Source of the DNA: Clavulina sp. PMI_390 | Taxonomy: Eukaryota > Basidiomycota > Agaricomycetes > Cantharellales > Hydnaceae | DNA: 64,000 bases | Reading direction: 5' to 3' | Assembly (NCBI GenBank): GCA_015039315.1 | Contig: WIDE01000010.1 | Span: forward strand, 87,236-151,235 | Shown here: one piece after another, positions 1-64,000 of the stretch | Layout of the letters: each line of letters begins with the position of its first letter | Numbering within the stretch: the first letter of the stretch is position 1 | Made by a program: the position numbers and the translations under genes | The notes under the pieces: generated by a model | The model's database searches: none | Told to the model about the DNA's origin: nothing | What the model saw: only the letters and a program-made list of their open reading frames with translations

Positions 1-1017
1 ATCTACTCACATGGACGACATCAATCTTGGGGCTAGTCCTTTGTTGTGTTTCATCCCACTGCCATACTACGGGTGTAAGGTCTGGGTTACACCTAAATAG
101 CCATTCAATCGTCAATTCAGCGCTCTGCTCTGTATAGTGAGGCAGAATCACATGAGCGATTCCCTCAAAGAATTTAGGCAGTGATCAATATGTTCATACG
201 GGGGATCGCCTGGTAGTCCGATCGGAATGAACTTGGGTGAATGGTGTTGCACGTCGCCATCAAGTGGCCCTTTCAGCTTTCGTCGAATCATGTCCTATCC
301 GATAACGATTATTGTGTTGAGTAATAGCTCTCTCCGTTCTGGTGAGTAGGATTCACTGACAAGGCAATGCAGTTGGTGGAAGACATCAAGATCGATAATG
401 TATCGAGCCTCTCCCAAACGTTCGGTATCATCTTGCACCCTCTCGGTATGGTTTAGAAGCGGCTCAGCCATCCAACGAGGAACCGCTGCCGGACTATCTG
501 AAGCCATATGTTAGCTGAATCTCGTAAAGAAGATGGTACCGCAGTGGCGCGTACATGGTAAGTAGAGGCTCTCCCAAAGCTGGTCTCGTGCCTTGGTTCT
601 CGGTCCGTTGTAGTCTGAGGCTTGAGTGAACCGGTCGGAGAGTTTGAGCTTATGTGTGATGAATTCGGAGGCAGGCGCTGTAAAGGAATGTATCCAGGGT
701 CTAGCGAATGATAACATGAGTCGGTACTAGTGCTCACAGTAGACAGGCGCCGCTCCCCGCCATATGGCCCATTGTTCGCCCTTCCTCAAGAGCACTGGTA
801 TCTTCCATCCATTGGTGGCAAATATCGAAAGGAGTATGATGTTGACGGCAAAAGAGAGTCCAAAGAAGATGCCTAACAGCTTTGCTCGGCGACTCGCAGC
901 ATCAAGCTCGTTTGAGTGAGCAATCTCGGTGTCGACATCGTGGAGAGTGTCAAGCTCATATTTCTTGGTGAGCGAGTCCACAGAGGGCGGCAGTAGCTGG
1001 TACTCCGCCACAGGCAT
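1..1017 (-). CDS. UstYa-like (DUF3328) oxidase-family protein A, 3' end beyond the window
   Basis: Start ATG is at 1017. Exons read from splice signals are 1017-738, 677-555, 497-361, 294-152 and 92-11; a GTGAGT donor at 10-1 means the last exon lies outside the window. The N-terminus is cytosolic and is followed by one membrane segment (about residues 47-67, LLGIFFGLSFAVNIILL), then the family motif APVYSPA. Both copies of the defining HxxHC motif are present: DVFHQLHCL, and YEHIDHC running into SLMCNPDLTPVVWQWDE. UstYa proteins are membrane-anchored and are known in ustiloxin, asperipin and phomopsin pathways to catalyse oxidative cyclisation of Tyr-containing core peptides. Reading through without the fourth intron gives a false stop after SLM; removing a 60-nt intron (151-93) restores a canonical SLMC motif. 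It is a paralogue of the next gene with identical intron phases. The substrate is inferred from the precursor gene about 3 kb away. Confidence 0.86.
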
Positions 1018-1778
1018 GGAGGGATCGTACGATTGGGAGGAAAGGGGAGGGGCGGAGAGGTAGAAACCACTCAGGGAAGCTCAGTTCCTGGTGGGATTTC
1101 GAGTTTGACCTAGTTCATCGAGAAAATAAGCTCAACTCGATGAGGCGGCTTGGCTAGCATATCAGATTACATGGTTTGGATTCACGGAGTGTTCATCTGC
1201 GCCCGCAATTAGCTGGAGTGAGTATCGGCCACATGGCAATGCTTACTGGGCTACTTACTTGCGCTGCATCTAATAATACCTCGTTTGCTTGGGCGCAGAA
1301 GCCGGTTGGACGCGCGCCGAGCGTTAACGCTGGTCAACGCAGGATTCCTCCGGACAGAAGCGCAAGATTCGAAGGATCTATGGAACAAGATGATCGCGAT
1401 CGCCACGGCTCCAGTCGGTTGGGAAATGATACTCCGGGCCGTTGATTAAGCGCCATGGTCCACTCTTGTACGTACTCGTTCTCTGTCTCGTACCACATGG
1501 TTTGTCGAAATCTGAAGCTGATAGAGAATTATGATCGTTTCTATTGTTCTTTCTAGAGCATGATGTAATTGAGATCAGTATGTATCGACACACTCAGGCT
1601 CAGCCTTGCTTCAGAATTGATGCTGCACAGAGCGCAAAAGTGCCAATTAAGTTACGAGGTCTACGTATGACAACGTGACGAAAGGAAGTAATGTACCTTG
1701 GAGGGCAATGGAATCATGACCCCGCGATGGTCTTGCGAAATATTCTGCAAGTTTGGTAGAGTACAATCAACGGAAACC
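1018..1778. other. Intergenic region between the two UstYa-like genes
   Basis: This 761-nt stretch should hold the promoter of protein A and the 3' UTR of protein B, since both genes run on the minus strand. Short open frames here have no recognisable domain, and I see no RNA gene. Confidence 0.5.
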
Positions 1779-2908
1779 TTATTGATCGTCCGGGCGCGCT
1801 TTGTCGAGGTAGCTCCAGTCATAATTGTGCAACGCGTCAACGTCCACCGACGTGTATTCTTTAATAACATCCTTGTACGGCTGCTCAGGATATTGCAAAT
1901 CGTCAGGTGCGAAATGCCAACGATCAAGGGGAGTTTTTGCAGCAACACTTTTCGCGAAGTCACTGATCCGATCCCAGTTTTTGCACGTGTGAACATTCGT
2001 GAAGTGGGGATCCGACACCCGTGCTCTGGCGTTCCACTTCCACCGGATTGGGGTCATATCCGCATTACACCTGGCGATGTATCGAGCGTGAGTCGGTTGG
2101 TATGGCAGGTCTGGGTGGTATTCAACGCACATTAGGCTCTGCCTGATACTGTTCGCACAGTGGTCCAGATGCTCAACATGAGAGCCAACGCCAAAGGTCA
2201 AGTTGTTCATTGGATATCGCTCCGGATACAGGGTCTTGCGCAACGCATTCTGTAGGAACCGTCAGGGAATTGAGTGCGACATCATGCAAAGGTAATTTCT
2301 ACACACCAGGCAGTGGAGTTGATGGAAGACGTCCATGACAACAACGTAGTGTTCTTGGTCATTGTAGAATTTCAAGGTCGGGCCTTCGAGCTTGGAGGCC
2401 ATGCTTCTCGGAATCCCAGAAATACCGACTAGGGACGTGTTAGAAGCAGAACCATACGTACGCAGCTTTTATTAGCTGACGCACATTGATAAAGGTCGTT
2501 CCATGCCTCGTCAACTTCATCAGTAGGCGGACCGCCAAAAGCTGTAATGTCATGGATGTCCGGAAACCTGACGTGGACATGCTCGACGACGTCGTTTGCG
2601 GGCGCTACAAGATGGATGAGAGATCAACAGAGTCTGGAGTGTAATGGGACCGTACTCCATACTGGCTTAGCACCCTTCCAAGGTACCGAATGTGTTACCC
2701 TAACTCTCATTGCGGCAACAACAACCAAGAGGAAGATGTTCACGGCCACAGAAAGAACTAGTAGTGAGCGCTCTATTTTGTAGCGTCGAGTAGAGATTTG
2801 GAGGGGTTTCTCATCTGGGAGCATGTATTCGTTGGCAACATCATGCTCATCGTCGAGACTGGACTTGCTGAGGAGAGGTTGCTGGTACATCGAAGTTGTT
2901 GGGGACAT
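1779..2908 (-). CDS. UstYa-like (DUF3328) oxidase-family protein B, complete
   Basis: Five exons: 2908-2656, 2604-2485, 2428-2307, 2249-2131 and 2070-1779, giving 301 aa. The ATG at 2908 (MSPTTSMYQQ) was chosen because it puts a short cytosolic tail before the membrane segment (about residues 48-66, LLVLSVAVNIFLLVVVAAM), as usual for the family. The lumenal part has KPVWTPAND, the first motif DVFHQLHCL, the second motif HVEHLDHC running into SLMCNADMTPIRW, and the late HTCKNWDRISDF block typical of UstYa proteins. All four introns have the same phases (1, 1, 0, 2) as in protein A, so the two arose by tandem duplication. It is divergently placed to the repeat precursor, with 1.1 kb between start codons. 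Expected role: oxidative cross-linking of that precursor's core peptides in the secretory pathway. The family assignment is strong; the substrate is inferred. Confidence 0.9.
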
Positions 2909-4016
2909 TGCTGCGAGATTCGGGGGGAGGGTTGTAGGGAGGATGGGCGATATGGGGTGCTGAACAGACTGGAGTGGTGTTCGGGGTAGCAGCTCCCGCG
3001 TAGTTTGATGGGAGAAACACCTCGTAAGAAGGTTCAATGGAAGCAAAAACTGAAGATCATGCGCAGCTCTGCACATCCATGTGGGGAGCCACCGCCCTTC
3101 TCGATGTCAGCTCAGGTCGCTCATGCATGAAGGTCTCCAGGATGGAGAGTCCAACACGGATGCAATCACAGGGGATATTCTACGGTCTGCTTGGCCGATG
3201 CCGATCAATAGGGCTCAATAGAATAAGAGACAGGCGCAAGATGAACCAAACTGAGAAGGTTTATTCAGACACGTACATTAATCATCGACGAAAATAGCCC
3301 ATATGGGGAAGTTGTGCTTTATTTATGTTTGGCCAATCAGCATCTCAGTCTTCCTTTTGCATGTTCGAGCTTACTTCCTGCGATTCAGAGACTGCATGAC
3401 GCTGCGAGATAAAAGATTCATCCGCTGCAGAACTGATGGGTCTTCGTCAAAAAATGATGGTCGTCTGATAGGGATTGCTCTCGCCTTCGATTAGCCCGAG
3501 TCTAGTTCATCCACCTGTAGAGTGACTCTTGTACAAAAAATCTGTTGAGATGTTATATATAAGCTTCAATCGGTCGTACGGCCATCATGTTGGCTTGGCC
3601 GAATGCTTGAATCAGTCAGGAAACGATCTCAGGCGCGTGTGGAGTTAGGCCATATGGCTGCTTGGAAACCCAGAGAACGCCAGCAGTTTTTCATAAGATT
3701 TTCTGGCACCATTTTATAGGTCCGTCTTGAGCCGCCGATATGAGTAGTTGATCCTTCGCGCGCTAACTCGATAGCTTGATCATGGGCCAGCCCACGCTAC
3801 ACGCGGGCTGTTGCACACTACATCTCTATGAAAGAATGGCTTAAATTATGAGCCCAAGAGGATATAAAACCCCTCAATGCTTGTGGAGAGAGGATATCCC
3901 AGTCTCCTGCCACCACTCCATCTAAGGTGACTCTAATTCTCGTCCAGTTATACTGGCTCTCATCCTATGTTAACACCAGCAGCGTAGACCTACTACCGTG
4001 CTCAACATTCTTGGAG
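2909..4016 (+). promoter_or_regulatory. Divergent promoter region with a TATA box for the peptide precursor
   Basis: This 1.1-kb region separates the starts of UstYa-like protein B (minus) and the precursor (plus). A clear TATAAA stands at 3863-3868, about 150 nt before the precursor ATG. A second AT-rich TATATATAA run lies near 3552-3560. An upstream ATG at 3967 opens a six-codon reading frame that stops at 3987, just before the main ATG, and could modulate translation. A shared intergenic region suits co-regulation of enzyme and precursor; that is inference. Confidence 0.55.
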
Positions 4017-4480
4017 ATGAAGGCTACCACTTACATCGCTATCCTGGGTGCTATGGGCACCCTCGGGCTTGCCGCCCCGCTCAAGGTAAGAATGTCATTT
4101 CAGTTGAGATCGCCCTTCCGCGGTCCATAATAACGAATCATGCTCAACTATCTTCCCAGCGTGCGGAAGACGCTCCTCCCGTTGACACAGAGTTTACCGC
4201 GTACGGTGGTGAGAAGCGGGTCGATACTCCTCCAGCTGATACAGAGTTCACTGCTTATGGTGGGGAGAAGAGGGACGACACTCCCCCCGTTGATACCGAA
4301 TTCACTGCCTATGGCGGTGAGAAACGTGATGACTCGCCCCCCGTAGATACCGAGTTTACAGCCTACGGTGGTGAGAGGCGCGATGATACGCCTCCCGTTG
4401 ATACCGAGTTCACGGCCTATGGCGGCGAAAAACGCGTTGATACGCCTCCCGCCGATTACGAATTTCCATACTGGAAGTAA
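4017..4480 (+). CDS. Secreted Kex2-processed repeat precursor, candidate dikaritin-like RiPP precursor
   Basis: Two exons, 4017-4085 and 4160-4480, separated by a 74-nt GT-AG intron with a GCTCAAC branch-like site, give 129 aa. The first exon is a signal peptide (MKATTYIAILGAMGTLGLAA). The second exon is almost only six peptide units. The first ends at 4219; units of exactly 54 nt follow at 4220, 4274, 4328 and 4382, then a shorter divergent last unit at 4436. Typical unit: DDTPPVDTEFTAYGGEKR. Units end in KR four times and RR once, all Kex2 sites. The block DTEFTAYGGE is invariant in the five full units although codon third positions differ. The last unit ends DYEFPYWK. The layout matches ustiloxin-type precursors, and two UstYa-like genes lie alongside. 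It could alternatively be a linear Kex2-processed peptide signal. The cross-linking chemistry is unknown. Confidence 0.85.
4166..4480 (+). repeat. 54-nt tandem coding repeats of the peptide precursor
   Basis: Five full units and one partial unit lie in tandem in the second exon; units 2-5 are exactly 54 nt. Ala codons in the core use GCG, GCT and GCC, Gly codons GGT, GGG and GGC, and Thr codons ACA, ACC, ACT and ACG, while the encoded decapeptide is unchanged. The P-P-V/A-D spacer and the first residue of the unit (D or V) vary. Confidence 0.9.
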
Positions 4481-5202
4481 CGGCTCTGCAATCACGAGCT
4501 CTAATCGTCTTTGTGTTGAACTGCCTTAAATACAGAATGCACAAGTGAATAAAATGGTGTCCTGACTGCATCTCGCTGACATGTAGGGCTGAAGAGGATT
4601 CGAACGTAACAAAGGCGAAGGGTGCTATCCCAGCATAATATCACCCCTTACACTCGGCCTCCCTCTCCTTCGACCATCACCACCGTGTGAATTGTGTGTA
4701 GTGACACAGCTGATAGAATTGTCGATCTAATAATACCCTGCCTGCCATTATCGATGAATCATTCTGTTGAGATGAGCGATAGATAATTGATCTATCGGAT
4801 CGCACTGAGAGGAATAACCGGGTTATTGACTACAACGTCAACTGGAGTCGAAAACCTGGCGACAAGCTGTGGAGACTCTCACAAATCAGTATCGCCACTG
4901 TAGTTGAATGTATCCCCAATGCAAAATACTATCGATGCTGTACTAAGAGAGCGTATATTGACATCATTTGAGGACCCATGTCACCTCAAGTCCTAATGCT
5001 TGTAGGCGATCTATAGCTTCTTGAGTCTTAAGACCCTCCGCCACCGCGCTATTTGCATTGAATGTGCAATCTCGCCCTCGTTTCGTGCATTGTGTGCATT
5101 TGCTCCCTGGCGGCGATGAAGCGTCGCAGCGGAGCTAAAAACAGAGCAAAGATAGAAGAAAATCTCATGAGGCTAATTAACATGCAAAATTCAATGAAAC
5201 AC
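4481..5202. other. Intergenic, 3' of the precursor
   Basis: The precursor's 3' UTR should lie here. The only other open frames are antisense or overlapping shadows of the F-box gene. No tRNA or repeat was recognised. Confidence 0.5.
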
Positions 5203-6645
5203 CTAACACACCATGAACGTTCTACATTTGTCGCAGTATATCTTCCTTTTCGGAAGTGTATTCTTTCTTGGCATTCGTTTTCGACGAACACACGAATGTG
5301 GGGGATCCGGCCAGATATGGGGAAAGTCCCAAAAAATGGAGTAACGAGTTTGCGATTCCTCAATGGATACCTTTCTTAGGACTGGAAGGATCGTCTCTCT
5401 ACCAGTAGCCCCGAGTAATCCTTCACTGCTGGTGGCGGTCTGAGAGTTGAGCGCAATATCCGTGGAAACCTGCTCCAACGTACGTGAAATGCTGTTGAGC
5501 AGCTTCCCGTGCCCGTACGAGTCGCAGAAATTCAGGTTCTCGACGTGTGAAAAGGCTTGGAGCACCAATAGGATAACATCGTGGTTGATGCGGCAGGCGG
5601 AGATTGTGAGATCGCGCACGGGCATCTCCCCGAGTAACTGAGGGAGCCCAATAAATACAGAGTCATGCTGGCCCCCATATTCTGGGAAAGGCGAGTAATA
5701 TAACTCTTTGGACGTCAAAGTTACACTGTGGAGGGCTGGTGTGCAGATGTCATACCAAATCGTAAGGACATTAGTGGTAACATTTTCAACAAGGGGCAAG
5801 AGGACGTGGGGTTGGCGTGGAGTAGAAGAGATGGAATCTGCGGATGCTGTGATCCTTAGCGCAATGCGCAGCTCTCGGAGAGTGGGAAGTTGTGTGAGCG
5901 TGTCACAAACATTTCCCCAGAACCGCGCGGTGACATCCAGCTCAATGAAGGTTAGCGTTGGCCATGGGACATCAATGGCCTTCGGAAGATATCGCTCTGG
6001 ATCTGAGAACTTCAAAGCTTGGAGTGGAGTGCTTTGCGGCGAAAGGCTCCATGGATTGTCCCAAAGCGACACATCACCCTGCTCTCGCTTTTGATCGTAA
6101 TGTTGAATGGATAACACTTCCAGTAGTGGAAAATTCCACGGCTGTAAGAGTTTAGAGAGCGGGAGCGATCCTTTGGTTTCAATGAAGTGGACAGATATCG
6201 ACCTGCATCGCTCCATATGAGGCTCAAGGAGTTCACCGATGGCCCTCCAGTATTCCTCGACCACGACCTGCTCGTTTTCGGGAAGCAGTTCGAGAGATTT
6301 CCACGAGCGAGGAATGTGAACGTATATCGGAGAATGTTTCGATCGCTCCAAAAAGCATCGCACCCTATCAATATCGCTTTCCAGGAGCCGTGTTGGGTGC
6401 TTAGGGTCGCTCCATGAGTCTATTTTAGGGGTTTTAGAGAGTTTGACATATATTTTGGCCCAAAAGGGCCCATGTTGAAGAGCAACATTGCGCCAGCGGG
6501 TGGAGATGGATGTGATGGTGAGAAGGGAAGCGAGGGTTCTACGCGCTGAATCTCCAGCACAAAGTAGAAGATAGTCAATTACAAGAAGTAACAGTTCATT
6601 TGGAAGCACGTCGACTGGTGCGCGGATTGTTGAAAAGATGGCCAT
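5203..6645 (-). CDS. F-box-like / leucine-rich-repeat-like protein
   Basis: A single open frame of 480 aa from ATG 6645 (MAIFSTIRAPVDVLPNELLL). The frame is open further upstream, but this start puts the F-box-like segment VDVLPNELLLLVIDYLL at the N-terminus, as expected. It is followed by a helical block (residues about 28-60, STRWRNVALQHGPFWAKI), then irregular leucine-rich segments such as PLLEVLSI and LPTLRELRI. Basidiomycete genomes carry many such proteins, assumed to be substrate receptors of SCF ubiquitin ligases. The Cys/Lys-rich tail (CDKCRTFMVC) is unusual and may mean a missed 3' intron. It is only distantly like the six F-box-like loci elsewhere in this window. Confidence 0.7.
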   Translation of the reverse strand: MAIFSTIRAPVDVLPNELLLLVIDYLLLCAGDSARRTLASLLTITSISTRWRNVALQHGPFWAKIYVKLSKTPKIDSWSDPKHPTRLLESDIDRVRCFLERSKHSPIYVHIPRSWKSLELLPENEQVVVEEYWRAIGELLEPHMERCRSISVHFIETKGSLPLSKLLQPWNFPLLEVLSIQHYDQKREQGDVSLWDNPWSLSPQSTPLQALKFSDPERYLPKAIDVPWPTLTFIELDVTARFWGNVCDTLTQLPTLRELRIALRITASADSISSTPRQPHVLLPLVENVTTNVLTIWYDICTPALHSVTLTSKELYYSPFPEYGGQHDSVFIGLPQLLGEMPVRDLTISACRINHDVILLVLQAFSHVENLNFCDSYGHGKLLNSISRTLEQVSTDIALNSQTATSSEGLLGATGRETILPVLRKVSIEESQTRYSIFWDFPHIWPDPPHSCVRRKRMPRKNTLPKRKIYCDKCRTFMVC

Positions 6646-8815
6646 TTGAGTACAGTGCCGTCTATAAGAATCCTGTGACGGAGACCAGGCCAGCTTGTGT
6701 AAGATATATGATACAGAGAGATTATATGTTTCCCTTGTTCCAGATGTCACAAGTGGGAGGGATGTTATATGATCGTCAGCGGCTGACGCAGTCTAAGGCC
6801 GCCCCCCGAATTCTTCCCACGGACAGGGAAGTGTGTGAACCGTGACAGAGTCACACATCGATCCCAACGACGATGACATACAGCCTGGAAGGAGCTGCAT
6901 CCGTCAATTATGTCCTGGACTTTTTTAACGTGTTTGTTGACGCCTAAAAACCTTCTTCCTACTTCTACCTGCTGAAATCTCGGCGGTGACTCCTCAAGCC
7001 TCAAGGATGGTCTGCATCCTGAATTCGACCCCTTTCTAGATAGAACGCAGTATATGGATCTCACCAGTAGCAATCCCTTGGGAAAGCATACCAAGACTAC
7101 TTTCTTCCCTTCTGCTTCGGAGAAGCTGTCGGCTGTTGTCGTTCAGGAAAACCCTGCAGGCACCTTAGGCGACCACCAGGGTGAGGCTGACACAACGACA
7201 ACGTTCTTCATAAAAAGGCTCTCCAATGTCCTACGAAGAACCACGCTCTTCCATGCCGGCGAGGTTCTCTCAAGCTTCACGCTTCCTAGTCCAATCACTT
7301 CTGGCTGTCAACAAACCACGAATATTGCCGTCAATCAAATGCGCGACCTTGCACTCTGGTCAAGGCAACATCTCTACTATGTGCGCTCTCAATATTCCCT
7401 CTTTCCATGTTCCTGATGTGGCTCTCGATCCAGGTATACACGATCACGGCTGAACTCTTATCCAAGGTGGATGCTCAGACTTTTCGCGCACTATCATTTG
7501 ATAAGAACATGATCTGGGTCAATGAGCATTATGCCGTCAAACGCTTCATACCTGCACCCAAACCCTTAAATGCTCCGAACATACTGTGCGGCTTCTCCCT
7601 TCAGAAGTATAATGATGCAACCAAAGCCATCGAGAGAATACTCAAGACTGAGGTCCCTGACGAGTATATGGGCTACAAATCACAGGCCCACCGGCTTCGG
7701 ATGCGCAAAGCAAGCTTCTTCCGCCAATTTGATCGCAACATCACGAGCGAACTTACTCCATTCCTTCGCCGGGCGGAAGTGACTCTCTCGGCAACAGTCT
7801 ACATCGCACCACTCGATGCTATCGGTATGGGTAGTGACATCCGGTTTCATCGCCATTGATGGGCCGAGCTCCAGTTCCAGGCACAATGAGGGACGTTCTC
7901 TGTACCGCCCCCCTTGTTTCAAATTGAGACCCCTCAAACACTGCGGCCGTGATATCGACGTGTCCCAATCTTCCATCGATCTAATCACCCTCCAAACATG
8001 TATGGGACCCATCGATTGTATCTACCCAATCAGACATACAGCCCCTGTCTCCAAGGGAATGTAGCCCATCTTCGAGCGCACGAGGGGGTGGGAATTATGG
8101 GAGCTGATCCTTCGAGGGCTCGAACATTGAGAGTGAGGGCAATGGAAGAAATCGGAGACAAAAGCTACTGTAAGCCAAATATCTTCCCTGAGTTGGTGAC
8201 AGGTAAGCTTACCGAATCTCATTTACAGATCGCTCGGTTCACCCTCCGTCCGTTCAATGTGTGCCGTTATCTCCCGATATCCAGCTGACGCTGCCGCCAA
8301 GTTGAACCTGCTCCCGATCCGCGGCAAGACAAATCGCGCGTTTACGTCTTCCTGTAGAGAGAAGGAAGAGGCTCTCTACACTTATGTGTCTGGCGAGAAC
8401 TGGTTTAGTGCGGGTAGAGGAGCGGTGCGAGTCGGTTGCGGCGACTGCTTGTGCTATAACGTAGTAAGAACTGCTATAGCAAATCCCTGTAATCTCTAGC
8501 TTGTGAAATCCTTGTAGCTTATCATACATAAGCAACTAATAACAATGCGCTGTTATTAATCATTTCATGGATAGGCAAGCTATTATTGTTTCCTATCACG
8601 AGGTTTGGAGTGATTCCGCAATGACCCGGAGTGTGTGAAGCAGCACGTGACGTTGCTCATTCCTTCATCGCGTTACGCACAGATTCTGAAAACTACCCAG
8701 CGAGCTCGCAGCGTCGCCCATAGCGATCCGCTAGACCTATACTGCTCTCTGGAGAGCTTTTTATCTGTCACTTCTAACGCCTGGTTCCGCGTTTCAGTCG
8801 ACAAAAAGGCCAAAC
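6646..8815. other. Weakly coding stretch between the F-box-like gene and the mitofusin gene
   Basis: Several short plus-strand frames (7054-7416, 7407-7859, 7816-8064, 8257-8499) look partly protein-like. I could not join them with phase-consistent GT-AG introns, and none shows a known domain. The stretch may hold an eroded gene. The last few hundred bases should include the mitofusin promoter. Confidence 0.35.
7407..7859 (+). CDS. Uncertain hypothetical ORF, possible gene remnant
   Basis: An ATG-initiated frame of 150 codons (MFLMWLSIQV...) with a fairly ordinary amino-acid mix, for example ATKAIERILKTEVPDEYMGY followed by a basic helix-like stretch. No motif was recognised. A GTATGG donor-like site follows the Ala-Ile codons near the end, so the frame may be one exon of a longer gene, but the downstream frames do not join in phase. 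Reported only as a candidate. Confidence 0.22.
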   Translation: MFLMWLSIQVYTITAELLSKVDAQTFRALSFDKNMIWVNEHYAVKRFIPAPKPLNAPNILCGFSLQKYNDATKAIERILKTEVPDEYMGYKSQAHRLRMRKASFFRQFDRNITSELTPFLRRAEVTLSATVYIAPLDAIGMGSDIRFHRH

Positions 8816-11693
8816 ATGGCTCAGTCATACTTCTCCCCTACCCACGCCTCTCAGTCACTACCCAACCTGGCCAAGCCTGCTAACGCTCCCTCTGTTGCCA
8901 CGGTGGAAAAGGTGGCCGCTGCAGATGATGTTCAAGGCGCATACATTGAGCAGAAGGATCGGTAAGCAATGTTCCTGGTGCCACCCTGCCGCCCATCTCA
9001 ACACCCCCCTTGACTTCTCCACTGTTAGGCTCGTATCCGGGATCGACTCGACGCGGTCCATCCTAACTGATCTTCGTACATTCAACAAAGACTCATGGAC
9101 TGTACGATATCCCAACATCGCACCTTCATCTGCCCTCGCCGACACCCCGAAGAAGCCCAAGAGCCACTTCCGCCGCTCCCTTTCCTTCGCCGACGACCCG
9201 GAAACACTCACTGAGGTCGTTATGACCCCCTCTAAGAGCGTTCGTACCGGCCTCCAGCGTTCGGTGACGCTCACCTCCATCGCCGAGCTTGACTCTGCGA
9301 GCTCCGGAAGTGAAACAGTGGTTGGAGGGGAAACCGAATCCGAAGCCGAGACTCTCCTCGATACCAACGTTGCTGCCGACTTCCGTGTCCTTCGTTTGGA
9401 CCTCAAGCTGGGTGCTCCAGGCTCGTCTTCTGCCCCTGGTGCTCTGGTCTCGCAGCTCGAGAAAGCCTCTATTGCCAATCTGCTCGATGAGCGCATCGAC
9501 GGAGCTATTAAGCACGTTGATAAATTGCGTACCCGTGTCGAGGATACCTCAAGCAAGGTCCTCGTTACGGGGGATCTGAACGCGGGGAAGTCCACATTTG
9601 TCAATGCGTTGCTAGGCAAAGAGGTCATGCCTGTGGATCAACAACCTTGCACTACCCTCTTCTGCGAGGTGCACGACATGCGCGAAAACGATGGCGTTGA
9701 GGAAGCCCATGTTGTTGTGGAAGGTGCCACCTATGACCGCGCCGACGAGTTGACGTACTCGCGAGTTGCTCTTGAGGACCTTGAGCGGCTTGTTGCGGAA
9801 CGTGAGGAAGGGCAAGAACCAGACAGCGTGCCGATCAAACTCTACGTTTCAGACTCACGTAAACCCGGGGAATCGTTGTTGAACAATGGCGTTGTCGATA
9901 TCTCACTTATTGACGCTCCCGGCCTCAACCGCGACAGCCTCAAGACCACCGCCGTCTTTGCCCGCCAGTCCGAAATCGATGTCGTCGTATTCGTTGTCAG
10001 CGCGGAGAACCACTTTACCCTGTCGGCGAAGGAGTTCTTGTGGAATGCAAGCAACGAGAAGGCGTACTTGTTTATTGTCGTGAACCGATACGATCAGATT
10101 CGCGATAAGGATAAGTGCAGGCGCCTTGTTCTGGAGCAGATTCGCCAACTCAGCCCGCATACCTACCAGGATGCAGAGGACCTCGTTCACTTTGTTGACT
10201 CATCATCAGCCCTCGCCAGGAACCTGATGATGTCGAACGGTGAAGCCGTCTCCATCCCTCCCGAATCTCCCCTTTCCGCCTCCGCCGCCGCTTTCAATAA
10301 GCTTGAGAGTGACCTTCGCTCGTTCGTGCTCGTCAAGCGAGCAAAGTCGAAGCTCCTCCCTGCCTCAACTTATCTCAGCCATATCCTCTCCGATGTCGAT
10401 CTCCTTTCCTCCGCGAACGCCATTGTTGCCGAATCTGAAGCAGCAGCGGCCCGTGAGACGCTCGCTCAGGCTCGTCCCATCCTCAACAAGATGCAAAAGG
10501 GTCGCGAGAGCTTGGAGGAGTCGTTGGAGGAAGAGGAGGATACCACCACTCGTCACAGTGCCGATAAGGCTCAAGCGCGCATCGATCGTGCTCTTGAGCG
10601 TGTTGGTCGTGGCGAGATTGGTATCACCCAATCTGACATCCTCGCCAACTCGAAGCTCACCACCATCCCCACCATGCCCAGCTACCCAGGTCTTCTCGGC
10701 CTGTGGGAGTATGCGCGTGCTGTTCGTGCTGCTCTCATCGAGAGCGTTGATGCTGCAGTGAAGCTCGCGGAAGACGAAGCCCGTGTCCTGACCACTGGTG
10801 GTGTCAATGCGATCGCTGAGCTCGGCGAGGTACATCTCCCTGCTGGCGTCGAGCGCACTCGCCGTGTCTTCATGCCTGAAGCTATGTTTGTTCCTCGCAC
10901 GTCATCGTCGAAGAGCAGCAGACGCAGGAGTGGCTCGCATGCTGTCGTCGCTGGTGGCACGCAGGGCTTGGGGCTGGGTCTGCTTTCCCACCGCCCTGAG
11001 CTTGGCGAGGTCACGTTTGTGGACATTATCGACTTCCACCACCATGTCCTCGCTCGCTTCGGTTTGAACGAATCAGACAAGCTCTCGTCAGACGACGAAG
11101 AGCAGGGTGCCGCGAGCGCTCTCAGCACGCTTGGTCTGGGCCTTGGAGCCATTACCATGGTTGGTGGCAAGACCATTGGCGCGCGCGGCGTTCTCGAGGG
11201 CATCGTTCGGCTTTCCGACCTCCTCGGCAACGAGTCGACGCGCAAGTGGGTCGCTCCAGTGATTGGTGCCGCCACGCTTGGCGCAACAGTCTACTTTGTG
11301 CTCGAGCTCCCAAACACCATCCCCAAGACCATCGGGCGTCGCCTGAAAGCTTCACTTGCCCGTCCCGCTTCCACTGCCCACGTCCAAGCCACCGAAGGCC
11401 ACACTCTCACCGCGCGCACCGCAGCGCTCGTTGAGCTGCCATTTGCCGAGGCCCACGCTACTCGCATTGCCCGTGAGACACGGAAGGTGCTGCGCCTGGC
11501 GGCCTGGGATCTCCGCGAACGATTCCGCACTGCTATGGAGGAGCGCGCCAAGGAGGTGAAGGGCGCGGAGGAGAGCGAGAAGCGTGCTATGAATGCTGTG
11601 GCGTGGTTCCACGAGGTTGCTGCTCGGACAGAGGGTGTGCGCCTGGAGGCTGGTCTGCTGGACCTTGATGATACCCCCACTCCCAAGGCGTAA
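8816..11693 (+). CDS. fzo1: Mitofusin, mitochondrial outer-membrane fusion GTPase (Fzo1-like)
   Basis: Exons 8816-8961 and 9029-11693 give 936 aa. The ATG at 8816 (MAQSYFSPTH) and a 67-nt GT-AG intron that splits an Arg codon extend the protein upstream of the long second-exon frame. The dynamin-type GTPase domain is complete: P-loop GDLNAGKST, switch region QQPCTTLFCEV, DAPG, and NRYD as the base-specificity motif. A coiled-coil-like middle follows, then two closely spaced hydrophobic segments near residues 755-810 (GLGLGAITMVGG; APVIGAATLGATVYFVLEL), then a C-terminal heptad-like region. This order matches fungal Fzo1, which tethers and fuses outer mitochondrial membranes. The length is close to the family norm of about 850-950 aa. 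The Ser/Thr-rich N-terminal extension (PKSHFRRSLSFADDPE) is typical of fungal forms. Confidence 0.95.
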
Positions 11694-12060
11694 AACGAAG
11701 CACGTTACGTTGGGTTTGGACCTTGCTCTTTTTCACTTTCTTCCTCATGACGACCCATTGCGTGCGAACCCTCAATGTTCTTGTTTTTTTTTTTTCCTCT
11801 TTCTACTTTCCTCGATCCCCACTCCTAATGTCAACTAACTCTTCTAAAAAACCAATTTTTTTTTGTCTTTGTTCTTGATACGCTACCTTACGGTTTCCTT
11901 TGCATTCATGCTTTTATGTTGATCCTCAGTCGCTCCTTATGTTGTCCATTATTCATAGTCAATCAAATGTCGTTCTCAGGTTTAGAAATGACTGTGGGGT
12001 GTTGATCAGTTTTCCTGTTGTGGAGTGTTGTTAGTGCCACCCCCACAACTCGAACCCCTC

Positions 12061-12704
12061 ATGGTACTATCATCGTCTATCAGCCCTCCCGAAACGGAGG
12101 AGAAACCACTTCCGGATGGCTGGATCGCAGAGCTTGACTACAGCACTGGCCGAACGTACTATGTGGGTGAGAATCGGAGCATATACTCTGTCCAGGTGGT
12201 TCAGAAACGTCTCACCGGCGATACGCACCGAATGCTACAGACATGATGGCCTTGAACCCCAAAGCTACCTGGGATGACCCAAGGAAGAACCCTGCGCTCT
12301 ACCCCTCGCTTGATCCCGACCTCGGCGTTACAGTTGTCCACGAAACTAGCAATACCCCCTCGGCCTCTACGCCAGCAGCTACTACCACGAACGGCATACA
12401 TGCTGCCCGAACCCCTAATGGCAACACTCCTGTGACGACTAGCACCCCTCAGAAATCTCGTTCTAGACGCCCAAGTGCGGTAGTGCATTCTACAAACGGT
12501 CATGGAGCTGCTGCTGCTGCCTCGTCAACGCCGATGGCTCCGATCCCATCGCTACGGTCACAAGTCGCCGAAGCAAAGGCTCCACCACCCAAACCAAAAG
12601 TGTACCCTGAATATAACCCAAAGGGCTCAGCCTCTCCTGTACTTATGCTTACAGGAGCATTCGTCGCTGGAGGAATGGTGTACCGCGCAACAAAGTCTTC
12701 ATGA
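12061..12704 (+). CDS. WW-domain protein with a C-terminal membrane segment
   Basis: Two exons, 12061-12166 and 12241-12704, with a 74-nt intron that splits an Asp codon; 189 aa. The domain is broken by the intron and only appears after joining: LPDGWIAELDYSTGRTYYVD in exon 1 continues as MMALNPKATWDDPRKN in exon 2, with both signature Trp residues, the YY pair and the terminal Pro. WW domains bind proline-rich ligands. The middle is Ser/Thr/Pro/Ala-rich and probably disordered. The C-terminus ends with a hydrophobic stretch (SPVLMLTGAFVAGGMVYRA) and a short basic tail, resembling a tail anchor. It lies 367 bp downstream of the mitofusin gene on the same strand. A role at the mitochondrial surface is only a guess. 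Confidence 0.8.
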
Positions 12705-13103
12705 CGGGACGCCCATCCACGGGAGCTGACATGCTTCCTTGTATCTGTCAGTGTAATGTGTTATCGATCGTGTCTATGTGCATTGTTCTCTACATAGTAA
12801 ACTTCCTTGAAGGTCTATGGGGTTGTGTGGATGAGATTATTGAGATATGGCTGATTTACTCGCCCCTCAATAACGGTTCTTGCTCTTTGTGCTACCTATA
12901 GGATAATCGCGCACACTAACACCAGCCATCCACCGCCTCTTCACATTAAGCGGTAGCGACGAGCAGATTGGAGGTCACACCTAAAGGCTCGAACAATTTT
13001 GTGAGCTGGATGCGATTGAGAAGTACAACATTAGTTGAATNNNNNNNNNNTGAGCTGGATGCGATTGAGAAGTACAACATTAGTTGAATTTGGGTTTTCA
13101 TGA
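12705..13103. other. Intergenic region with an assembly gap
   Basis: This is the 3' UTR and flank of the WW-domain gene. Bases 13041-13050 are N. The 39 nt before the gap (13002-13040) and the 39 nt after it (13051-13089) are identical, so the gap probably joins overlapping contig ends. Confidence 0.8.
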
Positions 13104-13112
13104 GCGATATAT

Positions 13113-13137
13113 GGATTATTCTATTTGGTACCCCCCG
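13113..13137 (+). repeat. Left terminal inverted repeat of the transposon
   Basis: 25 bp, an exact reverse complement of the right end. It is followed at once by further GTACC-containing repeats. Confidence 0.9.
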
Positions 13138-14261
13138 GGTACCTTGTACCCCTCCTGGGGTACGTGGTACCCCCCAAATTATACATTACATGTAAAAAGT
13201 TGTCAAATGTTTCATGATTGCGGGCGTGATCGGCGGTTGCTAGGGTCCAAAAGTGGGGACCACCAACGAAAATCATGGCCAACCTAACCTCCCTAGTGAT
13301 GTCATCAGTAGTGCCTGGATTAGGAAATGTCCCAATCGGGAAGTAGCGTGGTCGATATCAGGTGCCGAAAAATCTAGTCTCAGTGATGTCTCAGTCATGA
13401 ATATGGAAGTCAACTGAGTGCTTAATCAATACGATTTAAAACCCATATCTTTCCGCCCGAGTTTCGCATATTTTTCTCTTTTTCGCCCACTCTCAAACAG
13501 GCGGGCTTCTTTCCGTCGGTTGAACCGGGTGTTCGTCCGGCATCGGAACAGCCCCGGAAGCAGACCGGAAGCATGATCGCTTATCCTTGAGCGAGACATG
13601 TCTTTCCGCTGCATCATCACTTTAGGGTAGCTCAATCTTCTATGCCTTCTGGCTATTGAATCGACTTATTTTTCTACTGCTCATTGTCCTTTTTCCTTCA
13701 CCATGCGGAGCATTCGGACACTTCCTCTCCTGTTTGATTGTGTTTACCTCAGCGTCTTTGAACACTCTTTTCTTGTTTTCTCCCTCATTTCTTTGATGAT
13801 TCGAGAACGGAAAATTGTTCCTTGCTCGAATGATACGCTTGTTCTTTATTCCGTGAACGGCTCTTTCATTTCCTCCAAACTCAATTTCTCCTTTTCCCCC
13901 TCCGTTTACCACTTGCAGAGCCCTCATTGAATCAATGTTTCGAACGCTGATATACTCATTGACTCATCTCTACCCTGATTATATACATAAATCTTCATCT
14001 TTACTCGTCTTGTGCAGTCCTACGGACTGGGTGAGGATTTCCCGTGATCTCGATTTCTCACCGACAGCAATAGCTTCATTCTGGTCTTTGTACTTCTTCT
14101 ATTTACATTGAGTAGCCTATACTATCCGATTACATCTCAATTCAGTCGTACTGAATCGCAATCAGTCCCGTCGTCAAGCAGAGGGGGGGGGGTACTCCGA
14201 TCGTATTTGGTACCCCCTCCGTGCAGGGTCAGGCTCGGTACCGACCGGCCCCGAGGGGGGG

Positions 14262-14286
14262 CGGGGGGTACCAAATAGAATAATCC
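14262..14286 (-). repeat. Right terminal inverted repeat of the transposon
   Basis: 25 bp, an exact reverse complement of the left end. It is preceded by a G-rich tract and several GGTACC motifs. Confidence 0.9.
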
Positions 14287-14417
14287 GCGATATATTGATA
14301 CATGAACAATGAGCTCCGATTCGAGTGATATTCTAGGGCGACTTTGAGCCCTTGGGATCATGAGACGCACGGTCTGGACCCCCAGCACAGAGGAAATTTT
14401 GTCGTCTATAAAGATCT

Positions 14418-16214
14418 TCAACGCTGGGCAAAGCCGATACGAGGAGCATCAGGAGTCTGGTCAAAGATAGCGTAAACGCGCTTGAGGAACACCTGCATCG
14501 AGTGGAGAAAATGCGTCAGCGGAAAAGGACGAAGGGGGAGTGGACCAATGACATACATCACCAAGAATGTCCTGCCGGTTCCAACCGCGGCTCTGGATGC
14601 TGCCAAAATATGTGCCATCGCTGCCAGCTGCAAAGATCAAATCGCTGCCGGGGATCGTGTATGTCGTCCCTTCGACAGCAAATCCAATATCCGGGAGGCT
14701 TGATGGATCGACGGTATTGGGCAAGACCCACCCGCCCTGCGAGTGGTCGAGCTTCGCGCCAGGGATCGATTCATAAATTGCCTTGCACATGGCGTCGTCA
14801 ACAAGGATGAGGGTAGTTCCAGTATCAGCAATAGCGGTATTCTTTGGTGATGCACGTTGATGGACTGTGCCGTTGATTGTGAGAGTGGGGGAGGCGAATT
14901 CCCAGAAGCCGTTGGAGGAGTCGATGGTGGCGTAAGTGATAGGGTTGGTGGTGACAGATTCATCGACATAGCCAAACGTGTAGAATCCCTCGCTGTCGCC
15001 TTTATCGAGCTGAATGGCAAGATAATGAGCGCTTAGGAATATGCTAGACGTCCTCGCAGCTAAGAAACTAACCTTAGCTGTAAAGATAGGCTTCGAGATC
15101 ACTCCCTCATCAATCATGTTCTCAACAAGCGTAGCTTGTGGCGTGGGGTGGATATTGTTTATGCTAATTGAGTCTGTTTTAAAGTGACTACACCTGTATT
15201 AGAGGCAGGACAGACGTACCTGGGGAATGCAAGACCAAGTAGGCCGTCCGAGGCATCATCGCTAAGGTATGAGTTGCTAAGGCTTTTAACAGCCGCAAAG
15301 GCTTGGTTGAGAACTGTGAGGTTCCCTCCGAGAGTAATAGTATCGGAGTACACCGGGCCACCTTAGCAAGGAGAGACAGTTAATAGGACGCCATGAGACA
15401 GGTATCCCTCCTTACTAGCGTAGCTCCCATCACCAAATGGGGTCCACCAAGTTAGGGCCGATTCTTGTTTTGCTGTGGAAGACTTGGTGGGGTCATACAC
15501 ATTGTGTACACTCTTGTTGACACTCGAAGGTAGGAAGGAAGACCACACCCACAAGTCGGAGGATCCTAGCAACGACCAAAGATACCATTATTGTTCGCTT
15601 CGGGATACTCTGGCCAATCGAGAGACTAACCAGTGTCAAAGTCGAGGTTGGCAGTGATGGGAGGGGTCCCGATCCCGACAGGAACAACATACTCCAGATC
15701 TGCATTAGGATTAGACGAGTAGAGTAGGTGATGGAATCGTTATTGCGCCCATCGCAATAAGCCATATGGAGGCCGCTTGTTATCTCCCTGTAGCCAACAT
15801 AATGATGGATGAGAGGACTGCATACCGTTCTGAACATCCTTTGCCGGCACTTTGGTACCAGACACCGTTTCGCCGCCACTGCTAACGGGCGCTCCCCCCT
15901 CAGTTGTGCCTTCTAACCAAAATGCGTAAGTAAACTTTTGTTCATTCAAGGAGCTAGCTGACAAGGCATACCTTCCTGTCCATTTATATGACTCTCGGAA
16001 CGACGCATGAGGGTGTTCTCATGTACATAGAACATCGCTTGTTCGGTAGGAGCAATCTTCCACTTACGTGCAGAACGTGCATACTTGACAAGACCCAGTC
16101 AGCCAATTGACATGGTTAGTAGTATCAGCATGCGAGACGACCTACATCCATGGGACCATTAGGTTTCCATACTGGGTTGCGCTTCAGCGTCAGGGTAAGT
16201 GGCCGGGATGACAT
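14418..16214 (-). CDS. A1-family aspartic protease, paralogue 1
   Basis: Many small exons between ATG 16214 and stop 14418; roughly 430 residues by eye. Exon 1 encodes MSSRPLTLTLKRNPVWKPNG and has no signal peptide. The first catalytic triad is split by an intron (FDT-G then SSDLWVWS). The second is intact (IADTGTTLILVDD). The flap region reads TPFGDGSYAS, with Phe where pepsins have the flap Tyr. The C-terminus is VFLKRVYAIFDQ followed by RIGFAQR, the hydrophobic-Gly-Phe-Ala ending typical of pepsin-fold enzymes. Pepsin-like enzymes cleave peptide bonds using the two Asp residues. The lack of a secretion signal is shared by all three copies and suggests an intracellular or unconventionally exported enzyme, unless a signal exon was missed. 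A transposon is inserted just 3' of the gene. Confidence 0.85.
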
Positions 16215-16489
16215 TTTGGTGGTTTGCTACAGTTTAGCAAGTGAGAGCTTATGGAAGAGGAAGATAGGATCGTGGAAGGAAGAAATTTAGTATCGGGTAC
16301 ACTTTTGTAGAGTGGCGGGTGGGGTTCTGGTGCTGTATTTTGGCACAATAGAGGCTCTATGCCAGTGCGCATAAAATGACACCACGGAAGCCTCGAACAG
16401 CACGACAAGTGCCAGATCTCCAGTAACGAAGCATCGAGGAACGTGCGAGTCTTACCGAATATTCTACAGTAAAGAGCGAAGGAGGTGAA

Positions 16490-16710
16490 GTGGAGATCGA
16501 CAATCAGCCGATCATTTTATGTCTCGCTCACTCAGCTGCCAAGAGATGGAGCAACACTCATTTACCAATCACATATGAGGGCACGTCGCTCTGCCAAGCT
16601 TTGCTTCATCTCTTGGATAGGAGCTCAAGACCTTGAGAGCGAAGTTGAATAGTGCCTGAAATTATCCTATCAAAACAAATTAGTATTGCCAAAAGTGATT
16701 TGGTTCCTGA
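16490..16710 (-). promoter_or_regulatory. Conserved upstream block of protease paralogue 1
   Basis: This region matches blocks upstream of paralogues 2 and 3. Shared pieces on the plus strand include CTGCCAAGAGATG, GCCAAGCTTTG and a TGCCTG...TATCAAA.CAAAT core about 440 nt from the ATG. A TATA-like ATAAAAT (minus strand) lies near 16514-16520. Confidence 0.55.
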
Positions 16711-17079
16711 AGAGAATCATCAGGCGTGACATGAATAACCATGTCACGGTTGAGCGTGCTTCCACATAGTTTTGCCATTCTGATGATTCTGTATCATGTA
16801 CAGAGGATCGAGAAGCCACGGAGATATATGAAACACGAAGTTATCGGGGTCGGAGAGGGATGAAACTCAATTGATAGCATGGGAAGGGGGATGGAGGCGG
16901 GGGAGCAGTTCCACCATTGATATGAAGCCAATACCGTAGGTCAGCATCCATCTGCATCTAGGTACATTGGATTTCTTGCAGAATAATTTGTTGAGGGATA
17001 GCCTTGCGCCCTTTGACTCCAAAGTTACACATCGGAAATAGGTCAAAGCAAGAACAAGACGTCATGAAATTGTTACTCG
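16711..17079. other. Intergenic region, protease 1 upstream / F-box-like gene 3' flank
   Basis: Nothing recognisable beyond the end of the conserved protease upstream block. The 3' UTR of the minus-strand F-box-like gene is expected at the right side. Confidence 0.45.
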
Positions 17080-18573
17080 CTAGGACACTGATTTGCTGTT
17101 AGAGTGCCAGTTGAACCATGGTTCCTGGAACCATATTTGATCGTAAGAAGGTTCCCGCAATTGAGAGAACCGATCGGGGTATTGTGCGCAGACAGCCGCG
17201 GCTTGCGGCCACTGCATGTCAGAGCTGGAATCGAAGAGCACTGGGTATATAGATACTTTGAGCTCATCAGCGCAACAGCGGTTGATGGACTGCAACATGC
17301 CGGCGAATTTTTTGTCCATGTCCAGCAGAGGAGCTTCAGTTCTTGGTCTCTCGGGCTGACGGAGATACAATGATTTGAGGTACATGTTTCCATCCGTATA
17401 ATCAGAGGCTAGCGTAGACAAATTGAAAAGCGCCTCCAGTGCAGCATTTAGGCGGTCAAAGGAGCACCTTCGAAGCGATAATCTTTCCAGCCGGGTTTGT
17501 CGACGAAAGAACTGAGTGATTGAATTAGCAGGACCTATCAACTCCAACCACTCCACTCGACGAAGCGAGGGTAGAGCGGGCTGATCAGTTCGCAGAAGGG
17601 AAGGCGGCAGCCCCTGCGTTTCAAACTCGCGACCATGGCAGATGGCTTCGAGCAGAGGTGCCTCGATGGGAGGGCAAAAGCAAACCGGAGACCCATCTAG
17701 GTCGAGAGAGCGCAGTCGAGGAAGCTGCAGAGCTGCTCCCTGGTAGGGTTCGACAAACTCAAAATCGCACCAACGAAGATGTTCTAGGGAGCAGCATTCT
17801 CCCAAGATATTGACCACAGCCCTGATTCCAATCGAGCCCCCAAGGTTCAGCCGTGTGAGTGATGCGACGGCGGAAGGAGGTAGATGAGAAAGTGATATGG
17901 CCTTCCCATTGCCACTTAGATCACTATGGTTGATGGATAGGGATAGCAACGGAGGTATTCTCGCGAAGGATATCAGGATCGAACTCGTTCTTTCATCGGC
18001 GTACTGCAGATCATTGTACCAGTGTAGCGAGAGATGCGCGAGGCAAGGAAGCTCAATGCCCCCTGTAAGATGCTGTACTGCATCCAGATTGTGCAAGTTA
18101 CTTATGAGGCTGATACTTCGACAGCGCGGTAGGTGAGGTTGGAGTGTTGGTTGGAGATGTTCGTAAGCTTGAGGTCCGTGGCGATGGAAGACGTCCACAT
18201 CACGAGGTAACACCGCACCCATGATGAGATCAAAGGCAAGCGGATAAGATCTCTCCAATCTTGCTTTCAAGGCGGCTGGCGACGTAACGCCTTTCCCTCG
18301 ATCGCTGAAAAACCGAATATCTACCAAGGTCCAGCACTTGGGTGTATGCAGTATAATGGACGAAAATTTTGAGCAAGTTGAGGTTAACGCAAGCCTGTAT
18401 TTTTTATACTCGCTGACCGTCCATTCGTACCCTCGTGTTTCATAACCCTCCGCAGGTTGATTTGCGATGGGAATCGGGAGTGAGAAGATGTCGCCCAATA
18501 ATTCGGCAGGGAGGGACAGTAGCCCAAATCCCTTCTGAGGGTGAGCGATTGGGCGGGGTAACGATGGGCTCAT
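17080..18573 (-). CDS. F-box-like protein, expanded family, copy 1
   Basis: An intronless 497-aa frame from ATG 18573 (MSPSLPRPIA). The upstream extension begins with TTG and was not used. The F-box-like start LLSLPAELLGDIFSLPIPI is followed by the family block WTVSEYKKYRLALTSTCSKF and PKCWTLVDIRFFSDRGKGVT, then leucine-rich-like segments (LASLTRLNL, LPRLRSLDLDGSPV, PPIEAPLLEAI) and the family ending WPQAAAVCAQYPDRF...PWFNWHS. It lies between protease copies 1 and 2. The family is likely to supply substrate receptors for SCF ubiquitin ligases. No ligand can be inferred. Confidence 0.82.
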   Translation of the reverse strand: MSPSLPRPIAHPQKGFGLLSLPAELLGDIFSLPIPIANQPAEGYETRGYEWTVSEYKKYRLALTSTCSKFSSIILHTPKCWTLVDIRFFSDRGKGVTSPAALKARLERSYPLAFDLIMGAVLPRDVDVFHRHGPQAYEHLQPTLQPHLPRCRSISLISNLHNLDAVQHLTGGIELPCLAHLSLHWYNDLQYADERTSSILISFARIPPLLSLSINHSDLSGNGKAISLSHLPPSAVASLTRLNLGGSIGIRAVVNILGECCSLEHLRWCDFEFVEPYQGAALQLPRLRSLDLDGSPVCFCPPIEAPLLEAICHGREFETQGLPPSLLRTDQPALPSLRRVEWLELIGPANSITQFFRRQTRLERLSLRRCSFDRLNAALEALFNLSTLASDYTDGNMYLKSLYLRQPERPRTEAPLLDMDKKFAGMLQSINRCCADELKVSIYPVLFDSSSDMQWPQAAAVCAQYPDRFSQLREPSYDQIWFQEPWFNWHSNSKSVS

Positions 18574-19068
18574 CGCGTAGTTGCGACCGCACCCGTATTC
18601 TGGGCTTGTTCTAGTGCGTTGGTTTCGAGATGCGAAGCAGCCTGTAGCGCCTGACAAATCGCGATGGACCAAACAGCACAGGACGTGACTATATTTCTCA
18701 CGCTGTCTACAGCCAGTCTCGGCTCAGGAGAAGGATAAGATCATGCAAAAGTCCATTAGGGGCCTCAATCTGTATTATGCGCCTCCATGCATAGTGATAT
18801 TCGCCTCCGAGAGGGTTCATAATCGGTGAATACAGGCCACTCTCGCGAAACTATAAGCGCTGAACCAACTGCAAGGCCTTTCTACATTTGAAAAATGGAT
18901 TTCAAGAAGATATGAGTACACGAGCAAGGATACTCGCTCGCAGATGGATGAGTTTACAAGCACAGCGCGTTACGTGGGGCTGAGGACAGAACATGGTGAA
19001 CAGTGTGAGTCATGCAGTGGGCAGCACAAGAATGACAGTGACTGCGGAGAAGTGGCAGTAGCGTTTTC
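18574..19068. other. Intergenic region between F-box-like copy 1 and protease 2
   Basis: F-box promoter and protease 3' flank. The short frames are extensions or shadows of the neighbours. No other feature seen. Confidence 0.45.
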
Positions 19069-20892
19069 TTAGCGTTGAGCGAAGCCAATGGGAGGAGCAC
19101 CGGCAGTTTGATCGAAAACGGCATACACCCGCTTGAGGAAGACCTAGATAGAGTAGCGAGGAACGCATCAGTGGACAAGGAGGTGAAAATTTAAGGAATT
19201 TGATGGTACTTACATCACCCAGGATATCCTGTGGGTTCAGACCACGACTCTGGATGCTGCCGAAATATGTACCATGGCTTCCAGCTGTATAGATCAAATC
19301 ACTTCCAGGCAGTGTGTATGTCGTATCCTCGACAGCAAATCCAATATCCGGGAGGAGCCTTGGATCGACGGTGCGTGGGATCACCCACCCACCCTGCAAA
19401 AGGTCGAGCTTAGCACCGTGGATCGAGCTGTAGATTGCCTTGCACGCAAAGTCGTCCAGAAGGATGAGAGTGGTAGCAGTGTCAATGATGGCAGTATTCT
19501 TGGACGACCGACGCTTCTGGACCTTGCCGTCAATGGTCAGCGTCGGGGATGAGAATTCCCACAAACCATTGGAGGAGTCGATGGTGGCGTAAGTGATAGG
19601 GTTGGTGGTGACAGATTCATCAATGTAGCCAAAGGTATAGAAACTATCGTTATCGCTTTTGCCCAGCTGGATAGCAAAAGGGGATAGCTTGAGATGACGT
19701 CAAGTGATAGGATTGATAAACTAACTTTGACCGTAAAGATGGGTTGCGAAATCAATTTCTGGCTAATCATATTCTCAACAGGTGTGGCCTGCCGTGTGGG
19801 TAATACAGTGTTGATTCTAGCAGGAACGAGTCAGTGAACTGCGCTTCAGGTGCTGATGGATAAGATAGACGTACTCGGGGAAAGCAAGCCCAAGCGCCCC
19901 GTCAGAGGTACTCTCGCCAAGGTATGACCCGCTGAGATTTTGAGCGGCCTCGATGGCTTGGTTGGAAACAGTCAAATTTCCACCGAGAGTAATGGTATCG
20001 GAGTAAACCAAACCACCTTGACGAGGAGAACACAAATCAAATTAATGCGATAGAAGCAAGCTGCATTCCTTACTAGCAGAGCTTCCATCCCCAAATCCGA
20101 TCTTCCAGGTCAACGTCAAGTCTTGCTTTGCAGTGCTCGACCTGGTGGGGTCGTACACGTTGTGCCCGGCCCTGTCGACATTAGTGGGCAGGAGGGATGA
20201 CCACACCCACAAGTCAGAGGATGCTGGCGACGAAAAACGGCATTATAAGCGTTCGGCTTGCTTTTACACCTATGAATTTATGGACTTACCAGTGTCGAAG
20301 TCGAGGCTGACGGTGATAGCAGGGGTTCCAATAGCGACAGGAACAACATATTCCAAATCTACCCCGTATTCGGCCGAGTAGTGTGAGTCGTAGCGGGAAC
20401 ACGGCGCAATTCGTTACAAGGTAACATTGATGAGTCGCTTATCAGTTGCAAGCAGTCAAATATAATCCTGGACGAGATTTCGTACCATTCTGAACGTCCC
20501 CCAAAGGCACCTTGGTACCAAATATGGATCCATCGTCGCTGGTGATGAGGATCGCGCCTTCAAGTGTGCTATCTAATCGCAATATGGGTTAGGATACCTT
20601 TGATCCGACACAGTGACTTAAATAAAGCCAAAACTACCTTCCTGCTCCTTTTGATGGCTCTCAGAACGACGCATGAGCGTGTTGTCATGCATATAGAAGG
20701 TGCTTTGTTCAGTGGGAGCAATGTTCCATTTCCGAGCAGAACGTGCGTACTGAACATCATAGAGTGAGCCGAGCGGCCTGATTAGCATACAAGGGGAGCA
20801 TCAATTTGTGAAGGATGACGCACATCCATGGGACCATTTGGTTTCCACGCTGGGTTGCGCTTCAGCCCCAAGGTGAGAGTTTGAGACGACAT
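19069..20892 (-). CDS. A1-family aspartic protease-like paralogue 2 with DTA in both active-site triads
   Basis: ATG 20892 (MSSQTLTLGLKRNPAWKPNG), stop 19069-19071 after IGFAQR. The exon plan matches copies 1 and 3, and I found no frameshift or stop. Both catalytic triads differ. At the first, the exon-split codon is G then CA, giving DTA before SSDLW; copies 1 and 3 have G then GA, giving DTG. At the second the codons read IIDTATTLILLDD instead of DTGTT, a two-base change to GCT. The catalytic Asp residues are kept. The flap Tyr is Phe (KIGFGDGSS). The Gly after Asp-Thr packs tightly in the pepsin fold, so activity may be lost or changed. Open frame plus altered site suggests a pseudo-enzyme or a new role rather than simple decay. 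Confidence 0.83.
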
Positions 20893-22542
20893 ATCGCCAA
20901 CTCGTTGGGATCAACAAGCTACGAGATATAATGGAAGAAGAGGAGCGTGAACAGGGGAGGGTAATGTTGGTGTCAGATATACTCTCGCAAAGTGACGAGT
21001 GAAGGCGCGATGTGATGTCAGGTGTGGGGCACCGGCTTGCACTATAACGCGATACAGACTGAGTTTAGTGTACGGAAACCACGGCGTGGGGATCCTCAAA
21101 AGCGTGAGGGGTGGTGAAACTCTAAGCAGGGGATTATCGAATGTAGATAGCTACCGACTACTCCACAGTGGAGAGTGGGTGAGATGAGGGAGAACAACGA
21201 TCGATCAACGTTTTGACGTCTTGCTCACTCATCTGCCAAGAAACGGACGCGATACTCGTTATGCTCAGGACATATATCGTTGCCAAGCTTTGATTTGGTC
21301 CCTTGAGGGAAACAGGCGAATGGTGCCTGGCGTTATAGTATCAAAGCAAATCCGTATTGACAAAGGGGATTCGTTCCCAGGCGAGAATAAATGAGCTATG
21401 ACCGCTTGATATCAGTGTACGTTGAGGAACCTGGACATCACCTTGTGTTCTCTAACTTGCCGCGATAGGTGGGGCCGGTGATACGTCGTGGAGCATACGT
21501 CTGTGGCACACCAACCACACCGCGCCATTATCAATTTGTCCTTTTACTTTCATGAGTAACTGAACCAATGCCAAGCCGTCGTCGTAGATGTCTTGGCTAG
21601 CGCCTCACGGGATTTGTCTCCCGGTCTTCCGCGAAGGTATCATATTGAGATCTACTCAGGAACCGATTGGACATCGACCAGTGTCATGACTTCGTATATG
21701 CAAACGAAGGGCCCGACGAACGCCAAGGCGACATCGCTGTACGCTGAGGAGTCGTGGACGAGTGACATGAAGGGGGCTCTTTGCGTAGGGTGGATGTATG
21801 AGGAACGACCAACGCAACGATCTAAAGAAGTGAGGTTTCTGAGAGTGGAGGTTATTTGAATCGACTGTTATGGCAAAGTATCGGGGCCGCAACGAAACAA
21901 GAAAGGCTACGGCTTCGTCCACCAGTCGCGATCGGAAAAAGGTAAATTAGCCATCAGGATAGAGTTAACGCTCAGAAAACACTCTGAATTGCCCCTAGTT
22001 CTAGGTAGCAGGAAGTCGAGGGGGGATAACATTGCGAAGCCAGCGGAGAGGAGCCCATTGAGAGACAGATGAGACTAGCCAAAATCGCAGACCTCCGTGC
22101 AAGCGTGGGCATACACAGGAAAACAACTTGATGCTTTGCACTTTTTGCGAGATAGCTGCGTCGGCTACTCTGAACTCACGACCATGCTACATTTCAACTC
22201 CTCGGGTGGCAGCGTGTTCAGGGCAGCATAGAGTGATCTTCAACTTGGGACGAAATGAACATCCTTTGTATCGTGAAACTTCTCGGGCGAAAAACAAATA
22301 GGGCGTATCACGGATTCACTTGGTCTTCTCCAAGTTTCAAAACCCTAATAACCGAGCATAACGAAGAAGTACAACATTGATTGAAATATGGATTTTGTCA
22401 GTGATAGGACCACAGTTAACAGTACAAGGGCAATTCAGGTAAATTTTCAGCGAGATGTGTCAGACCTTGACATTGTATCGGTCATGATCCAGATCCATGC
22501 AAAGAAACAAGGTGCTACAGGCTACCATGAGGCAATCAATAT
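20893..22542. other. Duplicated upstream flank of protease 2
   Basis: Holds the protease 2 upstream block (about 21190-21380) and, at about 21555-21750, a stretch recurring at about 25025-25200 upstream of protease 3 (shared CGCCTCACGGGATTTGTCTC). No gene is supported. The right end near 22365-22410 matches the sequence around the transposon insertion at 13020-13110. Confidence 0.65.
21190..21380 (-). promoter_or_regulatory. Conserved upstream block of protease paralogue 2
   Basis: Same elements as in copies 1 and 3 (CTGCCAAGAAACG, GCCAAGCTTTG, GTGCCTGGCGTTATAGTATC). The TATA-like position of copy 3 (TTTTATATCTC on the plus strand) here reads TTTTGACGTCTTG at 21211-21223, so that TATA match is lost. 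Confidence 0.5.
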
Positions 22543-24304
22543 TCAGCGCTGAGCGAAGCCGATACGAGGAGCTCCAGTTGTCTGATCAAAGATAGCATAA
22601 ACGCGCTTGAGGAAAACCTGAATGGAGTTTGGGGCATAGATTCAGCGGAAAGGCCAGTAGAAGAGTCAACTAATTGCTTACATCGCCGAGAATGTCCTGC
22701 GGGTTTTGGCCACGGCTCTGGATGCTGCCGAAATACGTGCCATGGCTGCCAGCCGCGAAGATCAAGTCACTGCCAGGGATCGTGTATGTCGTCCCTTCGA
22801 CAGAAAACCCAATGTCGGGGAGGCTAGATGGGTCCACAGTTTTGGGAATGACCCACCCACCCTGGGAGCGATCAAGCTTGGCGCCAGGAATTGAACCATA
22901 AATTGCCTTGCACGCCGCGTCGTCCACGAGGATGAGAGTGGTCCCGGTATCAGCGATGGCGGTGTTGTTTGACAATGCACGCTTGTGGACTTTGCCGCCG
23001 ATAGTGAAAGTGGGGGAGGAGAACTCCCAGAAACCGTTGGAGGGGTCGATGGTGGCGTAAGTGATGGGGTTGGTGGTGACAGATTCGTCGATGTAGCCAA
23101 AGGTGTAAAATCCCTCGCTGTCGCCTTTGTCAAGCTGGATGACAAGACAGTGTTGGTTGAGAATATGGTCGGTTGTCACCAACGTCTTGGCGGCTAAGAA
23201 CTAACCTTGGCTGTAAAGATAGGCTTCGAGAGCAGCTTTCCATTGATCATGTTCTCGACAGGCGTGGCTTGCTGCGTAGGAGCGATAGTGTTGATACTAG
23301 TGAAGTTTGGTTTGGTATGCCTGAACTAATTTGAGGACAACACGGACGTACACAGGGAACGCAAGACCAAGCAGCCCGTCCGAGGCATTCTCGCCGAGGA
23401 ATTGCCTGCTAAGGTTATTGGCAGCCTCAATGGCTTGGTTGGGGACAGAAAGGTTCCCTCCGAGAATGATAGTATCCGAGTAAACCAAGCCACCTTGGGA
23501 AGGAGAGTCAGCTAATGAGCTGCGATGAGGCCAGCTCCTACATACGGGCGGAGCTTCCGTCGCCATAAGTGATCCTCCAAGTCAAGCCCGACTTCTCCTT
23601 TGCTGTGGACGACTTGGTGGGATCGTACACATTGTGCGCACTCTTGTCAACATTTGAGGGTAGTAGGGAAGACCACACCCACAGGTCGGAAGATCCTAAA
23701 CGAGAGAATATATTATCTTTATCCGCTCGATGAGGTCTCTCATTAATGTAGAGACTGACCAGTGTCAAAGTCGAGGTTGGTAATGACGGGAGGAGTGCCA
23801 ATCGCGACAGGAACAACATACTCCAGATCTAGATTAGGTTAGGCAATAAACAATATTGTTAGCTGCCTGCCATTTGCCGATCATCGAAAGCCTGGTGGAT
23901 CAGAGGATTGCATACCGTTCTGAACATCATTCGCTGGCACTTTGGTGCCAGACACAGATCCATTGCCAGTGCTGATGAGCGCTGCTCCCTCAGTCGTACC
24001 CTCTAACCGAAAGGGTTCAATAGATTCTCGAGCCGGAAAGGTAACGATAAATTCAAACCTTCTTGCTCCTTTTGATGATCCTCAGAACGACGCATCAGCG
24101 TTTTCTCATGGACGTAGAACATAGTCTGCTCGGTGGGAGCAATGTTCCATTTACGAGCAGAACGCGCATACTAAATTCCGCCAGGTATCATATTTAGCGA
24201 AACATAGAAGTAAATGGATATGGGAGATGACGCACATCCATGGGACCGTTAGGTTTCCAAGCTGGGTTGCGCTTCAGCCCCAAGGTGAGTTTCTCAGCTG
24301 ACAT
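22543..24304 (-). CDS. A1-family aspartic protease, paralogue 3, canonical active site
   Basis: ATG 24304; exon 1 is 24304-24236 (MSAEKLTLGLKRNPAWKPNG...), with a GTGCGT donor. Exon 2 starts YARSARKWNIAPTEQ. The first triad DTG-SSDLWVWSSLLP is split by an intron after the first base of the Gly codon. The second is IADTGTTLILVDD. The flap keeps Tyr (RITYGDGSS), so this copy has all the residues expected of an active pepsin-like enzyme. The C-terminus is VFLKRVYAIFDQTTGAPRI then GFAQR. As in the other copies there is no N-terminal hydrophobic signal. The N-terminal basic region may act as a propeptide. It is the likely functional reference copy of the array. Confidence 0.87.
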
Positions 24305-24604
24305 TTTGACGATTCGATGCAGTTTCGCAAACTATAGGACGTGACGCAAGAGGATGAACATGGGATAGGAATGGAGAAGTATTAGACTCTAGTATATCCT
24401 CGTAGAATGATAAGTGGGAGCGCGATGCGAGGCTGGACTCGGCGCGCAACCTTCCAGTTGTAATGGAGCGAAGGCTCGATCTGGTGCGCGAACTGTGGAA
24501 GTCTCGAATAGCGCAGCGAGTGCTAGACCTCTAGCAAGGGATCATCGGGAAAGATGGTCAACCTACCAACTATTCCAAGTGGAGACTGTGGAAGATGAGG
24601 AGGG

Positions 24605-24815
24605 GATCGACGGTCAACCGATCCTTTTATATCTCATCCATATACCTGCCAAGAGATGATGCGAGGCTCATTTCATCCAGGACATATGAGAGAACATCTC
24701 GCGCTGCCAAGCTTTGCTTCGATCTCTTGGATAGGAGTCAAAGATGTTGGGAATGGAGGTGAATAGTGCCTGGCTTTATACTATCAAAGCAAATTAATAT
24801 TACCAAAGGGGTGTC
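24605..24815 (-). promoter_or_regulatory. Conserved upstream block of protease paralogue 3 with TATA box
   Basis: On the minus strand a GATATAAAAGG TATA box lies near 24624-24634, about 325 nt before the ATG. Further out are the shared GCCAAGCTTTG and TGCCTGGCTTTATACTATC pieces, also present upstream of copies 1 and 2. Confidence 0.6.
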
Positions 24816-25641
24816 AGTTCAAGATACGAATAATGAATAATGAGCTTCGAACATACCTCTTGATGTCACCGCAAGTGAAGGAAAGTGGGATACCTCTTGT
24901 ATTCTCTGATTGCATCATCGTTGGAGAGAGTGGGGCTGATGATGAGTTGTGGAATGCATGTCGCAGCACATCGCGCAATGATTTAATTCAACCCTACACT
25001 GTCACGAGATGCGGGGTAGCTGAATCACTGCCAAGCCGTTGTGTGGAATGTCTTGGCCAGCGCCTCACGGGATTTGTCTCCCGGTCCCTCAAGCGGATAT
25101 CGTATTGAGTCCTATTCAGGAACCGACCGCAGATCGTCCAGCAACATGGTTCCGCATATGCAAATACTGAGCACCATGGGCGCCAAGATAGCACGTCAGT
25201 GCGCCAAGGTTTTGGAGACGGGTGTTGCATGGGGGGACGGGGTTATTGCGAGCAAGGGAAGAAGAGGGCGAAAGACATGTAGCGATCTGTTCATAAGTTG
25301 AGAGGTATTGTATGCTGAATTGAATAGAGCTCGCACCGCAAACCGGAATCGCAAGAGGTAGAGTATTGATGGCTTTATCCACTCATCAGGGAACATATAG
25401 TAGGCGGGATCAGGATAGTCGGAGTACAAGCATATTATGCGAAGCTTCTAGGATTATGCTCGCTATCATGGAAGCATGAACACCTCCGGATACCTTATAG
25501 CGACGTTTCGCTTCGCTACAGTTGGCCTTGTAGCGCCTACAACCTGCTGAGAGAGGCACATGAAGCCCTAGAATTCGAGGCCAGAACATTGAGAAATCAG
25601 CTAGGACAAACCGAGCGGACAAAATGATGCAGAGAATCCTG
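24816..25641. other. Upstream flank of protease 3, segmental duplicate of the flank of protease 2
   Basis: About 25025-25200 aligns by eye with about 21555-21750 with scattered substitutions and small indels. No gene supported. The right end is the 3' flank of the F-box-like pseudogene. Confidence 0.55.
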
Positions 25642-27155
25642 CTAGGACATTGAATCATGATCAGAATGCCAATTGAACCACGGCTCCCGGAGCCACCGTG
25701 CATCCCAGGAAGGCTCCCGATCTTGATAAAACCGATTAAGATGTCGTTCACAAATGGCCGCAGTATGTGGCCATTGCATTTCCTGGAGCTCGCCATTGAT
25801 ACTTGGTTCTATGGGATAAAGGGAGAATTGTAGATCGGCACCGCCACAATGGTCAACAGACCGCAGGAGGGCCGCCAACATTTCATCCTCAGATGGAAGA
25901 ACATCTCCAGTCCCATAACCTTCATGTGGAAGGTGAATATGTAATCGCCGGAGATATGCATTGCCACAGGCGAGACTGGAGGTCTGGCTTGACAAATTGA
26001 ACAGAGTCTGTAACGCAATGACGAGTTGCTCAAAGGAGCATTCCTTGATCGAGAGTTCCTCCAAGTGCGGTTGTCTGCGAAAGAAGGGAGCGATCAGAGC
26101 AGGAGTGTTCATGAGCTCCAGCATGACTACCTGACGAAGAGCCGGTAAAGCTGGTTGGTCTGAACGTAAGAGAAAGGAAGTCGGCTCCTCCAAATCGAAA
26201 TATTTACCATAACAGATGGTCTCGAGGAGAGGTGCCTCTATGAGAGGACACAAGTAAATGGGGGTTCCATCTAACTTGAGGGAGCGCAACTGAGGAAACT
26301 TGAGGGGCGACTCTTGATAATGATCCCCATACTGGAAGTCGCTCGAATAGAGGTGCTCCAAAGTATGGCATTCCTTTAGCAGGCTGATTACTGGTTTAAT
26401 ACCGCACCATCCATCAAGACGGAGGCGCGTGAGTGATCCAGTGTTGAGAGGAGAAAGGCCATGCAGGGATGGCGTTGCAACGTAGCTATCTGAATCACTG
26501 TTGCATATGGAGAGTGAAAGCAGAGGAGTGATCCCCAAGTGGGTGGGGAAGATGGACCGGATACTTTTTTCGATAGGTTCCTCAGACCCCCGCCAGTAGT
26601 AGGAGAGATGTCTAAGGCGGGAAGCTCGACACCGCCTATTAGAGACGTCACTACTTCTATATCGTGCAGTCTACTCAATAGACTAACGCTTCGACAGCGG
26701 GGTAGATGGGGCTTGAGGATTGCGTGGAGCACTTCATAAGGAGTATGGTGGTGGGGAAGGCTCGTGTCCAGTGGTGGCAGCGCTCCGATGGCAAAATCAA
26801 ATGGGAGAGGGTGAGATCTCTCTAGTCTCGCTTGTAGAGCATCTGGCGAGGTGACGCCATTTACTCGGCCGCTAAATAGGCGAATATCGACAGAGGTCCA
26901 GCACGATGGTGTATGACATGTGATAGACCGAAACCTCGAGCACGTTGAGGCTAGTACGGATCTGTACTTTTTATACTCACTGATCGACCATTCAATCCTT
27001 TGAGCCTCTCGATACTCAGCAGGCTGGGCGAATACAGGGGTGGGGAGCGAAAATATCTCGCCCAACAATTCGGTAGGGAGGGAGAGGATTGGAGACGTAG
27101 CATTCTGATTCTGATTTCGGGGGAACGGTAGGTCAGGTACTTTAGACAGCCCCAT
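25642..27155 (-). pseudogene. F-box-like protein, copy 2, one frameshift
   Basis: ATG 27155 opens a frame with the family start ILSLPTELLGEIFSLPTPVF and the EWSISEYKKYRSVLASTCS block. It stays aligned with the paralogues up to GGVELPALD. At about 26610 one base is missing relative to the family pattern (paralogues read ELPHLLHISYHWYN and ELPMLEHLSYHW). After the shift a second frame gives HLSYYWRGSEEPIEK and carries on to the family ending EPWFNWHSDHDS with stop at 25642. Both halves are otherwise well preserved. It is either a recent pseudogene or a single-base assembly error. Confidence 0.8.
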
Positions 27156-27448
27156 AGTGAGGGGAAGAAGAAGTGCTGTGAGGATCCTAGGTGTGTTGAG
27201 CCGTGGACTCGGTCCCTTCAGCCCTGTACAAGAACATCACACACCACTGTAGCGTGTGAACCAAACACTTTGCGACAGAGAAAGTGTAAAGTAAACATTC
27301 ATGCTGGGACATATCCCAAGAGTTGAAAAATATATCATATTCCGCTGTAGTCTTGGTACAATCTTTGGATGTCCATTTTAAGATCTCCTAGAGTATGAAT
27401 TTGGGTCCGATCTCAATATACTAATGACATTATGAGAGTCGTGAGTGA
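27156..27448. other. Intergenic region between two F-box-like loci
   Basis: A 293-nt spacer, presumably the promoter of copy 2 and the 3' UTR of copy 3. Nothing else seen. Confidence 0.4.
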
Positions 27449-28975
27449 CTAGGACATGCAATCTTGGTCGTGGTGCCATTTAAACCATGGGGTTTGGAGC
27501 CAACTGACGTCCCAGTGTGGCTCCTGTCGTCGAAAAAATCTTTCTGGATACTGCTCGCAAAGGGCTGCAGTTTTCGGCCATTGTTCCTCGTCTGGGAGCA
27601 TCCCAGGTCGGCCTTTCAGCAACGGAGGGAGGCATATTTCAAGGTCAGCCGCGCCAAGGCGATTGACAGATTGCAGGAGAGTGGCCAACACTTGGTCGTC
27701 GTCGAGTGGAATGCCCCGATCCTTGATCCTCAGCCGCGCCGAATGTGGAGGGTAGATGCCTAGTCGTTTAAGATACGGGTTTCCTCCATTGAAATTAGCG
27801 GCGGCTTCTGGTAGATTGAATAACGCATTGAGCGCTACCTCCAGGTGCTTAAATTGGCACCGCTTGAGCACGATTTCCTCAAGAAACGGGTGTCGACGAA
27901 AGAAGGGAGCTATAGCATCGACGTCATGTACAAGCTCAAGCCACATCACTCGACGTAGAGCTGGGAGAGTGGGTTGATCGGAGCGCAACAGGAAGCATGG
28001 CCGCCCAAACGCATCGCTGGGGCGGCCGAACTGGATATCTTCGAGGAGAGGAGCTTCAATAGGAGGCAAGAAGTACATGGGATGTGCAAAGAGACTCAAG
28101 GAGCGCAGATGAGGAAATATGAGAGGAGTGCCTTCATAATATTCTTCTCTTTGGACGTGGGAGCCGCGCCAAAGGAGATGCTGGAGAGCCAAGCATTCCT
28201 TCAGGAGGGTGATGACCCTCCCAGCACTGAACCACCCTGTGAGACTCAGGCGCGTCAGTGATGCCAAGCAGGATAGAGGTAGATCAATTGATATGGTTGG
28301 CAATGGATTCTCCACATAATCTCTAATGGACAATGAGAGTAGAGGGGGAAGCCTTTTGGTAGTGGGGAGGATAGAAAGAACCAGGTTGTTGTTGTCCACG
28401 ACAACGTTATACCAGTGGTATGAAATATGCAAGAGGTGAGGAAGCTCTACGCCTCCTATAAGATATCGCAGACTATCCAGCTGGCGTATATTACTGAGCA
28501 AGCTGATGCTCCGACATCGGGGCAGGTGAGGCTCAAGGATCATGTGGAGTACATCGTAGGGCTCGTGGTAGTGTAGGACATCTGCATCACGAGGTAGAAG
28601 CAAGCCGATGACAAGGTCAAAGGCAAGTGGGTAAGATCTCTCCAGTCTCGACTGTAGGGCATTTGACGATGTGACTCCCTTCGTTCGATCGCTGATCAGC
28701 CGAACATCTACAAAGGTCCAGCACCGCGGGGTATTTTGAATAACGAACATAAATTTGGAGCATGTTGAGGCTAATGTGAGCCTGTACTTTTTGTACTCGC
28801 TGATTGTCCACTCAGTTCCTCGAGGTCCATGTTGAGGGGCAGGCTGGGCAAAGATAGGGACAGGGAGCGAAAATATCTCGCTCAATAATTCAGTGGGTAG
28901 GGAGAGGATTGGTTGCCTAGAGTTATGTTCTCTCGAGGGGGTTATGGTGCCCGAGGTTGGGAGGGACGAGTCCAT
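27449..28975 (-). CDS. F-box-like protein, expanded family, copy 3
   Basis: An intronless 508-aa frame from ATG 28975 (MDSSLPTSGT). The frame stays open further 5', where another ATG at 29032 is possible. It has the F-box-like start ILSLPTELLSEIFSLPVPIF, the block EWTISEYKKYRLTLASTCS and PRCWTFVDVRLISDRTKGVT, then leucine-rich-like repeats (LASLTRLSL, FPHLRSLSL, PPIEAPLLEDI), and the ending PERFFRRQEPHWDVSWLQ with PWFKWH. It is closest to copies 1 and 2 on this strand. No other domain is visible. Confidence 0.83.
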   Translation of the reverse strand: MDSSLPTSGTITPSREHNSRQPILSLPTELLSEIFSLPVPIFAQPAPQHGPRGTEWTISEYKKYRLTLASTCSKFMFVIQNTPRCWTFVDVRLISDRTKGVTSSNALQSRLERSYPLAFDLVIGLLLPRDADVLHYHEPYDVLHMILEPHLPRCRSISLLSNIRQLDSLRYLIGGVELPHLLHISYHWYNVVVDNNNLVLSILPTTKRLPPLLSLSIRDYVENPLPTISIDLPLSCLASLTRLSLTGWFSAGRVITLLKECLALQHLLWRGSHVQREEYYEGTPLIFPHLRSLSLFAHPMYFLPPIEAPLLEDIQFGRPSDAFGRPCFLLRSDQPTLPALRRVMWLELVHDVDAIAPFFRRHPFLEEIVLKRCQFKHLEVALNALFNLPEAAANFNGGNPYLKRLGIYPPHSARLRIKDRGIPLDDDQVLATLLQSVNRLGAADLEICLPPLLKGRPGMLPDEEQWPKTAALCEQYPERFFRRQEPHWDVSWLQTPWFKWHHDQDCMS

Positions 28976-30448
28976 CGAGCGACAGAGATAGGGCTGACCA
29001 AAATTGCAGACAGGTGGATGCACACAGAGCATAACAACCTGATGCTTCACCAGTAGCCTGAGAAAAAAAATGGGGATATGTCACAATAGCATAGTACCGT
29101 CTACTTACGATGATGGGGCCTTTTAAGGCCTCGGGTATGCTGTCACAGACAAATAATCATTTATTGACACAACACTTGGATGGTGACAAACGCCTCAAGC
29201 TCACGAAATTCACAACCGCACTTCTCAAGTTGAACGGCAAAAAGACAAGTATGCATTTTTGGGGGGAGGTAAGCGACGATGAGATGGGATGGGACCGGAC
29301 GGCTTGGCTGGCTAGGGGGGAATACTCGGATGTAAAAGCACAATCGACAAAAAGAAAGATAGCAAGATGGCGAGGAAAGTGTGATAGCAAGACGAAGTGG
29401 GGTTGAAGGACGGATTGAATGTCGAAAAGCAAGTGGAAGCGACAAACCAGCCAAGGGATGTACAGCGAAAAAACATTTATGAGATGTGAATGACGATGGA
29501 TTGTGTGAGAGATGTGATGTTGTGGGGTTGACCCTCCCGGTTAGACGCGCCTATGTGGACTTGAGAAACAAGTGTATAAATAGAGACAGAGAGACAGAAA
29601 AGAGAATCGAATGCAGCAAGAAGAGAGAGATCGAGAGAAGAGCGAAGAGCAAAACTGGAAATCGTGTCTGTATTTCGAAACGGAAACAAGGATGCGGTGA
29701 ATGCGAGCAAGTGATGGATAAATAATACGACAAGAGAGAGAAAGAGGTATATAAGATCCAGCCACCAGTCCGGATGACTGACTACCTCAATTGACTGGAG
29801 GTAGTAAGCCAGAGGACCAACAAGCTGATGGTGATACACACAGGGTAGAACAGAAAAGATAGAGAAACAACAGAAGAGGCGTCAACGGGGATGGGGTCAT
29901 GAGACAGAGAAACAAGAAAAAGAAGAGAAAAGAAGAAAAGCGATATGTTTGAAGAATATGAATAGGTTAACCACGAATCCGAATCCAAGGGTATCGCAAG
30001 CAGATAGTGCATGTTGGCAGACGTCTGCTTGCGATCGGAAGAAACGAACCAACCAGGAATCACAAGAACAAGAACAACAGTGAGAAAGAAAGAACAAAAG
30101 ATAAATAGACGTCGAGCCAAGTCCTTGGACCGGAAATTTCCATGAGATGGCGGGTATCGAGAGGGTGTCGGGCGATACCCAGGTGTTATACAAGCAAGTG
30201 GAGGAGTGAAGAGTGAGAATGAGGAGCAAGCAAGGATGGTGCAAGATGAGTTGAGTGAAGCGGCAGAACGAAGGAGAGTGCGAGTTGGAGAGCGAGTCAA
30301 GGACTGGTGTGACGACGATGGCGGATAGATGATAGAGGAGCGATAACTTGAAGGGATGCGTGGGCGACGAATGTGAAAGCAAGGAGCGGGGGGATAGAGA
30401 AAAGCAGACCGAGACGTCTATCAGATGATGAGAGGAGAAAAGAGATGC
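28976..30448. other. Intergenic region downstream of the transcription factor gene
   Basis: 1.5 kb of purine-rich (plus strand) sequence with many GAGA and AGAA runs, presumably the F-box promoter at the left and the 3' UTR of the transcription factor at the right. The short frames on both strands are low-complexity and unsupported. Confidence 0.45.
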
Positions 30449-33400
30449 TTATGAGTAGTAGCCTCCATCTTCCGCAGCGAAGAAAGTTTCGTAAGTGCTG
30501 TCCATCTCGCCAACGTGGTGCTGCTGATCATGCTCCTGATCGAGCTCATGCGGAACATAATCAAGCTCGTCGCCTTGAAGACCGTAAGACTCCTCGCCAC
30601 CAGCGCCATACGCGTCGATCGACGACGAGGACGCATGCACATCGTACTCGCCAATCACCCCAAAGTCCGCCGCACCTCCTTCGTAACCGCTTTGCTGCTG
30701 CTGGTGCTCCGCAGGCTGCTCCTCAAAGGCGGACGAGAACGCATAAACTTCTTCCGCGACGCTCATCCTCTGCTGCTGGAGCTGATGATGTCCGTGCACG
30801 CTGCTCGCAACGCTATGGGCACTCCCGCGGCGCGAAGCAGGGAGGCTCAAGCTGCCGCTCCCGTGCGTCGCACCAGAGTGCGAGTGCGAGAGAGGGGAGC
30901 CAGCAGCAGGCGAGCGACCCATGGGGACAGAGAGCGAACCAGGAGAAGGATGCGACGATCGGCGCTCGTACGAGACAGACGCGAGGCGATGGCCATGCGC
31001 AGAGGACGCAGGGGAAGGAGCAGACGAGCCTCCGGAGCTAGCAGCGCGGAGAGCATCGAGCGCCTCGTCGCTGAGCATCTGGACGGGGCTCGCAACTTCC
31101 TCCTCACTACCATCACCGTGCTGCTGGTCCCAGTCGACCTCCATCGTGGGCGGGATCGGGAGCGCAGTGACGGGAGTAGGGTGCGAGATCGACGCGCCCG
31201 AGTTGGAAGCAGAGGACATGAGCCGCCTGCGGGTCTCCTCGCGCTCCCTCGCCTGGTTCGCCTGGAGCTCCTCCATGAGCGCCTGCTGTCGTCGCTCGAG
31301 CATATCCATCTCCATCTCCATGCCCATCTCACCAGTACCATTAGTGCCGTCGGCTTCGAGCTCCATGCCGCCCACATCCTCGTGCTGTTGCTGCTGCTGC
31401 TGCTGATGTTGATGAGCAGCAGCAGCGAGGGAAGCCGCAAAGTCATAGTCAGACATCGCAGGACCCGCACCAGCGCCGAGAAGCGCGCTATCCGAATGCG
31501 CAGGCGAGAGGTAGCCCAAATGCGCCGGAGGGGTAAGAGGAGGTGGGATCGAGAGCTGCGATTGGGACTGCTGGCTGTTGAAGCTCGGGCGGCGCTGAGG
31601 AAGGTGCTGAGGCTGGGCCGTCGCGTACGTCTGTCTGGGGGTCGACATCGCCTGTTGCTGCTGCTGTTGCTGTTGTTGAGCAGAAGGTGTGCTGGCAGTA
31701 CCAGCATACGAGACAGCGCGCGAAGAGCCAGCAGGACGCGCCGATCCACGTGCATTGCGATGAGGACCAATAGAAGAGGGCGTGCCGTTCGAGACAGGAG
31801 CAGGAGTGATGGGAGTAACGGGCGAGATGGGAGAGTTAGCAGCAGCGACGCCAGTAGGCCCAGTCCCAACGGGAGAAGGCGGCAAACGACGAGTACCAGC
31901 ATGCGATTGACTAAAACAAAGATAACAAAGTCAGACATCGAGGCGGAAAAAAGAGCCAATGAAAAACTCACCGAATCGCCCGATCCAACTGATTCAAGCA
32001 TCGCACGACAGAGCAATCTCCAACACCCTTGACACCAACAGGATACCTCCTTCCATTCTCCTCAACACCTCGAGAAGAACCACTGCTCGCAACACCAGCA
32101 CCAGCACCACCTTCCTCACCATCCGCACCTCCCTCATCCTTCTCCTCCAACGAAAGATTGCCCATCGACAACGGGTGCAAGCCCTCGAGGAAAGCAGTAA
32201 CATCGCGAATGTTCGCAAGCAAGTTGGCCACAAACGCCTCGGCGCCCGACTCGCCTCCGCCCGTCGCAGCGCCCACCGTCACAAGCTCAGACGAGCCCTC
32301 CGCACCAGTACCTTGCTCTGAGGGAGAGCCAGGTGCAGAAGAGGGAGAGGACGTATGGAGGCACGCGCACGGCGCAAAGGAGCCAGAAGAATGTGAGTGC
32401 GAATGCCCATTCACGTTTGCGCCTCCAGACTTGAAGGGCGACGCGAGGAGAGACGTCGTGCTGGGAGACTTTCGCCCGCTGGAAGAAGCAGTGCTGCTGC
32501 TGCTGCTGCTAGACGAGACAGAGCCAGGCGCAATGACCTTCCTGCTCGGCGGAGGATGCACAAAGCTCAAGTTCAAGCTCGGCACACCACTCGCGTTCCC
32601 ATTCCCGTTATTCGCCGAGGAAGGAGGAGCAGGGGTGGCGAAGCCGCCATTCGCAGGAGCAGAAGAGGGCGTAGGCGGGAAAGTGCTTCCTCTCGACAAA
32701 CCCGAGGGCTGATGTGGCTGGTGCTGGTGGTGAAGATGATGAGGATGATGGTGGTGCAAGGCACCGTGGAATCCAGCGCGCGCGCTGATAGCTGGTGGAG
32801 GGCCCGTAAGACTGCGCTGTCTCCCGGCATTCGGGTTCGAGAGACCCGAGACGCCCGAGCCAATGAGACCTTGATGAATCGGGGGATGAGCAGCAGCGCT
32901 CGAGAGCGTCGTGGTGGAGTTGTTGGCGGTAGTGGGCGATGGTGGGGGAGGCATACCCGTATTCCGCCCATTCGCATTCGCATTGGTGGTATTCACATTC
33001 GCAAAGCCAAGACCCGTACTCGGCCTCCTCAGCCCCGCACCCATCCCCTGCTGCTGCTGCTGCTGCTGCTGAGCAAAGGACGAGGCGTTGCCAAAGGGAG
33101 AAGGAGACGTCGCAGGAGGGCCCATCGCATTCCCATTCGCATCGTAGTCGTAGTTGTACTCAGCTTGCTTGCCCCGAGGAGGAGCACCACCTCCACCAGC
33201 ACCAGCACCAGATCCAGCCTTCCAGCTCCCACCAGCATTCGCATAGCTGAAGGGCGCGACACCAAACGTCGTGCCGCCGCCTCCACCGCCAGCAGCGCCA
33301 GGCGTGCCAAAGTCGATCGAGTTCTCGCGGTCCATCGCAGCGTTCAGCGAAGTGTGAACCGCGTGCGTCGCATTACGCTCCGCCTCGCGATCGCGCGAAG

Positions 33401-35271
33401 GATCATGCACAGCGGACGTAGGCCCGATCGTCTGGTTCGGCGCCGGGTACTGCTGCTGACCCTGCTGTTGCTGTTGCTGGGCGGCGGCAGCAGCAGCAGC
33501 AGCCTTGTCCTTGCGCGCACTGCGCACATGCCAGCTCTCCTTCGGGAACTGGAACTTGACCGCGCTGCCCGTGACGCTCGCGAGGAGCTCGCGCGGATCG
33601 CTATCAGGGAGCATATCGATGATCTCCTCGACCTCGAGCGGACGACCACTCGGGCTCGTCGGGTGCTCGCCCATCACGAAGTTCGTGCCAGGGATGAATT
33701 GTTTCCCGGGGGGAGGCTGCGGCGCCGCGTCGGCCGCCGAGGTCGATGTGGAATTGGAGGCTGAGGCGGAGGATGAAGTGGGGTTGGAGACGGAGGAAGA
33801 AGAGGATGCACCATTGGCGCCGGCACCGTTGGCAGAGGGATTGTGCGTCTCGAGGACGGCTTGTGCCCAGCGGGGCTGGGGCTTATTCTTTAGCTCGCGG
33901 ACGACGCCTTCAAGCTCGGCGACGCGCGCACGGAGGTTGGTCACCTGGTCGCCGTCCTTCTCACTATTAGCGGGCAAGTCAGGAGGTGGGGATCAGAGTT
34001 AGACGACGCAAGTGAAGTTGGTGGATGTGGAGTGTGGTGGTGGTGCCGAGGGAGGGATTGGCAAAGGAAGTGGGCGGTGATGGGATGAAGGGCCAGAGCC
34101 ACACACAAGCACATGAGCGTAGACGATCGTCATTTTGGCGCATGACATTGACAGTGAGAGTGACGATGGCAGTGAGCATGTTCATTTATATTCGGAGCCG
34201 TGCCCGAAGAATAGTGGGGAGAAGAGGCGATAGTGTGTGGGTGTTCAGTTGGGGAAGTAGCGGGTTCGGTCCGAGTGGAGGGGGGATGATTGAGTGATTG
34301 ACAGGTGAAGCGAGAGGCGAGCGATAGGATGAGAGCCAGCGAGCGTCAGCCAACGTGTGCAGGTGACGTGTGAGTGGGTTGAAAGCCGTAGCAGAGGGAA
34401 AGGAGAAAAGAAAGCAAGGTCAGCCATTGGTCGATGGGGATCACGATCGAGGAGAACAAAGGGAGCACGTCGTGCGAACCAACACACGACACATACCGAG
34501 TTCGTTCACCGACCTCATACACGCAAAAGCCCGTCTGATAGAGATGAGATGGTTGATGAAAAAAAAGCAGCGAGAGAATGAAAAGGAGAGGAGAAGAATA
34601 TGTCAGCGAGTGAATGGGGGAGGGGGAGATCAGGGTAATATGATAGGTTATAGGTTATAGGCGGGTAAGGTAAAATAATAAGAATCATAATAATAGGTAA
34701 GTCAGTCACGCAAGATGAGCTGAACCCGATAACCCGAGGAAGCTAGAGAGGCTTCACACACTCGCAGAGCTATCGAGGAGGGGCATGCACTAGGGAAAAA
34801 AAAGGGAGAGAAAGAAGAGACACGCACGAGGCCAAGAGTGATGCATCTCCCACAAGGACGTCCGCGATCGCACTGTGCATAGAGGGAGGGATGTGGAGGT
34901 GGGAACCGTCAGTGCCAGTTTCAAGTGTCACACACAACATCATCATCGTCGTGTGTCTAGCATCCCAAGGAAAAAAGAAAAAGAGAGAGCAGCAAACGTA
35001 CCTTGCGCTTGTTCTGATGGCAGGAGAGACAGCTCTGTGTCGTCCGGTTTCGTCTCTTCTTGCGATGGTCGATCTTGGGCTCAGCTCCCGAGGAGGGTCC
35101 AGCAGCAGCGGCACTCGACCCGGCACCCGAGGCATCCGAGGTTGTGGTGATGGGGGGATGGAAGAGTGTGCTCTGGGGGTCGAGCGTGAGCGAGTCGTCA
35201 TCCATGTCCAGATGATGATATGACGAGGAGGGGTCGGAGGGGGTTGTTGTTGCTCCTCTTGTGGCAGGCAT
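30449..35271 (-). CDS. Zn2Cys6 fungal transcription factor, five exons
   Basis: Exons 35271-35002, 34872-34828, 34534-34497, 33963-31972 and 31910-30449 add to 1,269 codons (1,268 aa). The zinc cluster is built from three exons: CLSCHQNKRK, then CDRGRPCGRCITLGL, then TGFCVYEV. This gives C-x2-C-x6-C-x5-C-x2-C-x8-C, with a basic run (KIDHRKKRRNRTTQS) before it. Exon 4 begins with a coiled-coil linker (LRARVAELEGVVRELKN), the usual dimerisation element. It then has a conserved block FIPGTNFVMGEHPTSPSG and VEEIIDMLPDSDPRELLAS. Most of the rest is Ser, Ala, Gln, Gly and Asn-rich low complexity with poly-Gln and poly-Ala tracts. The third intron is long (533 nt). Nuclear DNA-binding regulator; target genes unknown. 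The strong antisense open frames are composition artefacts. Confidence 0.9.
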
Positions 35272-38200
35272 GGTGGAAGTGTTGAGAGTTGAGGGTTGCG
35301 CAAGAGAGATAAGATGTGATAGATTAATGTTGAGGATGTGGGGTTGGTTGGTGAAGCAGGAGTCTCAGTGATAGCTGCAGTGGTTGGCCCACTACGACTC
35401 GACCTCGACCCTGTTCGCTAGAGTTTGTTGTGGGCAGCAGATGGGGTGTGAACAAGGTCAAAGCACACAAGCAAGTGGTATAACTATGCGAGAGAGTGAG
35501 ACAGAGCGATAGAGTGGAGAGGGCGATGACGATGAGCACGAGAGAGAGGACGGAAGGGACAGAGTGGACACGCGCAAAAAGCGGGGGCTTATATCTATGC
35601 TGTTAAGGAAGAGAAACAACAGCGCGCGAGAGCAAGAGGCAAAGGGTTTGGCATAACCAAGTCAGTTGAATGACAATAAACGTCTTTCAACTTGAGCCTC
35701 CAGCTATTTTCCCCCTCTTCCCATACATTTCCCCTTTCGGTGCTGCCCCTGTCAATTGGGCTTGATTTTTGACACGGGATCTCAATTCAGTTTTTTGCCA
35801 CTTTTTCGCCCCGAATCTCTCTCCTGATTCGGTAGTCCCCTCGATCAATTCAATTTTCGTGCTCGCTGCTTCTCCGTCCTACTGAGTTCAGCCACAACTC
35901 TCAACCCGTAACGTTTTTATTCCCTCTTTCTTATTGTTATTCGCTATTCGCTCGAGCAGCTGAATAATAACGAATACTACCGTGCGTGCGTACGTATCAA
36001 AGCGATCTGACGTGGTGACGCGTACAATAAGAAATAATAATACATCCCGTGCATTGGATGGACACCGGGCATGCATCATCCTCCTTCGGACGCGGGACGC
36101 TGAACAAACAATAGCGGTAGTCATCTGCCCTTGCATAATCCTCTTACACAGCGACGCATGTATCGTACCCACCCCAGCGCCAACCCAGCTCAACACCCGG
36201 GGTCAAGGGGAAAGCCAGAGAGAAGCATGATTATTGAACGGGGCAATCGCCCTTTGTTCTCCAGAGGCGCTTCACTCCCCCTCCCTTCCCCTTCCCCCTG
36301 CTAATTCAATTCTCCTGAGCGATGCGCGCACACGCGAAAGCGTGCCTGCCTATTTCGGCGATATTCGCTGGCTCTCCCCGTCCCATCACCACTGCTACTG
36401 CGACCACCCTTTGCTATCTATCTCAATCCCTCGCAATAGATTGTCGCCCAATTGATTGATTGATTCGACAAATCCCACAGCCTCTTCCCGTCGCTGTTGG
36501 GCAGTTTAGCGGACCCTCCCCTCTTTCGTCTCCCCCCTACCCTTCCTTCTTTTTTCACACCGCCGTGAGCCATTTTTCGTCGCCTGCCTACACATGTTTA
36601 AAAGTATACTGTGTGCGGAGAACTGAATGCGCGCTCGGGTAGTACACTCTATCCTGTAAATCCGTTCAACTCGGACTGCTGCTGCATGGTAACTGAGCCC
36701 TTCTGCTGCTGCTCCTCCCCTTCCGCTCCCGCTTGGCTGCTGCTGTCATCATCAACATCAATGATGATAACTAAGGATTTAGATCAGAGTCACCGCTTGT
36801 CCCCTTTCAGCTAGCCCTCTCCGTCTGCGCGCGTCCACACGTTTAGTATTGGAGCGAGACGTGAAGCGAAGCGAAGGATTCAGACGTCGTCGGACCACCC
36901 CGAATATTCGACGGCTGTCTCTCGCACTGGCTCACTCAGCAGCTTTTTCGTTTTCCTGTGAATAGATATCGTTAGTTACGGCGGACAGAGAAATAATAAT
37001 CCAGTCCGATGTCGCAATTGAGAGAGAGAGAAAGAGAGGGAGTGAGACCTGATCGTGATTGTTCCGCTCTCCCCCTCCCCCATCCTTCCTCAGCTTAGAA
37101 CTCAGGACAGGTGCGGGTAACTGACGGACTATTCATCGATCGATCAAGAAGCATGATGGGACGTCATCGAGAGACGTAACACCATGGAAGAAGACCAAGC
37201 ATCCAAGACCAAGTGTTGAAGACAATATGCAAACAGCCAAGGGTTCACAGAATATCCACTCTCGTCCTCGTCGGTCAATGAAGCCATGCGATATTCATTA
37301 AGCACGCATACCGCAAGGTTAAGGTTAAACGGGGTTCGATGTCCGCATCGTGGCGGTCGAGGCGAGGCAGTCTATCTTGAATTTTGCTTCCGCATCTATT
37401 CCCACTCAGCTCAGGTCACACTACCTCCACACACTCCACACACACCTCACCAGTCGTCATCATCCTCATCACAAAAAGTCTCATGTTAACCCCGATGGTG
37501 TGAGACAGCCCACACGCAAGCAGCTGAGACCGAGCGCTTGGACGCTCCGAGATTCGCCCCGCCAGCGGTCAGGGTGGGGGATTTCTGATCTGGGTGTGGG
37601 AGCGAGCGAGCGCACAGAAGAATTCTTTCGACATGCAGCAGCTCATTGTCAACTGGGACCCGAAAGGAAGGGCAGAAAAGGGAACGTTCGACGACGTGGA
37701 AGAAATACGCGCAGTAACCTTAAGTTGGTAGTGAGTTACGTGTAGTCGCAGGGAGGGAGGGACAGAGGGGAGAGCAGGCTGTTTTCCCTCGTCCCTCGCT
37801 CGCGTGCCCGAAGCACATCGGACATTGTTCAGTTCCTCCCCCACGCATCCGTAATTTTCCTCGAGGGACAACACAAGATTCAGGATGCACACACAAAGTA
37901 GTTCGGAACCTCCTAAGTATGTTTTAGTGTTGTAATCCATCGCCCCATCGCCCATCTCCCCGACCCTGATGGCGCAATTCTCGCAAACACAAAAAGCAAA
38001 AACGTTATGAAATCCCACATCGTCCCACGCGCCCATTTTCATGGCGCTCACTAACAGAACGGCGCTCTCACCTCTGTAATGCAGTTATGCATGGCGCCGT
38101 CTGACCCCGTGGTGTTGTGACCTTACTTACTCCTTGTGCGCCACCGCCTCCAAACCCAGCACAATGGCGAGCAACGCGACGCCGCCCCCTATCTTTGCTC

Positions 38201-41200
38201 ATCATCACGACAAACTATGCAAAAAAACGCTGCAAGATTTGGCCCGCCCGCCGCCCAATCTATTCCGCACATACGAGCCGGACACCGCGACCACCAAATT
38301 CGCCCGAACACGGAAAGCACATGCCCGGTGCGATGATGCCCTTCGCCCCAAGTGTGCCAATAAGCTTCTGAGGCGCTCATCGATGGCGCTATCTCTATCA
38401 CTATGCCGCCGGCGGCTCGTTTGTTTTGGCTACGCCTCCTGTCTCTGCCTCTTCTGGCCGACCACCCCCTCTTCCGCTGATTACTGACATGTAAAAACTA
38501 TCCGCGCCGAAGCGCGGATAGCGCGTGATTCGAATGGCGCACAAAGACTGGGTAGCTTTCTTCCAGTGCATGTGGACGCACGTCGCTTTTTTTCGTGAGT
38601 CACTTGCTCCTCCTGCAAATCTCTCGATCCTCAATCCAATAATGACGGGAGCGATATGATATTGTTGCAAGTAACAATTTCGTTCATTCGCTCAAGCCCG
38701 TCTCATATGCACGCTTTTTCGTCTACGCAGGTGGATCCCCGCTGAGGGTCATGAGGTCCCCTTCGCCAGCTGCTTTTCCAACCCCGCAGACCGAGATAGC
38801 TAAGGCACTCCACCACCACAAACTTACTTGACGACGACTCTGTTGTCATCTTGTTTAGCATACACCCTCCTGTCCTGGCACAGCTTCCCCCTATCTACCG
38901 TCAGAGCCTCTGCGAGCGACTGCGAGTGCCACATGTTGCTATGTTGGACTCTGCGTAAGATGAGTATATGCACTCCGCGCCGATGCCGCCGCGCCCCTCT
39001 CTCTTTCGTTCTTCCCCTCTTGCCCTTGCTCGGCCGGCACAAAATGCGCTGCGCGCTCACCGCCACGACCACACAGGAGACCGACTACCATCTCCACGTT
39101 CCTCGGTCCTCGACCCTGCATGATTCATATTATCTTATCTTCTACTGTATCTATCCACTTCGCTTCGTCTTCCTCTTGCTTTTTGCTTTTTGCTTTGGCG
39201 TTCTGCTTCCAAGGTTCCTCCGAGCCGCTCTCCCGTGGTGTCAATAACAGCAATCTTTATTCCGACCCACCGCTGCATGCGCCCGCCCTGCCCCAATATC
39301 GCTGATACACGCGTATGGACATGATGGGCCACCTCCTATGGAGAACTCCTTCTGACCAACCCCGCCCACGTACCCTTGCCCAATGTGGTCCAATTCTCCG
39401 CCTTTGTATATCTTCTCTTCTCCCGACAAAGCGACGACGAGGATTCTACCGCTGCTTTTTCGTACAGCCTTGCACGTGTATCAGACAAAAATGCTGATGA
39501 TCATGATTGTCGATAATGCTGGGGGATCGCGCAGCATGCGAGAATGACGAGCCATCTCCTGTCCAACTGCGCATCTAACAACGTGCACCACTGTTCCTGC
39601 CCTCCAAGCGAGAGACGATGCTCGCATACGAGCCCCACACATACATGCGCTATAATCTGTGTACTCCTTGCTTTTTGTCTTCGTATTGCTATCGTATCGA
39701 TCGAAATCGAAATAGTCATTTGCTCTCCAGCTCTCCTAACGAACCCAGCATGGGCGATCGATCGGATTTCTCGGTGGAGCCTCCGGTCGCGCTCCCAGTC
39801 GACTCCGTGATCATGAGATGAGGATGGAGACGATGGTGCTGATCACGCTCGACTTGGGGCAAGCCCACGTTCCTGCTCCTCCTATTTCTGAGCCTGAATT
39901 TCCCGCGACCCGTGCCCAGGAAATGGCGCCGTCGTCGCCGTTGTCGTGCCACCGTGCCGCGCCCTTCTATCCGTCCCGGGCGCGCGTGCTTCCTGGGATC
40001 GTCCACCCCACCCTCAGCCCAGCTCGTTAATCTCGAAAATCGAATCGAATCTTATCTCTGTTTCATCTAATATCGGCATACTTAGGAGTTGTGCGCTGCC
40101 CCCCTGACTACCCATTACCCCATATCGCCAATCGCTGATCGCTGATCGCCCGCCCAGTGGCACAATCATGCAGCGTATCTATGACTCGACTGTTTCATCG
40201 TTGTTCTCGGCAGGCGTGGCCCTGGGCTAGCCGTCTATGAATGTGAGGCATGTAATGTATGCGTGCATGGAACAATCAGGGTTACGCGCTGCTGACTCAT
40301 CATCATCATCATCATTCAACCAACTGGCCAACAATCTCTGCTTGGTATGGGATGTGCCACGCTTCGAATTTGCAGGCAACGCGCGCTTGGGAGAGGGAGA
40401 TGAACGCGGTGACGCCAGTCCGAGCTGAATGAGTCTACATCGTCATACTTGTTCTCATCCGATCGCTGCATTCATTTCAGCAGGGAGTTAAGACGGAGCT
40501 AGGGAAGAGGCCTGGAATGGCGATGGTATTACGAGCGGAATTCGTGAGTCCGGGTTCCTCTTCTTGATATTCAGCCTTTCCACTCAACTGGTTAATATGT
40601 ACTGGCACCGCGGGTAGATTCGATTGGGTACGCGCGCGAGTGCCATGTGCTCACCTCGTTTCTGACTGTATTTCGCTGCACGCTTTGCTTCTCTATCGTA
40701 TTTTTTTCTCCGTTCCGTTCAGTGAGAAGTCTAGGCGAAGAACTCCACGGCATCCATCCTCCCATCTGTATAGTCTCCATTGAGTTGTGCATGGGAATGG
40801 GAATTTTTGCGAATTTAGATTCGGACTAAGCCCCCGTTCATCTCCATATCTCCGAGACTGAAGTACTTTTTTGGGCCTAAGACTCGTGGTCGTGATTGGC
40901 CCTTAGTCCAATATTCATTGGTAGCTCTACGCTCAAAGCATTGCCCAGGCCTCTGCCCTGCCTACCTGCCCCCCCAAGAGGCTTCTGCGACGATTCTCAC
41001 AAAAGCATCAAGCTCGGCCTCTAAAAAAAAAGCAGAGCAAATTTTCTCTTCGATATTGCATGTGCACCTTCGGAGGGTGTCGCCGCCCTCTCTCGGTAGT
41101 CCTAGTGACCCACGTTTCGGGATCAGCTCCCACCCTCCTCCCAATCAATGCCCCAAATCTCATCTCATCTCAACTATCCCCTCCATTGGCATCTATCATT

Positions 41201-44200
41201 TATCTGTTCGCACGTATATTCAGGGTAATAGATTATTTGAGATCTCGAGATCATTGGTTCGGGCGCGTTTCGGGTCAACGAGTTGTTGTTGGTGGCTGTT
41301 GCCCGATGCTTGACTCAGCTTGTGAGCTTCCACCTATTGACACATTGCCTTGTCTGACTCGGCGTGAGTCTATTTGCATTACGACGCGCCTGGAGCGCGA
41401 TATCAATGTATTAGACAAAAGCCTGGATCTGTGCGAGTCGGGTCCCTCGGCGGGGTGTCGCGATGCGGCATGTCTCAAGGTTGTTTCGTGCTCCTACTTC
41501 CTTATTGTTTGTCCATATATCTGAGGTGAAATTCAATACTGAGATCTCGGAGGGGTTTCGAAATTTTGGTGCGTGAGTGAAGGTGCCGACTCTTTGTCTA
41601 TTTCCCGCGACAGTTTGCCTCTGATAGGTATGACAACGATGACATCTCGTCCTCGGTTTGCGCGTTGTACTTTTAGTCCGTTTGACAGCTCTCTCCCGAG
41701 GCTTCTTGGTGGGATACCCCGCCCCTCTCCCATTAATAGATGGTGGCGCATCACCCTCTCCTTTTTCCATACATACATGGGGTCGCTAGTAATGAAGTTC
41801 ATCCGTTCCTCGCAGCCCACCCAAACTCGAACATGAGGAGCCAATGTTCGAGGAACAAAAGGCGTCGCGAGCACGAATGTTCGTTGACTTGCCTTCTAGG
41901 CACAATTTCCTAATCACATTGTCCACCTCCTAGCCCATATCCACAAGAGACGTAAAACCCCAGTGCTGCGTCCCTAGTACCAGTGGAGCGTCATCTAGTG
42001 AGGAGGCATTGCCAGGTCTCGCTACCTGCCCGCGGGTCGTTTGTCTAGCTGATTCTTCCAGGAGCATATGGACCTCCTTTCTCACTCTAATGGACATACA
42101 CAACAATCTATTCAGGAACAATAGCCCGCTCGGTCTGAACCGGGTTGTCTGGGGTCTAGACAAGGTGTGATCGATAGCTTCCTTGGGGAGCTGAGCTGCC
42201 ATGTGGATTATGGTGCGCGCCGAAAAGGCTGGCAGTTCATGAAGGGAAGGTTCTCAACCAATCTACGATGACGGGGGAACAAGAAGACTGCTTGTGAAGA
42301 ATCTTGCCGAGCCTCCACTGTCAATATTGGCACAATTGCCGTCCTCACGAAAAGCTCGCCCGAGGAACTCAGTCAATTTCACACTGCATGAGATTAAGAT
42401 TCTCCAGATGCATAGATAGGCCTCGCCTAACTGAAATATCGAACCAATGATGCTGAGATGATGGCGGCTGCTTCCTCTCCAGACGCGATTCTCTTTTGTC
42501 TAGTATTTACTATTAGTTCTAGACAACTTATTTTGCTCTCCTTATTCGAGATGATTAGCGGAGCAACTATAGCCTATCTGGGCATAAAGGCCATTCGCTA
42601 CTCTCCTTTGCCGTCCACTGCGAGGGGGTTGTGCCGCCCTGCCCATCTTCACGAGACATCAGCCCTCATGAATGGACTGAGCGCTCCATCCAAGAATCTA
42701 CTAGCAAGCACACTTACTCAATATGTTATAGCTACCTCCTCCGACTACTGTGCGATGGTCAGATTCCGCGAGGTGTTTCCATGCTTCTCCCTTCATTGCG
42801 ATGCTAGTGCAAGGACTCGACGAGACACTCTCAAGGGAGCAAGGTGACGCACAAAAAGCGCATCATAATAACAGCGAGCTTCGGCTGGGGGAAGATCATA
42901 CGATAGGCGACATCTTCAGCCTGAAGGGAACCTCAGCAGATCGGCTAGCAAAAGGACCAATATTCATATTTGACTTTTAGACTCTCACCCCCACCCTAGG
43001 AAGCACTATAATCGTCGTATGGTTGATTCTCCCGCCTTATTTACTGACTCTTTATCCTGCTAGATCGCTCTGGAACTGTATGTATAGTCGGAACCTCGTT
43101 CTATCCGTACTGCCGGAGACACAAACCACGGTAACAAATTAGCTCGGGCTAATGGCACAATTTGTGACCCATTTACCTCCCTCTCCCTCTTTCCAAAGGT
43201 CCACCACTCTCCATCGCTTTCAACACCGACATCCTTGCAGCGAGCTCCCTGTGGCCTGGCCGTGGGAATGGGATGATTTGCCACCCCAACGAACCTGGCA
43301 TGCAGTCGCTCAGGTTCGTCTATCCATATCTCCCTACTCTTCACGTTATTCTCAACCGATTATCGATATATAACTCGCCCCTGCAGAATATACGGGTACC
43401 AAGTGGGGTCAACATAGCATCAATCCTACTCTGGCAGAACTTTGCGGTAAAGTCGTCTATCTCGAACCGGCTCCCCATTCGTTTCAGCGCCAGGTTTCAT
43501 CCACTATCTGCACACGCTCATTTGATGACTGTAAGGAACGACAGGACGTAGATTCGACAACATTGTCAGGATCTACAGTGTCAAGACTGTGGCTGGCTTC
43601 TTCGGGGGACCTTGACAACGACCCCACTCAGGATAAACGATCTACGCAAAATAGTTCAAATGAGGGTCCTTGGATAATATGTCGATAATATGTCGTGATC
43701 GACAACAAAATTGCAGTAAATTGGGCCGAATTAGTGATCGCGAGGGGGCTGATGTCGGAGGCCGGATCGACGACGAGGTGAGTGATATGATTAATCACTC
43801 ATCTGACTTGCCATTTTTTGTTCCTCTATCACTTAATCAGACCCTGTTCCATGGTTTCACTTTGTTATCATGGTGCCCAATCTCTGCTGTAAGCTGTAAA
43901 TTGAGTCAATCTGCTCGCTGGGACCCTTATCTACGACCAACCGGCTTGCCAGCCCGGCGATACATTGCCCGAGCGACTTCAAAGCCCTCGAAGCTCGATC
44001 TATGTGATGTGGATCGCTCTTGCGACTCACCAAGCCGGTTGGTGGCAGGCACCACAGCCGGCGCCTCGTTCAGCATTTCCGGCAGAAATGCATATCAGTC
44101 AACAGTTATCAATGACCGCCATCTCCACAACCCTGGAAGTTCTTTATTCTTTGTTTCTCTCCCGTCCTGATTTTCGTGATTTTTCTTCATTTTAGCACTT

Positions 44201-47200
44201 CGCGTAGTGTTGAGCCTGACGCCGAGTCCTGCCGCTGTCTTTTTCCATTTCCGGGAACGATTCGCATATGAATTCAAAGCTGCGTAAGCTATTCACGCCT
44301 GCCTCGAGGCTGTTGAGCTGTCATTGGTTGGCGCCAGGGAAGTGTCAATAACTCGTGGTTGAGGGCAAGTGGATGTATGCTATGTGAGTATGAACTATGC
44401 AATCGGCACAAGGATGAAGGCGAGCCTGGGTAAGGGTATGCGACGGAATTACGGGAGTCCTCGGAGATATCTGAAGAGCGGGGACTCTATACTCGCGAGT
44501 CTCAACCCCATCAAGATCGTTTGTGGTCTCGGTGAATGATCGAGGTTCAAACTTTCCCACTGAAACAATCGAATTTTTCCTCTTTGCCAAATCTGGAATG
44601 CTTTGGCCTTTGAACCTCTTCTGAGATGAGTGCTTGATCTGTATCTGATTCACTATCGCTTTGAGGCATGGATGGGGTTTCTTCACCAAGGACTGGGGCT
44701 CCGGGAAGCAATACGCTGTGAATCGTCGACCACCTGTACCCTAGGAATGGGAAATTTTCGCCAATTTCGTAGAGGATGGACGCCGGACGGTTCAGAGTTG
44801 GAGACTCTTGTTGATTTGCTGGTTTCCCTCGCGATTTTCGCTCGGTGCTTCGTGATTTGAAGTTCAGAGAGGCGTCCGAATTACGGATCGATTATATATC
44901 GCTTTCTCACCAATGTCACCGTCCCTGCCGGTTGTGGATGCGGCCATCATATGTGATTGACTCACTACCTACCCCGTCCCCTTCGCCCAAGATGCCCCGT
45001 TTTTCATAATTTACTGTGCACATCATACTGACGGGGCGTTCCTTGCACAGCGTGGGCCCTGTGACGTTTGTCCTGTAAATTATGCCTGATTTTCTCAGTG
45101 ATTGAATTTCGGGACATCTTGTCAATAAAATATCGATCTCAATGGGAAAATTCTGCAGAATTCGGAAGAAATCGTTCGAGGGACAATACATGCATGGAGA
45201 CGCAGCGCCGAGCCTCGGCGACGGAAGATCATGGCCTGGCAATGACCTTTAGGCGACGCTCAACGACCCAGCCGTGCGAGCGATCAGGTCACATTGTGAC
45301 AAAGCGCCTCCTAAAATGTTGTCACGAGGATTCCTGCACCCTCGGCGGTCTGCCACCTAAACGGACGTTCCGTTATCTATCAAAAGCTGTTACTTGATCT
45401 TTTGATCGATCAGCGCCATGTAACGTCTGACCTAATTCGATTAAGCATCGAGGAATGCGGGGGAGCAGCTAACCCTACCCTCCAACTGATCTCTGGCGTT
45501 CGGTCCGACTAATTCGAGGATATGATTCTCCTCCTATCTGATTGGAGCTATCTCTAATCAACTCCTGTGCCGTTCAAGCACGGCATGCAACGCTTTTGTC
45601 AGTCTGGCGCGCATCGGAAGCGGCCGTCGGGGCGGTCTGGTGTACTTCAGCCCCTTGAGGCCATCTGCGGCTCACAGCTACGTCCAGGACGCGAAGAGTG
45701 ATGATTCAGTGCGCCTTTTACGCCCGTGAGCAGCGCGCCAGATGCCAATATTACTGATGGTGACAGTAAAGGCAGTGCGGCAGGTGAGTAGCGATATACC
45801 TCCTTTTCTCTATTCTTCTCCCTTTTTTCGCGATCGACTATCGCGTAAGGCTGTCAGAGACCTTCTTCTGAGCCTTACGCGTCTTCGGAATGGTGCGTGT
45901 TGATTTGGTGCCAACGTTGAGCTTCTCTAGAATGTGTTGCGCCATAACCCCAAAAGTTTATATTTTTGGCTGGCCTCTCAGAGGCGATTGGTACCAAATC
46001 TATCCTGATTCTCACCTGTATACTCTCCCGCCGATATCGGACGAACCCTGTGTCGAAGCTTGCAGTACAAAACGACCAAATCAAGGCTGACGACCACCGA
46101 TCAGCTCTTCACATGCTGAGGGGCCTGTATTGAGAAATATGAGGCACCAAAGAACGGATTTACACGCTAACCGAGCCATTTTATGTGATCGCTTGACGAA
46201 TCCGCACGAAGCTGAATCGAAAATTTCTGGCGGTTTCGCCGAAGCCCTCTCCCCCTCCGACTCGGTGGAAGTCACTATCGTTGAGCCTTTCTTGCGTTAC
46301 CAAGCATCCGCATGGGTGCCAGGCGCACCCCTGGCGTGGTCTCGCTTGAGCTTCAATACATCTTGGATCTGTTCTCGTTGTCGTCTAAGCCTAGCGATGT
46401 GATCGGACTGCTTACCTCGCCCACGCGTCGCCTATTTTCGTCCTGTTCCTGCTCTAACTAGGCACCCTCTCCTCCCGTCACTTCACTCACAATCTGTGGG
46501 AGCGTCGTCAGCGTCTCGCTACTTCTCGCCAATGGATGATGCTTGCGTGGCCCATGAGATCACCGCGGATCCGTGGCTCATCCCACAACAGGTCCTTCTG
46601 CGCCCCCCGTAACTAGCGGAGTCTTTTCGCATGAGCCTGCGGACTTAGAATGTGAGGTTTTTTGTAATTTCCTCAAATTTTGCCTGATGGAACTATTGTT
46701 CGCACAATTGTTCTCGTGGGGGCCAAACCCCTATTGAATTCGCCTTGTCCGCTACCAAGTCTGGCGGCATTTTGTCTTGCCCAAAGCTCTAGTAGGTCTT
46801 CATTCCATCTACTCACTGATCGGTATCATTATCCTCGAAATCCTGCGCTTGACAAGTTCGTAGTTGGGAACTTGGGCCTCAGCTTCCGTTGGATCGACCA
46901 CCAAAGTTAACTAGCCACACTATGACCGAGAAATTTGTCCCAAAAGCTCGCCAGAAAGAGACACAGATCGTCAGCTACCATTGCTGCATGGGAGAGTCCA
47001 ACAATTAACCAAATAGGTTGTTCCTTACAACAACAATTGGCGGTTAGAGGCGGGATCGGATATCGTTGGGGCCTTCGTAATAAGCCACTACTACTGCTGC
47101 TCCCCAATCCGCTCATACGTCAGCCAGTGAAACGCTGACAAACGACCAGCGTGGTGGCCGGGCCCCTAAACCTTGCTCTTCCGGCGATGGGGTTGCTTCA

Positions 47201-50200
47201 CAACACCCGCACTCGTAATTGCATGCCACGCGCGCGTAATCTACGTTTAATTAACGATGTCCACTCTTCGATATCTCGAACTTTGTACCTTGGTGCAGTC
47301 CAGTAAAGATCTACTACTGAATCGAGCGTGATGTGTTACACGGTGACACTTCGGAATTGAAAATCTGACAAATGCGGTGCTTGGGCTTGGGAATCGCTTC
47401 GTTCCGATGCGCTGGGAGTTTGTGCTGTATAATCGCCTATTTCCTTAACGCTGAGTACACACCACATTTTTCGCCCGCTGAGCTTCGCCGCGAGATCGAA
47501 TCTGGCTCAAGTGCACCCGGTGTCTTGTTTCACGGACATCATCTCATCCTCTATTCAGAAGGTCAGATCGGCCTAGTGGATGTTGTCCAGATGACACCCA
47601 TAAAGGTACCTTCTCCTTCTGGTTACCCCAGGGTCTGAACTGTTCTGAAACACTACGCCGCACTGAGCTGGCGACCGTATCCGTGGATTAGCTTGCAACT
47701 CTACTTTTGCCACATGGTCATTAGCCGCTCATATACATCCGACGATCTTTTCATTAAGCCGCAGGATCTCCGCATCATATCTCTGATGGACCTCGCATTC
47801 ACTAAAATATTAGGAAGCACAACTCACGAACGATTGCCTCCGTCCAACTCGAGCAATGACCAAGCCACATAGAGAATCTGGTAGCGACATCCGCAATTAG
47901 TTGATGTTGCTCCATTGCGTGAGCGATCTTATTACGAGAGTCAGCATCTCAACATCATTTTCACCCTTCAGGTCGCCTGCCACGCTGTGGTGCAGCTTTT
48001 CGTCAGAATGCCTTGCATGTTCTCATGACTATTCCCGATCCAGAACTCCATTGCGAGGTTGAAATCCAATGTCCACTTTAGCTCAGATGCTGCATCGTGC
48101 TGAGGACTTACTAACTGATTTCCGTTCTTTCGTGGATAGCGTGGAAACATTCGGATGACTTCGGGTAGCGTTCCCAGCAGTGCATCTAGGGGCGGTTTTC
48201 CCCCAGAATAACAGAACATACTTGCGATGAGACCGCGGCGTGCCATCATTGCTCGAGTTACGTTGGGATATCGTGTAATTTCGTCGCAAGGGCTTTGCCA
48301 TGGGACGCTTTCTACTGATCTAGACTCGTGACTGCTGGGGTGAGAGCTTGCAACTAACAAATCACTCGATGCATCTGAGTACCTCAGGAGGAAAGGAAGA
48401 CTGGTGCTGGTCCATCGGGATGAAACACATCAATATGTGCGCCACAACCCCATCCGCTGACCAGAGCTGCCATCGTGCGATGCAATTCGGACGTGAAACC
48501 GAATGCGGATGACGTCTTGATTTCAACCAATTTTTGTGAGATCTTCATAACCGGGCCACCTCTCGTCCACAGGGATCTGATTGAGTCGCTTAGAGAAAGG
48601 GTGCAGGCTTTGTTCTCACCAACCTCTTGAAAACGGTGATCGAGATCTCGCTTTACTCGGTTAATTGGAGTCATGGATCAGCATTGGTATTTAATTCGGT
48701 CGAGATGGTGAGATCAGATCCATGATTAGCGATTGTCATGTTGAGAAGACCGAGGGGGCAATGGAGGTCAAAAGATAGTAAGGAATTCTATCAGTTCCGC
48801 AAATGACCGCCAGAATTCTTATTGTTACCGCCTCCTTGATGATCCCAGAGGTGCTTTTCCGCACTGGCGCAGCTTGGATCGAGATTGACGCCTAACCATT
48901 GATAGGCCTGTCAGCCCAAAGCCACATTCGCATATTTGTCTTGGAGTCATGAAGATGATCTTCCTGTGAACAGAAGAAATTCTTAAGGATCTTTGGGGAG
49001 GGCGCTTTCCTTGGCAAGAACGAAGATCGCCTGTCTTCCTGGGAACTTGCATGGAGGTGCTGAGCAATGTGTATTTGGATAGGGGCCCAAGGTCATCCCT
49101 TAGGGGTAGTCACAAAAGAGGCTGATTTGAGCCATGGCGCAGATGTGGTCGCCAGGTAGAAGATCGATTAGTGAGTAGTGGCATGGCCTGACAGGCACAA
49201 GATCGTGGGACCCCCAGCTCAACTGAATTGATGGAGAGCAACAGCCACCAACACCTGCTTGCTACTACACTAGACATGACGTTTATATTTGTATAAACCT
49301 TCCGACCATGAGATCGGCGAATAGCGCGACAAGCAGAGTCTTTAAGAAGAGTCCACTCTCCATAGCTGATTATTGCTTGAACGAAGATTGCTCTGTTGAC
49401 TTGACTTTCGCATCATCACATCAGGACATAGTACCTCTCAGCAGCGTTTGGCGATCCAATTCACACTAACATCTTGAGAATGTCTTGAATGCCTGATACC
49501 GGTTATCACGCCGCCAAATCTCCTAACAAGACCGGTGTGCTTCCAGCCTTCCAGCTCACGTCCCTATGTCATGATACGGCGGCTTCCGGCCGGTGAGAGC
49601 GCGAAATAGACTCCATTTGAGAGAGAAAATGCCTTCCACAGACTACAGATCCCATCTATGAGTATACTTATCATCTAGTCCAGTCCAAGATGCCGCATTT
49701 TCCACTCCAAAGGCGAAGCAATTTGAAAACAGGCTACTGGCAAGCACCCTTCCGAATATTTGCAAGTTCCCTACAAAAGATAAAGCAATATAATTTTAGG
49801 GAGACACATAATCATTCAAAACTCGTTCCCGCTTATGGGCGCACCGGTCTGTAGATTTACCATTAAGGAAACCCCGGCGTCTGAATCTGGCGTCTAAGGC
49901 AGATCGAGTCCGAGGAAACGAGGAGGACTTAGAGCCACTTGCTAGGCTTAATATCTTGGTGATTGACACTGACTGCGTCTGTGCAGTGGCTGTGGGTGGC
50001 GATGGTCTTCGGTTGTACTGTAATACTAGCAGTCACTTGTTTGGTCTCCTCCACGAGCGACCATGTTATTTTACCCCAATGAAATAATACTGATCGCTGA
50101 GTTATACTTCGGGGACGGGTAAGCGCGGAAATCTACATCCATGACCGACAGTGTAGCTGTCATAATGTGCCTGATGATGTTCTCACTGCCGCCCGTCACA

Positions 50201-53200
50201 GCCAGCTGACCAAAGCGAATGGCGAGCAATCTCGTTTTGGCAGGCAGGTTCAAGCTACCTGTTTAGGGAGGCAAAAACTGCCTTCTATACTAAGCTCTAT
50301 GTACGTACTTGATGGTTTTTGTCATTGTAGAGTCCTCCATATGTCCCGGTGGCGATCATCCGCCATGAATTTGCGCGCAGAGCCTGGATCGTACTATGAA
50401 TTGTGCGCAGTAATTGATAGACATATATTCTTATACATGCGCCCAGTTGTTCTCGGCATGGGTTGACATCCTTTGTCTATACTCTCGAGCCGAGCGTTGC
50501 TCAGGAGGAGGGAGAAGTTCATTATGACTTGAAATTGTTCGCAAGGACCGATGTATGTCGCGGTGTCTCGATCCACGGGGGTGACTAGAGGGTCCAGACT
50601 TCGTCGTACGTATGAATGACAGTGCAAAGCAAGATTGGTCTCGACCTTCGCGCGACTAGAGCCTGGGCGCCTCCTGCTCAGTTCACGCTCCTGATCGTCC
50701 CACTTTCGAATGGCCCGTCCCTCAAATGAAAGGAGTCATAAGATAGACCTGTTCTATAAGCTTCCCCCCTTTCATCATGATGAGATGAAGTTCTCGACCA
50801 GAATGATCTCGGCGACGTCGTTTTCGGGCGAGTCCCACGTAAATCGATGAATGAAGATCAGTCGGATTCTCCGCCCGATTCATATGGGCTAGCAGGCCCA
50901 AACACCTCCCTCCATTTATGACTGCTTCAATGCACAAGGCCTACTCCAGTATTGCCTCCGGAATCATCATTCCATGAGGTTTGTGTCACTTTTTACCCGC
51001 AATTCTCACCTTCCTTCCGAACAGCCCAGGTGGCTGGTATCCTGGTGCTTGGAACATTTAGTTCCAGCCCTGAGTCTAGTTCCCGTCTGCTCTTTGTGGG
51101 AAGCTCGTCTATCCCGAGTGAGCTCAGAAAGCATGTTGCCTCTCTCCCATAGTGGGAATGCCACGGACTTCGCCGTTGTGCTCACTGACTGTGGCTGTCG
51201 ATCTGTGCATGGGATTTTAGCAAAAACATTCGATATCCGCGAACGCGATCGTCTGGAAAGGGGCGATGGAGAAACAAAACTTGATGCGCAGATTCCGCCA
51301 GCCACCAACCAGCCGCTGGCTACTTACCGCTTCACACAGCGGCAAGGGGGTTTCATTCAAGACCGCAGTGACTTTGTTGGGTGCGGAGGTGGTTGTCCCA
51401 AAAAGGCAATGTTCAGGGAAAATAGTCGGCTCACATAAGCAATCGGACAAAATGACCCTCTCCTAACGAAGACTACAGCCTCCATGAAGGCCACTTATGA
51501 GCACCTCCTATCGTGTCTCTTAGCAGCATGAGAAGTAGTAGCACGGAACCATATGATCCTCGGGGATCTCAACGACGCCACTCAGCGAAGTCGAATCGGG
51601 AGATCCGATGAACAGAAGCTAGCTCATATTGGCTGCTACTGGAGGATCCGCTTGGTCTGCTGATAACGCAGCTGATCTATCAATGGGCGACGCGCCGCCT
51701 TCCTCCCAGGGAAGGGTCGCGCCCTTCGCGTAAGGTTCACGCCATATGGACACGCAACCTTCGTGGGTTCGCCGTTTTCATAGCTCAGGCGCATTAGAGG
51801 AGCGTTAGACGAGGTAAAATGGGAGGCACAAGGCCCGGCGTTGGCGTGATCCCCGCTGTTGGCTTCACTATTGTGCACGCCCCCCTCTGCTTCCCGTTCC
51901 TTCTCTCACGGTGAGCCGAATTGATACTAATTACATGAGTATGTCCTATTGACGAGTCTGAGCGGTATTGTGCCTTGATAGACGAATAGGAACACGTGTC
52001 AGGGAGTTCGGTAGGAATGACATCATCTGAGGAATAATTCAGCGGACGCCGATTGGGAATGACCGATAGAAGAACCTATTCTAACTCTTTTGCTTGTGAT
52101 GCTCGTTGAGTTTTGAAAATGTAAAACAACTCTTCAACTCTGAGGTGTCAACAAAACAGCCTGCCAGTAAATAGCGAAAATTCCCAAATTGCGGTGTCTC
52201 AGATCGAGATCTCCGCTATAGATCATAGCAAGAATATCAGTTGGGCTTCTGTTGTGAACGGAAAATAGACGTGGGCCGGCAACATGAACATGTTGATGAT
52301 CATAGCACGTTGACGGCCGTCATGCGCCAGATTTGGAACCAGACGCCCTAGGGTCGCGAAAGCAGGTCAAATACATTCGATGCTAGTATACAGATCAATT
52401 TGATTCCTCTTATTTTGATTAAATAGCGCACAAAGTTGGTTTTGGTGTCCCCAATACAGGCAATCCAGACAGAGATCTGCGGTTCGAGGCTTAATCGAGC
52501 TAAGCCTCGACGCTGAGATCATAAACCATACCAATCGGATCCAGAATCCCGTAAAATAAGGCGGGAATAAGGCGCTCAGTAACTTGAAAGAAGCAGGGAA
52601 TCCCAGATAAAGTCTTGGACTCTCTAAGTCCGTCCCGAGGTTGTCCGCGGAGGCTCCTAGGATGACACTGCCACTCCAAAGTGAAATATAGGATTGGCAC
52701 AGCTTAATCGAGGCTTCTCATTGCGCATGGCTAATCGACGTCGGTTCAAGACAAGGGGCTGGAGGAGGCGATGTGGCGGGCCAGTTGTGACGTGACAGGT
52801 GCCACTCAAGATTCGCCCAAGTACGCTGGATAGCAAAGAATACGAAAGAGAGGCGAGATCTGTCTCTGAGACGATGACGGCCTTTGAGGGCGTGAAGCAT
52901 GGCCCTAGATGTCACCACTCGTGTTCGATGCACGAAAAAGGTCATAGCGGCCGTAAGGCGGGGTTATGAACTTGCAACACAGCCACCTATCCAGCATTGA
53001 CTCACAAATCAAGACGAGGTTTAGAGGGCAAATTTCTGTAGATAGGCGTTGAGTTACACCAGCTTTCACGATAAGGGGTTCCAAGCGTGGGTTGCGATGG
53101 TGGTGACAACAGTGAGGAACGACGACACCCCTAACATTTCGAGTCGTCCGTGACTGTGAGAACCAGCCAGGCGAAAACAAAGGGTGACACATACCAAACG

Positions 53201-53948
53201 TGGTGCGCCGTTCCGCGCATCAGGGCGATTTTGGGTCGAAAAACGAGGCTCTAAGGTGATCAGCTTTCCTGCCGATCCATCGCCGCTGTCCCTTGGCTAA
53301 CCGAGAAACGAGGTGGGAACATAAATTGCCCCCATATGGATATGCACTGCTTAGAATGAACGGAAGAACAGAAGCTGCCAACAGAAGATTCCCCGGTATG
53401 CTCTCACGGGCTTTAATTGTCATACGATAACTCGGAGTCCGGGACCGATTTGAACAGCTCGATAATGAGCCAGAGGAGGAAGCGTGGCTCAGCAGTGGAG
53501 GTTGAGAATGCGATAGCAGCAAATAAGCATATACCACTATGAGTAAATCAAATGAGTAAGGCGCCTTCAGACTGCACAGTATAGGCAAGGTGTGAACAGC
53601 GAAAGACCGAGACAGAGGAACCATGGGAGATCTTACGGCATTCAATCACCGGATCGCCAAAAGAACTCCTCGGAGCGAGAAACGTGCGGAGCATCAACAA
53701 AGAAAAAGGGAAAATCAGAGCAAAACTCTCCTGCGCAAGAGGCTTTACGAGGGTGACAAGCTGGGTGCTATGTTGGAGCGTTCCATCATGGAAAAGATTC
53801 ACCAGGCCCCATTTGAGGGATAGGCTAGACTGACAGCCATCACACGATATCGAAATAATTTCCACAAGACACATACAGCGACAGCTAGGGCTCACCCATA
53901 AAGTTACAATGATTGCGTGATAGCGATGCATGTACTGACAAAAGCATG
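35272..53948. other. Gene-poor stretch of 18.7 kb
   Basis: I find no gene I can support here. Open frames are short (almost all under 160 codons), overlap on both strands and show no domain or phase-consistent splicing. The left part (35.3-36 kb) should hold the transcription factor's promoter and leader. The next few kilobases are pyrimidine-rich with CT and CCCC tracts; 41-53 kb looks like non-coding sequence of average composition. No reverse transcriptase, transposase or LTR was recognised. A weak protein-like signal lies on the minus strand at 47968-48674. Untranslated RNAs cannot be excluded. Confidence 0.5.
38498..38521. repeat. Perfect short hairpin
   Basis: A 10-bp perfect stem (CTATCCGCGC and its reverse complement) closed by the tetraloop CGAA, in a region without genes. 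It could fold in an RNA, but no T-run terminator or other RNA feature is attached. Confidence 0.6.
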
Positions 53949-55975
53949 TTACCGTGAGGAAGTGATGGAGTGCCGCCGGAGGAGGACAGGTGATCCTGGG
54001 GCGGACGTTGTACCAAGCATTTTTGGGAGCCCGAACTAACGGAAGCTCGGTAAGGGTCGACGTTGGAGATGTGAGACTGCTCACTTTGAGTATTGGGTAC
54101 GTGGCTAACACGACTAGCCCGGTAGTTATGAAGACCTTGACTGGGAGAGGGAATGGTTGGGGGAATTGGTCGCGACCAAACTTGAAGATGATGAGAAGCT
54201 CGGTAAAGACGGTTGCGGACATCAACCAAGCATGTTGCCCCATACGAACAACGGTCCTATTAGGTCGCATATTAGGCACGGTAGCGAGAGAAAGGGGATG
54301 CAGACCGTACTTTGTTTCGTGCATATACTGATACAACTCGGCTGTAGCAGGAAGAGCGCATAGGAACATGGCAGCAAGGCGGATGATGACAAAGGGGTGA
54401 TCAGGCTCCATCCATAACAATGTCTTGAGGTAAAAGACATTAAGCTCCGCCGTGAGGAACATGGTGAGTAACGTGACGACAGCAACATAGCCGGCAAAGC
54501 TCTGGGTACCCTCCCACTTGAATGTTGTCCAGTCCCGAGGAGTGAGCTGTGCTGCAAGTCGCTTGGACTTGCGTCTGAGACCTTTAGTTTCTCGGAATCC
54601 GCGCCACACAAATTGCTATGAAAGACGAGATACAATGAACAAGTAGCCAAGCAAGGAGAATGAAGTCCAATACCTTGACCTCGAAAAAGGCGCAGGTGCG
54701 CATACCTACCATACGAGAGCTATGAGCGCGTTTATAAGAGGTGAGGAAACAGAGGCGCACCAAGCTCGATGCCAGCCCAATTGCACAGAAGGACATCAAG
54801 AACCCAATGGTCCCACCAGCACTATATGAATATTCGTGAGTTTCGGCGTGCAGGGGCAAGTACTAGCAAGTCCCCACTCAAACAGACTCACTTCGCCGAA
54901 ATTGGGAAGCTGCATGGAGCAAAGAGAGTCCTCAGAATTAGTTGGCAACAGCGAGATGGGTCCAAGCTCACCTGGTGAGCTAGAGAATACTCTGCGAGCT
55001 CGAAAGCGACGCTCAAAATCTATGGGATCTTCTTGAGAATGTGTTCGCAGCTGATAGGGAGTCAGGGAATTACCCAGCAGAACCAGTAATCCCGCAAAAT
55101 CAACGCTTTCCCAAACTATGAGAAGGAAATGAGAATCTGGCCGTTTGCCACATGTGACACAAGAGCGGCACGAACCCAGCCAAGGGCATGAGCCAGACAG
55201 AATATATCTATCGCGTTCTAAGCACAATGATTGACCGTTAGAAAGATCATCGGAAGAAACTTGTTGAGGTCGTACCCAAAGATTTCTAGGGGTGAGTGAG
55301 CAGTCTTCTGCATAGCTCTTCTCCGCCAGTGGCACACCAAGGGATGGATCTAGGCTCTTCATCATCAAACGAGCATTTGGAAGATCTTGGAATAGTAAGA
55401 AGACGAGGGCGAGCTCGTAGAGGAGGTTTAGGCCGAGAGCGACGCGCCAGAATGCGGGGTGAGGGCGAACATAAGGCCCATCGCGGAACTGGATCATCGA
55501 GAATGACAGGAATGCTGACAGTTCCAACAGAAGACAGGGTGAGCGAACGGGGTACGCGTCGGGGCATTAGACGAGGTCACTTACCAACGATTGCTGCAAT
55601 TGCGCCTCTGGAAAACATCGAAGTCAGAAACTGGGAGCGCGTCCCACAGTCAAGCGTTCAAGAACTTACACTCGTCGCTTGTCTACACCCTCCTCTAGGA
55701 CATCAGCGGACATTGCGACATATGCAAGGATCGCGAGGCCAACTCCCAGAGTGGCTGTGAAGATGGTAAGATTCTGGCGCCAACAGAGTAATGCGGGGTA
55801 GGCGGCTCACTGAGCGTTGCCGGCTTGAAGAAGAATTCGACACTAGGATCACTTGTTTCGGCAAAAGGCGTTATACTGGGAACAAGTGAAGTGGTTCAGA
55901 GTCGATTCTACACCATGTTGACATTACTTACTTAGCGTACGACTCGTTAGGATCCAGCTGTGGGGCGGCAACCAT
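53949..55975 (-). CDS. Phosphatidylserine synthase, base-exchange (PTDSS) type
   Basis: Thirteen exons read by phase: 55975-55932, 55875-55811, 55754-55670, 55607-55585, 55514-55276, 55217-55176, 55115-55074, 55019-54972, 54909-54892, 54821-54761, 54705-54674, 54615-54085 and 54035-53949; 438 aa. The joined protein follows the animal enzymes along its length: VEFFFKPATL, FRDGPYVRPHPAFWR, LDPSL, DIFCLAHALGW, FGKALILRDYWFCW, FELAEYSLAHQLPNFGE, CWWDHWVLDVLLCN, GMRTCAFFEVK, AELNVFYLKTLLWMEP and FGRDQFP. The enzyme is a multi-pass ER membrane protein that swaps the head group of existing phospholipids for serine. Fungi are normally described as using the unrelated Cho1 route, so the family is notable here. 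A start at 56097 is possible but would need an 8-nt exon. The C-terminal exon is the least certain. Confidence 0.87.
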
Positions 55976-56369
55976 GAGGCAGCTAGCAATAACATCGTCA
56001 AGAAATGGCACTCACTTGGAACCCTAGTTGAGGGGCACATATTAGCTGCTGAGCCTAGCAAGAAGGAATGGGCACTCACAGCGAACACTGGTGCCATCCT
56101 GAAGTGTTCCCTTGTGGAGCGTAGGTGAAGGTGGTTCGTCCGGGTCTGACATCACCAGCTCATGTTCAGGGCTCATTATAGAGCGGGTAGGGTTGACGTG
56201 TATATGCAAGATTGTTGAGTAATCTCCTAGGCCGAATTTAGAGTCTTAGACCGCTGGAATGCACTTCGTGGGATTCGCCAAAGAAGGGTGGCACGTCACT
56301 TTCGGATTCAGCCGGCGGATGCGAACCCTGTATCCTTGGCAAAAGCTTCACCTGCTAGTTGCTCCAACA
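55976..56369. other. Divergent intergenic region, phosphatidylserine synthase / F-box-like gene
   Basis: 394 nt between divergent genes, likely holding both promoters. It includes a possible in-frame upstream start for the synthase (ATG at 56097). Confidence 0.45.
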
Positions 56370-57869
56370 ATGTCCGCAAAGCAGCACAACGCTACGCTAC
56401 CATTCCTCTCGCTACCAAACGAGCTACTAGCTGAAATATTTTCGCTTCCTATCCCCGTATTTGCTAAGCCTGTTGATGGGCCCCGAGGAACTGAATGGTC
56501 GATCAGCGAATACAAGCAATACAGACTTGCTCTGAGTTCCGCATGTTCTGCTCTCTTCCATGTCATAACTAACACGCCCCAATGCTGGAGCTTCGTTGAT
56601 GTTTGTTCCTCTGGTTCTCAGGAGAGAGGATTCACACACCCATCGTCGCTTTGGATACAGCTTGAGAGGTCAAATCCTATCCCATTCGATCTTGCTATTC
56701 GAGAATCGGACCCCGATGATGAAGAAACCCCCACTGAATGGCTTGAAATTCTCTCAAATATACTACAGCCTCATCTCTCTCGCTGTCGGAGCATCGCTCT
56801 GATTAGTGCTATCTATGATATGGCACCAATCCACTATCTGGTTTCGGATGCAGAATTACCCATGCTAGAGCATCTGTCGTACCACTGGGTGGAATGTTAT
56901 GATGACGATATAGATGTTGTTCTACCTTCAATCCTTCCCACGCCCTGGATGAATACACCTCTCCTTTCCCTCTACATTCACGACACTGCTCTCAGGCGTG
57001 AAAAAGAATCTCCATCTCTTCACGACTTTCCGATATCTTCTCTCTCATCACTGAGACGGCTCAGCCTCAACACGCCCCTTGGAATCCATACGGTGATCAA
57101 TCTATTACGAGAATGCCATGCTCTTGAGCACCTTCATTGGTGCGACATACATGATGCTGCCTTACATAAAGGAGATCCCTTAATATTACCATATCTAAGG
57201 ACGCTTTCTCTAGATGGCACCCCAATCTCCCTGTGCCCGCCCATCGTTGCACCTCTCCTGGAAACAATTATACTCGAGGAGTTCGATACGGACGAACCTT
57301 GCTTCCTCCTGCGCCCTGACCAGCTCCCTCTCCCAGCCCTCCGTCGAGTTGCATGGCTCGGGCTCGACGGTCCAGAGAACCTCATATCTTGTTTCTTCGA
57401 TCGTCATCCACTCCTAGAGGAATTAAGCATTCGCCCATCTTCTATACCGCGGCTACTTGCCATGGTGCTGGGCGTGCTGGGTGTCTCAGATGAGGCACGG
57501 CAGGGCCTTGATCGTCCTGCCTCGCTACTCAGGCGATTATGCTTGTGCCCTTCCTTCGAAGAAGCCCAGGACTCGGATGCCCCACTGCGCCGTAGCATAG
57601 TGGTCGATGAAGATAACCTTCTCACAGAGATTTTGGAGCTTCTGGCCTTACAAGGTGATCTCGACCTTCGAGTTTCCTTGTATCCTATGAAAATAAGGGA
57701 TATCGTCGATGAAGACGACGAGCGGAATCTGAGGCACCTATGGCCAGCAGCTGCCTCGGTCTGTCAGTTATACCCTCATCGATTCTGCGAGCGTGACGGC
57801 CGCCCTGAATGGGATGGAGCGTGGTACTGGAAACGCCCTTGGTTTGATTGGCATTCGAATATGGACTGA
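56370..57869 (+). CDS. F-box-like protein, expanded family, copy 4
   Basis: An intronless 499-aa frame. ATG 56370 (MSAKQHNATL) was chosen because the paralogues downstream share the AKQHNA start. F-box-like segment FLSLPNELLAEIFSLPIPVF, then EWSISEYKQYRLALSSACS and PQCWSFVDVCSSG. The leucine-rich-like part includes LSSLRRLSL, LPYLRTLSLDGTPI and PPIVAPLLETI; the ending is PEWDGAWYWKRPWFDWHS. It combines features of the minus-strand copies (IFSLPIP) and of copies 5-6 (AKQHNA), so it may be an intermediate member. Confidence 0.83.
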   Translation: MSAKQHNATLPFLSLPNELLAEIFSLPIPVFAKPVDGPRGTEWSISEYKQYRLALSSACSALFHVITNTPQCWSFVDVCSSGSQERGFTHPSSLWIQLERSNPIPFDLAIRESDPDDEETPTEWLEILSNILQPHLSRCRSIALISAIYDMAPIHYLVSDAELPMLEHLSYHWVECYDDDIDVVLPSILPTPWMNTPLLSLYIHDTALRREKESPSLHDFPISSLSSLRRLSLNTPLGIHTVINLLRECHALEHLHWCDIHDAALHKGDPLILPYLRTLSLDGTPISLCPPIVAPLLETIILEEFDTDEPCFLLRPDQLPLPALRRVAWLGLDGPENLISCFFDRHPLLEELSIRPSSIPRLLAMVLGVLGVSDEARQGLDRPASLLRRLCLCPSFEEAQDSDAPLRRSIVVDEDNLLTEILELLALQGDLDLRVSLYPMKIRDIVDEDDERNLRHLWPAAASVCQLYPHRFCERDGRPEWDGAWYWKRPWFDWHSNMD

Positions 57870-58630
57870 TCGTTTTCGTACGTGTCCTCCTTTCCGCATT
57901 CTGTTTTTTGATTGTTATCACGATTGACTTCTCATTCAAGTGGTTCCCAAAAAGCTTTATTTTGGCTGATAGTCTGGCCGCTCATCCCCATCTTGATTGG
58001 TGTATAGAGCTTTACGTGGGCGAGGTATGGGGTAGAGGGGCTTTGCTCACCCTTTCGTCCCGGAGTTGTGCTCTCAATACGACTTATCGTTGCCATCGTT
58101 CTTATGATAGCTGTCGTCAATTTTCTTCGAGAAATTAGCTTGTCATGTATCTGCGTGCTGAGAAGAAAAAAAAAGTGGTTATAAGGAGTCCATGCCTTGT
58201 TGACATCTACAGAACCGCAAGAAAATACCATTTCGCCGCTCATGTTTCCCTTTGGTGTACCAAATGATCAAACAGGAATTCCTAGGATGCGAGAAGTTAG
58301 TGAGTCCAACCCAGGCTCCAAGCTTGCGGTATTTTGACGTTCGTAGCTCCATTGGTATGAGTACTTGAATAGTGGGGCGGTAGCGGTGTTATCATGAACA
58401 GCGATGAAGGAGTTGATGGGGGGAATCTGTGGCTGCGCCACAGAGTTGCAGTGCAACTGAATTCCCACACCTCAGTCCTGCTTTTTGACCATCTTCCCAT
58501 CCGAAGGCTGGTACGTTTTCATTCTCTTTAGCAGCCTTTGCTCTTCGCTTAACCTGTACATATAGCATTGTGTATCGAGTCGTTGCAATACTTTCGCCTT
58601 GTAGACACAGTAGACCCAACTGAACATTCG
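57870..58630. other. Intergenic region between F-box-like copies 4 and 5
   Basis: 761 nt with no supported gene, presumably the 3' UTR of copy 4 and the promoter of copy 5. Confidence 0.45.
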
Positions 58631-60145
58631 ATGGCCTCAATCCTATCCCCCGGCAGTGCAGCAGCAGCAAAGCAACACAATGCCGCACAACCGGTTCTAT
58701 CCCTACCCGTAGAGCTACTGGTGGAAATCTTCGCTCTTAATACTCCCATTTTCGCTCAGCCTGCTGAAGGGCCCCGACGTACAGAGAGCGAGTGGTCAAT
58801 CGAGGAATACGAAAAATTCAGGCTTGCTGTAAGCGGAACGTGCTCTGAATTTCGCTCTGTCGTCACCTATGCCCCAAGATGCTGGACTCTCGTTCGCATT
58901 CGTTTGCCCGCGGGACGAATCACAGGGGCCACAAGTCCTCCAGCCCTGCAGGCTTGGCTTGAGAGATCATTTCCACTCGCTTTCGACCTCGCCATTGGAG
59001 AGTTTGACACTGGTGATGATATCAGTGGCCTTGCCCAAGGTCATTGCGAGGTTTTGGCCAACACCTTGAAAACTCATCTCTCGTCCCGTTGCCGAAGTAT
59101 CACTTTCTCCAATAGCGACGCCGGGACCTACCACCTACCATCACTCAGCAAACTCTTTGCAGACGCTGAGCTGAGTCAAGTAGCCCATTTTGTGTATTGC
59201 TGGTCAGAGCCCAGAGGCGATGATGGCTTTGTCTCTACCATACTATCCAAGCTCACCGCGCCCCTCCTGTCTCTCTGCGTAGCCGAGACTCGTGTCGAGA
59301 GTCCATTCTTCACAGAGCTAGCCTCTTCGGTGTTCTCTTCAATAACTCGTCTCCAGATCTTGGCCCCTGGCGCTGGGCTTAAACATATTAGCAGTTTTGT
59401 TGAACAATGCCACATGCTCGAACACCTCGATTGGATTGAGGTGCTTGACCTCGACGACCTCGAGGATGTTCAGGACAAGATAGTATTTCCGCGCCTACGT
59501 TCCATGAGGCTGGATGGTACGCTTATTGTTGCCCTCCCAGCTATCGAGGCACCTTTGCTAGAAACCATCCTATTGGAGAATTATGATGGGCCATGTTTCT
59601 TGTTCCGCCCCGAGCAAAAAGCACTCCCGGCCCTCCGTCGTATTTCCGAGCTGAGATTGGGCCCCTTAAGGGAGCCTAACGCCGACGACCTCATACGCAA
59701 CTTCTTCCACAGGCAACCTCTTATAGAGGACCTATATCTGGGGCCTTGCTCTGTTGCTCGTCTGCAAATCGTCGTTGATGCTCTTTTAGAAGTCTCATCG
59801 CAATCAGCTCCTAGAAGCTCTATCAGAAATACATGTCTTAAACGGATGTGGTTCTGTCCCTCTTTCAAGCATGGAGGGCTTGATTCAGATGGAGATAGCA
59901 TGCTTGCTGGTATCATGCGTTCTCTTGATCACCTAAGCACTTCTGATCTTCAAATCTCCCTGTACCCTGCAGTGCTTCGGGATCCATTCGATTTCAAACA
60001 GGACGAGGTGAGCTTGAGTCAACTCTGGCCCCAAACCGCCCTTGTTTATGCAAACAACCCGAGTCTGTTCCATCATGAGCGCCCGAACTGGGACTGGCAG
60101 TGGCAGTGGCTTACACCTTGGTTTCAGTGGCACCTGGATCTTTAA
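58631..60145 (+). CDS. F-box-like protein, expanded family, copy 5
   Basis: An intronless 504-aa frame from ATG 58631 (MASILSPGSA); the upstream extension starts with TTG. F-box-like segment VLSLPVELLVEIFALNTPIF, then EWSIEEYEKFRLAVSGTCS and PRCWTLVRIRLPAGRITGAT, the leucine-rich-like part (FSSITRLQIL, FPRLRSMRLDGTLI, PAIEAPLLETIL), and a Trp-rich ending (NWDWQWQWLTPWFQWHLDL). It is the intact sister of the pseudogene that follows and served as the reference for its two lesions. Confidence 0.83.
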   Translation: MASILSPGSAAAAKQHNAAQPVLSLPVELLVEIFALNTPIFAQPAEGPRRTESEWSIEEYEKFRLAVSGTCSEFRSVVTYAPRCWTLVRIRLPAGRITGATSPPALQAWLERSFPLAFDLAIGEFDTGDDISGLAQGHCEVLANTLKTHLSSRCRSITFSNSDAGTYHLPSLSKLFADAELSQVAHFVYCWSEPRGDDGFVSTILSKLTAPLLSLCVAETRVESPFFTELASSVFSSITRLQILAPGAGLKHISSFVEQCHMLEHLDWIEVLDLDDLEDVQDKIVFPRLRSMRLDGTLIVALPAIEAPLLETILLENYDGPCFLFRPEQKALPALRRISELRLGPLREPNADDLIRNFFHRQPLIEDLYLGPCSVARLQIVVDALLEVSSQSAPRSSIRNTCLKRMWFCPSFKHGGLDSDGDSMLAGIMRSLDHLSTSDLQISLYPAVLRDPFDFKQDEVSLSQLWPQTALVYANNPSLFHHERPNWDWQWQWLTPWFQWHLDL

Positions 60146-60994
60146 GACTGGTGCTCAAGGCCCGTCTTTTGGAAGCTATATTCTGCTTGGTCCGAAGCCC
60201 CTCGCGACGGTGCACTGTATTCTCTTCCCCGAGACCTCAGATTTCACATAATCTGTGATTATATCTGCAATCCACCGGCTTCTGTATAAGCAGTGAATTA
60301 ATATCATCTCTCCAGGGGAGCTCTATGTAATTATCGGTACATCGTCATAGACATTCACCATGACGTTGGTGAGGTGGGCAGGCAACTTTATTGTTTACCC
60401 AGGACACTGAGCCTCACAAGAAATGAGAGCTGATGCCTTCAGTCTTCAGTACGCAGCGGCCCTTAGTTAGACATCTTTGCCAACTAGGAATCGCTGCCAA
60501 GCTCGATACTCAACTCCTGTCATTCCTACCCTGCGAATGAAGAGCACAAACGATATGCTTGGGCCTCTATAACGTTTCAGACCATGAGATAGTAATATGT
60601 GATAGTTACTTCGTTGTTCCCTATATATGGTCAAGCAGGAAAGTGCGAGCGGGGCGCGTATGTCAGGGGGGGTTCTCTTGCTTGCTGCTCAATATGATAA
60701 TGAATTAGTACTCAGTTTAAGCCTATAGGTATAGCATTACTAATGATGATCGAAGCTCAAGGAAAAAGTTTAGACGTATTCTATGTTCAATGGACTTGAG
60801 GGCGGTGTAGGAGAATTCCCACGCCACCCTCGTTCTCCTGGTCCTCTGTTCAAGACATCATCTTGTCATATCTAGAGGCTGGTGAGCTATATTTATGTGT
60901 TTTTTTGTCTTTCAAATCTACTAGAATAGGTCTTGTGCTCAGTTGCTTCAATCCTTTTCGACTGGAATATAGGATAGAACTAGCCGGCCGTTTG
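60146..60994. other. Intergenic region between F-box-like copies 5 and 6
   Basis: 849 nt without a supported gene. It separates two tandem paralogues on the same strand. Confidence 0.45.
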
Positions 60995-62528
60995 ATGGCA
61001 TCTTCTAGTACTGCGACAGCAAAGCAGCACAATGCTGAGCAACCATTACTATCCCTACCCTCAGAACTACTAGTGGAAATATTCGCACTTAATACCCCTG
61101 TATTTGTTCAGCCTCCCGATGGGCCTCGAAGGAAAGAGAGCGAGTGATTAATCGAGGAATACGAGAAGTTCAGGCTTGCCGTCAGTGGAACGTGCTTTGA
61201 TTTTTACTCTATCATTATGCATGCCCCAAGATGCTGGACGCTTGTTTGTATTCGCTTCCCTGCGGGGCGAATTGCTGGAGCCACCTCACCTTCAGCACTG
61301 AAGGTTTGGCTCGAAAGATCCTTTCCACTTGCTTTCGACCTCGCTATTAGGGGTTTTGATACCGGTTCTAATGCCAATTCACTTGCACAACGTCGCTGCG
61401 ATGATTTGGCTGACATCTTGAAACCTCATATCTCGTCCCGTTGCAGAAGCATCACCTTCTTTCGCGGTGTCAATGGAAAGGGGGACTACCGTTTACAATC
61501 CATCAACAGACTCTTTGCAAATATTGAGCTTCACCACACCGCCCATCTTGCGTATTCCTGGGTAAAGCCTCGAGGTGACGGTCCCAGTGGTCTTGTCCCT
61601 ACCATCCTATCCAAGCTTACTAGACCCCTTCAGTCTCTCCGCATTACCGAAGCTCGTGCTGGAACTCCCTTCTTCGCTAAGCTGACTCCTTCAGTTTTCT
61701 CTTCTATCACTCGTCTTCGAGTTTTGGCCCCTTTTGCTGGCCTTAGACATGTTAGCGGCTTCATCAAAGGATGCCACATGTTAGAACACCTTGACTGGCT
61801 TGAGGTGCGTGCCCTCGACGACCTCGAGCAAATTCAAGAAAAAATAGTGTTTCCGCGGCTACGGACTCTAAGGTTGGATGGTGCACTCATTGTCGCCCTC
61901 CCAGCGATTGAAGCGCCTCTGCTGGAGACTATCGTGTTACAAGATTATGACGGACCATGCTTCTTATTCCGCCCTGAGCAACAAGCTCTCCCGGCCCTCC
62001 GCCGGATTACCAAGCTGAAATTCGACCCCTTGAAGGAGCCTGACAGTAACACCCTAATAAGTAACTTCTTCCACAGGCAACCTCTTTTAGAGGACCTGTA
62101 TTTAGGATTCTGTTCTATCCCTCGAGTTCAGATGGTCGTCGATGCTCTTTTGGAGGTCTCATCTCAGCCACCTGCGATGAACTCTACCGGAAATATATAC
62201 CTAAAACGGTTGTGGTTCCGTCCCTCTCTCGAGGAAGGAGGGCTTGTTGACATAGAAAGCATCAATTTAGACGCAGACTGCATGCTGGCAGATATCTTGC
62301 GCTCTCTTGATCGCCTAAGCACCTCTGATCTCCAAGTCACTCTGTACCCCGCAGTTCTCCGGAACCGGCCCAGAAGAAATGAAGTGAGCTTGAGCGAACT
62401 ATGGCCTCAAGCCGCCCTCGTTTACGCAAAGCAACCCTACTCGATTCCATCACAAGCGCCCGGATTGGGACTGGCATTGGCAATGGATGACGCGTTGGTT
62501 TGAGTGGCATCAGTGGCAGCAAGAGTGA
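60995..62528 (+). pseudogene. F-box-like protein, copy 6, nonsense mutation plus frameshift
   Basis: ATG 60995 (MASSSTATAKQHNAEQPLL) opens a frame matching copy 5. At 61145-61147 a TGA replaces the Trp codon of the ESEWSIEEYEKF block, but the same frame reads on as LIEEYEKFRLAVSGTC and stays aligned for about 430 codons. Near 62431 an extra G shifts the frame. Without it the family ending would continue as RFHHKRPDWDWHWQWM and stop at 62526-62528; with it the frame stops at 62503. Two independent lesions make a sequencing error unlikely. The body is otherwise well conserved, so loss of function is recent. A downstream ATG could still give an N-terminally truncated product lacking the F-box-like segment. 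Confidence 0.85.
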
Positions 62529-62788
62529 CCTTTGCCCTCGTGTGATTTACATCTGCTTGCTCTGCTTCTTTTGCTTCCTAGCTTAATTTGACGTCATCTT
62601 TTGACGACTAAATCACGATTTGTTGCTGGTGTACATGGAATTACATTGTCTTACATAATTTTTGTAATATATCAGACTCGAATTGGCGTGTGCCAGCGGG
62701 GTTATGTTCCCTGGCCCAAAGGAGTTGACATAGATAGCTGATCATAGATCTAACAGTTTATTGTCTGAGTATAGTCCAGGGATACATG
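62529..62788. other. Convergent intergenic region
   Basis: 260 nt between the end of the F-box-like pseudogene (plus) and the end of the GCFC gene (minus). AT-rich; presumably both 3' UTRs. Confidence 0.4.
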
Positions 62789-64000
62789 TCATTCTAAAGC
62801 GTTGACCCAGTCCTGTGACAGCAAGTCTCTTGGTAACAAGCTTTTTGCCTGTGAAGATGGGCCTGGGTTAGTAGCCATATCGGAAGCTGGTCATAGAAAT
62901 TGAGTCAAACGTACCTTGCCTATGATCTCTTTCCCTCCCACCTCCCACCCACCATTTGCGGCGGGAAGCATCACATCGAGCAGCAGCCGTCTTATTAGCT
63001 CGTCCATCGGCGCACGCGAGGCCGGACCACCCATTACTTTCCGCCATGCCAGCAAGTTAACTAGAAGCTTGACTCTTCGGAATAGGAAGCGGCGACGCGC
63101 CGGGATGGCAGCAGGGTCAAAGGGAGGTGGAGGGGCTGGATTTTTGGGATCGAGTGCGGGTGCAATAAGAGAGTGAGTGGTTTCAATAGCTCGCGCAAAC
63201 GGGGCGAGGAAGGATCTAGCGAATGTCTAAATGGTTGGAACACGAGAAGAGTCAGACAGCTCGATCGCAGCAAGAGAACGCTTGTAAGGGAGTACGAACC
63301 TGGAACTTTGCATCACTCTTTTCGACACATATTTCCACTTGCTCGGCCAAGTCTACGGCACGCTTGACGTGTTTTGATGAGTACGGATCCACCCCTCCCT
63401 TGGTAAAGAATTTATTTAGGAGAGGGATGACGGAGGTGGTGACCATCGACGCCACAAGATCGCCATCAGAGCCCAATTCTCGCTCGTGCTCTTGAAGCTG
63501 ATCGGGCGAGTCCACATCCATCGCGCTAGCGGAAGGGGGTCGAGAGTACTCATAAAGTGCAGCATACCACCGGAACGAGTCCAGCGTTCGGCTATCCTGT
63601 ATAGATCAGGCTTCAAGTCAGTGCTAATGCATTAAAAGAGATCGATGAATTTACCTCCAATGGGTTCCACCCAACCATCTCCAACCTGGCCCAGAACTCC
63701 CAAGCGCCCACCATGCTCAATCCACCCCATGCGCCAGTATAGCTCTCGGGGTACTTCTGCCTCCACTCTGCGAATCGCTTCGCTAGTCCAAAGCCCGTGG
63801 TTGTATTGGGATCCTTGAACTCGGGTGAGCGTACATCTTCCAGGAGCGACGAGACTCGCTTTGCGAGGGTCTGTTTCGCGAGAATGAAGTCTTCAAGATC
63901 GGATGTCAGGAGTGTTCCATCTGTTGCGTAGCCTTGTTCATCGTCTGGATAAGCGACGAGCTTTTTGAGCGAGACGTTGCCTATGGATGTGGGTGTGGGA
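62789..64000 (-). CDS. GCFC-domain protein (GCF/PAXBP1-like), 5' part beyond the window
   Basis: Exons in view: from the right edge to 63655, then 63596-63300, 63226-62915 and 62848-62789 (stop), all joined in phase 0. The first visible part has LAKRFAEWRQKYPESYTGAW and ends GWNPLE, the hallmark of the GCFC domain (FADWR...Y...Y...W.PLE). Next come SFRWYAALYEYSRP and VIPLLNKFF...GGVDPYSSKHVKRAVDLAEQ. The C-terminal part is helical (RFLFRRVKLLVNLLAWRKVM, DELIRRLLLDVMLP), and the last exon ends SLLPRDLLSQDWVNALE. GCFC proteins of animals and fungi are nuclear and linked to pre-mRNA splicing and spliceosome disassembly. The N-terminal half is missing because the window ends. Confidence 0.86.

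Follow-up and report, generated by a model that had tools for sequence, protein, structure and literature searches.

Clavulina sp. PMI_390, a member of the Basidiomycota, has at six loci a pair of UstYa genes beside a divergent Kex2-type precursor with tyrosine in its units, and it is likely that this arrangement is a dikaritin-like RiPP cassette in which the UstYa pair oxidizes the units (an estimate that covers any oxidation by UstYa). One of the loci lies in the window, a stretch of 64,000 nucleotides of contig C2, and this precursor/UstYa locus is real and far from chance. In our model, the precursor would enter the secretory pathway by means of its hydrophobic leader, which would be cleaved off. 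Kex2 would cut after KR or RR and Kex1 would trim the products to acidic peptides of ~16 residues, for example, DDTPPVDTEFTAYGGE. The two UstYa paralogues may act in the secretory pathway, too, and oxidize the Tyr that is conserved in each unit; the precedents of ustiloxin and asperipin suggest that this Tyr is most likely linked to a neighboring side chain; we infer that the units are oxidatively cross-linked. The divergent precursor and enzyme genes are passed on as one cassette.

Features of the locus and its surroundings (positions in the window)
Feature	Position	Strand	Details
UstYa2, 255 aa within the window	11..1017	-	exons 1017-738, 677-555, 497-361, 294-152, 92-11
UstYa1, 301 aa	1779..2908	-	five exons: 2908-2656, 2604-2485, 2428-2307, 2249-2131, 2070-1779
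Upstream region common to the divergent precursor and UstYa1	2909..4016	.	1,108 bases between start codons
Precursor exon 1, MKATTYIAILGAMGTLGLAAPLK	4017..4085	+	23 codons; hydrophobic, signal-peptide-like leader (by hydrophobicity only)
Precursor intron, GTAAGA...CCCAG	4086..4159	+	
Precursor exon 2	4160..4480	+	six units
Aspartyl-protease-like ORFs	14464-23200		Pfam

The intron interrupts the first Kex2 site (K|R) of the precursor. Exon 2 encodes five units of the type ...DTEFTAYGGE, each followed by KR or RR, and a sixth, VDTPPADYEFPYWK, which runs through ...DYEFPYWK to the stop codon without a dibasic site. A sequence-only reading of the window had described a signal peptide, six units ending in KR/RR, and two complete-looking UstYa genes; the leader agrees with the first point as far as hydrophobicity goes, and the second stands for five of the six units. 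Two tandem arrays were found in the window, and the repeat (4175-4451; period of 54, 5.1 copies, score of 281) has the higher score. Tyr is present in 6/6 units, and in the main core, which has one Tyr, Phe is the sole other aromatic residue. A comparison of the five full 12-residue cores, with the sixth unit left out of the count, gave a pS of 0.917 and a pN of 0.025, and therefore the peptide is selected and the array is no fresh duplication. Cores of 12 or 14 residues in four precursors gave a pS of 0.62 to 0.92 versus a pN of 0.025 to 0.042; strong purifying selection acts on the core units. The computed masses (M) of linear units are 1712.705 for DDTPPVDTEFTAYGGE, 1668.715 for VDTPPADTEFTAYGGE, and 1726.788 for VDTPPADYEFPYWK in the window and 1760.778 for EAPVDEFLDGSYYGTV of the precursor at C2:50k. 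No homologue of the window precursor was found in the protein collection at an E of ≤1 (3446 candidates), nor with a four-sequence alignment as the query at the same threshold (7994 scored). Precursors of the fungus's own genome were also absent from both searches; the collection may lack them or filter repeats.

UstYa1 is complete in the window, with the motifs HQLHC and HLDHC and one N-terminal transmembrane-like stretch. UstYa2 has HQLHC and HIDHC and likewise an N-terminal transmembrane-like stretch, but its last exon lies within an assembly gap of 2,005 N (C2:85231-87235) that abuts base 1 of the window on the left. Hence, both HxxHC motifs of each gene stand as first read, and completeness stands for UstYa1 and not for UstYa2. 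A broken frame in UstYa2 was ruled out; the interruption is a short intron, the splice of which is also visible in P0001. Both proteins match PF11807 in the whole-genome search; in a search by single exons, the end of UstYa1 gave a match and exon 1 of UstYa2 by itself gave none. In an alignment of 24 UstYa sequences, H, Q, L, H, and C of motif 1 and H, H, and C of motif 2 are invariant columns, with row P0023 meeting the second motif only across a gap. No solved structure related to UstYa was found, either by sequence or by fold.

In the genome, 13 UstYa copies were found, arranged as pairs (plus one extra partial copy) at six loci: the window, C2:59-64k, C2:50-55k, C60, C237, and C198. A precursor of the Kex2 type, divergent from the pair and with Tyr-containing units, accompanies each of the six pairs, and the order and orientation of precursor and pair are conserved at all six loci. 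Of the five loci outside the window, four have 859 to 1,377 bases between the predicted start codons of precursor and UstYa1, C60 being left out because the start of its UstYa1 is unsettled. In silico cutting of the six UstYa-linked precursors at dibasic sites gave 45 pieces; Tyr is present in 39/39 of those with ≥14 aa and absent from the remaining six (2 to 9 aa). The ustiloxin-type logic of enzyme and precursor with a new core in a basidiomycete, as first proposed for the window, is supported by the three-gene arrangement at five further loci. A DNA pattern of the HQLHCL type matched the genome 16 times, compared to 2 matches in the control; 11 are known genes, inspection by eye revealed no UstYa context for four of the other five, and the last one has no HQLHC. 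The first UstYa genes of C237 and C198 carry HYLHC and thus fall outside this pattern.

The UstYa tree has four clades, each supported with 100/100: UstYa1 (four rows), UstYa2 (four), the first genes of C237 and C198 (two), and their second genes (two). The separate clades of UstYa1 and UstYa2 show that the cassette was passed on as a unit. Copies of UstYa1 differ with a dN of 0.023 and a dS of 0.262, and those of UstYa2 with 0.022 and 0.253, so that the enzymes, too, are under purifying selection. A leader of the window type and the position of the intron are common to four precursors (window, C2:59k, C2:50k, and C60). The cassette was duplicated in the genome, and leader and enzymes stayed alike while the core changed. 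The window and C2:59k are recent copies, C237 and C198 have a common ancestry, and one leader type is common to three cassettes; the six loci are not six independent events, and about two deep origins may be assumed.

One might argue that a Kex2-processed repeat protein simply gives rise to linear secreted peptides, acting as signals or in an interaction, e.g., with a tree host, and that the UstYa proteins serve another substrate or none. Peptides of Kex2 repeat proteins detected in agaricomycetes are linear or minimally modified (PMC9769878), and in the survey of the same Kex2-precursor/DUF3328 pairing by Umemura (2020), no more than 103 of the 1680 precursors from basidiomycetes had DUF3328 within 15 genes (PMC7329392). 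Furthermore, two precursor-like genes with Tyr have no adjacent UstYa pair. One is an exon-split precursor of a second family on C263, a contig on which no UstYa could be detected; the other, at C198:86k, is ~38 kb from the nearest pair. However, 13/13 UstYa copies found adjoin a precursor of this type, order and orientation are kept at the six loci, and chance proximity would hardly survive several duplications. We regard the linear-peptide alternative as unlikely. At least one gene of the second family, that of C263, still counts against a strict coupling of precursor and UstYa. The leader/intron signature GCNGCNCCNMTNAAGGTR, built from the four known precursors, has five matches in 39.4 Mb (0 in the control), four of them by construction; the only further one, on C38, is a decayed relative of the window leader family that has lost Tyr and has no UstYa match on its contig. 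Wide conservation of the precursor without UstYa genes nearby had been named beforehand as evidence against the proposal; in this genome, a UstYa pair adjoins all four complete precursors of the window leader family, and the decayed C38 and the second-family C263 go without. The orphan C38 and the Tyr-containing genes of C263 and C198:86 kb are points against strict coupling.

The dikaritin-like reading leaves room for different chemistries. UstYa might modify the peptides by hydroxylation or another oxidation and not by a macrocyclic cross-link, which overlaps with our reading and appears doubtful, although somewhat less so than linear peptides. UstYa-family proteins hydroxylate, chlorinate, and transacylate in other pathways (PMC12048977), and the single Tyr of the main window core, with Phe as its one aromatic companion, would fit; against this, UstYa homologues of the RiPP pathways described in PMC6514808 and PMC12048977 are tied to oxidative cyclization. 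The tailoring genes hoped for at the outset (tyrosinase, P450) were not found near the loci. A tyrosinase profile, run exon by exon so that a finely split gene may escape, gave six candidates and five matches (C113; C198:176668-176982), none of them on C2, C60, or C237, and the nearest is ~49 kb from the C198 UstYa pair. The P450 profile, with 92 of 173 candidates scored, gave at least 104 matches; among the matches listed, none is on C60, C237, or C198, and the sole one on C2 is ~315 kb from the window locus. Pfam analysis of 27 single-frame ORFs (C2:44-84k and the window) and three proteins revealed no dikaritin-type tailoring gene, and the ORFs contained no methyltransferase, transporter, or peptidase except for the aspartyl-protease-like ones, with the reservation that multi-exon genes may escape. 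The subtilase profile has eight matches in the genome and the Kex2 P-domain profile none, perhaps since introns split the domain.

Ustiloxin B of Aspergillus flavus and Ustilaginoidea virens resembles the window locus in its signal-peptide precursor with KR-separated Tyr cores and in its two mutually homologous DUF3328 proteins, UstYa and UstYb (PMC6514808). Its biosynthesis needs UstQ, whereas the Clavulina loci are without a tyrosinase match, and its core is YAIG compared to DTEFTAYGGE in acidic units of ~16 residues. Asperipin-2a of A. flavus likewise does without tyrosinase: its four-gene cluster has an essential UstYa homologue and a core of FYYTGY (PMC6514808). It differs in having one UstYa instead of two and in transporter and reductase genes, neither of which turned up in the scan of 27 ORFs in the neighborhood of the C2 loci. 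In lichen Clan R1 clusters, two signature DUF3328 genes fall into two clades, as UstYa1 and UstYa2 do, but these clusters are ascomycetous, have tyrosinase and methyltransferase, and have candidate precursors without conserved repeats (PMC12048977). With two HxxHC motifs in UstYa1 and UstYa2, a leader (by hydrophobicity only), repeated cores between dibasic Kex2 sites, and Tyr in the core, the locus agrees in these features with dikaritins as defined by DUF3328 (PMC12048977), the product of which would be a cyclic peptide with cross-linked side chains. The narrower definition of Ding et al., which counts five genes, includes a tyrosinase in the cluster as well as a methyltransferase and a transporter or peptidase; as far as the exon-by-exon profile search shows, the locus departs from it in the tyrosinase.

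A precursor of the mating-pheromone kind, trimmed by STE13, would begin its units with X-A or X-P after the Kex2 site. The window units begin with AE, VD, DD, DD, DD, and VD, i.e., 0/6 have such a dipeptide, whereas 8 of 17 pieces of the C2:50k precursor begin with EA. DUF3328 neighbors occur in 17/76 precursors resembling putative basidiomycete "pheromones," and a UstYa neighbor is therefore compatible with this kind, but for precursors of yeast alpha-factor and ascomycete pheromones only three cases are given (PMC7329392). Altogether, we regard a pheromone as highly improbable.

Among mushrooms, Pleurotus ostreatus has 16 UstYa-like genes "probably involved in dikaritin production," six of them developmentally expressed, for which the account in PMC8893723 names no precursor or product. 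Kex2 repeat proteins of Coprinopsis, Lentinula, and Pleurotus share the precursor architecture and belong to the same class (PMC9769878); the main text of that study has 0 occurrences of "UstYa" or "DUF3328." Similarly, "Clavulina," "Cantharell," "intron," and "exon" are absent from the main text (supplements aside) of the Umemura survey (PMC7329392). The precursors of C237 and C198 have their repeat units on separate exons, are missed by a repeat finder for this reason, and were found by a targeted look beside the UstYa pairs.

In reviews, dikaritins are grouped with the products of ascomycetes, and the entries for basidiomycetes are amatoxins, phallotoxins, and borosins (PMC9233826, PMC12048977). 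The survey, which reports no characterized basidiomycete product of the Kex2-precursor/UstYa pairing, offers as one of two options that precursor cyclization "might hardly occur in Basidiomycota" (PMC7329392). With all 13 UstYa copies found paired with precursors and exact masses at hand, this question becomes directly testable. The recurrence of the three-gene set with different peptides hints at a little-explored peptide-making system of mushrooms, and the exon-split precursors offer a concrete explanation of how surveys may arrive at too low a count. We further propose, tentatively and as a possibility just short of probable, that UstYa oxidases occur here solely as companions of Kex2-type precursors, that the cassette duplicates, keeping leader and enzymes and swapping the core, and that the second type, with its units on separate exons, can gain or swap cores by exon duplication and so escapes open-frame repeat surveys. 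If this is true, UstYa RiPPs of basidiomycetes are undercounted and would form a distinct RiPP family, the cores of which are of the Tyr-Gly and Tyr-Tyr-Arg types.

Our data show a cassette in the cantharelloid basidiomycete Clavulina sp. PMI_390 (assembly of 39.4 Mb in 301 contigs; the window begins at position 87236 of contig C2) in which a Kex2-type precursor stands beside two genes of the UstYa family (PF11807, DUF3328). The precursors, their repeated units, the cassette and an enzyme family with both HxxHC motifs are directly visible; all exon models, of precursors and UstYa genes alike, are predicted splicing. In the window, a hydrophobic leader ending in AAPLK is followed by six units, and a predicted 74-base intron separates the K from the R of the first Kex2 site. 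The sequence-only reading had all six units ending in KR or RR; the number stands, but only five, those with DTEFTAYGGE, have such an end, whereas the sixth (4437-4480) departs from the array and ends in DYEFPYWK-stop. An inverted copy of the precursor at C2:59k has eight units, with ordinary units 6-8 where the window has the deviant one, and hence one copy changed after duplication. Likewise, of two supposedly complete UstYa genes, UstYa1 is complete, but UstYa2 is cut by a 2,005-N gap immediately left of the window. A complete UstYa2 copy lies at C2:62783-63971 (six predicted exons, 295 aa). An apparent broken frame in the window UstYa2 was rejected, the break being an intron. Across the gap from window 1-861 lies a partial UstYa2 copy (C2:84371-85230), 91% alike to the window gene; the two are a putative tandem copy with an assembly gap between them.

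Precursor and UstYa features of the window and precursor relatives on other contigs
Feature	Location	Strand	Description
Precursor	window 4017-4480	+	129 aa, two predicted exons
UstYa1	window 2908-1779	-	five predicted exons, 301 aa
UstYa2	window 1017-11	-	five predicted exons in window, presumably six in all
Exon-split precursor (L014)	C237:36855-36299	-	YYR cores; repeat units on separate exons
Exon-split precursor (L015)	C198:124263-123926	-	YYR cores; repeat units on separate exons
Precursor-like, exon-split (L050)	C263:34529 onward		leader (E 0.02) and two YYR exons (NPDITIYYR, SPDIVIYYR)
Precursor-like piece (L051)	C237:32866-32714		E 0.099
Precursor-like (L055)	C198:86742-86632		leader and WYYERTEKR stretch; E 0.042
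Orphan precursor relative (L028)	C38:65697-65777 and next exon		window leader type and intron position

Besides the C2:59k copy, a genome search with the window precursor revealed a fragment adjoining a 10-N gap at C2:58.0k, a precursor with 16 units of a different core (PVDEFLDGSYYGTV-KR) at C2:49.8-50.9k and a weak match to the leader on contig C38. On contig C60 there is a precursor with four units (SPIDELLDGSYYGVA-KR). The four complete genes (window, C2:59k, C2:50k, C60) have leaders of one type and an intron that splits K from R, and at all four loci the precursor is divergent from UstYa1, which is followed by UstYa2. A DNA signature of the junction had five matches genome-wide (control, 0), four of them the genes from which it was drawn and the fifth C38. 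The C38 relative has two degenerate units without Tyr and has lost the first Kex2 site. A 1,169-base stretch, three precursor units included, stands on both sides of the 10-N gap 58170-58179 (C2:57001-59348) with 99.9% identity, likely an assembly or haplotype artefact. Around the cassettes lies a duplicated family of single-frame ORFs of ~510-560 aa (window 5206-6792, minus strand, and C2:70-82 kb), with a weak, below-cut-off F-box-like match in the window member only; three consecutive aspartyl-protease-like ORFs (PF00026) lie at window 14464-15198, 19013-19699 and 22673-23200 (minus strand).

At the UstYa pairs of contigs C237 and C198, the repeat search gave no precursor, and the units later read there, each on its own exon, were not seen by it. 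These precursors were found by eye, in a targeted and after-the-fact inspection of the stretches upstream of, and divergent from, the pairs. In C237, a leader and a short exon precede exons with NPDIIIYYR...KRAEEV, NPNLILYYR...KRDEEI and NPDLILYWR...RRAD, and these three are more alike than in any of 5000 shuffles. In C198, a leader ending in VVKR precedes units containing DDWIRYYRERAEKR and IDANIGYYRR, whose likeness was judged by eye. A genome search with both precursors gave three more precursor-like places (C263, C237:32.7k and C198:86.6k), the latter two possibly decayed copies. No UstYa match was found on contig C38; on the 188-kb contig C263, a profile search to E 10 and a motif pattern both gave none; and the C198:86.6k gene is ~38 kb from the C198 pair. 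The coupling holds in one direction: every UstYa pair found adjoins a precursor, but the C38 relative and the precursor-like genes of C263 and C198:86.6k have no adjoining pair. In this genome UstYa accompanies a precursor, but a precursor does not strictly accompany a UstYa neighbour.

Among the cores of each precursor (12 or 14 residues), most synonymous sites differ and other sites hardly do, with pS/pN of 0.917/0.025 in the window (n=5), 0.830/0.036 in C2:59k (n=8), 0.617/0.038 in C2:50k (n=16) and 0.823/0.042 in C60 (n=4). When cores 1-5 of the window and of C2:59k are matched by position, they show 0-3 differences, and thus the array predates the copying. Both duplicated UstYa genes are under evolutionary constraint (dN 0.023 and dS 0.262 for UstYa1; 0.022 and 0.253 for UstYa2).

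According to passages of PMC6514808, the first cyclic ustiloxin intermediate requires ustQ, ustYa and ustYb, and aprY is essential for asperipin-2a. In our model, Kex2 and Kex1 would release acidic peptides of ~16 residues, in which UstYa1 and UstYa2 may cross-link the conserved Tyr oxidatively. Since the cassette loci gave no tyrosinase match and, among the matches listed, no P450, the cassette is closer in kind to the small cluster for asperipin-2a than to that for ustiloxin. By enzyme and precursor the window locus is classed as dikaritin-like, but not in the narrower, tyrosinase-requiring sense. A precursor with a DUF3328 neighbour is already known from basidiomycetes: the survey in PMC7329392 counts 103 of 1680 there versus 1647 of 5372 in ascomycetes, and its main text contains none of 'Clavulina', 'Cantharell', 'intron' and 'exon'. 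UstYa-like genes of Pleurotus are termed probably dikaritin-related in a passage of PMC8893723. Titles, abstract beginnings and passages of the literature on UstYa/DUF3328, Kex2 precursors, dikaritins, ustiloxin and Clavulina RiPPs, most subscription papers being outside this scope, name no basidiomycete dikaritin product and no exon-split Kex2 precursor.

The searches found 13 UstYa copies in the genome, one partial (C2:84.5k). A tree of the 12 others and 12 of 21 homologues from other sources, some rows being partial models typed from exon readings, gave four clades, each at 100/100: UstYa1 (n=4), UstYa2 (n=4) and the first (n=2) and second (n=2) genes of C237 and C198; the order among them is weakly supported. 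Within UstYa1, C2:52k pairs with C60 (92/91), and their precursors have an SYYG core in common; within UstYa2, C2:54k groups with the window type (91/82), not with C60. From this topology we infer that the association of precursor and UstYa may have had about two deep origins and would have been maintained through several later duplications.
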